From a virus, in IMG/VR virus record IMGVR_UViG_3300023094_000011, positions 1-58,202 of that record: DNA of 58,202 nt. The stretch is one strand, 5' to 3'. How positions within the stretch are numbered: the first letter of the stretch is position 1; each line of letters begins with the position of its first letter. Below the pieces are notes generated by a model. That model did not search any database, had not been told where the DNA came from, and saw only the letters and a program-made list of their open reading frames with translations. A program made the translations under genes and the position numbers. Below are positions 1 to 58,202 of the stretch, in pieces.

Positions 1-127
1 GCTTGTCTAATCTGGTCTGGGTAAAGGCTAACGAGCATATTTTAAAGACGTTTAAGGTGGTGATAGGTGCTATGAAATCTCAAGAAAAACACTATTCAAC
101 CGGCGCCGTTGCTCGCGCCGTAGGTTG
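1..127. repeat. Terminal direct repeat, left copy
   Basis: Bases 1-127 are identical to 58076-58202. The length equals a common maximal assembly k-mer, so this is most simply an assembly overlap marking a circular or circularly permuted genome of 58,075 bp rather than a biological terminal repeat. Confidence 0.95.
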
Positions 128-347
128 CTCGCGCTGGACAGTGGCCCGCTATCTTCAGGACAAAGGCATCAAGCCAAAACCAGGATTTAGACATCACTTT
201 TCAGAGCGTGAATATCGTATCCTAGTGAATCGCTTGAAAGCTGCGCACAAACGATACCCTCACCATCCCCGACGCTACGAACGAGTTGTAAACGGCAATC
301 ACCGAGTCTTTGAAGTTCAAGATTTGGGATGTTTTGCACCAAGTTAG
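72..347 (+). CDS. Small MerR/excisionase-like HTH protein
   Basis: 91-aa basic protein. Residues 9-30 (STGAVARAVGCSRWTVARYL) look like a MerR- or excisionase-type helix-turn-helix, followed by a basic region. The ATG at 72 is preferred because GGTGG and AGGTG stretches lie just upstream. A TTG at 3 would extend it by 23 residues. It is divergent from the GIY-YIG gene, whose start codon falls in the same repeat, only about 34 bp away on the circle. A terminator follows directly. Role as a DNA-binding regulator is inferred; the target is unknown. Confidence 0.65.
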   Translation: MKSQEKHYSTGAVARAVGCSRWTVARYLQDKGIKPKPGFRHHFSEREYRILVNRLKAAHKRYPHHPRRYERVVNGNHRVFEVQDLGCFAPS

Positions 348-356
348 GACTTCTTG

Positions 357-393
357 AACCGCTCCCTTAAAATCCAATAGGGCGCGGTTTTTT
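357..393 (+). terminator. Rho-independent terminator after the HTH gene
   Basis: AACCGCTCCC (357-366) pairs with GGGCGCGGTT (380-389) with one mismatch, followed by a T run to 393. It sits 10 bases after the HTH stop codon. Confidence 0.8.
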
Positions 394-406
394 GCGTTCC
401 AAGAAA

Positions 407-464
407 CGTTATGGGAAATCCCATAACGGGATGTGAAGCACAGCTATCTGTGACAGTAGCATCC
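407..464 (+). ncRNA. Structured RNA: two hairpins before a terminator
   Basis: CGTTATGGG (407-415) pairs perfectly with CCCATAACG (420-428) across a 4-base loop. Immediately after, GGATG (429-433) pairs with CATCC (460-464) and encloses a second perfect stem, CACAG/CTGTG (439-452). A terminator follows at 471-502. No credible coding frame crosses it, so a small stable RNA or a structured 5' element is likely. Family unknown. Confidence 0.5.
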
Positions 465-470
465 ACCCGA

Positions 471-502
471 CCGCGCAGTGTGTTTGCGCTGCGCGGTTTT
501 TT
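471..502 (+). terminator. Strong rho-independent terminator
   Basis: CCGCGCAG (471-478) pairs perfectly with CTGCGCGG (489-496), then six T residues. It ends the structured RNA at 407-464 and lies just before a tRNA-like fold. Confidence 0.85.
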
Positions 503-505
503 ATA

Positions 506-571
506 AGCATCGTGCCGAATGGTGACGGGCCGGTTGCCCCGGATATGTAGGTTCAAATCCTATCGGTGCTC
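506..571 (+). tRNA. Short tRNA-like element with truncated anticodon arm
   Basis: A 7-bp acceptor stem is formed by AGCATCG (506-512) and CGGTGCT (564-570). The T arm is canonical: GTAGG, loop TTCAAAT, CCTAT. A 3-bp D stem CCG/CGG encloses AATGGTGA. The anticodon region is only CCGG-TTGCC-CCGG, giving a 4-bp stem and 5-base loop instead of 5 and 7. The element is about 65 nt, too short for a standard elongator tRNA. It could be a degenerate tRNA, a tRNA decoy, or a tRNA altered to escape anticodon nucleases. Confidence 0.4.
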
Positions 572-574
572 TTC

Positions 575-612
575 GCTGTCGTGGAACTTCAGTGTGGCGA
601 CAGCACTTTTTA
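575..612 (+). terminator. Terminator between the two tRNA-like elements
   Basis: GCTGTCG (575-581) pairs with CGACAGC (598-604), followed by AC and five T residues (607-611). Confidence 0.65.
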
Positions 613-613
613 T

Positions 614-721
614 AGCGCGGTGGCAGACCGGAAATGCTACTCAGGCACCCGACGTTTTAGGTGAAGGTGAGTCTCGAACGCACAGCCAGTAGAGGCAGAG
701 GGTTCGATTCCCTCCCGCGCA
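614..721 (+). tRNA. tRNA-like element with enlarged anticodon loop
   Basis: GCGCGG (615-620) pairs with CCGCGC (715-720). The T arm is canonical: GAGGG, TTCGATT, CCCTC (698-714). The D stem is GCA/TGC (623-637) with GG in its loop, and T621-G622 occupy the U8-G9 positions. The anticodon stem would be ACTCA (639-643)/TGAGT (668-672), but the loop is 24 bases and contains its own CACC/GGTG pairing and a TTTTAGG stretch. About 108 nt in all, longer than normal type II tRNAs. An insertion-bearing or degenerate Leu-type tRNA is possible. Confidence 0.4.
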
Positions 722-754
722 TTTGGTCGAAAATCACTGGTCGACCACTTATTT

Positions 755-841
755 ATGTCTCCCACCACCCTACTCCACATCTCCTGCGACGCAATGGCGC
801 TGTTGGTTCTGGGTGTGGGGATGGTGGCGGGGTGGTTATGA
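755..841 (+). CDS. Possible 28-aa hydrophobic peptide
   Basis: A short frame encodes 28 residues ending in a hydrophobic stretch (MALLVLGVGMVAGWL). Its stop overlaps the start of the next gene as ATGA, a pattern typical of translational coupling in this genome. It could be a one-segment membrane peptide or a leader. No family is recognised and the ribosome site is weak. Confidence 0.3.
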   Translation: MSPTTLLHISCDAMALLVLGVGMVAGWL

Positions 842-1050
842 AACGAAATCTTCTTCTTTGTGGCGGTGCTATCAACCCGATGGCCCTTGTCGGCTCGGCC
901 CCTGGTCGCAAAGTGGCAACCGTTGGCGAGGCGCCGGAACCGCTCATCAATTCTGAGGGCGACGACTTGAACGCCCCGAAACTGCCGCCGATGAACTGGC
1001 CAAAAAATGAACTGAATCGAGCGGCACGACGTGCGATGAAAAAGCGATGA
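838..1050 (+). CDS. Small hypothetical protein
   Basis: 70 aa, with a short N-terminal apolar stretch (NLLLCGGAINPMALVG) and a basic C terminus (RAARRAMKKR). The ATG at 838 is chosen because the frame upstream runs through the tRNA-like element. It precedes the holin gene by about 30 bp and may belong to the lysis operon. No family recognised. Confidence 0.5.
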   Translation: MKRNLLLCGGAINPMALVGSAPGRKVATVGEAPEPLINSEGDDLNAPKLPPMNWPKNELNRAARRAMKKR

Positions 1051-1080
1051 CCTCCCCCGTGCTGAAAGCGAGGCGAAATT

Positions 1081-1473
1081 ATGAACAAATTTGATTTTGC
1101 AGCCGATGTTATCAAAGCATCCCCGCTGGCCCGACTAACTGACCGCGCGTTCCTGATGCCGGTGATTTTCGTCTGCCTCGTGTGGATAGCTGCTCTCAGC
1201 AACAAGACGAGCATCGACAAGGCTATCGACTTTACGAAGTGGATTATCGTCACGTTCATTGGAGCCGAGAAGGGCAAGGACGCGCTGACCTCGTGGGCGG
1301 CTCTAGTTGGTGGCACGCCTCAGACCGTAACGGCGGGCGGCAATTTGAGCATGAACGAGGCGCCCGTTACGGGATTCCCCGCAACGGAAAATGCAAGCAT
1401 AAAACCCGATTCTGAGCGTGAGGGGCCCGACCTTTCGCCCACCCCTACTAATAACGGGCCGGTGGATTTCTAA
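1081..1473 (+). CDS. Putative holin
   Basis: 130 aa. A clear membrane segment spans residues 23-40 (FLMPVIFVCLVWIAALS) and a weaker hydrophobic stretch lies near 53-62. The C-terminal half is hydrophilic and Pro/Thr-rich. Its stop overlaps the endolysin start (TAATG), the usual holin-endolysin arrangement. The start is preceded by AAATT rather than a purine-rich ribosome site. Role inferred from topology and position; a membrane chaperone of lysis is also possible. Confidence 0.6.
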   Translation: MNKFDFAADVIKASPLARLTDRAFLMPVIFVCLVWIAALSNKTSIDKAIDFTKWIIVTFIGAEKGKDALTSWAALVGGTPQTVTAGGNLSMNEAPVTGFPATENASIKPDSEREGPDLSPTPTNNGPVDF

Positions 1474-2276
1474 TGACTAAATCCGAACTTATTCAAATCG
1501 TCGTCGCCAAAGCCAAGGACGAACTGGGCGTCAAGGAAACCAACGACAACTCCGGCACTCGCGTCAAGCAATATCAGGCGGCCACAACGTTAGGTGGTTC
1601 GCATTGGCCTTGGTGCGCGGCGCTAGTGAGCTGGTGCATCAAGGAAGCCGAGAAGAAGACTGGTCTTGATATTCCATGGTCATTTTCGGCATCGTGTGAT
1701 GTTCTATGGGCAGATGGTCGATCACGTGCCATTATCCGCAGCTCTCCGCAAGTTGGAGACGTGTTTCTCGTGAAAGCCAAAAAGGGCAACGGCTACTCGA
1801 CTGCCGATGCTATCCACACCGGCTTCGTTGTTGGCGTCCATGGCCCCAAGTTCACCACCGTTGAAGGGAATACCAATGACGATGGAGGGCGCGAGGGTGT
1901 GGCTGTCTTGGGTCATACCCGCGATGTGGGCGAACGATATGCCTTCATCCGATGGGTAGACGACGTGAAGTTCCCCGTCGCAGTCGCAGAGAAACCCTGG
2001 TCTGTTGTTGTCGAGGAAGACGGACGCAAGACGCCGTTAACCGCGATTCTGGTCAACGGCACCAACTATATCGGCGCCCGCGACTTTGCTACCGCCTTGC
2101 GCCTCAGTTCGTCGTGGGATGCCGAAGATGGGCAAGTGCTGATTGCGAAGCGCCCTGTGCCAGCGCAGCCACGGTTATTCGATGGACGTGCTTACTTCCC
2201 GGTTCGGGTGCTGGCTGAACATGCAGGGCGCGTTGTGGAAGCTGACACGGCAAAACGTGTGGTTTTGATAGCGTAG
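1473..2276 (+). CDS. Endolysin: CHAP-type amidase or endopeptidase with stalk-like C-terminal domain
   Basis: 267 aa. Residues 1-165 form a CHAP/NlpC-like cysteine peptidase: catalytic Cys48 in WPWCAALVSWC, His115 in AIHTGFVVG, and a polar third position around Glu131/Asn133 in VEGNTN. It would cut peptide bonds in host peptidoglycan once the holin opens the membrane. Residues 185-267 resemble the copper amine oxidase N-like stalk domain (VNGTNYIGARDFATALRL, then FPVRVLAEHAGRVVEAD), likely a wall-binding or spacer module. No signal peptide is seen. Confidence 0.8.
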   Translation: MTKSELIQIVVAKAKDELGVKETNDNSGTRVKQYQAATTLGGSHWPWCAALVSWCIKEAEKKTGLDIPWSFSASCDVLWADGRSRAIIRSSPQVGDVFLVKAKKGNGYSTADAIHTGFVVGVHGPKFTTVEGNTNDDGGREGVAVLGHTRDVGERYAFIRWVDDVKFPVAVAEKPWSVVVEEDGRKTPLTAILVNGTNYIGARDFATALRLSSSWDAEDGQVLIAKRPVPAQPRLFDGRAYFPVRVLAEHAGRVVEADTAKRVVLIA

Positions 2277-2327
2277 AGGCTGGAGCGAAACGGATTCCCG
2301 CGTTGCGGGGCTAAGGTGAAATATCAA

Positions 2328-2582
2328 ATGCCAGAATCTGATGATCCGGAATATCTCGAGAGATGGAGCCGTGAAAAGACAAAGCAGATTGCCGCGATGG
2401 ATCGGCTGATGTTTCGGTTAACCCTTGCTTTTGGCTGGCTGGCTGGCTTGTCCATCGCTGCAACGAAGGGCAATTATTTTCTCTTGGCGTTTTCTCTAGG
2501 TCTTACCATTATTTATTGCATCGCTTTGAGAAGGGATGATTCGGGACGAGTAATGATTAGCCCAACTCATTCAAAGCCGTAA
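2328..2582 (+). CDS. Small two-segment membrane protein
   Basis: 84 aa with a charged N terminus (about 30 residues) and two adjacent hydrophobic segments (LTLAFGWLAGLSIAA and YFLLAFSLGLTIIYCIA). The ATG at 2328 is preferred over GTG at 2316 because AAGGTG lies 9 bases upstream of it. Downstream of the endolysin, so an additional holin or antiholin is possible. No family recognised. Confidence 0.55.
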   Translation: MPESDDPEYLERWSREKTKQIAAMDRLMFRLTLAFGWLAGLSIAATKGNYFLLAFSLGLTIIYCIALRRDDSGRVMISPTHSKP

Positions 2583-2704
2583 GAAACTCCCACCACCTCT
2601 CCGGAAATCTTGGCAGAAGACGGAGAGATGGGGACCGAACAACCTGGATAAGAGGCTGCTCGATGCTGACCATTTTAGCATTAGCGGAACGACATGTATA
2701 AACC

Positions 2705-3100
2705 ATGAGTGAGAACTTTGAGCCACGACTCGTAGCGGTGGAAAAAGATATCGAATATTTGCGCCGCTCGGTTGTGGATCATAACGCGGTGGTGAAGCTC
2801 ATTGAGCCAATCCGTGAAGAGCAAGCCAAGCAGGCTTCTGCGATCACCGATCTGGCGCGCGATATGAGCCTCATGGCTGCTGCCAATAAGACAACGAACG
2901 AGACGGTCCAGGGTGTGCTTAAAACCTACAACGACGGTCTGGTGGCCGCAGCCAATGCCGAAAAGGAGCGATTAAAGAGTGCGACCGTAGGGGCCGTTTT
3001 TGAGAAGGCTTCAAAGACATTGGCCCAATTTACAGCCGCAGGGGGTGGGATAGTTCTTCTCTATGCAGTCGCACGTTGGATACTCACAAACACACCCTGA
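2705..3100 (+). CDS. Coiled-coil protein with C-terminal membrane anchor
   Basis: 131 aa. A long helical, heptad-like region (residues 5-95) ends in one hydrophobic segment (AAGGGIVLLYAVARWIL). This layout recalls XhlA-type hemolysin/holin partners. The position inside the lysis cluster supports a lysis role, but this is inference. The next gene starts inside its 3' end. Confidence 0.5.
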   Translation: MSENFEPRLVAVEKDIEYLRRSVVDHNAVVKLIEPIREEQAKQASAITDLARDMSLMAAANKTTNETVQGVLKTYNDGLVAAANAEKERLKSATVGAVFEKASKTLAQFTAAGGGIVLLYAVARWILTNTP

Positions 3101-3884
3101 CGCGCGCCTTCTCATTGCAGAGGACGATCTGGATATGCTCAGCATCTATACGCTAGAGCTATCGATGGCTGGCATTCCGGCTCATTTGGTCCAAAGCAGT
3201 GCGGAGGCGCTGGAAAAGGTCAAGGAAAGAGCCGCAAAGGGTGACTGCTACGACCTCATTATCAGCGACCTGCTGTTCAAGGGCGAAGAACTGAGCGGCG
3301 TGGGGTTGGCCGAGCAGATCAGGGCTATTCCCTGCAACACCGCGATTATTTTCTTGACCTCGCGTCACGAGCAGAATATCAACATCCCATGTGCCCTACT
3401 CAATGTGCTTGACGTGTGGCACAAGCCCGAAGATTTACCCGACCTCACTAAAAATATCATGGCGTTCTTCAAACAAAAAAAAGGCGAGGCGGCAAAGTCA
3501 GTGGCCTCTCCGGAAGCGATCCCCCTGCAACGAACCCCTGCGCCGCGCGACTGGCAGCAAAGGATTCTCTCCTTCATGCCCGTTTTCCTGATGCTGCTGG
3601 TTTTGTCTGTCGGGATGAACGGCTTCATGCTCTATCGCTCCGTTTACACGGTTGGGGCGATGCGAGATATCCAGAGGTATGTGGTCGAAAAGAGTGCGAC
3701 CACGAATGTTATGCCGGGGCTTCATCGTGTCACGGTGCCTGACATCGTGGCTGGGTATTCGAAGCTGAAAGATGGTAGAGCGCGCATCGTTTTGGAGTTT
3801 TCACCTGCTGACTCAAAAGTGGCGGAAGATTTGGCGGCAAAGCGCGAAGAGCCGCTTTGGGTTTCGGTGACACGGGAGAAGTAG
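3063..3884 (+). CDS. Response-regulator receiver domain fused to a membrane anchor
   Basis: 273 aa. Residues 15-135 are a CheY-like receiver with all key positions: acidic pair Asp21-Asp22 (IAEDD), phosphoacceptor Asp69 (DLIISDLL), Thr99 (IIFLTS) and Lys121-Pro122. A linker leads to a transmembrane segment at 168-191 and an 80-residue C-terminal domain of unknown fold. Topology suggests a cytoplasmic receiver tethered to the membrane. No histidine kinase is in the window, so phosphorylation would depend on a host kinase. It starts 38 bases inside the previous gene and precedes terminase. Confidence 0.75.
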   Translation: MQSHVGYSQTHPDARLLIAEDDLDMLSIYTLELSMAGIPAHLVQSSAEALEKVKERAAKGDCYDLIISDLLFKGEELSGVGLAEQIRAIPCNTAIIFLTSRHEQNINIPCALLNVLDVWHKPEDLPDLTKNIMAFFKQKKGEAAKSVASPEAIPLQRTPAPRDWQQRILSFMPVFLMLLVLSVGMNGFMLYRSVYTVGAMRDIQRYVVEKSATTNVMPGLHRVTVPDIVAGYSKLKDGRARIVLEFSPADSKVAEDLAAKREEPLWVSVTREK

Positions 3885-3929
3885 CGCGAGTTCCGGCTTG
3901 CGGTTACTGTGCAGTAGAGAGGGATTACG

Positions 3930-4436
3930 ATGGAAGCGATACAGGAAAATCCACAAAAATCCATATCTGATCGACTTAAAGAGGTTCTCGGGACCCTCTC
4001 GGTTGACCAGATGCGTTTTGTCGCGGCAATGCAGCATACGGCCTCTAAAAAGGAAGCTGCCGAAGCTGTTGGCTTAGAGCCCAACACGGTTTACAAGTGG
4101 CCTAAAATTGTGGACGAAGCCATTTTGATAGCAGCGAAGCAAAGAGAAGAATCTGCGCGCGAAATGGCCTCAAAGTACCTTTTGAAGGCGATGAATGTCA
4201 AAGTTGGCGCCCTGGATAGCGAGGATGAAGTGCTAAGGCAACGCGCCGCAACTGAGATTATCGAGTGGAATTTGGGCAAAGCAACTCAGAAACAGGAGGT
4301 GACTGGAAAAGATGGTGGACCAATTGAACTTACCGACACAGAACGAGCTAAACGCCTTGACTTCTTACTTAACGCCGCAAGAACTCGCAGAAGTCGAGCA
4401 GATTCTGAGGGCGGCGGCGGGGATGGCGGAGAATGA
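3930..4436 (+). CDS. terS: Terminase small subunit
   Basis: 168 aa. An N-terminal HTH-like region (FVAAMQHTASKKEAAEAVG, then PNTVYKWPKIV) resembles the DNA-recognition domain of phage terminase small subunits, followed by a helical oligomerisation region and a Gly/Asp-rich tail. Its 3' end overlaps the large-subunit gene by 125 bases in another frame. It would select phage DNA for packaging. Confidence 0.75.
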   Translation: MEAIQENPQKSISDRLKEVLGTLSVDQMRFVAAMQHTASKKEAAEAVGLEPNTVYKWPKIVDEAILIAAKQREESAREMASKYLLKAMNVKVGALDSEDEVLRQRAATEIIEWNLGKATQKQEVTGKDGGPIELTDTERAKRLDFLLNAARTRRSRADSEGGGGDGGE

Positions 4437-5907
4437 TTTAGAGTGGTTACCTTTTCCCGGTCCTCAAACAGACGCCTATTATTCAGAGGCCGATGAACTT
4501 CTGTATGGTGGTGCGGCTGGCGGTGGGAAGACTGACCTGATTCTTGGACTTGCAGGGACCGGCCACCGCAACAGCATCGTATTTCGCCGCGTCTTTCCAT
4601 CAATGCGGGGCATTATCGAGCGTTCCCGTGAGGTTTACAACTGCCGAGCCGATACGCACGCCAGAGACAGCTACAATGAAAGCCTTCATATCTGGCGCCT
4701 GACCGATGGCCGTGTAATCGAGTTCGGTTCGATGCAGCACGAGAAAGATAAAGAGGATTATCGGGGCCGCCCCCATGATCTTTACGCATGGGATGAAGTT
4801 ACCGAGTTCACGGAATCGCAGTTTCGTTTTGTGAACGCCTGGAATCGCACCACGCGCCCGAATCAGCGTTGCCGGATCGTTGCGACCTGTAACCCGCCAA
4901 CAACATCAGAGGGCCGTTGGATCATTAAGTATTGGGCACCGTGGCTCGACGATAAGCACCCGAACCCGGCCCGCGTCGGTGAGTTGCGATGGTTTGCTTC
5001 TATCGGCGGAAAGGATAAGGAGGTTGAGAATGGGGAGCCTTTTGAACACGAGGGCGAGGTCGTCTATCCGCGTTCACGCACCTTCATCCCAGCTTTGCTG
5101 AGCGATAACCCCGCGTTAGAGAATTCAGGCTACCGGGCCACGCTACAAGGATTGCCTGAGCCGTTGCGCTCCCAGATGCTCAAAGGCGATTTCAAAGCGG
5201 GCATGAGGGATAGCGCGTGGCAGGTCATTCCGACCGCATGGATTGACGCCGCAATAGAGCGATGGAAGAAGACGCCGAAGCCTGACGTGCCGATGACGAC
5301 GCTGGGCACAGATCCTTCGCGTGGCGGCGATGATTTCGTTTTGGCGCCGCGCTATGGGAATTGGTTTGACAGGCTTGAGGTTCACACTAGGGCGACGGTT
5401 GGCAGTGAGATTGACGGCCCTATCGGTGCGAAGTTGGTTGTGGATGCTCACAAGGAAGGTGCGGAAATTAATCTCGATGGCATCGGAATCGGAACATCGG
5501 TTTACGACCAGTTGAAAGATATGCCCGGTCTAAAAGTGCATACTATTAACGTGGCGATGCCCGCGATGGAATACGATGCGCGTGGTGAACTGGTGCCGAT
5601 GTTCGATAAGACGGGCCGGTTCAAACTGACCAATATTCGCACGGCCACGTTGTGGAAATTACGCGAGGCACTTGACCCAGAATCGGGACAAGATTTGTGC
5701 TTGCCCGATGATGACGAGATGCGCGCTGATTTGACCGCGCCGATTTACAAGGTGACGGCGGCGGGCTACGTAGTGGAGCCAAAGCACGGGCCAGGTTCAA
5801 TCAGCGAGAGGCTGGGGCGTTCACCGGGCAAAGGAGACGCGATTGCGTTGGCGAACTGGATTGTCCCGACTGTGCCCAAGTTCGAACTTATCATGGTCTC
5901 AGGCTAA
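4312..5907 (+). CDS. terL: Terminase large subunit
   Basis: 531 aa. The ATPase has a Walker A at residues 66-74 (GGAAGGGKT) and a Walker B ending Asp161-Glu162 (DLYAWDEV). The C-terminal RNase-H-like nuclease has an acidic site near Asp334 (GTDPSRGGDD) and a second in NLDGIGIG. It drives DNA into the prohead and cuts the concatemer. A strong ribosome site AGGAGGTG lies 10 bases before the ATG, which explains the deep overlap with terS. Confidence 0.93.
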   Translation: MVDQLNLPTQNELNALTSYLTPQELAEVEQILRAAAGMAENDLEWLPFPGPQTDAYYSEADELLYGGAAGGGKTDLILGLAGTGHRNSIVFRRVFPSMRGIIERSREVYNCRADTHARDSYNESLHIWRLTDGRVIEFGSMQHEKDKEDYRGRPHDLYAWDEVTEFTESQFRFVNAWNRTTRPNQRCRIVATCNPPTTSEGRWIIKYWAPWLDDKHPNPARVGELRWFASIGGKDKEVENGEPFEHEGEVVYPRSRTFIPALLSDNPALENSGYRATLQGLPEPLRSQMLKGDFKAGMRDSAWQVIPTAWIDAAIERWKKTPKPDVPMTTLGTDPSRGGDDFVLAPRYGNWFDRLEVHTRATVGSEIDGPIGAKLVVDAHKEGAEINLDGIGIGTSVYDQLKDMPGLKVHTINVAMPAMEYDARGELVPMFDKTGRFKLTNIRTATLWKLREALDPESGQDLCLPDDDEMRADLTAPIYKVTAAGYVVEPKHGPGSISERLGRSPGKGDAIALANWIVPTVPKFELIMVSG

Positions 5908-5910
5908 ATT

Positions 5911-6060
5911 ATGGAAAACGAAAAACAACTCTCGCAAATCGGGCTCGTCGCGGTGATCATTATTGCCTTTGCCCTACCCTTCGTCCTGACGGTGTGGCTG
6001 GCTGGCTGGGGTTGGGCTGGCGTCGCGTGGCATTACATGCGTCAGGGATGGGGCGGCTAA
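5911..6060 (+). CDS. Small membrane protein between terminase and portal
   Basis: 49 aa with one hydrophobic segment (GLVAVIIIAFALPFVLTVWL) and a Trp/Gly-rich C terminus. It fills the gap between terL and portal exactly, and both it and the portal gene start with TAAATTATG and lack a clear Shine-Dalgarno. No family recognised. Confidence 0.55.
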   Translation: MENEKQLSQIGLVAVIIIAFALPFVLTVWLAGWGWAGVAWHYMRQGWGG

Positions 6061-6063
6061 ATT

Positions 6064-8031
6064 ATGAATCCTCTTGCACTCGTTGGCTTTGAAATCAAAG
6101 CCCTCGCCAAACTCGGTGGCCCGCGCGACATCTTCCAGCGTATCGGAACCAACCAGTACGGCGTAACCTATGGCGGCTTCCTCGATGGGCGCGGCCTCGT
6201 TCATCAATCCGCAGCGCCTGACTACGAGCGCTTGGCGGGCGATCCTCTTCATAACGCGGTTGTAGCGGCGTGCGTGGCGGCGATTGCCAAAGCCCTGCCC
6301 GATGCCCCGCTTATTCTCGAACAACGCGAGGGAACGGAATGGAAGATGGTGCCCGACCACGAATGCCTGGAGCCACTACGCGCGCCGAATGAAGATCACA
6401 GCGACGCCGATATCTGGGCGCTCACCAGTGGGTTCAAGGCGACGAAGGGTCAGGCGTTCTGGCTGGTTATTCCTGATGCGGGTGGCCGAGCCAGAGAGAT
6501 ACATGTCTGGAATCCTGACCGCGTGGAAGTGTTGGGCGAGGAAAGCAAGTTCATCTCTGGTTATCGATTGAAGCGTGAGGGCGGCGGCGTAATCACGCCC
6601 GACTACCCGAAAAACCAAATCATCCATTTCCGGCAGATGCCCGACTTTCTGAATCCTCGCGTGGGCTGGAATCCGATAGGCACGGCGCGCGCGCAGATTG
6701 GCGGGGATAATATCGCCGCGACTTACCACACCGGGATTTTGTTTAACGCGGGGGTTATCTCGCTTTTGATTTCGCTCAAAGAAGGCGCGGCGCTGGGGCA
6801 AGTCACGCCGGAACAGTTCAAGACGGTTCTCGAAAATATCCGCAAAGCGACACGAGAACGGGCTGGCGGCGTCGAAGGCTTGAACGTCCCATTGGAAGTC
6901 CAGAAGCTGGCCTATTCGCCCGCAGAGATGAACGTGGATAGCCTTATCGAAGGTTACGAGCGCCGCATTTGCTCGATGATGGGCGTCAGTCAGCGGATTG
7001 CCGGTTTAGGCGCTGATCCAACCTACAACAACCTCGCGGAAGCCCTTAACGACTTCTGGGAGCGGCGCATCGTACCCGACCGCAACAGCGATGCCGCCAC
7101 CCTCAACCGTCAGTGGTTGCCGTTATGGGAGATGGACCCCAATGAGTGGCGTTTTCGGTTTGATTACTCCAACGTCCCGGCGCTGCAAGAGAATAAAGAC
7201 GAGATGCACAAGCGCGTCCGCGAAGATTTCAAAACGGGCTTGCTCGACGGGAAACAGGCCCGCTCCCTTGTGGGTTACTCCTTTGCTAGTGAAGCCGAAG
7301 AAAAGGTGTTCGAAGGCGTGTTCTATGCGCCGCCTAAGAACGCTGCGAAATTATCTGGGGGTGACGCCCCAGAAGTAAAAACCTTCGACCCGAATCAGCC
7401 ACGCGAGGAAGATGGCAAGTGGACTTCTGGTGGTGACGGAAGCTTCGATAAAGCCCATCGGTGGACGGGAGGCGCTTTGCCCGAAACTGAAAGTAAGGTG
7501 TTTCAGGATGGAAAGGCAAAAGCATTGGAAGACTTACTTCCTTACACAAAGCCCGGCTCATTGGAGGCTGCAACCATCGTTTTGAAGCGGGACGGCTCCC
7601 GCTTTGGCGGCATCGCTACAGGAAAGCACGAAGATGTTGATGTTTCGGCGCCGATGAATGTGCCTGTGGCTTTGCTCCACACCCACGATTACGACGGTCC
7701 GCACAGTGAGGGTGATTGGGCTAGCCTAATTGTCAACCGAGGTATTGAGCAATCCCACGTCGTCACGGCCAATAAAACATATTCGCTTCACAAGCCACCT
7801 GGCTGGAATGCTGCTGATCACGGTTTGCCGGAACTCCTACCTTCCGATGGACAACCCGAATACGACGCCAAAATGACCGCTGCTGAAAATGCATTTGGGG
7901 AGGTGTGGTCGCATCAATTTATGAGCACACCTGGATTTGGAAATGCAGGATGGGAGCAGAAGATATACCTTCAGGCGGGGCAGGAAATGGCGCGCAAGCT
8001 GGGTATAATTTTACGTACAGGAGAGCGATAA
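6064..8031 (+). CDS. Portal protein with C-terminal JAMM-like metallopeptidase domain
   Basis: 655 aa, versus about 400 for simple HK97-type portals. Residues 1-420 are the portal, the dodecameric DNA channel of the head (e.g. FRQMPDFLNPRVGWNPIG and AGLGADPTYNNLAEA). A linker FDPNQPREEDGKWTSGG (441-457) follows. Residues 480-655 contain Glu523, His539-Thr-His541, Ser548 and Asp551 (LLHTHDYDGPHSEGD). This resembles the JAMM/MPN zinc site H-x-H...S-x-x-D, with six rather than seven residues before Ser. The domain may be packaged or exposed in the capsid; activity is inferred. Confidence 0.8.
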   Translation: MNPLALVGFEIKALAKLGGPRDIFQRIGTNQYGVTYGGFLDGRGLVHQSAAPDYERLAGDPLHNAVVAACVAAIAKALPDAPLILEQREGTEWKMVPDHECLEPLRAPNEDHSDADIWALTSGFKATKGQAFWLVIPDAGGRAREIHVWNPDRVEVLGEESKFISGYRLKREGGGVITPDYPKNQIIHFRQMPDFLNPRVGWNPIGTARAQIGGDNIAATYHTGILFNAGVISLLISLKEGAALGQVTPEQFKTVLENIRKATRERAGGVEGLNVPLEVQKLAYSPAEMNVDSLIEGYERRICSMMGVSQRIAGLGADPTYNNLAEALNDFWERRIVPDRNSDAATLNRQWLPLWEMDPNEWRFRFDYSNVPALQENKDEMHKRVREDFKTGLLDGKQARSLVGYSFASEAEEKVFEGVFYAPPKNAAKLSGGDAPEVKTFDPNQPREEDGKWTSGGDGSFDKAHRWTGGALPETESKVFQDGKAKALEDLLPYTKPGSLEAATIVLKRDGSRFGGIATGKHEDVDVSAPMNVPVALLHTHDYDGPHSEGDWASLIVNRGIEQSHVVTANKTYSLHKPPGWNAADHGLPELLPSDGQPEYDAKMTAAENAFGEVWSHQFMSTPGFGNAGWEQKIYLQAGQEMARKLGIILRTGER

Positions 8032-8034
8032 ACC

Positions 8035-8298
8035 ATGGCTGAAAAAATCGTGAAATACCACGCAGGCAATCGCAAAAATAGCGGTGCGTCAAAGAAAATC
8101 AAGGAACTGCTGAAAGGGCATCATGGCGCGCTAGGGGAAAAGAAATCAATAGATGTGACCGATGAAAAGAAAGCTCTCCCCGACTGGGGCGATGAAGAGT
8201 TTGAAACCGAAGAAATCACGGGCGCGGATTCTAAGGCGGCGGCAAAGCTGGCAACGCCGAAATTGCAAGATTTGCTGGGTGCCAGTAAGAACAAATGA
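8035..8298 (+). CDS. Small charged protein after the portal-JAMM gene
   Basis: 87 aa, Lys- and Glu-rich with no membrane segment or recognised domain. It starts 3 bases after the portal stop and its own stop overlaps the next start (ATGA). Position right after a toxin-like C-terminal domain fits a partner or inhibitor, but a scaffold or head accessory protein is equally possible. Confidence 0.5.
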   Translation: MAEKIVKYHAGNRKNSGASKKIKELLKGHHGALGEKKSIDVTDEKKALPDWGDEEFETEEITGADSKAAAKLATPKLQDLLGASKNK

Positions 8299-9071
8299 AC
8301 CTTAACCTCTCCTTCGACTCCACCCGCCAGCAATACCGCGTCAAAGGCGGTCAACCCGGCGCGGGCCAATTCGTCAAGAAAACCGCCGTCCGCGATATCA
8401 TCGATGCCGACCGCGTGGCACAGAAGGAGCGGCTGGGTGGCCATAACGAGCGATTAAAACTCATGGCGCAGCGGTTCAAAGACGGGGTGCTGAGTGAAGA
8501 AGAGTTTCGCGGTGAGGTCGCAATCTGGAACCGACGCCGAAAGCGCGTCATCGCAGCGGCAAACCTCAACTACGCAGCGGCGGGGCGTGGTGGTATCGAG
8601 CAGATGGACAAGTCCGCGTATGGGCGGGCGGGTGCGACCATCAAGTTTCACTACGAAGCTTCAAATGGTTTTGCTGACGACATCATCGAGAACCCCGATA
8701 TTGTTCTGGGTACTGTGGCTGGGAAGATGGATTTTGAGAAGCGTTCCGACATGGCGGTAGATACCGCGCTGTTCTCGTTTCTGAATGAACAAGCCTTGTC
8801 GCACAGTGAGAACGGCTACACCCGATACCGCAACGTGCCGCATTCCCAGGAGTCGTGCCAGAGTTCGAAGACGAAACCAGGGTGTGACGAAATCACAGAG
8901 GTGGATTGGCAAGCTATCAACTCACTCCCTGCGCACGGCACGCGTGCCTGTGGGCCAAAGTGCGAATGTGGATGGGAGTACGACAAAGGTTCTCTGGATG
9001 AGATTGAGCCTTTCGAGTTCGTTGGAATGAAGAGTGTGAGCTTTTACGATCACGCGGCGGGACTTTACTAG
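8295..9071 (+). CDS. MuF-like phage head morphogenesis (minor head) protein
   Basis: 258 aa. Helical central region and a C-terminal Cys/His cluster (ESCQSSKTKPGCDEI then GTRACGPKCECGWEY) as in the metal-binding tail of Mu gpF/SPP1 gp7 proteins. The N terminus carries a G-x-F motif (QYRVKGGQPGAGQFVKK) of the kind seen in phage head proteins. The order portal, MuF, protease and capsid is classical. It probably sits inside the head or at the portal. Confidence 0.65.
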   Translation: MNLNLSFDSTRQQYRVKGGQPGAGQFVKKTAVRDIIDADRVAQKERLGGHNERLKLMAQRFKDGVLSEEEFRGEVAIWNRRRKRVIAAANLNYAAAGRGGIEQMDKSAYGRAGATIKFHYEASNGFADDIIENPDIVLGTVAGKMDFEKRSDMAVDTALFSFLNEQALSHSENGYTRYRNVPHSQESCQSSKTKPGCDEITEVDWQAINSLPAHGTRACGPKCECGWEYDKGSLDEIEPFEFVGMKSVSFYDHAAGLY

Positions 9072-9073
9072 CC

Positions 9074-9250
9074 ATGAGAACCTCACCACCTCGCACACCC
9101 GCCCAGGAACTCGCCAATAACCTAAAGCGCGTCGCTGGCGTGGCGCAGTCGGGCGACGAGGCGCGTGCACTTAAAATGCTGCGCTCGTTCGGTTTCGTGA
9201 GGCTTAATGAGCGTGATAACCCAAAGTTGCACACACAACAAGGCAACTGA
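9074..9250 (+). CDS. Small hypothetical basic protein
   Basis: 58 aa, ATG 2 bases after the preceding stop. Basic and helical (AQELANNLKRVAGVAQ, then ARALKMLRSFGFVRL). No domain recognised. It is followed by a structured gene-free region. Confidence 0.45.
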   Translation: MRTSPPRTPAQELANNLKRVAGVAQSGDEARALKMLRSFGFVRLNERDNPKLHTQQGN

Positions 9251-9255
9251 TAAAA

Positions 9256-9331
9256 TAGCAAGTAGGTAGGTCGTGTACAGAGTCCTAGAGGCCATCGATT
9301 CTCGTGAGAGAAAAGAGTTCACGATTTGCTA
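9256..9331 (+). ncRNA. Candidate structured RNA upstream of the protease gene
   Basis: Nested pairings close on each other: TAGCAA (9256-9261) with TTGCTA (9326-9331), GTCGTG (9270-9275) with CACGAT (9320-9325), and TTCTC (9299-9303) with GAGAA (9308-9312) around a GTGA loop. Another hairpin AGCAG/CTGCT follows at 9345-9359, then a terminator-like stem. No coding frame explains it. A regulatory leader or small RNA is inferred. Confidence 0.45.
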
Positions 9332-9362
9332 ACTGAATAGCCGTAGCAGTTCCGCTGCTCCC

Positions 9363-9428
9363 GCCCCCTTAGATTTCGCCGCGCACGTAAGACGTGTTCC
9401 GCGAGATGTGAGGGGGCTTTTCGTTTTT
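9363..9428 (+). terminator. Terminator-like compound hairpin just before the protease start
   Basis: GCCCCCT (9363-9369) pairs with AGGGGGC (9411-9417). Inside lie CGCG/CGCG (9380-9383, 9400-9403) and CACGT/ACGTG (9384-9396). It is followed by TTTTCGTTTTT and, 4 bases later, the protease ATG. Its AGGGGG arm is the only purine-rich stretch upstream of that start. It could be an attenuator that limits protease expression. Confidence 0.6.
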
Positions 9429-9431
9429 GTC

Positions 9432-10757
9432 ATGGATACCCTCATCGCCTTTGGCTCAGCCATCAAAACCCTGTCGGATGATGGGGATACCCTCAAAATC
9501 GGCGGGCACCTCGTGCTGTTCGGTGGCCCCGATGCCCACGACGCGACACCAAACCGGGACTACTTCACAAAGTCCACGGATTTCGACTTGCCAGCGGAAG
9601 GCGGACAGTCCACCGTCTACTACCACCACGGTCTCAACCCGGCGCTTAAAGCCCGTCCTTTGGGGCGTGCAACGCTACGGATTGACGATGCTGGTGTGTG
9701 GATGGAAGCCGAATTGAAGGCTCGTGACGCTTACGAGACGAAGATTCTGGAGATGGTCAGACGTGGGAAGCTAGGTCTGTCCAGTGGTACAGCGGTCCAT
9801 CTCGTGGAACGGGCGGCGAAGTCGAATAGCGATGGCGCCCGTGTGCATGAGATTACACGCTGGCCTCTCGGTTTGGATGCTTCGCTTACCCCGACTCCAG
9901 GTGAGCCCCGCACGATGGCTACCGCCATGAAGATGATCGGTGAGTTGGAAGGTTGGGCGGATGAATTGAACGAAGGCGAACTCAAATTCGACAAGAATCA
10001 ACCGCGTGACGATAACGGGCAGTGGACAGATGGTGGCGGTAGCGGTGGTGGCAGGCCATTCGCCCTTACGACTTCATTTCCAGGTTCTGAATACGAGCGT
10101 CAGCAGCGTGGTGAACACAAAGAGGAAATGTCGAAAGGCGACGCACAGGCAGAGCTGGCCGCCGCGAAAGAAGAGCATAGAAAGGTGCGTGAGGCAAATA
10201 AGGCACACAGGCAGAAGGTAATCCAGCTTTCACTCGATATGCGCACGGGTATAGATCGTCCAGACGGGCAAGCCATTGCCGACGAAAGCATGCGTCTGTA
10301 CAACGCAGAGAACTCCGCGAAGGCACGCCTTAGCATCGCTAAAAACCGCGTCGAACGAATGAAGGGCGAAAAGAAGTATCTAGACAATGATGAATCTGAC
10401 ACTCACGAACTTCCCCTGCTTGATGGGCTGAAGCTCGATGAACACCCCCAAAAGCTGCTTGTTGCCACAGGGGATTTAATAGATCGCTTTGACGGTTGGT
10501 TTTCAAAGCGTGCCGGTGATCGCAATGCGAATTACGTAATGCCTCAAAGCAAAATCGACAGTCTTAAAAGCCTCGCTTCCGGTTTGGAAGAACAGGCCGC
10601 AGAGGCCCGCGCGATTGCGGAGCGTTACGAGTTCAAAGGCGAAGTACAAGGTGAAGCGAAAAGCGAGGAAGAAGCGAAAGCCGATCCCGCCGACGTTTCC
10701 GCAGCAGTTACGGCCTACATTGGCCTTGAAGCCCGTTTAACCGGCGTCGCTGCATAG
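9432..10757 (+). CDS. Prohead protease (S78-like) with long C-terminal scaffold-like domain
   Basis: 441 aa from ATG 9432 (a GTG at 9408 lies in the hairpin). Residues 1-165 form the protease: His65 (VYYHHG), Ser118 (LGLSSGTAV) and an acidic partner near Glu140/Asp149, with the family ending SLTPTPGEP. A linker FDKNQPRDDNGQWTDGG begins at residue 186 and copies the portal linker. The remaining 240 residues are charged and largely coiled-coil, as expected of a fused scaffold. It would cleave scaffold and capsid delta domains during maturation. Confidence 0.85.
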   Translation: MDTLIAFGSAIKTLSDDGDTLKIGGHLVLFGGPDAHDATPNRDYFTKSTDFDLPAEGGQSTVYYHHGLNPALKARPLGRATLRIDDAGVWMEAELKARDAYETKILEMVRRGKLGLSSGTAVHLVERAAKSNSDGARVHEITRWPLGLDASLTPTPGEPRTMATAMKMIGELEGWADELNEGELKFDKNQPRDDNGQWTDGGGSGGGRPFALTTSFPGSEYERQQRGEHKEEMSKGDAQAELAAAKEEHRKVREANKAHRQKVIQLSLDMRTGIDRPDGQAIADESMRLYNAENSAKARLSIAKNRVERMKGEKKYLDNDESDTHELPLLDGLKLDEHPQKLLVATGDLIDRFDGWFSKRAGDRNANYVMPQSKIDSLKSLASGLEEQAAEARAIAERYEFKGEVQGEAKSEEEAKADPADVSAAVTAYIGLEARLTGVAA

Positions 10758-10782
10758 CGCGCCCATCCCAGGAGAATTACTA

Positions 10783-12018
10783 ATGGCAACAGCAACAGAG
10801 TTGAAGTCGCAGCTTGACGTCAAGCGTGGCGAGCTTTCCAATTTCATCAAAACCCACACGAACGCCGATAATAAGCTGGACTTCACCCCAGCTGACATCA
10901 CCGAGTTCAATCAGCGCAACGACGAACTCGCCCCTCTGGTGGATAGCTTCACCGCCGCCGTGAAAGCCGAAGACGCCGTGAAAGCGATGCGTCAGGTAGA
11001 CCGCAGCAATTTGTGGGCACCTCAGGGCGTTGAAGAGCGCGTGCAGGAAATCAAATCGATGGGCCAATTGTTCATCGAATCCAACGAATACAAGGCCAAT
11101 TCGGAAAGCAAGCCCTCCACAACCGGTACATGGAAGGCGGAACTATCCCAGGCGTCGGTTTCTACAACGAGCGCGATTAAAGCCGCTCTCAGCACCACGA
11201 CCGGCACGGTTCCCTACGCCCCGGCACGAAACAACATCGTGCCTTTTGCGACACGCCGCCCGGTCATGCGTGACTTGGTGCCGATGGATGACCCTCATGG
11301 ACAGCTTATTCAGTTCATTCGACAGAACGTGCAAAACTTTGGCGCCGCTGTCGTAGCGGAAGGTGCGGCCAAGCCCGAAACCTCACTGGGAACCGAACGC
11401 GTGGTTTTGCAGGTCGAAGCCATCGCTCACTTCATCAAGGTGACAGATCAGGCCCTGCGATTCATCCCCGGCATTCAGAACTTGATCGATACCAAAGGCG
11501 CTCTGGGCATCCAGTTGGCCGAAGAGTCGATCATGCTCAACTACAATGGCGCGGCTGGCTGGAAAGGCTTCTTGACCCAGACTGGTGTACAGACCGCCGC
11601 GCGCGGCACGCAGGATCAGTTCACCGCATTCCACCAGGGCATGAACCAAGTCCAGTTCACTGGCTTTGCAAACGTCACTGGTGGCGTCATCAACAACAAC
11701 GACTGGCACAAGGCGATCACCACCAAAGACGCCAACGGGCGCTTCATTTACGGCGATCCCTTCGCGACGACGCAGGAAGCACGCATTTGGGGCGTGCCGC
11801 TTGTTGTAACACCAGTAATGACCGAAGGTACCGTTCTCATTGGTGATTTCGTGATGGATAGTAAATGGTGGGTTGCTGGTGGCGTGATCGTCAAGGTTGG
11901 CTATGTCAACGACGATTTAACCTTGAACCAGCAGACCATTGTTGTCGAAGAGTACGGCGCCCTCGAAATTGACCGCCCTGCCTCATTCGTCAAAATGACC
12001 GGATGGGAAACCCTCTAA
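10783..12018 (+). CDS. Major capsid protein, HK97 family
   Basis: 411 aa. The N-terminal 100 residues are a helical delta/scaffold domain, likely removed by the protease. The HK97 fold begins near residue 130 (TTGTVPYAPARNNIVPFATRRPVMRD, split by conserved turns) and includes the E-loop region and a late ADFVKMTGW-like end (ASFVKMTGWETL). Good ribosome site AGGAG before the ATG. It forms the icosahedral shell. Confidence 0.9.
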   Translation: MATATELKSQLDVKRGELSNFIKTHTNADNKLDFTPADITEFNQRNDELAPLVDSFTAAVKAEDAVKAMRQVDRSNLWAPQGVEERVQEIKSMGQLFIESNEYKANSESKPSTTGTWKAELSQASVSTTSAIKAALSTTTGTVPYAPARNNIVPFATRRPVMRDLVPMDDPHGQLIQFIRQNVQNFGAAVVAEGAAKPETSLGTERVVLQVEAIAHFIKVTDQALRFIPGIQNLIDTKGALGIQLAEESIMLNYNGAAGWKGFLTQTGVQTAARGTQDQFTAFHQGMNQVQFTGFANVTGGVINNNDWHKAITTKDANGRFIYGDPFATTQEARIWGVPLVVTPVMTEGTVLIGDFVMDSKWWVAGGVIVKVGYVNDDLTLNQQTIVVEEYGALEIDRPASFVKMTGWETL

Positions 12019-12030
12019 AAAGGAGCTTCG

Positions 12031-12240
12031 ATGCCGACAATCAATAGCAGCAACACGATTCCCGGCGCTTATGGGGCACCTCTGCGATTTGCAGGGGTGC
12101 CCGTCAGCGGCACTTCAGGGACTTACAAAACCGCTGTCACCGGACAGTCGCTGGTCAACACCCTGACCGGCGTTTACTACTCTAACACGTCCACTACGGC
12201 GAACTCGCCAACATGGACCGTCGTTGGTTCGCAGTCATAG
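12031..12240 (+). CDS. Small head-associated protein, possible decoration protein
   Basis: 69 aa, Ser/Thr/Gly-rich and probably beta-structured (GVPVSGTSGTYKTAV...TWTVVGSQS). Strong ribosome site AAAGGAG. Directly behind the major capsid gene, where decoration or head-fibre proteins often lie. Function inferred from position only. Confidence 0.5.
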   Translation: MPTINSSNTIPGAYGAPLRFAGVPVSGTSGTYKTAVTGQSLVNTLTGVYYSNTSTTANSPTWTVVGSQS

Positions 12241-12248
12241 GAGCAGAA

Positions 12249-12470
12249 ATGCAAGATATGAAATACGTAACGGCCCAAGGCAATGAGTGTGCAGCCGATT
12301 CGCCCGACGTGGCCTATCAGGTCAACCCCAGCGATCCTAAAGCCGAAGAATTTGTTAACTCCCTCAAAGGCTTCATGCCCTCCAGTGTGCTGATATCTGG
12401 CACCACTGGTGCTGCCGGAAGTGCGCCTTTTGCCGAGGCTAAGCCCCCTCTCGCTTCCGCCAAAAAGTAA
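12249..12470 (+). CDS. Small hypothetical head-region protein
   Basis: 73 aa. The ATG at 12249 is chosen for AGGAG 5 bases upstream. The C terminus is Ala/Pro/Lys-rich and low in complexity. Its stop abuts the connector start. Function unknown. Confidence 0.5.
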   Translation: MQDMKYVTAQGNECAADSPDVAYQVNPSDPKAEEFVNSLKGFMPSSVLISGTTGAAGSAPFAEAKPPLASAKK

Positions 12471-13145
12471 ATGCCGCTTCTCTCCTACCCCACTGCCACC
12501 GACGTAGAAGCACTTCTCAAGAGTGCTGGCTACTGGCCCACCGATTCTGGCAAACAGGACTTCGCACGTCTTCAAGCTGAAATCGGCGCGGTGGCGGCAG
12601 TGGATGAGTGGGCGCGCTTGACTGGATGGAATCCGTTCCTAGCTGACAACTTGGCAACAGAGCGGGTTTTTGACGGTGTGGATAGTCGGGGCTTTTTGGA
12701 TTTCGATGGCGCGGCTGTGTCCGTGACCTCGCTTTCCATCAACGGCACCGTGCAAACCTTGAACGAGCAGTACCAGTTGCACCCCCAGAACGCGGCTTCT
12801 CGCAAAGAGGCGATTCGGGGGCTGCAACTGGGTTCAAGGGGCGGCTACTCCAATTTCTATGGCGCAGCAGGGCGGATCGTCGTCACGGCGCGCTGGGGAC
12901 GCGTGGATGCTATTCCCGGCGACGCTTGGCAAGCCATGCAGCAAAAGGCGGCGCTGATTACCCTAACGCAGATTGAGAACCTTCAGTCCGTCGCCTCAAT
13001 TTCCGAAGATGGATTCACGAAAGCCTACGACGTTGTAGGTATCGTGACTCAGAAAGATTTAGCAGCGGGCGGCATGGGTGGCGGTGGTATCTGGGGTAGC
13101 AACTTTGAAAAGATCGCAATTCGTTGGCAGCGGGTGGTTTTGTAA
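12471..13145 (+). CDS. Head-tail connector (adaptor, gp6-like)
   Basis: 224 aa. Opens with LLSYPTATDVEALLKSAGYW, a helical start typical of phage adaptor proteins (gp6/gp15 type) that ring the portal. Located between capsid and tail-completion genes. Ends with TAATG overlap to the next gene. Confidence 0.6.
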   Translation: MPLLSYPTATDVEALLKSAGYWPTDSGKQDFARLQAEIGAVAAVDEWARLTGWNPFLADNLATERVFDGVDSRGFLDFDGAAVSVTSLSINGTVQTLNEQYQLHPQNAASRKEAIRGLQLGSRGGYSNFYGAAGRIVVTARWGRVDAIPGDAWQAMQQKAALITLTQIENLQSVASISEDGFTKAYDVVGIVTQKDLAAGGMGGGGIWGSNFEKIAIRWQRVVL

Positions 13146-13882
13146 TGGGATTCACCGCTGCTGAACTCAACGCGAGGCCGTGGGGCGATCAGGTCACGCA
13201 AAGCGACCCTCAGGATGCCGAAACGCTCAATGCGGGGGAATACGGCCCCAACCCCTTTTCCATTGGCCTGACGGCTCCCGATTACGCCATTAACCATCTG
13301 AATCACGGTGAGGCTTTCCGTTACTGGGATGCCACACCGCTACCTGATGCGAGTGAGGAATCAAATAGCGATGGGCTTGTATTTACGGAAGTCGCACTAG
13401 GCGGGAATGGTCACGGCTATTTCCACCAGACGGAGCGCGCCGTGATGCTGGAAGGTTGGGGACTGATTCCGAAAGGCTCCACCATGTTCTCGGTGCTGCC
13501 TAGCGTCGTGGAATTCCGTAAGGATGCCCGCGTGCTTCGAACGGCGCAGAGGTGGCGCGGCGTAGCGAACATCAATCGCGGCACTGGCGACACCGATGCT
13601 CTACCAGAGCGGTTCGTATCGCTCATTCAGAAGGTGACTGTCAATGGTTCTTCTGTGGCTTTATCGCATGTTGTGGCGGTGAGTGCCGGTTCCCCTAACG
13701 ACACAGACCGGGGCGGCATCAAATGGCTTTCCAATGCTCCAACTGCTGGCACGCCGTACACGGTGGAATTCAAATACCACCCGCTTTTTGTCTGCTTGTT
13801 GGAATCGCTGCAAGGTGAACCGATTGGAGCAGATGGGGAGCGTTTGCCGCAGCGGGTTTTGCTGCAGAAGGATCGGGATTAA
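13145..13882 (+). CDS. Probable head-completion or stopper protein
   Basis: 245 aa from ATG 13145, which overlaps the previous stop (TAATG). Mixed alpha/beta without recognised motifs; mid-protein region VMLEGWGLIPKGSTMFSVLP looks like a beta-rich core. Position between adaptor and tail-terminator genes fits a stopper or neck protein, but no family match can be asserted. Confidence 0.5.
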   Translation: MGFTAAELNARPWGDQVTQSDPQDAETLNAGEYGPNPFSIGLTAPDYAINHLNHGEAFRYWDATPLPDASEESNSDGLVFTEVALGGNGHGYFHQTERAVMLEGWGLIPKGSTMFSVLPSVVEFRKDARVLRTAQRWRGVANINRGTGDTDALPERFVSLIQKVTVNGSSVALSHVVAVSAGSPNDTDRGGIKWLSNAPTAGTPYTVEFKYHPLFVCLLESLQGEPIGADGERLPQRVLLQKDRD

Positions 13883-13884
13883 GC

Positions 13885-14178
13885 ATGAATGCAATTGAAA
13901 TTATTTACCTTATTTTGGCTGGATTTATTTCAGGTTACGCGCTTGCTTGCGCGAAAGAATCCTCTCGTAAAAGGCGTATTCAAGCCATAAAAAGCGTGGC
14001 GGATGGATGGCCCCAACCGTGGGATGGCGACAGCGACTTCGACCCCTCTTCGGTTTATATGGATAAATACGGAATCATGCAGTCTGCTTTGACATCTCCA
14101 CCATTCAATTCAGATTGCAAAGAGTGGGTGGACAAATTGGCAGAAAAAGACGCGGTCAATTTCTTTTCTGCCAAATGA
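13885..14178 (+). CDS. Small N-terminally anchored membrane protein
   Basis: 97 aa. Residues 3-24 form one transmembrane segment (IEIIYLILAGFISGYALAC) followed by a basic stretch and a soluble tail. It is embedded in the head-tail genes and its stop overlaps the next start. Not an obvious structural protein; a small accessory (moron-like) gene is possible. Confidence 0.5.
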   Translation: MNAIEIIYLILAGFISGYALACAKESSRKRRIQAIKSVADGWPQPWDGDSDFDPSSVYMDKYGIMQSALTSPPFNSDCKEWVDKLAEKDAVNFFSAK

Positions 14179-15065
14179 ATATCATGGGAATCAACCCTTA
14201 CGCCACCCTCGCCAACGTCGCGGGCCTTCTCGGTGACAAGGACACAGAAGAGGCCGCGCGCAAGGCTCAGGAAACCCAGAACAAGATCATGGGCGTGGGT
14301 AATCGCGTCGATAGCGCGACGCAGCGCACCTTGCGCACAGCGCAGACTGGCTTCAACCCGCATGCCACTCATGGCGCCATTGCAGGACGTAGTAGCAACT
14401 CACTCCCCGGTATCCGCACCCCGCAAGGAGTGACGGGCCAGGGCGTGAACTTCAAAGAGAAAAAGGACAGCAAAGGCAACCCCATCGCGCCGCCTTTTAT
14501 CGCGCCAGTGGGGTCGCCTTCGATCCGCGTTACAGCCCGCGAAGGCGGGGGAGTCACGACGACGATGCAACGCTTCTCCCTTTATGTGGCCTGGATTTCT
14601 GATGTGGATTGGCGACGCCTTATGCGAGTTGTGCAAAAGATGGTGCGGCGCGCGCAGACGCTTTCCAAAGGGCGATTAAGCCTCAAGGAGCTGCGTAAAC
14701 GCGGCCATCCTTACGGCAAGGGCTCAGTCACCACGTCAGGGCGTAAGCGGCGCGGTCTAGGCACTTTGACACGGCTACGGGGCGTCTCAAACCTCGCGGT
14801 CGCCAACATCCAAAGCGGCGAATTGCAGCGGAGTTGGGAAGGTGACATCGAGCGCGGACGGCTGGGTATCAAGGTTATTCTCGCCAACTTGTCGGAGCAC
14901 GCGGAGTATTTGCTGGGCACAGTCAAGATGCGCGCTCATGGGCCATTCTTGACGGCTGTGCAGCTTTATAAAAATGAGTTCGACCAGTTGTGGCGCGAAG
15001 TCACGAAGCGGGCTTATGCAGCGATGCTGAAGAAACGCGGATTCAAAAGGGCGGGTGCGCGATGA
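14175..15065 (+). CDS. Tail-completion protein, HK97 gp10-like
   Basis: 296 aa from ATG 14175, overlapping the previous stop (ATGA); ATG 14184 is an alternative. The C-terminal part (IQSGELQRSW, then HAEYLLGTVKMRAHGPFL) resembles HK97-gp10-like components (short residues around SGxLRRS and RPFL). Basic overall. It likely joins the neck to the tail tube. The N-terminal 130 residues are extra and unassigned. Confidence 0.6.
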   Translation: MNIMGINPYATLANVAGLLGDKDTEEAARKAQETQNKIMGVGNRVDSATQRTLRTAQTGFNPHATHGAIAGRSSNSLPGIRTPQGVTGQGVNFKEKKDSKGNPIAPPFIAPVGSPSIRVTAREGGGVTTTMQRFSLYVAWISDVDWRRLMRVVQKMVRRAQTLSKGRLSLKELRKRGHPYGKGSVTTSGRKRRGLGTLTRLRGVSNLAVANIQSGELQRSWEGDIERGRLGIKVILANLSEHAEYLLGTVKMRAHGPFLTAVQLYKNEFDQLWREVTKRAYAAMLKKRGFKRAGAR

Positions 15066-15607
15066 GAACGCCTGATCCGACAATAGAAACGCTCCAGACC
15101 AATGACCGGCTTATCAACGGTGACATGGGCGCGGCGTGGAATGAGGTGGTGGCGAGGCTTAAAAAGTCACTGCCCGCGTATGTTGTCGCAGAGAATGAGC
15201 GCAAGGGCTGGGAAGGCGGGCGGGCGATGGCTGAGATTACTGACGTTCAAATCGCGCCCACTGATATCACGGACAAGCACAAGAACCTTGCCCTGGTGGT
15301 TTTAAGTGAATCGACAGACATGCAGGGTATTGGCGGCACATTTCGCAACACGTGGCAATGCACCGTCTACATTGTGGGCGACTTGGCCAGGACGGGCCAG
15401 CAGATCATCACGATGACGCGCCGGGGCGAATTGGTGAAGGGCATCATGCTCCATTTCTTGAGCGGTTGCATCGACGCCAATAACGCTCAGGTGTGGCGCT
15501 CCCTGACACCGGGAACGCTCGATTTAGACAACGATCTCGGAGAGAAGATTTCTCTCGTTGCCGTGACCTTTACGCTAGTTCAGCCGCCCGCTTACCAGGG
15601 TGGCTAA
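15062..15607 (+). CDS. Tail terminator-like protein
   Basis: 181 aa from ATG 15062, overlapping the previous stop (ATGA). Alternating beta strands (NLALVVLSES, WQCTVYIVGD, KISLVAVTFTLVQPP) and location directly before the tail tube gene fit the ring that caps the tube. Assigned by order and predicted fold, not by motif. Confidence 0.55.
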   Translation: MRTPDPTIETLQTNDRLINGDMGAAWNEVVARLKKSLPAYVVAENERKGWEGGRAMAEITDVQIAPTDITDKHKNLALVVLSESTDMQGIGGTFRNTWQCTVYIVGDLARTGQQIITMTRRGELVKGIMLHFLSGCIDANNAQVWRSLTPGTLDLDNDLGEKISLVAVTFTLVQPPAYQGG

Positions 15608-15620
15608 GGAATTTTAAATT

Positions 15621-16592
15621 ATGGCCTCTTTCAACCCCGCCCACGATGCGATAGTCATGTGGGCACTCGATGCAACCCCGCCCACCGAATCGACGAATGG
15701 CAGCACAGCCGCAACCCTTCCCGCTGCTCCCACTCCCTTTGGCGTTCTCGGTTACACCGATTTGCCACAGGGCGCGCGCGGGCTCAACAACTCGCAGGGC
15801 TTTGCCATCGGGCAGCAGGGCGCGGCCTATTTGAAGCGCGGTGCCATCGCGCCATCGCTTCAGGTCACGCTACGCCCCGGCACGATGGATGTGCTGGAAA
15901 ACCTAGTGCCCGACCCCACTACTGGCAAGCTGCCCTATTTGTGCTTGTTCGTAATTGTGAAGGGCGAATACACCAACGTTTTTCGCTACTGCAAGCCTGA
16001 CTCGCTGGCGTTCGATTTCTCGGGCGGTGATGGGCAAGATGGCGAAATCACTATCACAATTCCGTTCCAGGCCATCGCGTTTCAGCGCGCGGCGGCCATC
16101 GTTTTTGACGGGCCCGACCTTCTAGCTTTAGGCGACCCGCTGATGTGGCACGACGTGCGACAATTCAGCGTGGCTAACTCAGCAGGCACAGTTTCCAGCT
16201 ACCGCAAAGGGCTTATATCGCTCCGTGCCGAAATCAATTATGGCCTGGAGCGCAAGAACGTGCGCCCCAACTGGGGAGACGGCGTGGCCCTGTCGCGCAC
16301 CTCCTACGATTTGCTGGAACACCATACCAATGTTTCCGGTGAAATCGGTCTCCATGAACGGATGGCGGAAGCGTTCTTTACTGGAACGGCAAACGCCCAG
16401 AACTGGGGCGATATCGTGATTTGGTGCAGCGACAGCCCGCTTGGACTGGATAACCCCAAAGGCTTCACCCTGACGCTCGTGGACGCGTCGCCTTCAGATG
16501 AATCAATGTCAGGCGGCGAATCGAACTCTGAAATCGACTATTCGGTTCCTTTCACAGCTCGATCATTGGTTTTTGAACTTGACGAGGTATAG
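15621..16592 (+). CDS. Major tail tube protein
   Basis: 323 aa, beta-rich (e.g. DGEITITIPFQAIAFQRAAA and FTLTLVDASPSDES). It lies between the tail terminator and the frameshifted chaperone pair, the standard place of the tube subunit in siphoviruses. The start is preceded by TTTTAAATT. Function inferred from order and composition. Confidence 0.65.
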   Translation: MASFNPAHDAIVMWALDATPPTESTNGSTAATLPAAPTPFGVLGYTDLPQGARGLNNSQGFAIGQQGAAYLKRGAIAPSLQVTLRPGTMDVLENLVPDPTTGKLPYLCLFVIVKGEYTNVFRYCKPDSLAFDFSGGDGQDGEITITIPFQAIAFQRAAAIVFDGPDLLALGDPLMWHDVRQFSVANSAGTVSSYRKGLISLRAEINYGLERKNVRPNWGDGVALSRTSYDLLEHHTNVSGEIGLHERMAEAFFTGTANAQNWGDIVIWCSDSPLGLDNPKGFTLTLVDASPSDESMSGGESNSEIDYSVPFTARSLVFELDEV

Positions 16593-16603
16593 GAATAATT
16601 TTT

Positions 16604-17140
16604 ATGGCAAACCCAAAAGTAACTACGAACACACCTGATGAAGAATTTGACCCCGCTGCTGGGGGAATGGTGCCAGTTGGACCGCGCCGCTCTTTCAAAA
16701 AATCCAGCACGACCGGGCATCACGGCGTTGTAAAAATCGACGGCTTCAGCGTGTGGCACCGTGAGCCCACTGTGGCAGACGTGGATTTACTCACCGAAGC
16801 TGATAATATCTTTAGTTCGGAAATGCAGCGCATTAGTAAGGGAGAATCGCCTGGGCGCGCGCCGCAGACCGGCAAGCCCACTGCACCAAAACTCACGCCG
16901 TCCGAAGCTAAAGAGCAGTCCCTTGCCGCTATTAAAGCGCGTAAGATCGCTTATTATGAGGTTCTTAAAAGCGTCCTGGTTAAATGGAATCTTCCGGACG
17001 ACGCAGAAGGTTCAATTCTTCCCTTCACGCCCGAAGCCATTGACGACCTGCCTTTCACGGCAGCTCACGAGATAGTCAGCAAAATTCAGTTTTCTTCGAC
17101 GATTGGGGGCGATCAGGCCGCTTTTTTAGGCGAAACCTAA
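16604..17140 (+). CDS. Tail assembly chaperone, short (G-like) product
   Basis: 178 aa, hydrophilic, between tube and tape-measure genes. It is the unshifted product of a programmed-frameshift pair. The slippery heptamer at 17122-17128 lies just before its stop. It would coat the tape measure during tail assembly. Confidence 0.8.
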   Translation: MANPKVTTNTPDEEFDPAAGGMVPVGPRRSFKKSSTTGHHGVVKIDGFSVWHREPTVADVDLLTEADNIFSSEMQRISKGESPGRAPQTGKPTAPKLTPSEAKEQSLAAIKARKIAYYEVLKSVLVKWNLPDDAEGSILPFTPEAIDDLPFTAAHEIVSKIQFSSTIGGDQAAFLGET

Positions 17141-17361
17141 AGAACTGGTCGAAGGGCAAGCGCATTGATTTCCGCGCCTTTCCTGAGCTTGAAGAGCCGT
17201 TTAACGAATTCGTTCTGAATCTAGAGTGGAAGATCGCTTACACCGCAGACGAGTTTGAAGCGAAGGGGCGCAAGTGGCGCGATATTCAAACCATCCTCGT
17301 CGGCTCGTGGTCACTCATTAAATTGCACGCATCCGCGACCGTTGACCTCAAAAAACTCTAA
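16604..17361 (+). CDS. Tail assembly chaperone, -1 frameshift fusion (GT-like) product
   Basis: The zero-frame codons GCT TTT TTA (17120-17128) contain T TTT TTA. Slipping back one base moves translation into a frame that stays open to TAA 17359-17361, adding 77 residues (RNLKNWSKGKRIDFRAF... to ATVDLKKL) and giving about 252 aa. The fused frame ends immediately before the tape-measure ATG (TAAATG). This matches the conserved lambda G/GT arrangement. Without the shift, 17141-17361 would hold no gene. Confidence 0.85.
17122..17128 (+). promoter_or_regulatory. Programmed -1 frameshift slippery site
   Basis: T TTT TTA fits the X XXY YYZ rule in the correct phase of the chaperone gene, 10 bases before the zero-frame stop. 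Confidence 0.85.
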
Positions 17362-19380
17362 ATGCCCGCATTTCTCGCCGCCATTCTGCCCGCTCTGGGT
17401 TCAGTCCTCTCTTCCGGCATCAGTGCCGTTGGCGGGTTGGGAATCAAGGCGCTGGCGACCATCCCCACTATGGCGCTTAGCGCGGTGCGCTCTGTCGTGG
17501 GCGTCGCGGTGTCAGTTGTAGGCGCGGCGGTATCGGCAGTGGCCCAGACCATTGGCTCCATCCCTCAGATGCTTTTGGGAACCGTGAGTGCGCTGCTGGG
17601 CGGCGTGAGTAATGCAGCGGGCGCGATCATCAAAGTCGGCACCTTGCTGGGCGGCGTCTTTTTAGGTGGCTTAACTGGCGCGGCGGCTGGCCTCAAAATT
17701 CTCACCGCTGCCTCGATAGAATATGCCAAGAATGTACGTACGATTTCAGCTCAAACCGGACTTGGCTTAGATGCGAGTGCGGGTTTACTGAATCGAAACA
17801 GCGCCATCGGCATCAGCAATGAGGCCACAGCGGGCGCATTTGGCAATCAGAACCCCGCCATCTTCGGAATGAAGGCCAACCTTTTTGGTTTACCTAGATA
17901 CGATGCGCCAGATTTTGCGGCACGATTCGCAGCGAAGTACCAGGAATTAAATGCGCAGGGCATGATCGGGAACATCATGGCGCGTGGCATGGCAAAGACG
18001 TTGGGCCTCGATTCCCCCGACTTTCTGCGTGCCGCTACCTATTCGCCTTCCCAAATCCGTGGGAATCAGGAATATGGGCAGCAGGTCAATGCGCGGTTGG
18101 GCCTAGATGCGGCGCAGATCGGGCGCTTGAGTCAAGAAATCCCATTGGGGATGGCCCGCTTATCGACTGGATTGCAGGCGGTTAGTCAGAAGATCGTCGG
18201 TATTGCGTTGCCTTATCTGGAGCAGGGATTAAACCGGGCATCCACATGGCTGGGACAGAATGCATCTCGGATTGGTGAGTGGATAGAGACGGCTGGGAAT
18301 TTTCTCTTCAACGTTGCCCCTGGCCTCATTCAAGCTGGATTGAAGGCTGTCACGGGCGGCATCGCGTGGGGTGTGGACACGTTCATTGCAGTTAGCGCGA
18401 TATTGCGAGATCAACTGCCGACCATACTGGGGGGTGTCGTCGATTGGACGGTCACAGCTCTCAGCAACTTCTACAACTACGTACAGACAAACGGGCCGCG
18501 CATCGTGGCGGGTGTTGCTAATTTCCTGATCGGTGTAGGGCGTAATTTCGGTAACTTCTTAGTCGCGAGTGCGAAGTTTGTGGAAGGATTGAGTAACACA
18601 AGTAATCCATGGCGTCAGGCTATTGAAGGCGTCGCTCAGGGGCTTGATTTAGGAGTAATTGCTCTCAAAAGTTTCGCGGGAACGCTTAACGCGACTTGGG
18701 CGGCTGTTGAAAATGGAATTAAAACCAGCCCTTTTGCCACTGCGTTAAAAGCTGTGGGGATTACGAATATTGCTGGCTTCGATATCAGTTCGCCCGCCAG
18801 GAATGTCGTAGATGCGTATAAATCGGGCTTTAACGCAATTCCTGCAACAGACATTCTCAGTGCTGTCCAGAACGTTTTGAATAGTAGTGCCCCAGCCGAT
18901 ACAGGCAAATGGTTGCGCGAGCAGGCTAAAGCGCAAAACGATTTCCTGAACGCGATGGCTGCCAACGTCACGAAGTACGGAAATCCTTTGGTTAGCGGCC
19001 TGCTCACTGGCACGGCGAACCTCCACAACGCGATTGCCGGGACCGCTGCCAATGGTGGCAAGAACAAGGGGCGTGTGGCTGGAGAGTATCTCAGTGGTAT
19101 TTTTGGCGATGCCAATAAATCGGCGCAGGGCATCAAGCCCTACACGGACAGCCTTGCTAATTTGGCGAGTGGAGCTACCTCTAAAGGCGCGGAGTCTAAG
19201 ATAGAAAAGCAGTCAACTCAGCTCGACCAATTGATTAAGTTGCAGCAAGAGCAAGTGAATATTGCAAAACAGGCTTTGGCGAGTGGAAGAGAACTTCCGC
19301 GCCAAACGGCGGCCCTTTTAGGGTATGCCCTGTTTACTGAGGCGGAAGCGGAAGGGCGGGGCATCTTGAGCCAGCGTTAG
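17362..19380 (+). CDS. Tail tape measure protein
   Basis: 672 aa. N-terminal 125 residues are a run of Ala/Gly/Val-rich hydrophobic helices, followed by long helical segments and more hydrophobic stretches near 330-470, as in siphovirus tape measures. It sits directly behind the frameshifted chaperone. If the usual scaling of about 0.15 nm per residue holds, the tail would be near 100 nm. Confidence 0.85.
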   Translation: MPAFLAAILPALGSVLSSGISAVGGLGIKALATIPTMALSAVRSVVGVAVSVVGAAVSAVAQTIGSIPQMLLGTVSALLGGVSNAAGAIIKVGTLLGGVFLGGLTGAAAGLKILTAASIEYAKNVRTISAQTGLGLDASAGLLNRNSAIGISNEATAGAFGNQNPAIFGMKANLFGLPRYDAPDFAARFAAKYQELNAQGMIGNIMARGMAKTLGLDSPDFLRAATYSPSQIRGNQEYGQQVNARLGLDAAQIGRLSQEIPLGMARLSTGLQAVSQKIVGIALPYLEQGLNRASTWLGQNASRIGEWIETAGNFLFNVAPGLIQAGLKAVTGGIAWGVDTFIAVSAILRDQLPTILGGVVDWTVTALSNFYNYVQTNGPRIVAGVANFLIGVGRNFGNFLVASAKFVEGLSNTSNPWRQAIEGVAQGLDLGVIALKSFAGTLNATWAAVENGIKTSPFATALKAVGITNIAGFDISSPARNVVDAYKSGFNAIPATDILSAVQNVLNSSAPADTGKWLREQAKAQNDFLNAMAANVTKYGNPLVSGLLTGTANLHNAIAGTAANGGKNKGRVAGEYLSGIFGDANKSAQGIKPYTDSLANLASGATSKGAESKIEKQSTQLDQLIKLQQEQVNIAKQALASGRELPRQTAALLGYALFTEAEAEGRGILSQR

Positions 19381-19730
19381 CCCGATGGCAGCGTTGCACG
19401 CTTCGCGTCTGATTTGTCACGCACCGGCTTTATGTAGTAAGTGGCTGTTGCGATACGATCAGGATTTTGCTGTGCGCCCATGCCCATCGCCAAATCCCAC
19501 TGAGCCCATATTGAGTCAATTTCTTTTTGCGTCTTCGCGTTGTCAACGTAAACTTGGAACTGTCGCGCCGCTGTTTGTGCATCGTTAGCGTAGAGTGGAT
19601 TGGGTGCCGCCAGCGGCGTCGCTACCGGCACTATTTTGGTGGATTGGCGGCCCATCGTAAAGACAGTTGCAAAGCCACCTGCCGCGATAAAGGCGGCGAG
19701 AATGAGATAGCGCGCAGGGACAATGTTCAT
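19377..19730 (-). CDS. Membrane-anchored small protein in minus-strand cargo island
   Basis: 117 aa. N-terminal anchor or signal (ARYLILAAFIAAGGFATVF), then an exported-looking soluble region (QFQVYVDNAKTQKEIDSIW). It overlaps the tape-measure stop by 4 bases in convergent orientation. The next gene upstream on its strand is a lipoprotein, and the pair may be co-transcribed. Prophage-expressed exclusion or envelope role is possible but unproven. Confidence 0.6.
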   Translation of the reverse strand: MNIVPARYLILAAFIAAGGFATVFTMGRQSTKIVPVATPLAAPNPLYANDAQTAARQFQVYVDNAKTQKEIDSIWAQWDLAMGMGAQQNPDRIATATYYIKPVRDKSDAKRATLPSG

Positions 19731-19740
19731 GAACGCTATT

Positions 19741-20499
19741 TTATCTCACAGGACTGTTCATATTAAAATTGTTTGTTCGATATCGTTCGGCCATCTGTGT
19801 TGCTTGGAGTAAATTGGCATCTACCGACATATTCCCAACGGTAATATCCCTTTCGCCCTGCAAAATCTCAAGTTTCGTGCTTGCAGCTCTGGAAATTGAC
19901 GCATAAGCAATGCCCGCGAAGGGTAGCTTTAGACTAAGCATATTGGGGTCTCGCCCCATCCGCAGTGCGCGAACAGTTCGGTCAATTTCATACTTTGTAT
20001 TCATGGCAATAAGTCCCACTTGCGACACTTCCGCCTCTGACTGCGACGTGCGAATGATATCCGCCATCAAATTAACCTGACGAACAAGAGAGTTACCGAA
20101 CGTGGAAAAATCACCTACGTCCACCCGTTCGGGATGGGGAAAATTGTCGTTTTGGACTTGGGCCACTTGCCCCATCGGTCGTCGCTGCGCGAAAGGAGCT
20201 GTCTGCGGCGCTCGAAGTGCCTGTGGTGTAGGCGATGCTTTTCTGCGCGGCGTTTTCTGAGCCAATGTTGGCTGTACTCGATCAGGCGCAAAAGGTGGAG
20301 GAGATAGCAAGCTAGGCTTGTTAGAGTAAATGATTTGTGGCGTGGCGGTAGGCTTAGGCGTTAGAATCGGCACAGATGCTAGCGGCGTTGGGGTAACCAC
20401 AACCGTCGCAGGAGGTCGCTGGCAACCAGTGAGCAAGCATAAGGGCGCGGCAAGGAGTAGCCATTTCATACGCGCAATTTTATCACGCATATAAATCAT
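19741..20499 (-). CDS. Putative lipoprotein
   Basis: 252 aa (or 242 from the internal Met at 20469, which gives a more typical signal peptide). Signal MKWLLLAAPLCLLTGC ends in lipobox L-T-G-C. A Pro/Thr-rich linker (residues 30-100) leads to a helical domain (VRQVNLMADIIRTSQSEAEV). It would be a membrane-anchored extracytoplasmic protein. Within a tail operon on the opposite strand it looks like a moron, perhaps for superinfection exclusion. Confidence 0.7.
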   Translation of the reverse strand: MIYMRDKIARMKWLLLAAPLCLLTGCQRPPATVVVTPTPLASVPILTPKPTATPQIIYSNKPSLLSPPPFAPDRVQPTLAQKTPRRKASPTPQALRAPQTAPFAQRRPMGQVAQVQNDNFPHPERVDVGDFSTFGNSLVRQVNLMADIIRTSQSEAEVSQVGLIAMNTKYEIDRTVRALRMGRDPNMLSLKLPFAGIAYASISRAASTKLEILQGERDITVGNMSVDANLLQATQMAERYRTNNFNMNSPVR

Positions 20500-20536
20500 T
20501 GACCGTAGTTAGTGCTTTTCGTACCGTTTTCATTCC

Positions 20537-21514
20537 CTAAATTCGCGTTTTTAGGGTTTCAATAAGGTCCTTGTGAGCAAACCAATTTTCGTTATAAGTG
20601 ACTTTCATTTTATGCAGTGCGTTGTCTAATTTGCGACAGTGCGGCTTCAGGGAGGGCATTGCCTTTTGCATTTCCTCTGCTGCGTCTTGCATGCCTTGCA
20701 ATTGTTCCAATGATTCGTTTACGGCATCTATCATTTTGCCGACAGCGAGAAGTGCCTGAAAGCCAGCGGTTTTATCGCTTTCTGTCGTAAAGAACATCGA
20801 TTCGACCAAAACGGGCACGCAATTGCTGATAGTGTCCACAGCCGCCTCGGCTTTAGGCAAAGTCAGTTCAAGATTATTTGCCAAGGTAGATGTTGCATTT
20901 CCCATAGCAGTAGCTATCCGAATTCCGCGAGAAGCTACTAACCCACGCGGGCCATTGGTCAAGGCATTCAGTTGATGCGTCTTTTCCTGCAACGTGAGAT
21001 TAAACTCAGTTATATGTCGCGCTTGCTCGCGGGTAGACAATTCAATTTCCCCCGTTGCGCTTGCAATAGCAAGCATTGCCCTGATTGCTTTTTGATCTCT
21101 TTCCGCCAATGTTTGAGCCGTCATAACTGGCTCAAGCATTTCTAGGTGCTGAGAAATCCACTCAACCAAATCGGCGCGCGTTTTTTCACTGGCTGCCAAG
21201 CCTAACATGAAGACAACAACTTCTTTTTCAGGAATTTCTATCAAGTACCCATTTTTAAGAGCAAAGACCGACATGGCTGCAAACGAAACTCGCTTGTTGC
21301 CATCATTGAAAGCGTGATTTTTGGCAAGAGAAAAGCCGAGTGCTGCAATCTTTTCGGGAAATGTAGGATAAGCATCGACCTCGCCAAAGCTAGAAGAAGG
21401 TTGAGCCAAGGCAGACAAAAGTAAACCCTCGTCTTTCACACCGGGGAGTCCGCCATGCATAGAGAGGGTTGCCTTATGGATTTGCAGAAGCTCTTCGTAG
21501 CTTATTTCATTCAT
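20537..21514 (-). CDS. doc: Doc/Fic-family toxin with long C-terminal extension
   Basis: 325 aa, compared with about 126 for P1 Doc. Residues 1-125 carry the Fic/Doc active-site motif HAFNDGNKR (67-75) and the family's opening LLQIHKATLSMHGG. Doc proteins phosphorylate or otherwise modify host translation factors. The remaining 200 residues are mostly helical and of unknown function. Its start overlaps the stop of a 52-aa antitoxin-like gene (ATGA), as in phd-doc addiction operons. Confidence 0.8.
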   Translation of the reverse strand: MNEISYEELLQIHKATLSMHGGLPGVKDEGLLLSALAQPSSSFGEVDAYPTFPEKIAALGFSLAKNHAFNDGNKRVSFAAMSVFALKNGYLIEIPEKEVVVFMLGLAASEKTRADLVEWISQHLEMLEPVMTAQTLAERDQKAIRAMLAIASATGEIELSTREQARHITEFNLTLQEKTHQLNALTNGPRGLVASRGIRIATAMGNATSTLANNLELTLPKAEAAVDTISNCVPVLVESMFFTTESDKTAGFQALLAVGKMIDAVNESLEQLQGMQDAAEEMQKAMPSLKPHCRKLDNALHKMKVTYNENWFAHKDLIETLKTRI

Positions 21515-21669
21515 TTCGCAAGCTCTTTTAGGGCGTTGTCGTATTTATCCATTGTCAATTTCAGCGCCTCCTCAAAGCTCAAGGGCTTTCCAGGGGCGGG
21601 TAACTGGCGATGTGCCACAACCTCGGGCCCTTCGGTTTTGCTTACAGGGGGTAATTGAGTGATTTTCAT
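21511..21669 (-). CDS. Putative antitoxin of the Doc-like toxin
   Basis: 52 aa, first gene of the toxin operon, overlapping the toxin start by 4 bases. Residues 31-50 (FEEALKLTMDKYDNALKEL) form a likely helix that could occupy the toxin site. It is shorter than P1 Phd (73 aa) and the N-terminal DNA-binding half of Phd is not obvious. Assignment rests on operon order and size. Confidence 0.6.
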   Translation of the reverse strand: MKITQLPPVSKTEGPEVVAHRQLPAPGKPLSFEEALKLTMDKYDNALKELAK

Positions 21670-21835
21670 TGGCAATACCAAATGATCTAGCCTTTAGGAT
21701 GCCTTAGATATGGGAGAAGTTGCAAGAAAACCGTTTTGTTTTAAATGCAAACCCCTCCCATCAACGTTAAAATGTAACCCAATAGTTCACAACGAAGCCG
21801 CGCCCCGGTCCCGCCTCGTTGTAGTCTCACGTCAC
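21670..21835. other. Gene-free region upstream of the antitoxin and tail tip genes
   Basis: No coding frame is supported. It should hold the minus-strand toxin-antitoxin promoter. CAACGA and TCGTTG around 21789-21819 form a hairpin with a GC-rich interior. Nothing else recognised. Confidence 0.4.
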
Positions 21836-21841
21836 GCTTTT

Positions 21842-21889
21842 TCAAAGCCTTACGAGATGGATTTTACAGTCCATTTTGTGAGGCTTTTT
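21842..21889 (+). terminator. Terminator-like hairpin abutting the next start codon
   Basis: AAAGCCT (near 21845) pairs with AGGCTTT before a seven-T run. An inner ATGGA/TCCAT stem sits in the loop. The T run ends about 6 bases before ATG 21898, leaving no room for a promoter or Shine-Dalgarno after it. The layout repeats that at 9363-9431. Confidence 0.65.
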
Positions 21890-21897
21890 TTGCTTTT

Positions 21898-24483
21898 ATG
21901 GCTCACCAAAAGGGCACGCCCGAAATCGAGGTCATCGCCTACCCGCCTTCTGCCATCCCCCACCGGCAGATCGATTCTTTCGTGGTAGCGGATACATTGG
22001 CAGATGTGCTGGCGCCAAACACGAGTTTCGGCGGCGTGATGGCACGCGGCGCAACGGGCGGGCAGTGGACGGATTGGGCGAACCCCACCAGCGGGCTCAC
22101 CCTTAATAACGTCGGCTTTGCTCGATTCATGAACGATGGGCGCGTGTCATACAATCCTGGCGAACAAGGCCAGGGTGCGGGCGGTTTTTTCGTACTACCC
22201 AAAGAATCGCCCTACAACTCTTCGATTTCCGGCATGGCGGGCGGCGGTAGTAATCCCCTCGATTGGGAAGCGATGGAGGGCACATGGGTCACCGTTCCAT
22301 CGCTCAAGCCCGCCAACAGCGGCGGCGGGTCTGCCATCTACAATTCGGGGAGCGAAACACGCTTTAAGGCGCGAACAGCGGTGTCGATGAAGGCAAACAG
22401 TTCTCTGCGCCTCGACCTCTCATTTTTGGGCCAAAACCGCAGCGGCTCAGTGCCCGACTTCGAAGGCCGTATAGGTGATGATCTTTCTATTTCGGCGCGT
22501 CACGGGATGCCGTGGGCGCTCCAGCGTCGCACATTCGACGCCAACGGAAACCCCGATTGGAAGATTCTAAAAACCATGCCGGGGACCGCGAATCTTTATG
22601 GCGGCAAGTACCGCGTCGCGGTCAAGCATTTGGATGGGCGCCTTGTGTGGGAAGTCAACGATCAGGCGATGTGGATTAATGACGCGAAGGGGCCGGACAA
22701 GAACGGCGAACTGGAGCCTCAGAACTGGTCATGGTCTGAAGCGCCCGTGATTGTGACAGCGCAAAATGCCCGCGTGCGAGTAGAAACCGCGCTCTTCGAT
22801 TACGCAGCGGGCGGAGATGGCACGGTTACGCGCCGCATCCCGCTAAAAATCAACGATGGGCTGGTGGCGCAGAACACCACGCCCTACTCTGGCGGCTGGC
22901 AGCGTAACGGCGCCGAGATGCCCGTGGCTGTTGATTATGGCGACAAGTACGTTTCGTATACCACGACGCTCAAGCCAACTGCTGATGGTGTTCATACGCC
23001 GTTCTTGAAACACAACCTATTGGCGTTCTCCCCGGTGTGGACGAATCCAAGCGGATCGGGAATCGATATTTCGAAGGCTGTGTCGGGCGCGTCGATTACT
23101 TTAGCGGCGCCACCCGAACAGGCGGGAAGCCAGGGCACGCTCGATATCGATGGCACGATTCTAAAAGACATCCCCGGCGCTATTGCTAACGTGAAGGATT
23201 ATTGCCCTGTGACCGTGCGGGCCAGATGGCGCGACGATAGCGGCGTGGCGGGCGCGTGGCGTGGGCTTTTCAATGGTTGCTTCTACGGCATGTCCAAGTC
23301 GTCGAACGCCTTCAACAATCGCTCCATCACGGCCACGCTTAGAGACCAGATCGTGCGACTGAGCGGCGCCAATGCGATCATCGATTACAAGTTCCGCCCG
23401 CTCGGGATGATCCTTTTCGATCAGCTATCGCCGGGGTCAACGAACGGCGGTTACAACCCAGATGGAAGCGTGGCGTACAATCCAGAAGCGCCTAAAAAGA
23501 AGCCTCTTTATAGTGGCGACTGCGTGAAGGAGATCGTCCGCATCCAATTAGGGCCAGATGCAGTGGAATCTCTCAACGGCAACGGGAATTCGCGCCGCTT
23601 TTTCTCCAGTGCTGAAATCCCGCTTTACGACGGCACCGGCGTGCTGGGCACGTGGTTAGGATTGGCGGAAGTTTTCGGGCTCGATTTAGCGACCGGCTCT
23701 CTGGAGGGCATCCCGTTCCCCCCGCCGTTTTTTGATGACTGTTTGAGCTGGATCAACAAATTCGGAGAGGATGCCAACGCCGATTTCTTTTCCGGTCACG
23801 TGGACCGTGATACCAACGACCCGCCCGTGTTGATTTACGGGCAATACATTCGCTACCTCGACAAAGCGATCCTTTTTAATTTAAGGGACGCCATTGGAGT
23901 CAGTACGAACGTGGGCGCCGGTGGCGAGATTTACACGATCCAAAATCTGGAGGATATCGACTACCTGATGTCTGAGGCATCGAATGAAACACGCCCTGAC
24001 AGCGATTACAACCGCATTCTCGTTGCCGCCGATTTCCCAGGCACCGAACGAAACCCCTTGCTCCCAGCCATGCGCATGGGAGAAGCGCGGCTAGCAGCTT
24101 CCAACCCCAACAGTGACGCTTATTCGTGGTCGCGCACTCGCGTCGTGAAGAACAACCTGGGCGCGGTCGAAGGCGGCGCCGAATATCTGGCGCGCAAAAC
24201 CCTAGAACAAATCGCGGCCACAAAAAAGCAATGGCCCTCGATCATCTGGCGCGGTGAAGGGCGAATGCAGGTTGGCGACGTCATTCAGCCTTTCATGGAC
24301 GGCGAGGGCTCTTATGAAGATATGGGCATCAATCAGCGACTTTTCCGCAGTACGAGTGTAATTCACAAGCTGACTTTGACCGGCGAAATGACAGATTGGA
24401 CAACGGCTGTGGAAGCGCGGCCAATGGCGAAAACCGAAGAAGCGCGCTTTCGCCGCGTCAACAACATGCCAGGACCGCTTTAA
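21898..24483 (+). CDS. Baseplate hub / tail tip protein
   Basis: 861 aa, the largest protein. It follows the tape measure in gene order (with the cargo island between). C-terminal segment STSVIHKLTLTGEMTDWTT resembles phage hub proteins with a late beta domain. A Gly-rich, beta-strand-rich N-terminal half could contain carbohydrate-facing domains. Assignment by position, size and composition. Confidence 0.55.
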   Translation: MAHQKGTPEIEVIAYPPSAIPHRQIDSFVVADTLADVLAPNTSFGGVMARGATGGQWTDWANPTSGLTLNNVGFARFMNDGRVSYNPGEQGQGAGGFFVLPKESPYNSSISGMAGGGSNPLDWEAMEGTWVTVPSLKPANSGGGSAIYNSGSETRFKARTAVSMKANSSLRLDLSFLGQNRSGSVPDFEGRIGDDLSISARHGMPWALQRRTFDANGNPDWKILKTMPGTANLYGGKYRVAVKHLDGRLVWEVNDQAMWINDAKGPDKNGELEPQNWSWSEAPVIVTAQNARVRVETALFDYAAGGDGTVTRRIPLKINDGLVAQNTTPYSGGWQRNGAEMPVAVDYGDKYVSYTTTLKPTADGVHTPFLKHNLLAFSPVWTNPSGSGIDISKAVSGASITLAAPPEQAGSQGTLDIDGTILKDIPGAIANVKDYCPVTVRARWRDDSGVAGAWRGLFNGCFYGMSKSSNAFNNRSITATLRDQIVRLSGANAIIDYKFRPLGMILFDQLSPGSTNGGYNPDGSVAYNPEAPKKKPLYSGDCVKEIVRIQLGPDAVESLNGNGNSRRFFSSAEIPLYDGTGVLGTWLGLAEVFGLDLATGSLEGIPFPPPFFDDCLSWINKFGEDANADFFSGHVDRDTNDPPVLIYGQYIRYLDKAILFNLRDAIGVSTNVGAGGEIYTIQNLEDIDYLMSEASNETRPDSDYNRILVAADFPGTERNPLLPAMRMGEARLAASNPNSDAYSWSRTRVVKNNLGAVEGGAEYLARKTLEQIAATKKQWPSIIWRGEGRMQVGDVIQPFMDGEGSYEDMGINQRLFRSTSVIHKLTLTGEMTDWTTAVEARPMAKTEEARFRRVNNMPGPL

Positions 24484-24485
24484 TC

Positions 24486-24725
24486 ATGAGACGCCAAACC
24501 CGCATCGCAACGAACACGAATATCGCCGTCGATAAGGCCGTTACGCAGGTGCTGCGCGATGTGCCCGTTACGACTTTGGCGCGCACGGGCGTGCTTTATA
24601 CGGTCGCGACTTCCAATCCCAATGCCCCGGCACCAACCGATGAAGATGGCAACGTTCTGGAGCCAACGGATTATTTCCGCGCGGGTATGCGTGTCGGCTC
24701 GGCGCCCGTGAGGGGGAGACGGTAA
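24486..24725 (+). CDS. Small tail-region protein
   Basis: 79 aa from ATG 24486, 2 bases after the previous stop. Basic N terminus, then SNPNAPAPTDEDGNVLEPTD. Stop overlaps the next start (TAATG). Probably a tail-tip accessory; function unknown. Confidence 0.5.
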   Translation: MRRQTRIATNTNIAVDKAVTQVLRDVPVTTLARTGVLYTVATSNPNAPAPTDEDGNVLEPTDYFRAGMRVGSAPVRGRR

Positions 24726-26449
24726 TGCCTACTAAAACCTTCACGGTCGTGTGGGAGTTCGCCGCAGATATGCCCGATACACCGAACCCAAGCGGCGTTA
24801 TTTGCGATCCATCACTTGAAGATTTAGCTGAGCTTGCGTACTGGATCAGCTATGACGGGCGGCGATTTGACGACATTACTGCGCAGCCATCAGCGGGCGG
24901 CGGCATCGATTGGGATGAAATCTCAGGCGCATCAGTCGATGGCGCCATAACCGTTGCAGATGATGCCTTCGACGCCTTGACGAATGATGGGGTCTTAATT
25001 ACCGTTTACGCCAGACACCCGACTGTTAGCGTCGGATTTAGGGCACAGGTTTCGTGGGCTTCGGTATCATCGAACACATCGGGTTTCGACTTCACGAATG
25101 GTAATGTTCAAGATGGTCGCGTCGGGTTCGTTCTTGCGGGCGGCAGAGCGAATGATTTCGGCTTTGGCTCTGGGGGTCGCCTTCCGGCCAGAGAGCCGGT
25201 GGCACAGGGCAAATGGGAATCTTTGATCGATGGTGCCGTTACGCATACGGTTACGATTTATGGCGCTCACCGTGAACCATTTGGGGACCGCGAATGGCGC
25301 CCTAAATCATACTTCGACGGCTATGCAGACAACTGGCCTCCCGGCGCGGATCCGGCGCTAATTAATTCCTGGTACGTTCAAAAATCGAATTTTAAAACCG
25401 AGCAATTTGAGGGTGGAATTGACTTTAGCAACCTGATTCGTTTTTCATTGGCACTGGGGCAGATCATAGAGTTTTCAATCCGTGTGACGGTCAACGCCAA
25501 CGGATACGAGGAAATGGATGAATATGTGGTTCCGTTTCCACCCTTACCCATCATCGCAGCCGAGCAAAACGGTGAGCAAATTATCAATGGGCTTTGGAAC
25601 TACTTCACCGATTTATCCCCTGCGTTGGCTCTGAGTCCGAGTCTCTATCCAGAGATTGAGGAAGGCGAGTTGAAATTGGACGCCACGGCATCTTATTGCG
25701 CTTCCGGTGGCGCCGTCACAGTTCTCTGGAAAAAGGTGACGGGCGATCTTGAAACCCCAACGCTTAGCCCTGACACGGAGGGTATTTACACACCTGACGA
25801 CGAACTTGTGACGATGGTTGGGCCAGAAGAGGGGACTGTACGATATGGACTGCGAGTGACTTCGATTCAAGGGCTATCAACGCCCTTGGCGATTGGCTTT
25901 TTGGTCACAGGGCAAGACGTTTTTGCTCCGGTTGTCACCCCCAATGGCGATATTCTTTTCCCTGTGCATGCCAGCGCCGCAACGCAAATTCGCCGTGTGC
26001 GCGAAGGAGAGGACTTTGAAATCATTTCTTCAATCGCAGCCACGCAAGTTCATTTAATGAGGCATGAAGGCACTTACTACGCGGGCGGCAAGGCGAATGA
26101 TAATTACACGCTCTTCAAAAGCGAAGATTCAGGGGAGACATGGCAAATGCTTTCAAATTTTCCGACAGGTTATCGAGTTTTAAGCTGGTGCGAATTGGAG
26201 CATGGGGGTTTCGCCGCTATCGCTTTGGGCTCCGCTGAAGGCGACCGCAAAAAGCTCTATGGTGCTGTGACGTGGGATGGCGTGACATGGACAGAGCCGA
26301 CCCTCCAACGCGATGGCGGCGATGTTACGCCGAAGGGCGCTGTCCGACAGATCAATGCAACTGGCGAATCGCACCTGATTGTTAGCGACGCTCAAACCTA
26401 CTCCATCCGCGTGGATGATTATTTCAAAGACGAAAACCCAGATTTATAA
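24725..26449 (+). CDS. Tail fibre or tip protein with Asp-box propeller region
   Basis: 574 aa. C-terminal part has a BNR/Asp-box (SEDSGETW) and repeated strand pairs typical of sialidase-like beta-propellers; the middle has an Ig-like or beta-sandwich region (GELKLDATASYCASGGAVTV). It may bind host surface glycans. No catalytic residues are evident. Confidence 0.6.
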   Translation: MPTKTFTVVWEFAADMPDTPNPSGVICDPSLEDLAELAYWISYDGRRFDDITAQPSAGGGIDWDEISGASVDGAITVADDAFDALTNDGVLITVYARHPTVSVGFRAQVSWASVSSNTSGFDFTNGNVQDGRVGFVLAGGRANDFGFGSGGRLPAREPVAQGKWESLIDGAVTHTVTIYGAHREPFGDREWRPKSYFDGYADNWPPGADPALINSWYVQKSNFKTEQFEGGIDFSNLIRFSLALGQIIEFSIRVTVNANGYEEMDEYVVPFPPLPIIAAEQNGEQIINGLWNYFTDLSPALALSPSLYPEIEEGELKLDATASYCASGGAVTVLWKKVTGDLETPTLSPDTEGIYTPDDELVTMVGPEEGTVRYGLRVTSIQGLSTPLAIGFLVTGQDVFAPVVTPNGDILFPVHASAATQIRRVREGEDFEIISSIAATQVHLMRHEGTYYAGGKANDNYTLFKSEDSGETWQMLSNFPTGYRVLSWCELEHGGFAAIALGSAEGDRKKLYGAVTWDGVTWTEPTLQRDGGDVTPKGAVRQINATGESHLIVSDAQTYSIRVDDYFKDENPDL

Positions 26450-26452
26450 ATC

Positions 26453-27619
26453 ATGAAAATCTACGATCCCCAGTGGGGCACGACAACACAAATCGAGGGT
26501 GCCGAAGGCGAAGAAGACGGCGATTATTACGAAGGGCCGGAAATTTCCCACGACGTCTCAACGCTCACGGCGCAAACCAAGGGCGCGCTCTCCAATATCG
26601 GCCCCGGCATCAAGTCGGGCGGCGTTGTCACGGCAGGGAGTGGGCTGAGCGTCAACATCTCGCCTCTGGTCGGCATCGCATTATCAAGCGCCTACGGCCT
26701 TGTAGCGCTGCGCACGCCGTCAAGTGTGAACCGCGCCGTTTTGCCGCCCTCCTCAACCTTCACTCTATTTGCAGCGATTCAGGTTATCGAAGATGGTAAT
26801 GACACGCGGGAATCGAGGCTCCCAGGGTTTTTAGTGGATGATGGCCCGACGATGGACGGCGCCGAGCCACTGGCAACGATAACCACCGATGGCGGTGGCG
26901 TCACGTCGATTGTGGATGCGCGCCGTATTATCGACGGGAGCCACTATAAGAATCAGGGGAATTACAACAACGCGGTTAGCTATAGCACCAACGATGTGAC
27001 CACTGACGCGGGCATCAAATACGCCTCCCTCCAAAACAACAACCTGAACCACACCCCAGCCAGTTCACCGGCGTGGTGGGAAGTGTTTGCTGGTGGCGGT
27101 CTGTCCTCAATCCAAGTCCAGCAGGGCGACGACACGGCAGAAACAGGCATTGACACGGTTCAATTCGCTAATGCCCGCGTCACTAAAACTGGGACGACGG
27201 CCAAAGCTGAGACCACGGTTTTTGTCGAGGATGAGGCCGAATTAGCCAGCATCATCAGCACCTTACCTGACGGAATGCGCGCGGTGATTCTGAACCCGAC
27301 AGAAGAGTCGGAGCCACCTTTTAACCAAATCACGGTCACGGCTGACCACACCTCAGACGGCACCGAGGACCGCATCGATATGTGGAGCGCCACGACGCAT
27401 ACCGTCACGCTGCCAACAGCCACAGAGGCGATGTGGAAGCAATCGCGCATGACATTCCCCAATATTGGTGAGGTTGGGACGGACGCGGACTGGACTATCG
27501 AGATTGAGGCGGGGGCGGCATTTACGAACGGTGATACCTCAGTCACGGTCCCGCCCGGCCAGTCGCTGGAAGCCTACGTAACCAAGCGGGGCACGGATTA
27601 TTTGTGGGTGAAAATATAG
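26453..27619 (+). CDS. Tail fibre protein with carbohydrate-binding-like module
   Basis: 388 aa. Acidic N terminus, then a beta-rich body. Residues around 160-205 ([17 protein letters not shown] ... [11 protein letters not shown]) resemble a CBM5/12-type chitin- or glycan-binding module with spaced aromatic residues and W-W. The C-terminal 120 residues look like a beta-barrel tip. Start context ATAAATC lacks a Shine-Dalgarno. Confidence 0.6.
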
Positions 27620-27627
27620 GAGCCATC

Positions 27628-28377
27628 ATGTCGAATCTACCCTCAGAAGCTGTTGCGCTCATGCGGCAAGAAATATTGAGCGATCCTTCATTCGTTGTGG
27701 AATTGGCCCAAATGGCGGGACTTCCAACAGCGCAAGACTTGCTGCAAGAGCAGGAAGCGCGCGCTGCAATGGAAGAAGAGCAGGAATCCCGCTTGCATGC
27801 CCTTGAAACCGCTCTGCAAAATGTCCAACTCACGCCAGGGCCGCAAGGCGAACGAGGCTTGCAGGGCGTGGCTGGCAGTCCTGGCGCGAAAGGCGAGACG
27901 GGTGCGCGCGGCGAAGTCGGACCCAAAGGAGATACCGGAAGTTCTGGTGCCGTTGGGGCAACCGGAGCGACCGGCTCTGTGGGAGCGACGGGCGCCACTG
28001 GAGCGACCGGGGCAGCGGGAACGAATGCAACCACCACGGCAATAGCTACGGCCACGGCAAACGGCCTAATGAGCGCCGCCGATAAATCCAAACTAGACAA
28101 GCTCGGCATCCTGTCGCTCACCGATGGCACGGCTGCAATCCCTGTTATCGCGGGTGGCGGCGCCACAGACATTACCGTGACGTTCTCGACTGCCCTAGCC
28201 GGCACGACTTTCAACGCCATCCCCTCGCTTGTGGCGGGCGCCGTCAATCTGGGCAGCCTCACGCCCACGGTTAAATCTGTGACCGCGACGGCAGCGGTTA
28301 TCACGCTCAAAAACAACGGGCTTCTCGCCATCACAGTAGGCGGCACCCTGCTCGTTTTGGCTTATTCAAAGGCATAA
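27628..28377 (+). CDS. Collagen-like tail fibre protein
   Basis: 249 aa from ATG 27628 (AGGAG upstream). Residues 38-68 are a Glu-rich coiled coil, then 21 uninterrupted G-X-Y triplets at 71-133 (starting [10 protein letters not shown]), then a beta-rich C-terminal domain ([17 protein letters not shown]). This is a trimeric stalk with a triple helix. The G-A-T triplets are near-perfect DNA repeats and a likely site of length variation. Confidence 0.85.
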
Positions 28378-28380
28378 ATT

Positions 28381-28818
28381 ATGGCAATCTCAGGAACAAT
28401 CATCGATGGCGTATTCGTACCGGACGGACAGGGGCCACGCGGGCCAGCGGGGACGAGCGGAAGCCTCGCCTACGATATCGGCGGCTTCATCCCCGGCCAG
28501 ATGCCCAGCAGTTTGCCGACCACCATCATCGTATTCGCAAGTCGATTCACGCGTGACGTGACCTTTCCTGCGGACTTCGCTAGTAGCGTTGCGGGTGGCG
28601 AGACAGCATCGACGAGTGTAATGGAGTTCGTCATTAAGAAAAATACAACCGCTATCGGTGGAATGACATTTAGCGTCTCCGACGAGGCTGTTTTCAATAC
28701 GGGCGGGCTAGAGATTGATTTCGCCCCCGGTGACCGCTTGATAATCGAAGCACCAGTGGGCGGCGATGGGGATTTAACAGACGTGTCGTTTACGTTCAAG
28801 GGGCAAGAGGTTATTTGA
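28381..28818 (+). CDS. Fibre protein with short collagen-like segment
   Basis: 145 aa. A short G-rich segment (GQGPRGPAGTSG) follows the N terminus, then a beta-sandwich-like domain (TFSVSDEAVFNTGGLEID). It opens with TAAATTATG context 3 bases after the previous stop. Likely the distal part of a trimeric fibre. Confidence 0.55.
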   Translation: MAISGTIIDGVFVPDGQGPRGPAGTSGSLAYDIGGFIPGQMPSSLPTTIIVFASRFTRDVTFPADFASSVAGGETASTSVMEFVIKKNTTAIGGMTFSVSDEAVFNTGGLEIDFAPGDRLIIEAPVGGDGDLTDVSFTFKGQEVI

Positions 28819-29264
28819 TGCTGCTCTGTGTTCAAACCTACAGGCCAATAATGGTAAGCCCTGGCACGCCACCTTCGCTCACTTTCGTTTCACAGAGCCC
28901 GCCATTCTCAGGCAGCGGCCCCGCCGATGCCTCACTTCTCATTGATGAAATGCTAGAAGGACCGGCAATGGTAATCCTGGACAATGCCACGGTTGCTATT
29001 TTTGATTTAGGCGAGGTGGCATCGTTTTCTAAAATTCAGGTTTACGCGAACGTGCCGGGGATTCTAGGATCGACGGGCGACGCCATTTTCGAGGGTAGTG
29101 AAACATCGGACTTCGCGGTCACCATCCCGCTCGGCACTGCGACCATGCCGCCCGGTTCGACGTGGACAGACATTGACGACAGCACGCCCTCCGCGCCTGT
29201 GCGCTACATCCGATTGACCGCAGTAGGGACATGGGGAGCTTCGGAAATCCGCGTGCTTTCGTAG
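28818..29264 (+). CDS. Discoidin (F5/8C)-like tail protein
   Basis: 148 aa from ATG 28818, overlapping the previous stop (TGATG). Pattern IFDLGEVASFSKIQVYAN ... VRYIRLTAVGTWGASEIRV fits an F5/8-type galactose-binding beta-sandwich. It may attach to surface sugars. Confidence 0.65.
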   Translation: MLLCVQTYRPIMVSPGTPPSLTFVSQSPPFSGSGPADASLLIDEMLEGPAMVILDNATVAIFDLGEVASFSKIQVYANVPGILGSTGDAIFEGSETSDFAVTIPLGTATMPPGSTWTDIDDSTPSAPVRYIRLTAVGTWGASEIRVLS

Positions 29265-29307
29265 CGCCTTCCGCCGCAAAAAGGGCACCGACTAAAGGAC
29301 TCAAGAC

Positions 29308-31014
29308 ATGGCATATAATCTTCTCAAATTCACAAACTTCAGAGCGGTAAACCCCGACGTAGGCTACAATGCCGCCAACGGCTCGACCCTGTATGACGGG
29401 TGGGTGCAGACCCAAGGAAACGTTTACAAGGTCACGGCTGCTGATGGACTGACCAATAATGGTGGCCCTACTGCCGGAACCCCTGCCAGATCAGCCATCT
29501 CTACCGATCACCTTTTCTCCAATGGCCGCGTTACGATTCAAGCCACTGGATCGAATAATAATTTCGTTGGCCTTCGCTCAACTAGCAACGGATCAGCCAT
29601 AACCAATGCTCTGGGATTCTTTATTTTTAGCGGAAATACTATCTATAGGGCTACTATCGTAGGAGGAACTCTAACACAGAACAGCCTTGGATCATGCAAT
29701 GTCACGGGAATGGCCTTCATGAGGGTTACAGCTCAAGACGCGTCAGGCGGGACAACCGACATGACGTGTGAGTTCCTCAACTCCTCAGGGAATGTGATTG
29801 CGGGTCAAACCTATACCTACAATACAACCGCTCTCGCCGGGGCAAGTGGCTATGCCTCAACGGGAACATTTAACCTGAGCACTGCCGTTGCGAATGTCAG
29901 GATTGAAGAGTACACCCCAGGAGGCCCCATCGTGGGCGGGAGCCTAGGTTTCGAGGCCATCAGTACACCCTATTATTTCGAGGGAGCGGGCACCACGACG
30001 GCGAGCATGAGAGTCAACGGCTCAAGTGGTGGAGTTGCCACCCTGCAATATGCCTGGAAATTCCGCCCTTATGGCTCGGGCTCCTATGTCACGCAATCAA
30101 CAGGTACTCCTTCCGCTTACACCTTCACTGGACTCACAGCCGGTCAACGCTACGAAGCCTATGTCACGGTTTCGGATGGCAGCAGCACGCCCGTTGACAC
30201 GCCGATTTTCTCATTCTACACAGCAGCGGAGGTTGTGCTGTGCGTTGGAGATTCAACCACGGCCGGTGTCGGTTCAGCGGGGGGCGGCCCCTCGACTTCA
30301 TGGCCGATTTTTCTGCAAAATACCCTTGCAGCCAGCGGTTATCGCATCCTGGCTCTGAATGCGGGTGCGCCAGGCGCAACTCTCGCTAGCATGCTCGCGG
30401 GCATGATAACGGGCTCAGGCTCCTCGGCGGTTTTCAATGCGACCGTGTTGGGTCGAATCGCTACCTATGGCATCAATAAGGTTTTGATTCAGGCGGGCGC
30501 CAACAACGCGCGCAACGACACCATCGGCCTCACCAGTCGGGGCGGTACTCCCAGCACAAGCGTAGCGGCCAGCAAAGCCAGTTATAAAGCGTCACTCGTC
30601 AGTTTGAAGGCAGCGTGCGCAGCCGCTGGGGTACGGCTTGCGCTGAATTATCCGTTTTTCGTGCCCAGCGACTTAGCGAAGGGCGATGCTTTCTCAACAG
30701 GAGGATGGGAAGCCCCAGACCCTTACATCGCGGCTTATTGCGAGGCCATTGACGAAGTGCAGGACGGCACCAATGCCGGCAAACGGGTTTCTACGCCTAC
30801 CAATGGTTCCTACTCGACCTATAAGACCTATTGGACGGCGAACCCAACCGGGGGCGTGCATCCGACACCCGCCTATTATTCGCTGTACGGCAATACCTAT
30901 TTGCCCGCAGATTGGATGGCGGCGTTCAACGCTAGCGGCACAATTAAGTCCACCATCAAACCTAACCTGCGCCATCTCGGTGCTTCATTTTTGGGCTCAG
31001 GCCCCCGTCGTTAA
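29308..31014 (+). CDS. SGNH-hydrolase tail spike or fibre protein
   Basis: 568 aa. N-terminal 210 residues form a jelly-roll-like adhesion domain. Residues 215-305 look like an Fn3 domain (YTFTGLTAGQRYEAYVTV). The C terminus is an SGNH/GDSL esterase: G314-D315-S316, GxN block Gly397-Ala-Asn399-Asn400 and His518 (GGVHPT). Such enzymes deacetylate surface polysaccharides during adsorption. The usual Asp two residues before His is replaced (GGVH), so the site may be a dyad. Confidence 0.75.
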   Translation: MAYNLLKFTNFRAVNPDVGYNAANGSTLYDGWVQTQGNVYKVTAADGLTNNGGPTAGTPARSAISTDHLFSNGRVTIQATGSNNNFVGLRSTSNGSAITNALGFFIFSGNTIYRATIVGGTLTQNSLGSCNVTGMAFMRVTAQDASGGTTDMTCEFLNSSGNVIAGQTYTYNTTALAGASGYASTGTFNLSTAVANVRIEEYTPGGPIVGGSLGFEAISTPYYFEGAGTTTASMRVNGSSGGVATLQYAWKFRPYGSGSYVTQSTGTPSAYTFTGLTAGQRYEAYVTVSDGSSTPVDTPIFSFYTAAEVVLCVGDSTTAGVGSAGGGPSTSWPIFLQNTLAASGYRILALNAGAPGATLASMLAGMITGSGSSAVFNATVLGRIATYGINKVLIQAGANNARNDTIGLTSRGGTPSTSVAASKASYKASLVSLKAACAAAGVRLALNYPFFVPSDLAKGDAFSTGGWEAPDPYIAAYCEAIDEVQDGTNAGKRVSTPTNGSYSTYKTYWTANPTGGVHPTPAYYSLYGNTYLPADWMAAFNASGTIKSTIKPNLRHLGASFLGSGPRR

Positions 31015-31041
31015 TCTCAATCTCTCAAAAGGAAAAATACC

Positions 31042-31737
31042 ATGGCTCAATTCAAAAACGCACCCTACTCTGTCACATTCGAAATGAACGATACCTCTGG
31101 TGTTGCTCAGGCGGGCAAAACCGTGACCGCCACTGTTTCTAAGGATGGTGCAGCCTATGCAGCGGCGACCGGCACGGTGACCGAAATCGGCAGCGGAGAC
31201 TACATCTTCAACGGCCTGGCCGCTGATTTTAACTGCGATACCTATATGCTGAAATTCGCGGCATCGGGTTGCAGAGATACCAAAGTAGCGGGCAACACCG
31301 AATCGACTTACACGGCGCAGCGCGCGGGCTATATCGACCGTGTGAACACCGCGCTCCCCAACATCGCAGCAGGTGCAAATGGCGGGCTTCCCACAGGGGA
31401 CGCGTCCGGCAGGGTCACAGTAGGAAGCCTTGCTACTGACTCGATTACGGCAGCAGCCATCAAGGCCGACGCCGTGACGGAGATTCAAAACGGACTTGCC
31501 ACTGGTGCTGCCCAAACCGACGCGCAAACCTCACTCGATAACATCGAAGGCGCGCAGACCACAGTGCAGGACGCGCTCGACTTCCTGGTGGCCCGCAATG
31601 GCAACTGGACCAAGAATGACCCCGACGCTTTCCCCGGTGAAGGCACTGTTACCTACACGGAAGCAGAAGAGCCGATTGTTTTCGACGTGGTCTACGATGC
31701 GAACAAGAACCCTTTGTCGGTCACACGCGCCGAATAA
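31042..31737 (+). CDS. Tail-associated protein, beta-rich
   Basis: 231 aa. Opens with an Ig-like sandwich (VTFEMNDTSGVAQAGKTVTA, cut here) and has a helical stalk (VGSLATDSITAAAIKADAV) typical of phage fibre connectors. Strong AAAAGGAAAAATACC leader. Part of the fibre operon. Confidence 0.5.
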   Translation: MAQFKNAPYSVTFEMNDTSGVAQAGKTVTATVSKDGAAYAAATGTVTEIGSGDYIFNGLAADFNCDTYMLKFAASGCRDTKVAGNTESTYTAQRAGYIDRVNTALPNIAAGANGGLPTGDASGRVTVGSLATDSITAAAIKADAVTEIQNGLATGAAQTDAQTSLDNIEGAQTTVQDALDFLVARNGNWTKNDPDAFPGEGTVTYTEAEEPIVFDVVYDANKNPLSVTRAE

Positions 31738-31746
31738 GGAGACGCC

Positions 31747-32151
31747 ATGAGCAACTTTCTTTCCCCTGCGGCATCCCCCGCCGATGCTGATGCTGCATTC
31801 TTCGCGCTCGTCGAAGCGCCTTCGACTGAGGGACTCGTAACCATACAGGGCGATCTAGGTTTCTTCGCCACGCCCAGCGTCGGCAAGAACGTCTATTTCT
31901 TGCTGCAAAAGCCCATCGACGGCTCCCCAATTTTTATTGGCAACGAGTTGCAGGACCCCGATGGAAGGCTGGCGGTTGTAACTGGGAGCGATGGCACCTT
32001 CACTGTCTCGCTCCCGGTGCCGCCCTCTAACACCTACTGGCTGTGCCGCCCTTCTGGAATAACGGCCTTCGGTATCGATGTTAGTGAATCCGATATCGGG
32101 GAGACAGTGCAGTTGAGGGATATTTTAAGGGAGGTGGTGGCGACGCTTTAG
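31747..32151 (+). CDS. Last gene of the tail operon, hypothetical
   Basis: 134 aa, beta-rich with a Ser/Ala/Asp N terminus. AAGGAG ribosome site. Its stop overlaps by 4 bases the stop of a convergent minus-strand gene. Function unknown. Confidence 0.5.
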   Translation: MSNFLSPAASPADADAAFFALVEAPSTEGLVTIQGDLGFFATPSVGKNVYFLLQKPIDGSPIFIGNELQDPDGRLAVVTGSDGTFTVSLPVPPSNTYWLCRPSGITAFGIDVSESDIGETVQLRDILREVVATL

Positions 32152-32348
32152 GGCTCCTTTGGTTTTCGCCCACGCTTTTTCTGTCCCCGATCCCGTGCCA
32201 GCACGCACGCCATCTCAACGATAGCCGCGTGTCCCTCTGGCGTGTCCTCGGCTGAAATTTCGAGTTCGCCGTTTAGAGGCGGTGCATCGATATCACGGGT
32301 GTGGACGTAGAAACGTTCGTCAACATCTGTGATTACGTGGATTCTCAT
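32148..32348 (-). CDS. Small acidic protein in the XRE operon
   Basis: 66 aa. Acidic core (ELEISAEDTPEGHAAIVEMA) and very basic end (KKRGRKPKEP). Its start overlaps the stop of the HTH gene (ATGA), so both are one operon. A small, family-less protein paired with an HTH regulator fits an anti-CRISPR or toxin/antitoxin-type locus, but this is only positional. Confidence 0.5.
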   Translation of the reverse strand: MRIHVITDVDERFYVHTRDIDAPPLNGELEISAEDTPEGHAAIVEMACVLARDRGQKKRGRKPKEP

Positions 32349-32554
32349 TTGACGATGATCTCAATTTGTCCGGCCATCCGCCGTAATTTCAGTTCGATCA
32401 TTTCGATTGCGAGGTCGAGGAAAGGCGGAATTTTAGCGATACCCTGCTCCCAATTGCGCAGCGTCCCGACATTGGGCAGTTTTAGGGCGGCGGCCATCTG
32501 AACCTGTGTGTAGCCAATATCATCGCGCCGTTGTTTCAGTTGTGCGGGTGTCAT
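32345..32554 (-). CDS. XRE-family HTH regulator
   Basis: 69 aa. Cro/CI-type HTH at residues 13-42 (IGYTQVQMAAALKLPNVGTLRNWE, quoted here in part: IGYTQVQMAAALKLPN). It likely represses its own operon. The upstream region holds the CRISPR-repeat-like hairpins, the first only 20 bases before the start. It could play the role of an Aca-type regulator. Confidence 0.7.
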   Translation of the reverse strand: MTPAQLKQRRDDIGYTQVQMAAALKLPNVGTLRNWEQGIAKIPPFLDLAIEMIELKLRRMAGQIEIIVK

Positions 32555-32570
32555 AAAATGAGACTCGTAT

Positions 32571-32810
32571 TATCTCCGCGTGTGCGGAGTGTCGTATGGT
32601 TCCACGCTTCGGCGGGGACGAAACAGCCCCAAGGGATTGCGCCCCTGGGGCTGTTTTTCTATCCTAATGAAAGTTCTTCGCAGGTGCGAAGGCGAATTGT
32701 GTCTACATCAGACATAGTGCATGTTTCCTGCGTGCGCAGGGATGAACCGGATTTTCTCTGGTTTAAACGCCATTCGCAGTAAAGTTCCCTACATATGTGG
32801 GGATGAACCC
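32571..32810. repeat. Five degenerate type I-E-like CRISPR repeat hairpins
   Basis: Read on the plus strand, units begin at 32571, 32599, 32673, 32723 and 32784. Each has 3 bases (GTT, or TAT in the first), a 6-base arm, a 4-base loop, the complementary arm and a tail that in the best copies is GATGAACC. Arms differ (CTCCGC, CCACGC, CTTCGC, TCCTGC, CCCTAC), yet pairing is kept by compensatory changes except one mismatch in unit 2. Units 4 and 5 are 61 bases apart, the normal I-E repeat-spacer period; the others are 28, 74 and 50. No cas gene is nearby. Confidence 0.6.
32624..32657 (+). terminator. Plus-strand terminator inside the repeat cluster
   Basis: CAGCCCCA (32624-32631) pairs with TGGGGCTG, with a GGG/CCC extension around ATTGCG, followed by five T. 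It would end a short plus-strand RNA containing repeat-like hairpins 1 and 2. Confidence 0.75.
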
Positions 32811-32819
32811 TCCGCTGCT

Positions 32820-33395
32820 TCAATTTAGAGTGCGTACGTTTTCGCTTCTCCAATAACGAATCCAGCGGTTACCGATCCACTTCCAGCCATCATCTGAGAT
32901 TTGCGTTGCAGAAAGACGCCGAAACCACTGGTTTGTCATGTCGTCAAACTGCCAGCCCTCGCCATCAGGGGACTCAATGCCGCCCGGGTCTTTTATTGCG
33001 TCAAATTGCTCCCACCAGTCACCAGAGCCTGCGCTCTTGAACGGTCCCACCTCGCGCGCCTGCCAGTAGTAGGACTCAATCCCTTCAATTTCACTCATTG
33101 CATCGTTTAACTTGTCGATTTCGAAATCATCGCAAATAAACATGAAATCGTCCCCGCCGCCAGTCACAATGGCAGTGCGGATAGTAGGTGCGGGCGACAC
33201 AAAACGGCAAACCCAAATTATCGCTTCATACGTCAGATTGCCTTCAGGGATTTCAGCTAAATAATCATCAGCGTCGAACCCCCATCCCTGGGAGCGGCGG
33301 TAATTGGCTACAATAGCACGTGCCACGCTAGGCAGTTCAGTTACGGGTGAATCGCCTTTGAACAGGATGCTGCACTCGAAATTTGAAACATTCAT
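32820..33395 (-). CDS. Orphan acidic protein with own strong promoter
   Basis: 191 aa from ATG 33395, with GGAGATAATACA directly upstream; an in-frame start at 33440 would lie inside the promoter. Acidic, Trp-rich C terminus (GWKWIGNRWIRYWRSE). No membrane segment or known motif. It is transcribed alone from a near-consensus promoter with an inverted-repeat operator, so it is probably expressed early or in the prophage. Candidate host-interaction protein; function unknown. Confidence 0.55.
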   Translation of the reverse strand: MNVSNFECSILFKGDSPVTELPSVARAIVANYRRSQGWGFDADDYLAEIPEGNLTYEAIIWVCRFVSPAPTIRTAIVTGGGDDFMFICDDFEIDKLNDAMSEIEGIESYYWQAREVGPFKSAGSGDWWEQFDAIKDPGGIESPDGEGWQFDDMTNQWFRRLSATQISDDGWKWIGNRWIRYWRSENVRTLN

Positions 33396-33445
33396 TGTAT
33401 TATCTCCACTAACATTTTGTTCGCCATTGCGCGGCGACATAGATA

Positions 33446-33474
33446 ATTATATACACAATCTGTGTACCATGCAA
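33446..33474 (-). promoter_or_regulatory. Sigma70-type promoter with operator
   Basis: On the minus strand, TTGCAT (33474-33469), a 17-base spacer and a perfect TATAAT (33451-33446). The spacer contains TACACA-ATC-TGTGTA (33452-33466), an inverted repeat that would let a regulator block polymerase. Confidence 0.75.
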
Positions 33475-33498
33475 GGGTATTTACAAAAAACCTGAAAT

Positions 33499-33708
33499 TT
33501 ATTTCCTCGTATCCAAAACCCACTCCCGCCCATCCGGCTCAGTCACCACAATCGCCCTCACCGGGTGTCGCCACTGCTCGATCCGCTTCAACAGGAAAAG
33601 GCCGCCATTTAGAACGATGGCGGTTACGATGACGCCAGCTAGGAAGTAGGACCAGGGGTTGGTGGTGCGTGTGGCGGGCTCGGTTGGGTTGGGGATGGGT
33701 GGAAGCAT
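33499..33708 (-). CDS. Small single-pass membrane protein
   Basis: 69 aa. Pro-rich N terminus, transmembrane segment near residues 20-41 (YFLAGVIVTAIVLNGGLFLL) and a soluble C terminus. Weak ribosome site. Codon frame overlaps another open frame on the same strand, but this one has the better protein character. Confidence 0.45.
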   Translation of the reverse strand: MLPPIPNPTEPATRTTNPWSYFLAGVIVTAIVLNGGLFLLKRIEQWRHPVRAIVVTEPDGREWVLDTRK

Positions 33709-33878
33709 GGCGTCTTATTGATAAATGGCCTGTTTTTCTTGACCTGACACAATAAGCGTTGTGAAAGGTTAAAGTCATTTTTGCGCTTATTTCGGGGAAT
33801 GAGCTTATTGATAATCGACCGTCTATTTATTCCCACAGTTTTTTGATTTTGGACAACAAACTGTGGGAAGGACCGGAC
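33709..33878. other. AT-rich intergenic region with repeats next to the Rep-like gene
   Basis: CTTATTGATAA occurs as direct repeats at 33714-33724 and 33804-33814. A perfect 12-bp stem TTCCCACAGTTT/AAACTGTGGGAA spans 33830-33869 with a 16-base loop and no T tract. CACAA/TTGTG also pairs near 33748. Could be a replication origin, a rep mRNA 3' structure, or both. Confidence 0.4.
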
Positions 33879-34850
33879 TTAGTGCATCCTCTCGGCTAAA
33901 GTCTCCCCTGCCCGCGCCCACTCGACCGGCGCCTGTTTCGAGAGGTAATCTTTTTTCTGCGACACGAATTCAAAGCCCGCAATGCATATTTCAAGCTTCT
34001 CGCGGCGTAGAGGTTCCATAAGGGCGAGACACGCCGCGACTTGGGCAGTAGCGCGGGCGCGCAGCTCATCAATGGACAGCCTAGGGGCATCCTCATGGTA
34101 ATCGGCGCGCGATCCCGCATTTTGCACGTCAGGCGCTTCGACCGGCGCCGGGGCCATCGGTAACAAGCTGGGGTCTTTGAGCCGAGTAATAAGAAGCCCT
34201 ACCCCGCGAAGATTAAGCTTGTTCACAGTCTCCCACCACGCAATCACGCGCGGCACGTCCGGCCCAGCGTACTTAAGAGCATCACGCGCCGTGAGCCTCG
34301 CACCTATCAACATCTGGCGCCACTGTTCCATTTCCTCTGCGCTGCGTCCATCAATATCGGTGGCATCCAAAACGGGCGAAGAATTCGCATCTTCAACAAC
34401 GCCGTTGTCTGTTTCGTTTTGCATTGAGTCCACCTCCACTGTTTTGTGGCTCTCTTTGAGCGACGGTCCCGGCTCAGCTTTGACCGGGGATGGGGGGTCA
34501 ATTTGTTTAAAGAAATAGCCGTTTGAGGTCTGGCGCATCTTGCCGCGTTTCGTAGGTTCAAAGCGGGGATTCCATCCAACCAGTTCGGCGTCAGCGAGAG
34601 ATTTGAGGGCACGCTTCACCGTCGCCACGCTCAAGCCGGTATCGGCGGCGAGAATCTCATGCGACGGCCACGCAGTAGGGTTACGGCCCATACGGGCGAC
34701 CAGGGCGGTATAAACCTTGAAGGGGGACGGTTTGAGTTTGGCGCCGTGAGTGCGCAGCCACTGCACATTGAGGCGAATGTGCGCTTTGGTGGGGGGGGAA
34801 GGTTGAGCGGGTGTTGACGCCACAGATGGCGCTACGGTAAGATTGGACAT
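33879..34850 (-). CDS. Rep-like winged-helix replication initiation protein
   Basis: 323 aa. Residues 38-100 are a helix-turn-helix of the HTH_36 kind (PSHEILAADTGLSVATVKRA) found in plasmid Rep and phage O-like initiators. The rest is Pro/Glu-rich with a C-terminal helical domain. Located beside parAB and an origin-like intergenic region, so a role in initiating plasmid-style replication is inferred. A plain regulator is the alternative. Confidence 0.6.
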   Translation of the reverse strand: MSNLTVAPSVASTPAQPSPPTKAHIRLNVQWLRTHGAKLKPSPFKVYTALVARMGRNPTAWPSHEILAADTGLSVATVKRALKSLADAELVGWNPRFEPTKRGKMRQTSNGYFFKQIDPPSPVKAEPGPSLKESHKTVEVDSMQNETDNGVVEDANSSPVLDATDIDGRSAEEMEQWRQMLIGARLTARDALKYAGPDVPRVIAWWETVNKLNLRGVGLLITRLKDPSLLPMAPAPVEAPDVQNAGSRADYHEDAPRLSIDELRARATAQVAACLALMEPLRREKLEICIAGFEFVSQKKDYLSKQAPVEWARAGETLAERMH

Positions 34851-34857
34851 AGTGGTT

Positions 34858-34873
34858 TTCTACGCGGGTAACC
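34858..34873. promoter_or_regulatory. Inverted repeat before the Rep-like start codon
   Basis: ACGCGG-GTAA-CCGCGT, a perfect 6+4+6 palindrome 8 bases upstream of the rep start on its strand. It could be an operator or a hairpin that masks the leader. Confidence 0.45.
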
Positions 34874-34936
34874 GCGTCGTTAACAGAAGGGGTCTAACTT
34901 TTGCGGGAAAGTCCCTTCAAACTGAAAGTTGTGTAA

Positions 34937-34975
34937 AAGCCTGTTTCCCCTGCAAGGGAAACGGGCTTTTTGCAT
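34937..34975. terminator. Bidirectional terminator between rep and the excisionase-like gene
   Basis: AAGCCTGTTTCCC pairs with GGGAAACGGGCTT across CTGCAA with one mismatch; T runs follow on both strands (CTTTTTGC on plus, GGCTTTTAC on minus). It closes the minus-strand HTH gene at 34988. Confidence 0.75.
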
Positions 34976-34987
34976 TTACGGCTATTT

Positions 34988-35137
34988 CTATTGCGGCAAT
35001 TCGCTGCGAGAGATTAACCATGCGCGCCCGATTTTAGAGCCTTTTAAACGGCCCTCTCTCAACCACTTGCGAACCGTATACGGCGTGGTTTTCAAGAATT
35101 TTGCGGCTTCATCAACGGTTAAGAGTTCAGTGGTCAT
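34988..35137 (-). CDS. Excisionase-family HTH protein
   Basis: 49 aa: starts MTTELLTVDEAAKFL, then TPYTVRKWLREGRLKGSKIG and RAWLISRSEL, the full helix_turn_helix_17/Xis-like domain. GGAGTG precedes the ATG and a promoter with operator lies upstream. With no integrase in the genome it is more likely a transcription regulator or partition accessory than a true excisionase. Confidence 0.8.
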   Translation of the reverse strand: MTTELLTVDEAAKFLKTTPYTVRKWLREGRLKGSKIGRAWLISRSELPQ

Positions 35138-35160
35138 TGTTACTAATCACTCCACAACGG

Positions 35161-35195
35161 ATGATAACATTAGACAACCCTAATTGGCAAATTAG
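35161..35195 (-). promoter_or_regulatory. Promoter and operator of the excisionase-like gene
   Basis: Minus strand TTGCCA (35190-35185), 18-base spacer, TATCAT (35166-35161). The -35 overlaps a perfect palindrome CTAATT-GGCA-AATTAG (35180-35195), a likely operator. Confidence 0.55.
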
Positions 35196-35473
35196 TTTTC
35201 CATGCTTGTGAATTGTCAAGTCCCACATACGCCATTCAGCGCCACTCTATCAGCACCCTACCCCTCGCTGAAAACAGGGCGAAACCCTTGATTACTTCGC
35301 TTTCATCGCGTCGAGTGAAGAAGGGTAAGCTTTTAACGCAATTTTAATACTTCTTGAAGACATTTGAGCGACAAAGCTATGCAAATCGGTGGATTAGAAA
35401 TTTCTTAGAAGTAAATTAGTGTTTTTTATTACTGTATAATCCATCACTCATTACGATTACAAAAGGAATTTCG
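35196..35473. other. AT-rich intergenic region with a putative plus promoter
   Basis: No supported gene. ACCCTT (near 35283) and AAGGGT (near 35332) bracket an imperfect long hairpin. A TATAAT at 35435-35440 lies 33 bases before ATG 35474 with no clear -35. Could include an origin or partition site. Confidence 0.4.
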
Positions 35474-35854
35474 ATGCGCGAGGTTGAATGCGTAGTAGCG
35501 TCATATGCACAGATGCGGGATTCCTTGGAATCTGCAATTGATTCTGCAATGGTCGCAGAGTTTTACGAGTGGGTTTCGTCGTCACATGAACAGGCTGAAC
35601 ATCAGCTAACCCTGTTGCGTGCCCAGCGGAATCTCCTTTTTCAGCAGCTTTCGGTACGTAACGAATGCCCCTCCAGTGAGGCGTGGTTGAACGTGAATGC
35701 CCTGATCGGGTGGGCAGAAGAAAGGCACGCGATGTTCGATGGTTACGCCTATGAAATCACGAGCCTCGATAAAGAAACGCTCGATTTAGATCATCCTGGC
35801 GCGGCTTCATTGTGGTTGCGATTTTTGGCTAGTAAGGTTATTTTGCGGGACTAG
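35474..35854 (+). CDS. Hypothetical helical protein
   Basis: 126 aa, mostly helical (SSHEQAEHQLTLLRAQRNLL). Ribosome site AAGGAA and a TATAAT box upstream. The only plus-strand gene in the maintenance region, convergent with parB, whose 3' end it overlaps by 17 bases. Function unknown. Confidence 0.6.
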   Translation: MREVECVVASYAQMRDSLESAIDSAMVAEFYEWVSSSHEQAEHQLTLLRAQRNLLFQQLSVRNECPSSEAWLNVNALIGWAEERHAMFDGYAYEITSLDKETLDLDHPGAASLWLRFLASKVILRD

Positions 35855-36980
35855 CCGACTCGGTAGTGAAGCGGGCTTTGATCTCCGCAAGTCGTGCTTC
35901 GATGCGTCCGATCCGCGTCACGAAAGCCTCCTTAACGAGTGGGTTGGTGTGGCGATGTTCGAGGATATACGGGACTTGGTTCTCAGTTATCCCTATAAGG
36001 CGCTCGATGGTGTCCAGGCTATGAGTCATGGACTGAGCATCATAAGTGGGCTCTTCTGGAAAATCCCATTGCAGCTTTTCGAGTTCCTCCTTATCGCGTC
36101 GGTCTGCTTCTAGTTCCCGCTCCGTCGATTCTAGTAAATCGTCGATGCTGGGCGGCGTGGATGGTTCAAACGAGCGGCGTGGTTCTTCAGGCGGCGGCGT
36201 GGGTTCCGGTTCTGGTTGCGCTGCTGGGCGCGGCAAAAGCATTTTGATAGCTCCGACACTGGCGCCGCTTTTGACAGCCTGAATCATCTCTTTGCGGACC
36301 GCTTTACTAGCTACGCCCTGAATAATTTCAACGTGAGTCAAAACGTCGTTGAACAGTTGGAACAATTCCACTAATTCAGGATCGTCTTTGATTTTCTTCC
36401 ACACTCGGTAACGGTCCCCTACCCAGGCGGCATTACCCTTTGCGAATTTTTTGAACTGGTTGTCTGCCAGGAATTTTTGAGACCGGCCAAATTCATCAAT
36501 ATAACGAGCGATAGAGCGACAAATCGCGGACAACGACATGAACTCATGTTCGATGTTCTGGGCGTTCTGAATGTCTAAAACCTTCTCTCGGTTTGTGACG
36601 TTTTTTACTTCAACATCAGCACGTTCCCATCCCAAATCCTTAATAGCCCAGTAGCGAATCTCCCCATCGATAAGCTGATGGTCCACACCGTTTCGCACTT
36701 CATCAGGGGTGCGCGCTGCCATTTCGTCAGGCCACAGCGGGCGCACCTTGAAGGGGTCAAGCTGCCCATCTTTAAGGATGCTTTCCTTCCGACTTTCAAT
36801 AGCATCTGGCGGGAAATAATCACGCGGCTGCTCGGCGTCGGGCCTGATGCGCGACATGAGCATGGATTGTGTCACACGCGGGGACGCGCCATTGATTGCC
36901 TGATCCGCCGCGTCCAACGCTGCCACGTTTCCAGGGCGATGCCCGCCACTATGACGCGGGCCGTAATTTGTCTGTGCCAT
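35838..36980 (-). CDS. parB: ParB-like partition protein
   Basis: 380 aa. The N-terminal ParB/Srx-like domain spans about residues 45-130 (QPRDYFPPDAIESRKESIL, then LIDGEIRYWAIKDLGW, matching the DGERRW motif). Residues 145-240 are the HTH DNA-binding region. A Pro/Glu linker and coiled-coil C terminus follow. It should bind a centromere-like parS site and work with ParA. Its start overlaps the parA stop (TAATG). Confidence 0.85.
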   Translation of the reverse strand: MAQTNYGPRHSGGHRPGNVAALDAADQAINGASPRVTQSMLMSRIRPDAEQPRDYFPPDAIESRKESILKDGQLDPFKVRPLWPDEMAARTPDEVRNGVDHQLIDGEIRYWAIKDLGWERADVEVKNVTNREKVLDIQNAQNIEHEFMSLSAICRSIARYIDEFGRSQKFLADNQFKKFAKGNAAWVGDRYRVWKKIKDDPELVELFQLFNDVLTHVEIIQGVASKAVRKEMIQAVKSGASVGAIKMLLPRPAAQPEPEPTPPPEEPRRSFEPSTPPSIDDLLESTERELEADRRDKEELEKLQWDFPEEPTYDAQSMTHSLDTIERLIGITENQVPYILEHRHTNPLVKEAFVTRIGRIEARLAEIKARFTTESASPAK

Positions 36981-37585
36981 TATTTGCCTACCATCCGTTC
37001 GACTTCCTTACCCAGCGCCCGATATGCGACCGCGCCGGCTGATTTGGGCGCATTCAATACCACAGGGCGCCGCGCCGCAAAAGCCCGCTCGAAATCCATC
37101 GTACGCAGAGGTACACACGCCTCAGTTACACCCCACATCGACAAAACACGCGCCGCTGCTATAACCCCCGCGCTGTATGCAGAGCGATCAACGCGGGTGA
37201 AAGTAACAGCGGCGATCAGCGATGGGTTTTGCTGTCGAGCCAAATCGATAGTCTCGAAAGTGCGGGCCAAAGATTCCAGCGACGGGCCCAATGGTGTGCA
37301 AGGAATCAGCACAAGGTCACTGTGTAAAAAAGCTTTGCCCGTTGCCGTCACGATCTGCGGCGCCGTATCGACAACAACAAAATATCCCTGTGGTACGACG
37401 TTCGGCATCGCCGTTAAAAATTCCACACCTTCAATAGAACCCGCGTATTTCATCGCGTCGTGTTGTTGTGAATCCAGGTCCACGACGAAACCCTTCCTAC
37501 CCGTTTCTGCAAGCGCGGCAGCAAGGTTAACGGTTGTTGCTGTTTTGGTCTGCTCACCTTTTTGAGCGGCAACTATAATTCTCAT
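36980..37585 (-). CDS. parA: ParA-like partition ATPase
   Basis: 201 aa. Deviant Walker A region is KGEQTKTAT (residues 9-17) where the family has KGGxGKTT; Lys9 and Lys14 are kept but two glycines are replaced. Walker A-prime VVDLDSQ and Walker B VVVDTAP are intact. It would drive segregation of the circular prophage. The P-loop change may alter ATP cycling. Confidence 0.85.
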   Translation of the reverse strand: MRIIVAAQKGEQTKTATTVNLAAALAETGRKGFVVDLDSQQHDAMKYAGSIEGVEFLTAMPNVVPQGYFVVVDTAPQIVTATGKAFLHSDLVLIPCTPLGPSLESLARTFETIDLARQQNPSLIAAVTFTRVDRSAYSAGVIAAARVLSMWGVTEACVPLRTMDFERAFAARRPVVLNAPKSAGAVAYRALGKEVERMVGK

Positions 37586-37591
37586 GGGTTA

Positions 37592-37649
37592 GGGGTTACC
37601 GCTTGTGCGGTTAAGGGAATGCCCGCGTTGTTTTTTAAAAATTAACGCG
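37592..37649. promoter_or_regulatory. Inverted repeats upstream of parA, candidate operator or parS
   Basis: CGCGTT (37624-37629) and AACGCG (37644-37649) form an inverted repeat around an AT-rich core. ACCGC-TTGT-GCGGT forms a hairpin nearer the start codon. Location before parA fits a partition operator or centromere. Confidence 0.45.
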
Positions 37650-37669
37650 TTTTTAACACTATTTGCACT

Positions 37670-38269
37670 TTAATGCGCGCGAATGACTCCGCGTTTAACG
37701 CCGCAGATGCGAAGATCATGACCTGGCTTCGACGTGTCAATCTCGATTACCTGGTGCTTTTCGTTCATTGGAATGAGCTTCACAATAGGTGAGTCGTGGC
37801 TATAAGTTACTTTCTTAAGTGTCGCCGTAGTGCCCATTGGTCCATCCACAAGGACAACTGCGATTTCGCCGCTGTCGCAGCGTGACTGTTGGCGCACTAG
37901 AACCAAATCGCCGTCGAGGATGCCGTCTCCAATCATGCTGTCGCCGGTTGCACGCAAGAGAAAATCCCCCTCTCTGATGGTGTACAAATCCCCCACATTA
38001 ATGTGGGCTTCAACTTTACCCTCGCCAACTTCTGAAAGGGGACCGCAAGGCACCTCGCCAAAAAGAGGCACAGACTTTGTCTCCCGGCGAATCGCCCGTG
38101 CAACCACATCGTTCTCGGAATTCCCCTCGCGGTCCGCGATAGTCGCCAAGAGTTCTGCAATGCTGGGGGTAACCAGAAAGTTTTTGCGCGAAGTCTTAGT
38201 TTCTTTACGCGCCTTCGAATTTGTGTTGTCTGCCATAAAAGTGGCACGGCTGACGGGTGTTGTGTTCAT
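37670..38269 (-). CDS. S24 (LexA/CI/UmuD-like) phage repressor
   Basis: 199 aa (188 from the Met at 38236). C-terminal autopeptidase: predicted cleavage Cys75-Gly76 (EVPCGP, a C-G bond as in UmuD), Ser111 in ATGDSM and Lys152 in TATLKKV. Residues 25-63 look like a short ribbon-helix-helix rather than a classical CI HTH. It probably maintains lysogeny and is inactivated by host RecA after DNA damage. Divergent from a small HTH gene with shared operators. Confidence 0.8.
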   Translation of the reverse strand: MNTTPVSRATFMADNTNSKARKETKTSRKNFLVTPSIAELLATIADREGNSENDVVARAIRRETKSVPLFGEVPCGPLSEVGEGKVEAHINVGDLYTIREGDFLLRATGDSMIGDGILDGDLVLVRQQSRCDSGEIAVVLVDGPMGTTATLKKVTYSHDSPIVKLIPMNEKHQVIEIDTSKPGHDLRICGVKRGVIRAH

Positions 38270-38290
38270 TTGTACGCCTCAGTAGACGGG

Positions 38291-38382
38291 CTTGTGTCTA
38301 TTGTAGCGTATAACCCTGCGTGTCCACAAGAGTAAGAGTCAAAATTATTTGTGTGGACAAGACAGAGGGTTATGGTTATAAT
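38291..38382. promoter_or_regulatory. Divergent promoters and operators of the repressor switch
   Basis: Plus: TGGACA (38354-38359), 17 bases, TATAAT (38377-38382). Minus: TTGTGG (38329-38324), 18 bases, TACAAT (38305-38300). TGTCCACAAG (38321-38330) and TTGTGTGGACAAG (38349-38361) are inverted copies overlapping the -35 boxes, and CTTGTGTC (38291-38298) may be a third site. The layout is a lambda-like genetic switch. Confidence 0.7.
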
Positions 38383-38455
38383 TTTCATAGAGCGATGTAT
38401 AATCCGATGTATAAAAATGAGTCGGAAAATACGTTGCCTTTAAAGGGAGGTTTTA

Positions 38456-38632
38456 ATGGCAGAGAAACTTCAAAAGGCGCGAGACCTTGCCCCATTGTTC
38501 GGGATTAAGCCCGACACGATTTACAAGTGGCGAAGACGCGGAAAGCTGCGAGGCTACACCGTAGATGACTCAAGACTTTTGAGATTCAAAGAATCTGAAG
38601 TGCGCAAGTGCTTCGAGACCGCAAAAAATTAA
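38456..38632 (+). CDS. Small HTH (MerR/Cro-like) regulator
   Basis: 58 aa: KARDLAPLFGIKPDTIYKWR is a helix-turn-helix, then GKLRGYTVDDSRLLRFKES as in the helix_turn_helix_17 family. Ribosome site GGGAGG. It is driven by the rightward promoter opposite the repressor, in the Cro position, so it may switch on lytic genes or repress the repressor. Confidence 0.75.
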   Translation: MAEKLQKARDLAPLFGIKPDTIYKWRRRGKLRGYTVDDSRLLRFKESEVRKCFETAKN

Positions 38633-38661
38633 AGCCCGTCGATCTAGAGAATCGACGGGCC
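38633..38661 (+). terminator. Hairpin after the Cro-position gene
   Basis: GCCCGTCGAT pairs perfectly with ATCGACGGGC around CTAGAGA. No T tract follows, so termination may be inefficient, allowing antitermination control. Confidence 0.5.
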
Positions 38662-38727
38662 AGTTGGGAAACAAAACTCAACTGAGATTTTACCGCCTTA
38701 GCTTTGCAGAGGCAAAAGAGAAACAAA

Positions 38728-39552
38728 ATGAAGCCTTTCTCCCCTGGTGCCTACATCGCACCACCCCCTACTCTCCAACTACTCACCTTCACGCTCCATC
38801 AAATGACCGTCGCAGTACCCAGCACTTTCACTTGCCTCAAGTGCCAAGTGGCAAAACCATGGGCTAACTTTGGGAAAGACCCTCAAAAGAAAACAGGTCA
38901 CCGGCCTTATTGCAAGGAATGTGTAAGTGCCAGCCAAAAGACACCAGAGGCAAAGGCAAAGCGAAATGCGAAATTAAGGCAAAAGACGATAGATCGTCAA
39001 AATGCTACGCCGAAGCTGCTTGACAAAACTGAATTAATGATTGGATTGACCTTTGGCCGTTTAACGGTGTTGTCGCGTGGGGAGCCAGTAAAGAATTGCA
39101 GGACAACCGTTGTGTGCCGCTGCCTTTGCGGGAAAGAAATTACCCGCCCGGCTTCTGTCGTTCGTCTAGGTCGCACCGTTTCGTGTGGGTGCTATCGAAA
39201 TGAGAAAAGAGAAATGGCAAGAATAAAACGTGCCTCAAAAAAGAAGCGTTTCCTGCATGGGCACAATCGAAATGCTCCAACGCCTACATACATGTCCTGG
39301 AATGCCATGCGTACTCGTTGCGTGAACCCGAGCCACGTTGCATATAAGCACTACGGCGGACGGGGAATCACCGTCTGCGAACGATGGAATGACTTCTCAT
39401 TGTTCTTGGCAGACATGGGAGAGCGTCCTGAAAATACTTCCATTGACCGTATCGATGTGAACGGCAATTACGAGCCGGGTAATTGCCGTTGGGCTGACGC
39501 CAAAACGCAAGCAAGGAACAAGCGTAAGTCACAGGCAGGAGGGTCAAGATGA
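38728..39552 (+). CDS. HNH endonuclease-like protein
   Basis: 274 aa from ATG 38728; ATG 38803 is an alternative. A zinc ribbon near residues 35-65 (CLKCQVAKPW ... YCKEC). The C-terminal part YGGRGITVCERW, then SIDRIDVNGNYEPGNCRWA, is the phage HNH homing-endonuclease-like pattern. Basic throughout. It may be a free-standing homing nuclease or act in packaging or host DNA cleavage. Confidence 0.75.
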   Translation: MKPFSPGAYIAPPPTLQLLTFTLHQMTVAVPSTFTCLKCQVAKPWANFGKDPQKKTGHRPYCKECVSASQKTPEAKAKRNAKLRQKTIDRQNATPKLLDKTELMIGLTFGRLTVLSRGEPVKNCRTTVVCRCLCGKEITRPASVVRLGRTVSCGCYRNEKREMARIKRASKKKRFLHGHNRNAPTPTYMSWNAMRTRCVNPSHVAYKHYGGRGITVCERWNDFSLFLADMGERPENTSIDRIDVNGNYEPGNCRWADAKTQARNKRKSQAGGSR

Positions 39553-40196
39553 ACAAATCGCCCGAACTCAAATGTTTTTGCCTTTGCAAAATAGAGGTGT
39601 CTATTCCTTCTGCGACACGTGATCGCTCTTATCGAGTGGTCTTTGCTGGCGTAGAAAAACCCCGTTGCCAGTGTGAAAGCTTTCATGCGAGAGGTATTTG
39701 TCGTCATCAAAATGAAGCAAGTGATTTCCTCTTCTCGGAAGCTGGCCTTTGGGAATCGCTGGAATTGCTGACGCCTCAATTGACAGCCCTTGAAAACGCT
39801 GTGCCTGACTCAGTGGATTTTTACCGCCTTCGCGCTTTGGAAGCACTCCATGACGAAATCGCCGGTCGCTTTGGCGAGGTCGAGTTCGGCACTTCGGCCC
39901 CAACGGTAAATTGCCCCTGCGGAAACAGCTTTGCCGGAACTGGGGACACGGTTTGTCATCGCTGCAAAATCACAGTGCGCGAAGCATGGAACACGTTTAA
40001 GGCGTCTCCGGTCGAGCAGGGCGAATATGACGACAGCGACCCGTTTGCCGATGATTCCGACACGAATTTCAATGGGCTATCCCCCTCCGCTGCTGCTGCT
40101 GCTGCTATGATGCAGCAACCGATCAAGCCTCAATCTTATTACGCGTCGTTTTTGTCGGCTTCTCTGGTGATGGAATCGGGGAGGGTGGCAGCATGA
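39549..40196 (+). CDS. SWIM zinc-finger-like protein
   Basis: 215 aa. CQCESFHARGICRHQ fits the SWIM pattern C-x-C-xn-C-x-H. A second Cys group CPCGNSFAGTGDTVCHRC looks like a zinc ribbon. A (GCT)6 tract at 40089-40106 encodes poly-Ala. Start overlaps the HNH stop (ATGA). Confidence 0.6.
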   Translation: MNKSPELKCFCLCKIEVSIPSATRDRSYRVVFAGVEKPRCQCESFHARGICRHQNEASDFLFSEAGLWESLELLTPQLTALENAVPDSVDFYRLRALEALHDEIAGRFGEVEFGTSAPTVNCPCGNSFAGTGDTVCHRCKITVREAWNTFKASPVEQGEYDDSDPFADDSDTNFNGLSPSAAAAAAMMQQPIKPQSYYASFLSASLVMESGRVAA

Positions 40197-40531
40197 GCAG
40201 CTTTCCAAAATGCTCAAATTGTGGCGGTTTGATTATCGGGCACATCTGGCCCAACCGTTCATGCTATGATTGCCACGAACTCGAAACCGAAGATGGTGAG
40301 GTGACCAACCACGAGCGCATCCGTTGCCCAAAATGCGGGCATCAGGAAGATGTTTTTGAGTCGGAAAAATACCATCTAGCGAAAGAGGACGGCGGCGAAA
40401 CGAGTTGCGGTGAATGCGGACACGATTATTTTGTCAACTGCTACATCACTTACACCTTCACCAGCCCTGAACGTATCCAAGACGTGCCCGCCGCTTCCGG
40501 CAAAGGAGAACCCTGCGATGCAAGGCGTTAA
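40193..40531 (+). CDS. Zinc-ribbon protein
   Basis: 112 aa with three CxxC pairs (CSNCGG, CPKCGH, CGECGH), a multi-zinc ribbon. Overlaps both neighbours' ends (ATGA at 40193). Likely nucleic-acid or protein binding; role unknown. Confidence 0.6.
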   Translation: MSSFPKCSNCGGLIIGHIWPNRSCYDCHELETEDGEVTNHERIRCPKCGHQEDVFESEKYHLAKEDGGETSCGECGHDYFVNCYITYTFTSPERIQDVPAASGKGEPCDARR

Positions 40532-40691
40532 CACCCAACCCCGCCAACTCACGCGGGACCGCGAACTTCCTGCCTTCCATCGCTGCGACGTTTGCCGCGC
40601 ACGGATGATTCAGGATGGGCCGCTGTTGTCCTGTGTGGCCTGTTTCGAGACGCGGTATTTCACACCAGTTCAACCCCACGAAAACGAGTAA
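40518..40691 (+). CDS. Small zinc-ribbon protein
   Basis: 57 aa from ATG 40518 with AAGGAG upstream. CDVCRARM ... CVACF provides two CxxC knuckles. Follows the larger zinc-ribbon gene. Function unknown. Confidence 0.55.
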   Translation: MQGVNTQPRQLTRDRELPAFHRCDVCRARMIQDGPLLSCVACFETRYFTPVQPHENE

Positions 40692-40696
40692 TTCAA

Positions 40697-41236
40697 ATGA
40701 CCCTTTACGAAATATCCAACAAGCGCCGCGCCGACTTTGACCGCGTGCATGAGCTGCTAGAAGAGTTGCAGGGCGATGTGACTGATCCCGAAGTTGGCGC
40801 CCTTATCGACGAGCTTTTGACGGGCACCGATGATGATTTGAAATCGAAGGTTGACGACTACTGCGCCCTCATCAAAGAAGAGGAAGCCACCGCACAAGCA
40901 CGACTCACGGAAGCGGCACGACTCACTTTTCTGGCACAAACCAACAGCAATCTCGTGGTTCGACTCAAAGAGCGTTTGAAGATGTTCTTTGAAGATCACG
41001 ACATTCAGAAGATCGAAACGCCGCGCTTTAAGCTGAGCATCGCCAACAATGGCGGCAAAGTTCGGTTGATTGTGCCCGACGACCTCGACGTTAACCAGTT
41101 GCCGGAGCAGTTCCAAAAACTGATCCCCGCCGTTGTGACAGTCGATAATGAGGCTATTCGTCAGGCACTTGAGTCGGGCGAAACGGTAGACGGCTTTGCG
41201 CTAGCACCGCGCGGAACACGTCTCGCCATTAAATAG
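40697..41236 (+). CDS. Siphovirus Gp157-family protein
   Basis: 179 aa from ATG 40697. Starts TLYEISNKRRADFDRVHELL with a coiled coil, then ERLKMFFEDHDIQKIETPRF and KVRLIVPDDLDVNQLPEQF, the Gp157 pattern found in replication/recombination clusters. Often linked to single-strand annealing proteins, as here. Confidence 0.8.
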   Translation: MTLYEISNKRRADFDRVHELLEELQGDVTDPEVGALIDELLTGTDDDLKSKVDDYCALIKEEEATAQARLTEAARLTFLAQTNSNLVVRLKERLKMFFEDHDIQKIETPRFKLSIANNGGKVRLIVPDDLDVNQLPEQFQKLIPAVVTVDNEAIRQALESGETVDGFALAPRGTRLAIK

Positions 41237-41286
41237 CCTCTAACCGGGGCACTGAGCAGCGTTAAGACGCTGTGTGGAGAAACCAA

Positions 41287-42069
41287 ATGAATATCGAAGT
41301 CAAAGAAATCACGCCAGAACTGGCAACCGAAATGATGAAGATGAATACAGGCAATCGCCCGATTCGTCAGAGCCGCGTTACCGAACTGGCACGCATTATG
41401 AAGGCTGGTGAGTGGCGCTTGAACGGCGAAGCTATCAAGCAGAACGGCTCCCGCCTGTTGGACGGTCAGCACCGCTTGCTGGGCGTAATCGAATCCGGCG
41501 TTACGATTCAATCACTCGTCGTCTCCGATTTGCCGACTGATGTTTTCGGCACTTTGGACGGTGGCACCGCGCGGAATCATGCTGACTTTCTGGCTGTGCT
41601 GGGCGAGAAAAGCTGCAACGTCCTCGCGGCTGGACTTCGCCTTGTGAATATGTACGAAACGGGGCGTATGCGCCGCCGCGTGGTCTATTCAAATACGGAA
41701 ATGGGGGGGCTAGTCAAGCAACACCCCGATATCCGCCAGAGCGTTTTATTCTGTGATTCCCGCCGTCGTCTGGGCAACGTCACCACGTTTGTGGCGTGCC
41801 ACTATCTCTTCGCACAGAAGGACCGCGCCGCCGCTGACGCTTTCATTAACCAGCTCGTTACGGGAACCGATTTGCCCGCCAACGATGCCGTCTATTTGCT
41901 CCGTGAGCGGATTTTGGCAGACCGTCTCGCTAAAGAAAAGCTGTCGAAGGTTTACGTTATGGCGCTCGTTATCAAGGCGTGGAATTTCCGGCGCCAGGGC
42001 AAGAGCATTAAAACCCTTCAATTCCGCGAGACAGGCGACACGCCCGAATCGTTCCCGGTTGTTATTTAG
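41287..42069 (+). CDS. ParB/Srx-fold phage protein
   Basis: 260 aa from ATG 41287. GEWRLNGEAI ... SRLLDGQHRLLGV contains the DGQHR motif of the ParB N-terminal fold. In phages these proteins sit in replication modules and are not partition proteins. Function unknown. Confidence 0.65.
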   Translation: MNIEVKEITPELATEMMKMNTGNRPIRQSRVTELARIMKAGEWRLNGEAIKQNGSRLLDGQHRLLGVIESGVTIQSLVVSDLPTDVFGTLDGGTARNHADFLAVLGEKSCNVLAAGLRLVNMYETGRMRRRVVYSNTEMGGLVKQHPDIRQSVLFCDSRRRLGNVTTFVACHYLFAQKDRAAADAFINQLVTGTDLPANDAVYLLRERILADRLAKEKLSKVYVMALVIKAWNFRRQGKSIKTLQFRETGDTPESFPVVI

Positions 42070-42076
42070 GAGCGCC

Positions 42077-42385
42077 ATGACCTACCAAACCCTCTATCTG
42101 GCCTCACTGCTCACCTTAGCCCTCTGTGGCATCAATCCGCCCCAAAGCGTACGCAGTGCCGCCGATACCGCCTCTTGTGCTGTCATTGTCGGCTATGCAG
42201 CCCTGTGCGATTATCTGAAATGGTTAGCGGCGATAACCGGCGCGTTGGTGTTATTGGCGGTTGCGCTGTTCGTGGATCGGATCACGGCAACCGTCTGCTT
42301 GAACGAAGTCGAATATTACCGACCTAACGAAATGGCGGACGAGCAGCAATATGTGCCCGCTGAAAAGGTGGCTAAGGCGGCTTAG
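42077..42385 (+). CDS. Small membrane protein
   Basis: 102 aa from ATG 42077 (TTAGGAG upstream). Two hydrophobic segments (TLYLASLLTLALCGI and WLAAITGALVLLAVALFVD). Between recombination genes; role unknown. Confidence 0.55.
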   Translation: MTYQTLYLASLLTLALCGINPPQSVRSAADTASCAVIVGYAALCDYLKWLAAITGALVLLAVALFVDRITATVCLNEVEYYRPNEMADEQQYVPAEKVAKAA

Positions 42386-42409
42386 TCGAATCCCTGAAAG
42401 GAATAGATC

Positions 42410-43465
42410 ATGTCTCAAACTCAAATCGAAAAGTACGCAGCGCCGCAAGCTCAAATATCACTTGCGGACGTTGATAAATTCGCCCGCGCCTTCTACGAAA
42501 GCGGGTATTTCACCGACCTGAAAAGCCACGCACAGGCGACGGTCAAAGTTTTGGCGGGCCGCGAGATGGGCATCGAACCTTTTGCGGCAATGGCTGGAAT
42601 CCACATCATCAAGGGCAAGCCCAGTGTTGGCGCTGGTCTCATGGCACAAAAGGTCAAAGAGTCCGGCAAGTACGATTATCGCATTCGCCAGCATGATGCA
42701 ACGATTTGCGAGATCGAGTTTTTTCAGCGCGGCGAATCGCTCGGCTTCTCCAAATTCACCATCGATCAGGCAACGCGGGCCGGAGTTCAAAACCTCGATA
42801 AGTGGGCAGAAAACATGCTCTTCGCTCGTGCCATGAGCAACGGTGTGAAGTGGTATACGCCCGACGTTTTTACCTGCTCCGTCTATACGCCCGAAGAAAT
42901 GGGCGCCGTGGTCAATGAGGAAGGAGAACCCGTCGCGCTTCCTGCTGTTGCAGCTTACGACCCGATGAATCATTTCAGCGCCCAGGACAAGGACAACGCC
43001 GAATTATTCCAGGCCGTAGCCGAAGACGCCGCCGAAAGTTTCCCCGACATCAACTTGACGGCATCAACCGAAGATTTGCGCGCCGTGCTGCAAGATTTAA
43101 AGGATCGCCAGATCAAGCACCCCCAGAAAAAGGCTCTGGTAGAAGAACTGACGCGCCGGGCCAAAGAACTGAAGGCCGCTGAAGCGCAAGCCGAAGCCAC
43201 CGTGCCCGAAGTTGTTGAAGGCGCCTCCGCTGACCGCTGGAACGCCATTGATTCAAAAGCCCAGCAGTTCCCCGCTTACGTCAAATTCTTGGACGCTTGC
43301 GGTGCGCGCGGTCTGCATTTCGCGCAAGATTCTGACATTTTGGCCTTCGAAAACGCAGCCACTGACAAAACGGGATTTGCTATCGCCGCCGATGATTTGG
43401 TCGAAACCGATTGGTCAGAATGGGCGGGCATGGTCGCAAACAATGAACTGAGGTGGGACGGATGA
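42410..43465 (+). CDS. RecT-like ssDNA annealing protein (probable)
   Basis: 351 aa. Residues 20-160 follow a pattern common in phage recombinases: VKVLAGREMGIEPFAAMAGI, IIKGKPSVGAGLMA, SGKYDYRI, EIEFF and FARAMSNG. It would anneal single strands and drive recombination. The C-terminal half is Ala/Glu-rich. No nuclease partner is evident beside it. Confidence 0.6.
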   Translation: MSQTQIEKYAAPQAQISLADVDKFARAFYESGYFTDLKSHAQATVKVLAGREMGIEPFAAMAGIHIIKGKPSVGAGLMAQKVKESGKYDYRIRQHDATICEIEFFQRGESLGFSKFTIDQATRAGVQNLDKWAENMLFARAMSNGVKWYTPDVFTCSVYTPEEMGAVVNEEGEPVALPAVAAYDPMNHFSAQDKDNAELFQAVAEDAAESFPDINLTASTEDLRAVLQDLKDRQIKHPQKKALVEELTRRAKELKAAEAQAEATVPEVVEGASADRWNAIDSKAQQFPAYVKFLDACGARGLHFAQDSDILAFENAATDKTGFAIAADDLVETDWSEWAGMVANNELRWDG

Positions 43466-44124
43466 GCAGCGCCAAAGCCATCCACGATGACCCGTCAATA
43501 GCGCGCGAAGCGCAGCGAATCCGCGCCGCAAAAGCGACACAGGCCCGCCAGTTCGAATCATGGGACGCGCTCCTAAAAACGCCCGCGTTTCAGGATTACA
43601 CGGCGCATCGCGGCCTTGAAATCCGCAACGTGTTGGAAGGCTTGCCCTACGCGCCAGAAGCGGAAATGTCGTGCCTGGGTGCTATGATGCTTTCGGGCCG
43701 CGCCTGTCGCCTTGCACTCTCGGAGCTGCGCCCGCCCTGTTTCGGCTTTTCCTTTAATCGCGTGATTCTGACCGCTTGCGCTGTCATTAATCAGCGGGCG
43801 TGCCGGGGAGAAAGAATCAAGGTGGATTTCCCCACCGTTGCTTCTCAGATACGGCGTGGCAAAGAGTATCAGGAAGGGATTTTAGACCACGCGAAGGAGT
43901 GCATCGAAGCGTGCCCTTCGGCGGTCAATGTGCGTGCTTATATCCGCGAAATTCAGGAATGCTCACGGCTTCGGCACCAGATCGAACTCAGCGAAATCAT
44001 GCGAAGCGCGGCGTTTGGCGGTGCCCATCCTGGTCAGATAATCAACGCGACCCGCAAGGCGCTGGATACCATCGAGCAACGCAGCTACTGCGATTTGAAA
44101 GACGTTTTTGAAAGCTGCAAATAA
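43462..44124 (+). CDS. DnaB N-terminal-domain protein without helicase core
   Basis: 220 aa from ATG 43462, overlapping the previous stop (ATGA). YAPEAEMSCLGAMMLSGRA matches the DnaB N-terminal domain start (AE-x-x-x-LGA). No Walker motifs follow. It could bind host DnaB or primase as a loader or be a remnant. Confidence 0.65.
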   Translation: MSSAKAIHDDPSIAREAQRIRAAKATQARQFESWDALLKTPAFQDYTAHRGLEIRNVLEGLPYAPEAEMSCLGAMMLSGRACRLALSELRPPCFGFSFNRVILTACAVINQRACRGERIKVDFPTVASQIRRGKEYQEGILDHAKECIEACPSAVNVRAYIREIQECSRLRHQIELSEIMRSAAFGGAHPGQIINATRKALDTIEQRSYCDLKDVFESCK

Positions 44125-44129
44125 ATATC

Positions 44130-45230
44130 ATGTCCACAATTACTCCTAAATATTTCGACTACAACTCTCTACCAGACCGCGACACGCGCGCTTTTCTGCG
44201 CAAGCAAGCAGCCTCCGGTAAAGAGATTTTAAAGCGCACCCTCCAGGGCGTTTGGGAAATGGGCGCCCTGCTCGTGGCGGTGCGCGAAAAGATTCCCTAC
44301 GGCCAATTCAGCGAATGGATTGAAGTCGAATTTGGAATGTCGCGGCGCTCGGCATATCGGTTTATTGGCGTGTTTGAAGCCGTCCCCGATTTGCCCCAGT
44401 TGTGCCAAAATGGCACAACTGACGTTTCCGCAGGGGCCATTTATCGGCTTCTGGAAGCCGATATTGACGAAGAAGCCCGCGAAGTTGGTATTTCACTTAT
44501 TGCCTCTGGAGACCTAAAAACAAGAGCCGATGCCAATGCGTTTGCGGAAGCCGCGAAGCCACCAAAACCCGCCGAGACTGCGCCCGAAATTGAACCCGAT
44601 ACCGACGACGATTTCGACGACACCGACCCTTTTGCGGAGATGGATTTGGAGACGCCCGACGCCTCGACACCCGGCGAAAGCATCGAAGAAGAATTGCCGA
44701 TCAGCGAAGGCGAGGCATCGCAGTATTTCGATGAAGACGACGAGCCCGAAGAAGAGGAAGCGGCGCCGGTTGTGGCTACACCTGCGCCAGTCAAAAGCGC
44801 AAAGCCCGACACTTTGAAGCAGAGAGTGAAGGACGCCGAAGTCTTGCACGACACGCTCGACAGTAACCCTATCGAAGCGGAAATGAGCGACGATGACTGG
44901 CTGGAAAGCCTGCCGATTTTCCGAGTCCTCAAACAAAAACAGCATCGCGGAATTTTCGTGAAGCGCGACCTTCTTGCGATACGCACTTTGCTCGTTGCCC
45001 TCAATGCGTTTGAACATCACGCCCGCCGCGCCTTCGACTTCAAGAACCCCACTGGCACACCGGCCGAAACCCGCGTCGTAGCCGCTGCCGCCATGCCTCG
45101 CCCTCTTGACTGGCAACTCTGTGCGCCTTGCCGGGGCAACGGCTGCGGGCGCTGCGCTCATGCCGGATATGACCTGACTGGCGCCGGAATTTCGCCCCTG
45201 CGCGTCGAATCGGGAGAAGTAACGTTATGA
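44130..45230 (+). CDS. DUF3102-like protein with C-terminal zinc motif
   Basis: 366 aa. N-terminal helical domain (VREKIPYGQFSEWIEVEFGM, then SRRSAYRFI) matches phage proteins with a ParB-like HTH role. A long acidic linker (residues 155-215) precedes a basic domain, ending in CAPCRGNGCGRCAHAG, a zinc knuckle. ATGA overlap to the helicase gene. Confidence 0.6.
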   Translation: MSTITPKYFDYNSLPDRDTRAFLRKQAASGKEILKRTLQGVWEMGALLVAVREKIPYGQFSEWIEVEFGMSRRSAYRFIGVFEAVPDLPQLCQNGTTDVSAGAIYRLLEADIDEEAREVGISLIASGDLKTRADANAFAEAAKPPKPAETAPEIEPDTDDDFDDTDPFAEMDLETPDASTPGESIEEELPISEGEASQYFDEDDEPEEEEAAPVVATPAPVKSAKPDTLKQRVKDAEVLHDTLDSNPIEAEMSDDDWLESLPIFRVLKQKQHRGIFVKRDLLAIRTLLVALNAFEHHARRAFDFKNPTGTPAETRVVAAAAMPRPLDWQLCAPCRGNGCGRCAHAGYDLTGAGISPLRVESGEVTL

Positions 45231-47146
45231 ATTATTCCGAAACCTATGGCCGGATTCCTGGTGCTATCACGCAGGAATTGGGGGGTCTCTTTGGGAACCT
45301 CCCCGCTGTGTCACCGCCCGAAGAAGTAGACGATGAAATCTTTGATTTGCCGTGGGAACCGCAGCCCGTTCACGCCGAAGCCCCGCCAGAACCTGACGCC
45401 GAATTTTCAGATGAGGAAATTCTCATTGAGGATGAAAGCGAGGCGCCAATTAAAGCGGGGAGTGTCGTACTACGCGATTACCAAGAACGCTGTGTTACCT
45501 CAGTCCTCCGCGAATTCAAAGACGGAACCAAAAGCACCCTCGTAGTGAGTGCGACCGGCACCGGCAAAGGGCCAATGATAGCCGCGCTTGGCAAGCGTGC
45601 CGCCGATAAAGATCATGGCGTTTTAATCCTTGTTCACCGCGACGAATTGATAACCCAGTTGGTCAAGAGCGTTGGGCGCGTCGGCATCGTTGCCTTAAAA
45701 GAGAAGGCAGGGGACCGGGCGCTTGGCGGCTTTGGTTTTCTTTCCAAGGTGGTGGTTGCGTCGGTTCAAACGATGCGAGGCAAGCGATTGGAGCAGTGGC
45801 CCAAAGACGCTTTCAAGTTGGCGATTATTGATGAGTGTCATCACGTTGTTGGTCAATCCTATAGAGATGTTCTCAATCATTTCGGTATGCAAGAAGGCCG
45901 CTTACGTGTTGCCGGATTTACAGCGACCGCAGACCGTCTCGATAAAGAAAACATCGGGCAAGTTTTTCAGTCCCTGGCTTTTGAATACAACATCAAAAGC
46001 GCGACTCAGGATGGTTGGCTCGTTCCTATCGAGGCCATCCAATTAAAAACCGATCCGCCCATCAATTTGAAGGATTTGCGCACGACTGCGGGCGATTTGA
46101 ACCAGGGCGATTTAGAACGCGAGATCAACCAAAATATCGGCGTACTTGTTAATTCTTTGGTTGACACCAACGCGCTGGAAGGACGCCGCACTATTTGCTT
46201 CACGCCCAATGTTTCATCGGCGCGGGCAATGGCGCAAGCACTCAGTGATGTCGGTATTTCGGCGCAAGCTGTAGCGGGCGCCGATTCTGACCGCGCCCAA
46301 AAGTTTGCTGACCACCAGGCTGGAAAATTCCAGGTGCTTTGCAACTGCGCTGTTGCCACTGAGGGCTATGACGACCGGCGTATTCAAGCTGTGCTAATTT
46401 GCCGTCCTACCAAGAGCCGCGCGCTCTATTCGCAGATGGTGGGGCGTGGTACTCGTCTACCCGAAGAAGGCGATCCCGAAAAAAAGAATTGCCGCGTGGT
46501 GGACTTTGCGTTTTTGACGGGTAAACACCAACTGGTTTCGCCCGTTGACCTCTACGATAACAGCGAGACGCCAGATGAGGTCGTGGAAGCCGCGCGGAAG
46601 ATATTGGCTTCTGGTGGCGCCCAATCGCTCGATTTGGCCCTTGAATCGGCGCAAATGGAGTACGAGGAAACCCGCCGCGTTCGTATCCAGCGGCGCGTGG
46701 TTTCGGTGAAGGCTTCAAAGTTCGATCCGTTGACCGCGTGCGACATTTACGGCATCGCCCAGAAGGCGGGCGCCGTCTGGGAAAACACGACGCCATGCAG
46801 CGAAAAACAGGCGCTTTATCTTCAAAAACGGGCGATTTCCACCGAGGGAATGACCAAGGCTACAGCGTCCAAACTCATCTCCAAAATGGAGTCGAGGAAG
46901 GAGCATGGCTGGGCCAGCCCGTGGCAGGTGCGCGACCTCATTCAAAACGGCCTTGACCCGCAGGCCGCCGTGGGAATGCGCGAAAAAGAGGCGGCGTCTT
47001 ACCTCGCCTCGAACCCGGTTATGGCAACGGACGGACAACAGAAAATGATGCGATATTTGGGCGTTCCTGCTGCCGAGATAGCCACTATGACCAAACGCGA
47101 CGCAATGGCCCGCATTGCCGCCTTGAAATCGCCGGATGGGGCATGA
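45227..47146 (+). CDS. Superfamily 2 DNA helicase
   Basis: 639 aa. Motif I SATGTGKGP (Lys114), motif II Asp202-Glu-Cys-His205 (IIDECHH), motif III AGFTATADR, and motif VI QMVGRGTRLP. The SSL2/RecG-like core occupies residues 80-430, and the C-terminal 200 residues are specific to this protein. It would unwind DNA for replication or recombination. Confidence 0.88.
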   Translation: MNYSETYGRIPGAITQELGGLFGNLPAVSPPEEVDDEIFDLPWEPQPVHAEAPPEPDAEFSDEEILIEDESEAPIKAGSVVLRDYQERCVTSVLREFKDGTKSTLVVSATGTGKGPMIAALGKRAADKDHGVLILVHRDELITQLVKSVGRVGIVALKEKAGDRALGGFGFLSKVVVASVQTMRGKRLEQWPKDAFKLAIIDECHHVVGQSYRDVLNHFGMQEGRLRVAGFTATADRLDKENIGQVFQSLAFEYNIKSATQDGWLVPIEAIQLKTDPPINLKDLRTTAGDLNQGDLEREINQNIGVLVNSLVDTNALEGRRTICFTPNVSSARAMAQALSDVGISAQAVAGADSDRAQKFADHQAGKFQVLCNCAVATEGYDDRRIQAVLICRPTKSRALYSQMVGRGTRLPEEGDPEKKNCRVVDFAFLTGKHQLVSPVDLYDNSETPDEVVEAARKILASGGAQSLDLALESAQMEYEETRRVRIQRRVVSVKASKFDPLTACDIYGIAQKAGAVWENTTPCSEKQALYLQKRAISTEGMTKATASKLISKMESRKEHGWASPWQVRDLIQNGLDPQAAVGMREKEAASYLASNPVMATDGQQKMMRYLGVPAAEIATMTKRDAMARIAALKSPDGA

Positions 47147-47147
47147 A

Positions 47148-47663
47148 ATGAGCGTTAAGGTCATGGCGCAGGTCTGGGAGTGCGACCTGCCGTTCAACAA
47201 AGCCTGGGTTTTAATGGCGATGGCTGACCATGCTGACCATGAAGGCAAAAACGTTTTTCCAGCACTTCCGCTCGTCGCGTGGAAAACGGGTTACTCCCAT
47301 CGCCAGATAAAACGCATCGTGGCCGATTTGCGCGACGACGGAATCCTGTTGCCCTACGATCAGACCGCTTTCGGCGTGAAGATTTACGAGATTAAGCTGG
47401 AGCATATTCCGCGAAAACCGAAATACGTTCCGCCAGAAAATGGAAGGCCGGAAGGCGTGCCGGAAAATGCGCCGCGAAAACAGGGGGGACAATTTGTCCC
47501 TGGGTTCTATGTCCCCCATAACCATCAGTCTTCTATTAATAACAGTGAGAGTAGTGGAGTAACTGTTACTTCACTTAACAGTAAAGACAATTATCAATTT
47601 CCGAAATCTGAAAACGCTCACGATTTCGATGAAGGGCTATTTGGAGAGGGCGCAGTTTGGTGA
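47148..47663 (+). CDS. HTH replication protein (O-like)
   Basis: 171 aa from ATG 47148. VLMAMADHADHEGKNVFPAL, then GYSHRQIKRIVADLRDDGIL, is an HTH_36 winged helix as in phage replication initiators. Immediately downstream of the helicase. The Ser/Asn-rich C terminus is probably unstructured. Confidence 0.65.
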   Translation: MSVKVMAQVWECDLPFNKAWVLMAMADHADHEGKNVFPALPLVAWKTGYSHRQIKRIVADLRDDGILLPYDQTAFGVKIYEIKLEHIPRKPKYVPPENGRPEGVPENAPRKQGGQFVPGFYVPHNHQSSINNSESSGVTVTSLNSKDNYQFPKSENAHDFDEGLFGEGAVW

Positions 47664-47758
47664 ACCGCCAGAGCGCCGATGAAAAGCCTGAACCCGTGGG
47701 AAACCAATTCCCGCACCTAACCACCTTCCCCCTGGGGAGTTAATGGAGAGATTGAACG

Positions 47759-48757
47759 ATGAAAGAACTCAAACACCCAATTTTGCCCAGCATCTTGGCT
47801 CTGCTCATAAGCCAAACTGAGGTCACCGAAACAGCCGTAAAGCTGACCTGCAAGCAATTGGACCGCGCTGATTACGCAGCTGTGAATGAAGTGCTAATGC
47901 GAATCGGCGGCAAATGGAACGGCTCCAGAAAAGCGCACCTGTTCCCGTTCGACCCACGCCCGCTCTTTGCGGCTGTCGTCGAAAGCGGGATGATGCCCGC
48001 CAAGAACCCGTTGGCGTTCTTCCCGACGCCTGATGCCGCAGGTGACAAGCTGTTCGCGATGATTAAAGAAGATTGCCTCCCAGTGAGTGGCGCGCGTGTT
48101 TTGGAGCCTTCCGCAGGACAAGGCGCCTTGGTTGATGCTTTCCGGCGATGGTCCGAGTCATGGCAAATCGACTGTTGCGAGATGAATGAACTGAATCGGC
48201 GCGTGCTGGAATCGAAGGGCGTGAATTTAGTTGGCGAAAACTTCCTTGAATATCGACCTGATCACAAGTACGACCTGATTCCGATGAACCCTCCGTTTTC
48301 GGTGGAAGGCGATAAGAAAGCTTGGATAACGCATATCGAACACGCCTGGTCGATGTTGGCAGATGAGGGGCAAATCGTGGCCATAACGCCCAAGTTTGAT
48401 TTCCAAAGCGATAAGAAAACTGTGGCCTTTCGTGAACTTGTTTCAGATTACGGCAGCGTTTTAGACGTTCCGGCAAAGGCGTTTGTTACCAGCGGTACGA
48501 ATATCCCGACGTGCTGCGTTCATCTGCACAAGACAGCTACGCCGCGAGAAAGAACGGAGCCGTTGCCCGAAGAGCCGAAAGCCTCTGTCAAGATCGAGGC
48601 AGAAGAAATTGGCACGCCGGAAGAAATATTAAAAGAGATTCGGGCATGTATGCGAGAAGCCGACAAAGCCTTTTCCAGCCTCGAAAAAATGATAAAGGAC
48701 TGCCGCCCATCTAAGCCAGTCGCAGAGTCTCCGCTTCAAATGGAGATGTTCGCATGA
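47759..48757 (+). CDS. N6-adenine DNA methyltransferase
   Basis: 332 aa. SAM-binding motif VLEPSAGQGA and catalytic Asn177-Pro-Pro-Phe180 (IPMNPPFS). Order SAM motif then NPPF is gamma-like. No cognate restriction enzyme gene follows, so it likely protects phage DNA. The N-terminal 90 residues may recognise DNA. Confidence 0.8.
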   Translation: MKELKHPILPSILALLISQTEVTETAVKLTCKQLDRADYAAVNEVLMRIGGKWNGSRKAHLFPFDPRPLFAAVVESGMMPAKNPLAFFPTPDAAGDKLFAMIKEDCLPVSGARVLEPSAGQGALVDAFRRWSESWQIDCCEMNELNRRVLESKGVNLVGENFLEYRPDHKYDLIPMNPPFSVEGDKKAWITHIEHAWSMLADEGQIVAITPKFDFQSDKKTVAFRELVSDYGSVLDVPAKAFVTSGTNIPTCCVHLHKTATPRERTEPLPEEPKASVKIEAEEIGTPEEILKEIRACMREADKAFSSLEKMIKDCRPSKPVAESPLQMEMFA

Positions 48758-48831
48758 AAACCCCTAACCCCATCGAGCGCGAGACGTTGCTGGAACGGCT
48801 GAAGCCAGAGGAGGCGAGATGTCCCGGCTAA
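48754..48831 (+). CDS. Possible 25-aa peptide
   Basis: Frame MKTPNPIERETLLERLKPEE plus 5 residues begins at an ATGA overlap with the methyltransferase and ends inside the next gene. Could be a coupling peptide for re-initiation rather than a functional product. Confidence 0.3.
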   Translation: MKTPNPIERETLLERLKPEEARCPG

Positions 48832-49121
48832 CCAAAAACGACCTACGCCAAATCCTCGCCACGAATCAAGCAGCACCCCCAGAAGCCCAAAACCCCGCTA
48901 TCGAAGAACTGATCGAGGAAATCCTGGTATCGTGGCGAGAGAGGGACGGCGCAAAGAGGCGCGCTAACTATCGAGTCACTGTAGAGCGCGATCACTGGCG
49001 CGATGTTGCCCTAGACGCCATAGCCAAGACGAAGGGGCTAGAAAGCGCCTCAGACGTGCCACAGCCGCGTAATCCACGTGTTAACCACCCCAAGAGGGCA
49101 ACGTGGCCGGAAAGGGCCTAG
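48819..49121 (+). CDS. Small hypothetical protein
   Basis: 100 aa with strong AGGAGG ribosome site. Helical, Glu/Arg-rich (IEELIEEILVSWRERDGAK). No domain recognised. Sits between the two methyltransferase genes. Confidence 0.55.
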   Translation: MSRLTKNDLRQILATNQAAPPEAQNPAIEELIEEILVSWRERDGAKRRANYRVTVERDHWRDVALDAIAKTKGLESASDVPQPRNPRVNHPKRATWPERA

Positions 49122-49128
49122 AAGAGCC

Positions 49129-49368
49129 ATGAAATACACCATGACCCTAAAGCTCGTGACTTCGATGTGCCCCTGGTGCTGCGAAGCTCACGAACACATG
49201 GCGAGACGGGAAATGAAGCTGCACCTCTGCTCCGACGAGTGCCGACGCGCTCAAGATGCCGAACGTAGCAAGATGCGCTACGCCGCGATGATTGCTTACC
49301 AGCCGGTCACTGAGCCGCATGAGCCTCAGACCAGTTATTTTGTGCGAATGAGGCAGCGTAGATTTTGA
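49129..49368 (+). CDS. Small zinc-finger-like protein
   Basis: 79 aa from ATG 49129. CPWCCEAHEHMARREMKLHL then CSDEC gives paired Cys suited to zinc. Precedes the second methyltransferase by 10 bases. Confidence 0.5.
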   Translation: MKYTMTLKLVTSMCPWCCEAHEHMARREMKLHLCSDECRRAQDAERSKMRYAAMIAYQPVTEPHEPQTSYFVRMRQRRF

Positions 49369-49378
49369 GAGTCACAAA

Positions 49379-50524
49379 ATGAAAAATTCAATCTTAGTTG
49401 GAGATGTGCGCAAGCGTGGTCTCGAAATCCCCGACAATTCGCTAAATTGCGTGGTTACGTCGCCGCCCTATTACAACCTTCGGAATTACAATAACGCCGC
49501 GCAAATTGGTCTTGAATCGACGCCAGAGGCTTATGTGGCGGAACTGGTGGAAGTGTTTCGAGATGTGCGGCGCGCGTTGCGCAAAGACGGGACTTTGTGG
49601 CTGAATTTAGGGGACTCTTACGCGGGTTCTGGCATGGGGAAGCAAGGCAGGCACGCCGAAGCGTCAGCGTGCCCCGATAATGGCAGCAAGAACAAAGCAC
49701 CAGGCTTGAAAGCAAAGGATTTAATCGGTATTCCGTGGACGGTTGCTTTTGCCCTGCGTGCTGATGGTTGGTATCTCCGCTCTGAAATCATCTGGCACAA
49801 AAGGAACCCGATGCCAGACAGCACCAAAGACCGCCCGACTAAGGCGCACGAAACCCTGTTTTTGCTCAGTAAGAGCTCGAGTTATTTTTATGATGCTGAC
49901 GCCATAGCGGAACCCGTTGCCGATGCCACGAGCGACCGTTGCTCAAGCGGGAAGGCTCCCCGTTTTGGGGGCACAAAATACGGCGATGATGGCGCGGAAA
50001 TCCACAGAACGAAGTCAGGTAATTCATACCGGCCACAGCTGGCCCGCGCCTACGAAATCGCAAAAGAAAAGGGGCTGACTCAGGCGCACATAGACGCGAT
50101 TCGCTCAGTCGGAATGTGTGACGCGGGTAAGGCTCAAGTGACGCAAACGGGTTTTGGGAAAAACACTCCTGCCGTTATGGAACTTGCCGCTGAAGCGAAA
50201 GAAGCCTTGAACGGCTATTATCGGGAATTTCTAAGCGGACTAACACGGAATCGACGAACGGTTTGGACACTGGGGAGCCAACCTTACAAAGGCGCTCACT
50301 TCGCCACTTTCCCGCCTAAATTGGTCGAGCCGTGCATTTTGGCCGGATGCCCTGACGGTGGCCTTGTTTACGATCCGTTCGGCGGCGCTATGACTACCGC
50401 GATGGTCGCGCAGCGGCTGGGCAGGAATTTCCTAGCGTGCGAATTGAACCCTGATTATGCCGAAATGGGACGCCAGCGCGTTCTCTACGACAACCCGATG
50501 TTTAATGAATGCACGCTCATTTAG
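49379..50524 (+). CDS. DNA methyltransferase, beta-class (N4-C or N6-A)
   Basis: 381 aa. Catalytic Ser28-Pro-Pro-Tyr31 (VVTSPPYYNLR) precedes the SAM-binding region near the C terminus (DPFGGAMTTAMVAQRLGR ... CELNPDYAEMGR). Second methyltransferase of the genome with no restriction partner, pointing to protection against host restriction. Confidence 0.85.
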   Translation: MKNSILVGDVRKRGLEIPDNSLNCVVTSPPYYNLRNYNNAAQIGLESTPEAYVAELVEVFRDVRRALRKDGTLWLNLGDSYAGSGMGKQGRHAEASACPDNGSKNKAPGLKAKDLIGIPWTVAFALRADGWYLRSEIIWHKRNPMPDSTKDRPTKAHETLFLLSKSSSYFYDADAIAEPVADATSDRCSSGKAPRFGGTKYGDDGAEIHRTKSGNSYRPQLARAYEIAKEKGLTQAHIDAIRSVGMCDAGKAQVTQTGFGKNTPAVMELAAEAKEALNGYYREFLSGLTRNRRTVWTLGSQPYKGAHFATFPPKLVEPCILAGCPDGGLVYDPFGGAMTTAMVAQRLGRNFLACELNPDYAEMGRQRVLYDNPMFNECTLI

Positions 50525-50613
50525 CAACACACAGGCCGCAAGCCGCACCACGAGTGCGCATGTCGCCAACATTTCGGTGTTACTAATTGAGCCTAGAGAC
50601 GTTTGAGCGGCAT

Positions 50614-50659
50614 AACACGGCGGGTAATGCCGAGAGGTAAATTCTATGCCCGCCGTGTT
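50614..50659. terminator. Bidirectional terminator hairpin
   Basis: AACACGGCGGG (50614-50624) pairs perfectly with CCCGCCGTGTT (50649-50659), between convergent genes. Short T run only on plus (CTTT). The loop is 24 bases. Confidence 0.6.
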
Positions 50660-50671
50660 CTTTGAAATCCC

Positions 50672-51076
50672 CTAATCCCCTTCTGGTTCGAGGGTGAGGG
50701 CGTGTTTGGTTGCGTCCTCTTCTTCGGTGGTTTTGCGGGGGCGGCCACCTCTGGCGCCGTTGGCCTTTGAAGACGCGGCTTTCTTCTCGCTTTTGCGCTT
50801 ACCAAGAATCGCCATTGCCGCAGAAAGCATCTCTTTCTCTGACAAATCATCGATGCTTAATGTCTCAATATCGGGCAATGGAGATTTAGGAGGATTCGTA
50901 AGAAAATCTTGCCACCACGCGCGGAGTGATGGGTTTACATTAGCGATCATGAACCCACCTGAATGAGCAGATTTTCGCATATTGCATGGGAAACAAGCGA
51001 CCACGAGGTTATGGTAATCGTTTCCGCCGCCCGCCGTGACAGGCACAACGTGGTCAATTTCTATTTCGCGAGGCAA
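50672..51076 (-). CDS. HNH nuclease core (possibly broken)
   Basis: 134 aa. HNH core near the very N terminus: IEIDHVVPVTAGGGNDYHNL then CFPCNMRKS. Only four residues precede it, whereas HNH proteins normally have more. In the same frame, just upstream, a TAG (51085-51083) separates it from a zinc-ribbon frame. The start is TTG 51076. The C terminus is basic (RGGRPRKTTEEE). Either an unusual start or a nuclease split by a stop codon. Confidence 0.55.
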   Translation of the reverse strand: MPREIEIDHVVPVTAGGGNDYHNLVVACFPCNMRKSAHSGGFMIANVNPSLRAWWQDFLTNPPKSPLPDIETLSIDDLSEKEMLSAAMAILGKRKSEKKAASSKANGARGGRPRKTTEEEDATKHALTLEPEGD

Positions 51077-51082
51077 AAGAGA

Positions 51083-51244
51083 CTAGGTAGGGTTTTCATT
51101 TGGTTTTGCTTTGCGTGGTCCCTTATCCCATCGAAGACTTTTGCACTTGGGGCAAAGAGCGGGGCGCTCAGTCGAACGAGGAAACCAGGTGTGACCACAG
51201 ATGAGGCATTTGAGTTTGGAAATAGATTCTTTCATGCTCATCAT
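51083..51244 (-). CDS. Small zinc-ribbon protein
   Basis: 53 aa from ATG 51244 (or 50 from 51235). CLICGHTWFPRSTERPALCP then KCK forms two CxxC knuckles, a pattern common in small bacterial and phage Zn-ribbon proteins. In the same frame as the HNH gene, separated by its TAG stop. Confidence 0.6.
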   Translation of the reverse strand: MMSMKESISKLKCLICGHTWFPRSTERPALCPKCKSLRWDKGPRKAKPNENPT

Positions 51245-51341
51245 TCTACAAAATATTTTATCATAAGTCGCCTTGAAACTCTACCTAAGAGACGACCTAT
51301 AGGTTATAATTAAATGTAGAACGAGAGCGAAGGAATTTATT

Positions 51342-51599
51342 ATGCAAACCCTCAATACCCTAAACCGTGACCAGATCAGCAAAGTGGTGTGCGAAGCTAC
51401 TGTTAAGGCGGAATTAGTCGCCCGTCGTCTCGATGTACCTGTATTTTGTGGAGGCAAGCCAGAAGTTGCCCCCTCAATCTGGGCACTGGTTGGCGTTGGA
51501 CAGGAAATTTCAAACTGGTGCTGCGAGAGTCGCTTTACTCTCAAGCAGCTTCGTTCTGTTGCTCAGGATTACTTGAGAAAAGTGGAGGTGCTGATGTGA
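51342..51599 (+). CDS. Hypothetical protein
   Basis: 85 aa, ribosome site AAGGAA. Mixed helices. A TATAAT (near 51304) lies upstream without a clear -35. First gene of the right-hand plus-strand chain. Function unknown. Confidence 0.55.
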   Translation: MQTLNTLNRDQISKVVCEATVKAELVARRLDVPVFCGGKPEVAPSIWALVGVGQEISNWCCESRFTLKQLRSVAQDYLRKVEVLM

Positions 51600-51859
51600 A
51601 ATTGATTCTCAAGCGTCAAGTCGTTATCAAGAATTGCGCTCAGGATTTTGGGTTAGGGCCCGGCGTTGTCTCAAAAGATGAAGCGCACTTTGACTTGCCC
51701 GATTCGCTTAGTGAGTACGACAAGCGGCAACTCTTCTTTCAGATTCAGGAGAGCAGTTTCGAAATGATGATGGAAGTCGTTACAGTTGAAACGGAAGAAA
51801 GCCGATCTAGTGATGTGACTTTCGACGCAATTTTCCCTGACGAAAAAATTAAGCTATAA
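51596..51859 (+). CDS. Hypothetical protein, GTG start
   Basis: 87 aa beginning at GTG 51596, which overlaps the previous stop. Starts MKLILKRQVVIKNCAQDFG. Acidic. No family recognised. Confidence 0.5.
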   Translation: MKLILKRQVVIKNCAQDFGLGPGVVSKDEAHFDLPDSLSEYDKRQLFFQIQESSFEMMMEVVTVETEESRSSDVTFDAIFPDEKIKL

Positions 51860-51901
51860 GAGCGACTGACTAACTCCCCCACACCCTAGGAAGGATTAAC
51901 G

Positions 51902-52195
51902 ATGCGAATTGATGTGACACAACACCAAATAAATGTTGGCGACCCCACAGAGGGTGCCGAGAATGCTCTGGCCTTGGCGATTGGCGCGGTACTTCTGCCG
52001 CGTTACGAGGCGCACGTGGCTATGGGCGAACTCGCTGTTTACGACAGGGAGGCGAAGAGATGGATTGACCTCGATGACCTGACGCTGCCAGACGAAGCGA
52101 TTGAGTTTGATGAAAAATGCAGTTGGGATACCGAATCGGTAAAGCCGTTCTCATTTGAGCTAGAAATCCCACCTGCCCTACTGCGGCAGGAGTAA
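51902..52195 (+). CDS. Hypothetical acidic protein
   Basis: 97 aa with AGGAAGG ribosome site. Acidic (FDEKCSWDTESVKPFSFELE). No family recognised. Confidence 0.5.
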   Translation: MRIDVTQHQINVGDPTEGAENALALAIGAVLLPRYEAHVAMGELAVYDREAKRWIDLDDLTLPDEAIEFDEKCSWDTESVKPFSFELEIPPALLRQE

Positions 52196-52201
52196 GAGAC
52201 G

Positions 52202-52431
52202 ATGTCCTATCAAGAATTTCGCAAGCAGTTTCCAGCGAAGCGCCATTTTCAGGGCTACGACTCCGCAACGCGGGCGAGGGCTACTGGAATGAGGAAGATG
52301 GCTTTCACACCCCCGCGACCTTCGGGCCTATTACGTGGCCGAGAACTACCCATTGGATGCCGCGCGCTGCTCCCTCTGCCCCACCAACCACCGCTGCGGA
52401 GCCTGATTTAAGTGAGGTGAACGATGGGTAA
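52202..52431 (+). pseudogene. DUF551-like gene with a -1 frameshift
   Basis: N-terminal frame (from ATG 52202) reads SYQEFRKQFPAKRHFQGYDS. The natural continuation is in the -1 frame from about 52264: RNAGEGYWNEEDGFHTPATF, then GPITWPRTTHWMP, the DUF551-like ending, to TAA 52431. The -1 frame has no ATG/GTG/TTG start before that. Either a one-base error, a real frameshift mutation or recoding; no canonical slippery heptamer is present. Confidence 0.55.
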
Positions 52432-52675
52432 ATGGTTCCACGCCCACCTTGACATTGAAGGCGTGCTTAAAAACCACGACCTGAACCAATGGCGAGGCGC
52501 ATGTCACGGCGACGAAGGGAATTACTTGTCCCCTGACGAAATCCGAGAGCGATTCAAGGCGAATCTCGCACAGGGCGTCAAGGTTTTACCCGTTGGCTAC
52601 ACCGAAAAGGAATGTCCCGATTTTGATTACGCTGGCGGCGCTTGCCCCGGCCATGAGGTAAAACCCGATGAATGA
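52424..52675 (+). CDS. Hypothetical protein
   Basis: 83 aa, ATG 52424 overlapping the end of the DUF551-like frame. GKWFHAHLDIEGVLKNHDLN; Cys pairs late. Function unknown. Confidence 0.5.
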   Translation: MGKWFHAHLDIEGVLKNHDLNQWRGACHGDEGNYLSPDEIRERFKANLAQGVKVLPVGYTEKECPDFDYAGGACPGHEVKPDE

Positions 52676-53072
52676 ACAACTGATAGCCGATATTAAGCAG
52701 CAAATCACCTATGAAAATGGAGTGATCGCGATTCACGGAACTGTGCCTTCTGCGGATGACAGAGCAGCGTGTGACCATGCTCAAACCATCATTGATTTGC
52801 TCACACGCTGCAGAGCCTCGCTTCACCTTCGTGATTTGCAGGATGCCTCCTTAGTGCCAGAAGTCGAAGTGCCCGCTGATCTACAAGAAGTGTTTTGTGT
52901 CGCCAGTAATGAAACGTTGTCTTTCCTTCACGCCGATTTAGTTCACGTCGCAGCGGCCCGTGCTGAAGCTTTGGACTGTGAACCTTATGAATCAAAAATA
53001 CCGCGTGAGCTCTATATGCGTGAAATCGTGGAAATGCAAAAGTTTTTACGAGCACACAGGGAGAATAATTGA
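52668..53072 (+). CDS. Hypothetical helical protein
   Basis: 134 aa, helical (DHAQTIIDLLTRCRASLHL). Starts 8 bases inside the previous gene. No domain recognised. Confidence 0.5.
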   Translation: MNEQLIADIKQQITYENGVIAIHGTVPSADDRAACDHAQTIIDLLTRCRASLHLRDLQDASLVPEVEVPADLQEVFCVASNETLSFLHADLVHVAAARAEALDCEPYESKIPRELYMREIVEMQKFLRAHRENN

Positions 53073-53335
53073 TGCCTGACCTCGATGCAAAAACAGTGAT
53101 AGCGAGGGCGAAGGAGTTGGGCTTCACCTGGCTTGTATTTTCCAAAGCGGCTGGCTGGCGTTTTGAATCTAGCTATCCGCTGTTTAGTGAAGATGACTCA
53201 GCAATGCCACTATCGGTGGAATATATTGAATTTTATGTAAAGCGTGCTCTCGCTTCTGGTGTGACGTTCCCCGAACTTTGGCCTAAAACTGATGGTACGG
53301 CGTTAATCGCCGAAGGGGGATACGATGGAAGCTAA
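53072..53335 (+). CDS. Hypothetical protein
   Basis: 87 aa from ATG 53072, overlapping the previous stop (TGATG). Mixed alpha/beta. Function unknown. Confidence 0.5.
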   Translation: MPDLDAKTVIARAKELGFTWLVFSKAAGWRFESSYPLFSEDDSAMPLSVEYIEFYVKRALASGVTFPELWPKTDGTALIAEGGYDGS

Positions 53336-53927
53336 CAATCAATCAAATATTTACGTGCCTGGAATAGGCGAATCAATTTCACAGTCTTGCAAGGCAGCGG
53401 TGGCTCAAGCCAGAGAGATTAATGCCCCAGTGTCGTTTACGTTCAACGACATGGAGATGCGGGCACAGCCTGATTCGACGCCTGAAGGCTTAGTTGATGA
53501 TTGGAACAGGCGCATGGAAGCTGCGCGCAAAGCTTGGCAGGAATCGCCTGAGGGCATCGCATACGAGCAAAACCGACTCGCCGAAATTGCAAAGGCTCAG
53601 GCGAAAGTAAACGAACTCGAAGAGAAGCTTAATTCGGTTTTGCTCGATCAGGGAATGGATGAGTTAATGGAGTGGGTTGCGGAGTTCACTTCCAACACCG
53701 ACTGGGTTGGCGTTACATTCGATAAAGAGTTCGTGATTGGGGCTTTTGAGCATGTGGGATTTAAGGAAAATTGGCACGTCGGAAAGCCACCGGAATGGTT
53801 TGACACTCGCCAGAAGTTAGGGCAGTACATCGTCGGGCAAATGCTAGACGGCTATAAAAATCACGGTTGTGTCCCGCAGATAATCGCCTACTGGTGCCAA
53901 GAAAAATATCTGGAGCTAACCCCATGA
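53325..53927 (+). CDS. Hypothetical protein with coiled coil
   Basis: 200 aa. A coiled coil spans residues 78-108 (QNRLAEIAKAQAKVNELEEK). The C-terminal 90 residues are mixed alpha/beta and Trp-rich. Ends with ATGA overlap to the resolvase gene. Function unknown. Confidence 0.5.
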   Translation: MEANNQSNIYVPGIGESISQSCKAAVAQAREINAPVSFTFNDMEMRAQPDSTPEGLVDDWNRRMEAARKAWQESPEGIAYEQNRLAEIAKAQAKVNELEEKLNSVLLDQGMDELMEWVAEFTSNTDWVGVTFDKEFVIGAFEHVGFKENWHVGKPPEWFDTRQKLGQYIVGQMLDGYKNHGCVPQIIAYWCQEKYLELTP

Positions 53928-54496
53928 CCCATCCCAACCCCAAGTGCGTAGAGGGCGCACCGCCTGTTGTAATGGGCTTTGATATGTCTGTGGCCCGAAC
54001 TGGCTGGGCCGTTGGCGACTTGGACGGCATCACATCAGGCGCTCAAGAGTTTCACATCAAAGGCAAAGAAAACCCCGCGCTCCGCTTCCATCGTTTCGAT
54101 AAATGGGCAGAATCCACACTACTGCTTCAGAAGCCCGATGTGGTTATCTATGAGAAGAATAACTACGCGTCCATGAAATTCAGCCAGTCGATATATTGCT
54201 CTGTGAGTCTTTCCAATCGCTTAGACGTGCATTGCGCGCTGTTGGGAATAAGAACCGTCGAAGTGATGCCGAACGCGCTCAAACTGGCCTTTACGGGGTG
54301 TGGAGGCAAAGACCCGAATAAGTTCCGCATGAAGAAGCGCGCTGCCGAGTTGTGGCCCGACTACGACGCCGAAAAGGACGTTGGCGGCGACATCGCAGAT
54401 GCGAGGGCACTCGTTTGGTGTTGGCAGAATAAGCCGGAGATATTTGAGGCAAAACCGAAGAAGGCCAAGGCGCCAAAGGCAAAGGTGAAGGCATAA
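53924..54496 (+). CDS. RuvC-like Holliday junction resolvase
   Basis: 190 aa from ATG 53924. RNase-H fold with acidic residues in the RuvC order: Asp20 (VMGFDMSVARTGWAV), Glu77 (VVIYEKNNY), Asp156 and Asp159 (DIADARALVW). The Lys-rich tail may contact DNA. It would resolve branched DNA before packaging. Confidence 0.82.
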   Translation: MTHPNPKCVEGAPPVVMGFDMSVARTGWAVGDLDGITSGAQEFHIKGKENPALRFHRFDKWAESTLLLQKPDVVIYEKNNYASMKFSQSIYCSVSLSNRLDVHCALLGIRTVEVMPNALKLAFTGCGGKDPNKFRMKKRAAELWPDYDAEKDVGGDIADARALVWCWQNKPEIFEAKPKKAKAPKAKVKA

Positions 54497-54582
54497 GCAA
54501 TCAAAAATATAGAGTCGTCTTTCTGCGAAGTCGATGCGTTGCGTGGCTATCGTATGCGCACCCGCGATGGAAATGCCGCATT

Positions 54583-54858
54583 ATGGCGTGGCTTTGGGGG
54601 TGGGGCGCCACAGAAAATACGGCCCTCGTTCTTCAGGATTGGTCAGGGCGTGTTCCTAAAATAGAAATCTGGGACAAAGAGCCAGAGCAATCGGCAGAGG
54701 ATATTCTGGCGGGCTCACTGCGCTGGATCGTTGATACCTACAGCCATGATGATTTACCGCACGCAGAAGGAGTCGCCTGTTTTGTGTGCGTGGCTCAAGA
54801 AGCGCTCAAGAAGGCGGCTGTGGCTTCCCCTGACGAGGCCAAAGGAGGAACAGAGTGA
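54583..54858 (+). CDS. Hypothetical protein
   Basis: 91 aa. WLWGWGATENTALVLQDWSG start; acidic middle. ATG preceded by GCATT with no clear ribosome site. Ends in a stop overlapping the next GTG. Confidence 0.45.
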   Translation: MAWLWGWGATENTALVLQDWSGRVPKIEIWDKEPEQSAEDILAGSLRWIVDTYSHDDLPHAEGVACFVCVAQEALKKAAVASPDEAKGGTE

Positions 54859-55088
54859 GCGAAGCGATATTTCGCGCCTTGTGCGCCATGATGGCAAAGC
54901 CGGAAATTCCAGTTCCTGATATTGTCCAGCGGCGTTATTGTCTGCATTATCGCTGGCAAGACGGCCCAGAACTTGTGAATGATCATGAAACAGGCACGTG
55001 GTATTATCGCCATGCGTTTGCAGGGGCCCAGCCTATCAAATCGGTTGAACATTTGAACGAAATGTTTCAAGGATTTTTACCATGCTGA
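54855..55088 (+). CDS. Hypothetical protein, GTG start
   Basis: 77 aa beginning at GTG 54855. His/Tyr-rich (LHYRWQDGPELVNDHETGTW). No family recognised. Confidence 0.45.
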   Translation: MSEAIFRALCAMMAKPEIPVPDIVQRRYCLHYRWQDGPELVNDHETGTWYYRHAFAGAQPIKSVEHLNEMFQGFLPC

Positions 55089-55459
55089 CTAACGCCCAAC
55101 TCCTCGCCCTCACTGGGTTGACCATCCAGCAAATGAATGGCGCATTCTGCGTGTGGCTCAATAAGCGGGTATCGGGGCGCCATTACACCGCCTACCCTGA
55201 TGACTACGAGCAGATTTCCGAAAGCGTAATGGACGACTCGGTGGCGCTGTTTACTGACTCCCGCGATTCGATGGCGCTTGTTACTGATGCCATGACAACC
55301 GAAGAAATCGAAGCTTTGAATGTTCAACTCAGGATTCTGCACGCCAAGGATGCTGAAAAGGGCTGGGCTTCTTTCGGAGCGTGGCTAATCAAATTGAAGC
55401 CCTTCCCGCTCTCGGTGTCTGCCGTGCTGGCCTTGCGGCTGGGGGTGAAGGAATCGTGA
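55082..55459 (+). CDS. Hypothetical protein
   Basis: 125 aa, acidic middle. Overlaps both neighbours by 4-7 bases. Function unknown. Confidence 0.5.
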   Translation: MLTNAQLLALTGLTIQQMNGAFCVWLNKRVSGRHYTAYPDDYEQISESVMDDSVALFTDSRDSMALVTDAMTTEEIEALNVQLRILHAKDAEKGWASFGAWLIKLKPFPLSVSAVLALRLGVKES

Positions 55460-55707
55460 ACCGTTTATCCCAAACTGCTCTTTATGCTCTGCGAAGAATG
55501 AGTCAAGGGTGGGAATTGGTTAGCGTCCCCAATGGCCCATTTCGCTTGATGAAAAGTGGTCGACCAGGGTGTGCGGTCTACATGGATACCTTTTCAAATA
55601 TGAAAGGAAATGACGCGATTAGGCGGTCGACCAGCGGAAAATACGAACTTACGGAAAAGGGACTGGCAGCACTTGAATGTGCTGAGGGGGCAGAGCGTGG
55701 CAAATGA
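55456..55707 (+). CDS. Hypothetical protein, GTG start
   Basis: 83 aa from GTG 55456, overlapping the previous stop. Pattern SQTALYALRRMSQGWELVSV ... KYELTEKGLAAL resembles small winged-helix folds. Function unknown. Confidence 0.45.
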   Translation: MNRLSQTALYALRRMSQGWELVSVPNGPFRLMKSGRPGCAVYMDTFSNMKGNDAIRRSTSGKYELTEKGLAALECAEGAERGK

Positions 55708-55840
55708 AAAACAACCAGAAACGTTTCAAGAATTGATTGACCAACAGCGCCGTCGTCAAGGCATTGCGCAGCAAGAAGAGGCGTTGAAGTCGCGGGAATT
55801 ACACCGCTGGCTACAAGACCGCGCCCGCGAACAGCAGTAG
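55697..55840 (+). CDS. Small Gln/Arg-rich protein
   Basis: 47 aa from GTG 55697 inside the previous gene's end. Helical and highly charged (LIDQQRRRQGIAQQEEALKS). No family recognised. Confidence 0.4.
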   Translation: MANEKQPETFQELIDQQRRRQGIAQQEEALKSRELHRWLQDRAREQQ

Positions 55841-55851
55841 AGAGCAAACTC

Positions 55852-56445
55852 ATGAGCAACCCAATACCCGAACCCCTACCCGTCAACTTTTTCACAGAGT
55901 TTCTCGGAGTCCTGAAGCAACGATTGGAGATGAATCCCAACGGCTGCAAATGCGCGGCGTGTAACCCCAACTACGCGGGCATGATCGTTTGTGGTGAGTG
56001 CGGGAATAAACGCTGCCCCCATGCTACGCACCACAACGAACTATGCACCGTGAATAATGCACCGGGACAGCCAGGGAGCGCGTTTGGCGGGCTAGAGCCG
56101 ACTGTGGCGCAAGTCAGGCTCACTGACGAATATCTGGCAAAGTTTGGGGAGCCGAAAGCCACACCCGAACCCGTCAAGCTCATTGATGGGCGCACCCTGA
56201 AACTGTCCGGCACAGGTTGTGTGAAGATTTCGAGCACAGTAGGATTCAGGCTCGTTGATGCGATGGACGCGGCTATCTACGAAACCCTCGCTGCCCACGA
56301 ACGGCGCGATGAAGAGCAGAGGCGGGAGATAGCCCGTCTTCGTGAAGCTATCGCAAAAGTCGAAGAATCGACGAACTGCGAATATGGCGTTTTCAACTTC
56401 GCGCTTCGACCCGCCCTCACTCAAGAGGCACAGGAGGGGAAATGA
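55852..56445 (+). CDS. Zinc-finger-like hypothetical protein
   Basis: 197 aa. Cys/His cluster at residues 32-65 (CKCAACNPNYAGMIVCGECG, then CPHATHHNELC) and a C-terminal coiled coil. Likely DNA or protein binding. ATGA overlap to the next gene. Confidence 0.5.
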   Translation: MSNPIPEPLPVNFFTEFLGVLKQRLEMNPNGCKCAACNPNYAGMIVCGECGNKRCPHATHHNELCTVNNAPGQPGSAFGGLEPTVAQVRLTDEYLAKFGEPKATPEPVKLIDGRTLKLSGTGCVKISSTVGFRLVDAMDAAIYETLAAHERRDEEQRREIARLREAIAKVEESTNCEYGVFNFALRPALTQEAQEGK

Positions 56446-56762
56446 CACAGGAACGAAAAGACGAATTGCGCCGTAAAGCTCAGTCTTGCATGAGCAATCC
56501 GTACAAGCCAGAGAATGGTAACAAACGGATGTTGAGCATGACTATTCTTGAACTACTGGACGCCCTCGACACCGCGCAAGAGCAGCAGGAAGTGAGAGAC
56601 AAGGCGGCGTGGGAGATGTTCAAGCGCGGTGCCTATTATGCCATTTCCAATCCGTTGCCTAACGTCACGGCGCTAGGTATGGTGACGTACTATTTGCCCT
56701 GTCCTTCGCTGGCTGAAATCGAAGAGGAGATGGTGAGGTTGAAGCTATGCTCGAACGACTAG
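56442..56762 (+). CDS. Hypothetical protein
   Basis: 106 aa, helical N terminus. Overlaps the next gene by 16 bases. Function unknown. Confidence 0.45.
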   Translation: MTQERKDELRRKAQSCMSNPYKPENGNKRMLSMTILELLDALDTAQEQQEVRDKAAWEMFKRGAYYAISNPLPNVTALGMVTYYLPCPSLAEIEEEMVRLKLCSND

Positions 56763-57031
56763 ATGAACTGGCCCGCAAAGGCTACGATGTCAAAATCACC
56801 CGTCTCGTTATTCACGAGAGGTGGAGAGTGGACATCATCCTCGGTGGCTCCCACCCTGACAAATGGGATTTGTGCGCCGATGCCGAGCATGAGGAATTGG
56901 GCAAGGCTATCGAGATGGGATTGGCTGAAATTGACGCGGCGCATGAACGATACCGGAATGAAAAAGAGCGGCAGAAAATGCTTGCCGAGAAAGCGCGTCG
57001 GGGAGTTAAGCCGCGCTTCAAGCTGGTTTGA
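56747..57031 (+). CDS. Hypothetical protein
   Basis: 94 aa, alpha/beta with a basic C-terminal helix (HERYRNEKERQKMLAEKARR). Function unknown. Confidence 0.45.
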   Translation: MLERLDELARKGYDVKITRLVIHERWRVDIILGGSHPDKWDLCADAEHEELGKAIEMGLAEIDAAHERYRNEKERQKMLAEKARRGVKPRFKLV

Positions 57032-57078
57032 TTCCGACACGAGATAGGCGCTCAGGCGCGATATGAGGATTACCCGCT

Positions 57079-57333
57079 ATGGCCACTATCCACCCGCCAC
57101 GCCCCACACGCGGCCCCAGCAAGCCCATTATCAACGAGCATTTAGGAATCTGCCTCAGTGTCACGCGAGATGAAGCAGGGTTAGCGGAGTACCGCGTCGG
57201 AGTGTCGTTCGTGGATGCCAGAACCTACTATCGGGCGCTCGAAATGATGCTCTGGTACAAAGACGGGAATTATCTGCTTGCCGAGGCTGCTTTGTGGAAA
57301 TCGCTTGGTGATGTGGAGAGATTTGAGGATTGA
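57079..57333 (+). CDS. Hypothetical protein
   Basis: 84 aa. Pro-rich N terminus and a helical body (ARTYYRALEMMLWYKDGNYL). Last well-supported plus-strand gene. Function unknown. Confidence 0.45.
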   Translation: MATIHPPRPTRGPSKPIINEHLGICLSVTRDEAGLAEYRVGVSFVDARTYYRALEMMLWYKDGNYLLAEAALWKSLGDVERFED

Positions 57334-57412
57334 CCCATGCCCCGCACTTTTTTCCACTTTCGCTCACTTATCATTTTGTTGACGTCACCGATATGATCGG
57401 GAGCCCCTTCCC

Positions 57413-57526
57413 ATGCGTATTTACACCTCGCACGACCTAGCCCGCCAACTGCGCCAGTCCGACGATACGGCCCGTCGTGTGCATCAAAAGTCAAGGGACA
57501 GGTTTTCGGATTCTGGGTTAGCTTGA
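57413..57526 (+). CDS. Possible truncated gene
   Basis: 37 aa, RIYTSHDLARQLRQSDDTAR and a short tail. Its 3' end overlaps the GIY-YIG gene, so insertion of that nuclease may have cut it. Weak evidence. Confidence 0.25.
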   Translation: MRIYTSHDLARQLRQSDDTARRVHQKSRDRFSDSGLA

Positions 57527-58113
57527 AAATCGGTAGTTGGTATTTTCTCTGTCATCCAGTCACCAAGCATCGCGCCTGTTGAAATCACTTCTTCTTTGGG
57601 GCGATCATTTCTAATCTGACGGCGATATTTTATTACGGTGTTAACGGAGCAATCGAACCGCCTGGCAAGTGGTGAGGTTCCTAAATAAGAGGTTTCAGAT
57701 TCAAGCGTAACCCTTAATTCTGATAACGATTCGGCAGAAGCGTACTGTCTTTCGCCAATGGGGTTGGTCTGAGGGGTGCGCGAATGAGTCACAATATTGA
57801 AACCGCTTTTCGAGGTGTGGGAATCGAAGAGACTGATCCAGAAGTTTTCGCGAGTTCTCAGCCCTTCCGCGTCGGAGATGATTTCGAGAACGTTGAATTG
57901 AAAATCAGTGGGTTCACTGGCATTCCATGCAGATTGAAGAAAGCGATTACTGTGGCATCCCTGCCGTAACCGAGAGAGATGGTGGCCCCACCGCTTTGCA
58001 ATGTTAGCCCCGATGCCGACGTAAACCTTGCCCGTTGGTTCGTGGGTAATTACATACACGCCTTGCACTTGAGGGGCTTGTCTAATCTGGTCTGGGTAAA
58101 GGCTAACGAGCAT
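57484..58113 (-). CDS. GIY-YIG nuclease with C-terminal HTH
   Basis: 209 aa. GVYVITHEPTGKVYVGIGAN, then KRW..H and RTRENFWI, give the GIY-YIG core (Tyr/Gly strand pair, catalytic Arg and Glu). A C-terminal HTH (SPLARRFDCSVNTVIKYRRQ) resembles NUMOD-type DNA-binding modules. Probably a free-standing homing endonuclease; its start lies in the terminal repeat. Confidence 0.8.
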   Translation of the reverse strand: MLVSLYPDQIRQAPQVQGVYVITHEPTGKVYVGIGANIAKRWGHHLSRLRQGCHSNRFLQSAWNASEPTDFQFNVLEIISDAEGLRTRENFWISLFDSHTSKSGFNIVTHSRTPQTNPIGERQYASAESLSELRVTLESETSYLGTSPLARRFDCSVNTVIKYRRQIRNDRPKEEVISTGAMLGDWMTEKIPTTDFQANPESENLSLDF

Positions 58114-58202
58114 ATTTTAAAGACGTTTAAGGTGGTGATAGGTGCTATGAAATCTCAAGAAAAACACTATTCAACCGGCGCCGTTGCTCGCGCCGTAGGT
58201 TG
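58076..58202. repeat. Terminal direct repeat, right copy
   Basis: Identical to 1-127; see the left copy. It contains the GIY-YIG start and the first part of the HTH gene at 72. Confidence 0.95.

Follow-up and report, generated by a model that had tools for sequence, protein, structure and literature searches.

The intergenic gap at positions 32555-32819 of a virus genome holds a row of short hairpins resembling type I-E CRISPR repeats, and raises the question of whether they encode an RNA that imitates the repeats of a host, or are a decayed or working CRISPR array, operator sites or a chance likeness. The window analysed is the whole 58,202-base virus record IMGVR_UViG_3300023094_000011. A first-pass annotation had described five degenerate units of one design in this region, and had read them as an RNA anti-CRISPR of the solitary-repeat type or as the relic of an array. 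The units were found at the positions given there, inside the 265-nt gap (Table 1). The interpretation that the gap encodes a + strand structured RNA mimicking type I-E CRISPR repeats, i.e. a multi-unit RNA anti-CRISPR, is held here with a little better than even confidence. For units 2, 4 and 5 it is based on the I-E handle, the pair-preserving 6-bp stem, the G-U nature of the stem exceptions, the absence of cas genes and the occurrence of analogous clusters in other phages.

Table 1. Features of the hairpin cluster, its flanking genes and comparable clusters in other phages (window coordinates unless a record is named; E value and rank in the window from a covariance model of other phages)
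Feature	Position	Strand	E (rank)	Description
69-aa helix-turn-helix (HTH) protein	32345-32554	-		start codon toward the cluster; weak HTH matches only, below curated cut-offs
Unit 1	32571-32597	+	4	perfect 16-bp palindrome CTCCGCGTGTGCGGAG at 32574-32589; TAT in place of GTT; tail TGTCGTAT, no handle; model matches the bare stem only
Unit 2	32599-32625	+	0.0067 (3)	GTT-CCACGC-TTCG-GCGGGG-ACGAAACA; one A-G stem mismatch; joined to terminator
Intrinsic terminator	32621-32659	+		15-bp stem with one mismatch, T run after; 5' arm begins 3 nt inside the unit 2 handle
Unit 3	32673-32699	+	0.61 (8)	GTT-CTTCGC-AGGT-GCGAAG-GCGAATTG; perfect stem, poor handle
Second hairpin, unit 3	32696-32718	+		9 bp, 5-nt loop; uses the end of the handle; P 0.0025 in shuffles
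Unit 4	32723-32749	+	6.9e-5 (2)	GTT-TCCTGC-GTGC-GCAGGG-ATGAACCG; canonical I-E handle, compensated stem; starts 50 nt past unit 3
Second hairpin, unit 4	32743-32765	+		UGAACCGGA-UUUUC-UCUGGUUUA; 9 bp, 5-nt loop; P 0.0075 in shuffles
Unit 4-unit 5 interval	32750-32781	+		32 nt in the 29-nt repeat frame, spacer-sized
Unit 5	32784-32810	+	7.5e-8 (1)	GTT-CCCTAC-ATAT-GTGGGG-ATGAACCC; starts exactly 61 nt past unit 4
206-aa protein	32820-33440	-		other border of the cluster; no family, no relatives found
L099				five units, spacing 48-49 nt
L190	7428-7660	reverse		four units at 49-50 nt, fifth 62 nt beyond
L350	14007-14210			four units, spacing 49 nt
L315	3045-3210	reverse		two good units 49 nt apart, weaker ones besides
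L156				three units at 50 and 61 nt, the intervals of window units 3-4-5
L189		reverse		relative of L156; one additional 61-nt unit
L191, L374, L157 and others				smaller clusters
L093, Salmonella phage vB_SEnST11_KE23	1499-1647 (PP856722.1, about 34376-34524)			three-unit I-E-like cluster
L411, Klebsiella phage KP13-16	1240-1385 (OP617741.1)			three-unit cluster, homologous to that of KE23

Resemblance of the units to type I-E repeats

Each site received a score for GTT, for a stem of six pairs closing a loop of four bases and for the I-E handle ATGAACCG. The best three-unit cluster of the window reached 53.6 as compared to a maximum of 45.3 over 300 Markov shuffles, and a four-unit cluster was obtained in 0 of the 300. 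Units 4 and 5 scored 19.3 and 18.3; sites scoring at least 18 were absent from 5.0 Mb (counted per strand) of DNA from other phages and prophages, and the window has two of them, 61 nt apart. The cluster is far above chance expectation. A covariance model was built from 30 units of other phages with no window sequence, and its three best matches in the window are units 5, 4 and 2. By these E values and ranks, only units 2, 4 and 5 are solid members. The claim of five units sharing one design is thus not confirmed: unit 3 is a borderline case, and unit 1, which lacks both GTT and handle, does not conform, its membership in the cluster being doubtful.

Several units are packed into about 210 nt, and identity of the others to unit 4 is 65-73%. 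Units 4 and 5 both terminate in GGGATGAACC, a 10-mer with no other exact copy in the window, and their starts (32723 and 32784) are separated by the type I-E period of exactly 61 nt; the shared ending and the spacing had both been recognised earlier. The remaining start-to-start intervals are 50, 74 and 28 nt, none of them 61. With units 4-5 as BLAST query, matches were obtained to true I-E arrays that have cas genes next to them, in Roseomonas, Ideonella and Acidiphilium. The earlier suggestion that the intervals be searched as spacers was followed for the stretch between units 4 and 5, which matches nothing in phage and plasmid records, the matches covering essentially the repeat parts only, and which has no 12-mer in common with the rest of the window. 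The reported absence of cas genes was borne out by Pfam, which found zero cas families in the 77 window ORFs; PADLOC gave no cas gene among the first 25 families listed for the same ORFs. The stems of units 3, 4 and 5 are fully paired, with T-A, A-T and G-U replacing the usual pairs, so that the statement that stems differ yet stay paired through compensatory changes is correct for these three, while unit 2 departs from it by its A-G mismatch.

Terminator and second hairpins

Two features had been overlooked in the first-pass annotation, namely the terminator on unit 2 and the second hairpins past units 3 and 4. The free energy of folding of unit 2 with the terminator (32597-32660) corresponds to z -5.1, and that of the complete gap to z = -5.65; no match was obtained in Rfam, and a tRNA/tmRNA search returned none. 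The P values of the second hairpins in Table 1 compare the pairing strength of the handle with that in shuffles of the downstream bases. The second hairpin of unit 4 is predicted to lock its 5' handle. Over all clusters the effect is marginal, since 22 of 400 shuffles are equally strong, and handle locking was dropped as a general rule of the clusters, but it is clear in the window.

Units 3-5 lie beyond the terminator of unit 2; they would therefore require their own promoter, and nothing terminates them. On the + strand near the cluster no convincing promoter and no sigma-70 consensus was recognised, which is a point against the RNA anti-CRISPR reading.

Phage and gene neighbourhood

The window encodes head, portal and terminase genes together with a plasmid-like gene block. 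Genes for a replication initiator, ParB, ParA and an S24/LexA-like repressor lie at 33879-38269 on the - strand, adjoining the cluster, and because of these the virus looks like a phage-plasmid. A Fic/Doc-family gene is located at 20537-21514 (- strand), within the structural gene block. Both genes flanking the gap are on the - strand, and the 69-aa HTH protein is a possible regulator.

DNA relatives of the window among phages and plasmids amount to nothing beyond fragments. When relatives of the HTH, 206-aa and replication proteins were sought in viral contigs, one weak HTH relative was found, with no cluster alongside. The cluster is also absent from five viral records with related terminases; a match in L004 was rejected as it falls within a reading frame. 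That the DNA, protein and terminase-relative searches located no phage relative bearing the cluster argues against the RNA anti-CRISPR reading, as does the finding that, of 24 genomes with a related terminase, only 3 carry Cas6e. The terminase relatives at 40-50% identity are mostly from Proteobacteria, and comparison of ParA or terminase would place the host probably in Proteobacteria at best. The closest terminase relative (75% identity) lies in an 846-aa open frame of another record (L003, 3-2543); since the match is confined to the last part of that frame, it may contain an insertion such as an intein, or be a fusion.

Comparable clusters in other phages

Among 2.9 million viral contigs, scanned for hairpins of the I-E-like type and for pairs of them spaced 48-51 nt apart, there were true arrays, chance matches and clusters resembling that of the window. 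About a dozen other phage contigs carry 2-5 units with varied yet paired stems at a spacing of 48-61 nt. Like unit 2 of the window, the terminal units of L099, L350, L315 and L191 run into a terminator that starts 3-6 nt inside the handle, making five clusters with the same fusion. A terminator occurs at such a place in 1.7% of random positions and in 3 of 164 true array repeats. The window cluster is less tidy than those of L099 or L350, as its terminator splits unit 2 off from the other hairpins, units 3-5. The stem CCTGC...GCAGG of unit 4 is found in an I-E-like context in a single record of the viral collection, the L099 cluster. Pfam revealed no type I cas families in 71 ORFs of the comparable loci.

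The repeats of L350, L315 and L190 have the form GTTCCCC/GCTCCCC...GGGGATGACCC with a period of 49-50 nt. Successive intervals in L350 are alike (GATTACAGGGG, GATTCGATGGG, GATTGCAGGGG), which suggests duplication of whole units. The homologous clusters of L156 and L189 differ by one inserted 61-nt unit, and constitute a natural experiment on the gain or loss of units.

The clusters of KE23 and KP13-16 are, like that of the window, short groups of I-E-like hairpins in phages, and no type I cas gene is present in the stretches read; unlike in the window, their first two repeats are near-identical and the handle is ATAAACC. In KE23 the gene directly downstream of the cluster is of TnpB/OrfB type and carries the annotation transposase; its place is taken by a hypothetical gene in KP13-16. 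On plasmid pAt1 of Allochromatium tepidum (L097, 4939-5030) two canonical I-E repeats stand 61 nt apart with a tyrosine integrase gene alongside and no cas gene in the annotated stretch; this is possibly an array fragment, or an element integrated beside a CRISPR array. The pattern of a repeat followed by GCCCC was discarded, its matches in viral contigs being mostly chance among those listed. In 754 Gamma- and Alphaproteobacterial genomes the 48-51-nt pair pattern gave 4 matches, about as many as the reversed-pattern control; these were rejected as clusters, since two of them belong to true arrays and one to a short array in the vicinity of cas.

Selection on structure

In an alignment of 34 units, 97.1% of the stem cells are paired and both-side changes occur in 5 of 6 pairs, a result reached by 0 of 500 shuffles, with the caveat that the units had been picked by a score rewarding pairing. 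Slid versions of the same alignment show 47-58% pairing, and without the window units 97.2% of the cells are still paired. Exceptions to Watson-Crick pairs comprise 10 G-U and 1 A-C, as expected if the selected form is the + strand RNA. Comparison of KE23 with KP13-16 is a cleaner test of structure than the 34-unit covariation: they agree at 26/29 positions in the first hairpin and at 26/28 in the second, which has a one-base deletion common to both phages, while the interval between the two is not alignable above chance. Similarly, the stems of the three matching units of L156 and L189 vary solely by pair-keeping changes.

Alternative explanations

The units might be the relic of a host type I-E mini-array which was taken up by the phage and is now decaying without function, as had been offered earlier as the second option. 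That units 4 and 5 are spaced by exactly 61 nt, that the units differ and some are poor, and that no promoter was recognised would agree with this, and degraded short arrays do exist, e.g. in a viral contig (L187) and in a bacterial genome 4.3 kb from a Cas6e gene (L408). Decay should, however, break the stems, whereas the changes observed preserve the pairs; this makes a relic the less likely option of the two. The other intervals of 50, 74 and 28 nt instead of 61, and a terminator placed exactly on the handle in a design common to four unrelated clusters, also argue against a relic, which is considered unlikely. Alternatively, the array might be a working one, in which the 32-nt interval guides host Cascade, e.g. 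versus competing phages. In their 29+32 geometry, unit 4, the interval and unit 5 correspond to a true I-E crRNA, the spacer turnover between KE23 and KP13-16 would fit, and phage mini-arrays with an anti-competitor role are known (reviewed in PMC11656645). Published mini-array repeats are identical to those of the host (PMC11656645), whereas those of units 4 and 5 differ between themselves; furthermore, neither phage nor plasmid records gave a match to the interval, and a hairpin is predicted to lock the handle. A working mini-array is regarded as quite improbable.

Another explanation places the function in the DNA, with the palindromes as operators bound by the adjacent HTH protein, which would control its own promoter. 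HTH proteins of this kind often regulate themselves. The window has no exact CTYCGC-N4-GCGRAG site other than units 1 and 3, and the HTH start codon follows unit 1 at a distance of 20 bp, so that both units may well be operators. Units 2, 4 and 5 have different half-sites as well as I-E handles, which a DNA operator does not need, and the stem exceptions are G-U rather than A-C; for the cluster as a whole, operators are an improbable explanation. Lastly, the resemblance to CRISPR repeats could be accidental, the region being an unrelated structured RNA or a terminator region, and a + strand gene ends at 32151, upstream of unit 2 with its terminator, which could be no more than the terminator region of an operon. 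Given the cluster statistics, the independent covariance-model matches and the lack of an Rfam match, chance resemblance is very unlikely.

Proposed mode of action

If the multi-unit RNA anti-CRISPR reading holds, the cluster RNA would be made upon infection, and host Cas6e would bind the stem-loops, stay on the product and thereby be titrated. Cas6e is a single-turnover enzyme and remains bound to its product. The downstream fragments would sequester Cas7e/Cas5e into complexes that are short or misassembled; alternatively, the handle-locking hairpins would keep these fragments out of assembly. With fewer functional Cascades, the phage would escape. Diversification of the stems might avoid the recombinational loss of copies, and would offer no true repeat to the adaptation proteins of the host.

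The presence of several hairpins, with their handles locked, would speak for titration of Cas6e. Truncated decoys would be favoured by the 49-50-nt period of the sister clusters, which leaves 20-21 nt, the length for four Cas7; by the type I-F1 rule L = 6N - 4, a spacer of 20-21 nt is predicted for four Cas7 and not six (PMC7296934). The window has one such short interval only (50-nt period), and the nearness of its intervals of 21, 32 and 45 nt to 6N - 4 was not counted, as each has a large chance probability. In RacrIF1 the stem-loop carries the inhibition, holds Cas6f and builds an aberrant Cas7 filament, and changes of the handle are tolerated (PMC10651486). Were the clusters inhibitory, the question would be whether inhibition scales with hairpin number, as for a Cas6e sponge, or with truncated intervals, as for an aberrant Cascade. 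It is tentatively proposed, as a possibility well short of probable, that they form a widespread and so far unsurveyed class of phage RNA, i.e. terminator-capped trains of diversified I-E repeat mimics acting as Cas6e sponge and truncated decoy crRNAs, of which the window carries one member.

Comparison with known systems

Type I-E arrays such as those of Roseomonas mucosa p1-AD3 and Ideonella dechloratans share with the window the arrangement GTTCC-stem-N4-stem-GATGAACCG, and one unit pair has their 61-nt period; in true arrays, however, the repeats are near-identical, the spacing is regular and cas genes are adjacent. Virus-borne mini-arrays (PMC11656645) likewise have at least two repeats and spacer-sized intervals in a virus without cas genes, but their repeats match those of the host and their spacers match related viruses. 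The window units, at 65-73% identity to unit 4, are not near-identical, and its intervals are mostly not 32 nt, a spacer of subtype length being present between units 4 and 5 only.

The closest likeness is to the Racrs, or solitary repeat units (RacrIE1, RacrIE2, RacrIF1; Camara-Wilpert et al. 2023, PMC10651486), two type I-E members of which were shown to work. These are also phage-borne mimics of a repeat stem-loop and handle, intergenic and without cas genes, and units 2, 4 and 5 have a stem-loop and handle like a repeat of known subtype, which unit 1 does not. Mimicry of I-E repeats is accordingly the best-supported part of the earlier proposal for these three units, whereas the label of a solitary-repeat type does not suit a multi-unit cluster; the locus is Racr-like in its best reading, yet not solitary in the sense of SRUFinder. 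That program demands at least 90% identity to a known repeat, and drops repeats having another within 100 bp or more than 70% flank similarity (PMC10651486). Due to the neighbour rule, such clusters fall outside the Racr survey and multi-unit forms would be missed systematically; no report of multi-unit Racrs was found in the literature searched, preprints and most subscription journals being outside its scope. The window cluster differs from a Racr in having several non-identical units in one gap, diversified stems, a terminator fused to a unit and second hairpins on handles. If the clusters inhibit CRISPR, this would be a second architecture, with several decoys per locus, different stems and a built-in terminator, and would account for the divergence of phage repeat mimics from the repeat of the host.
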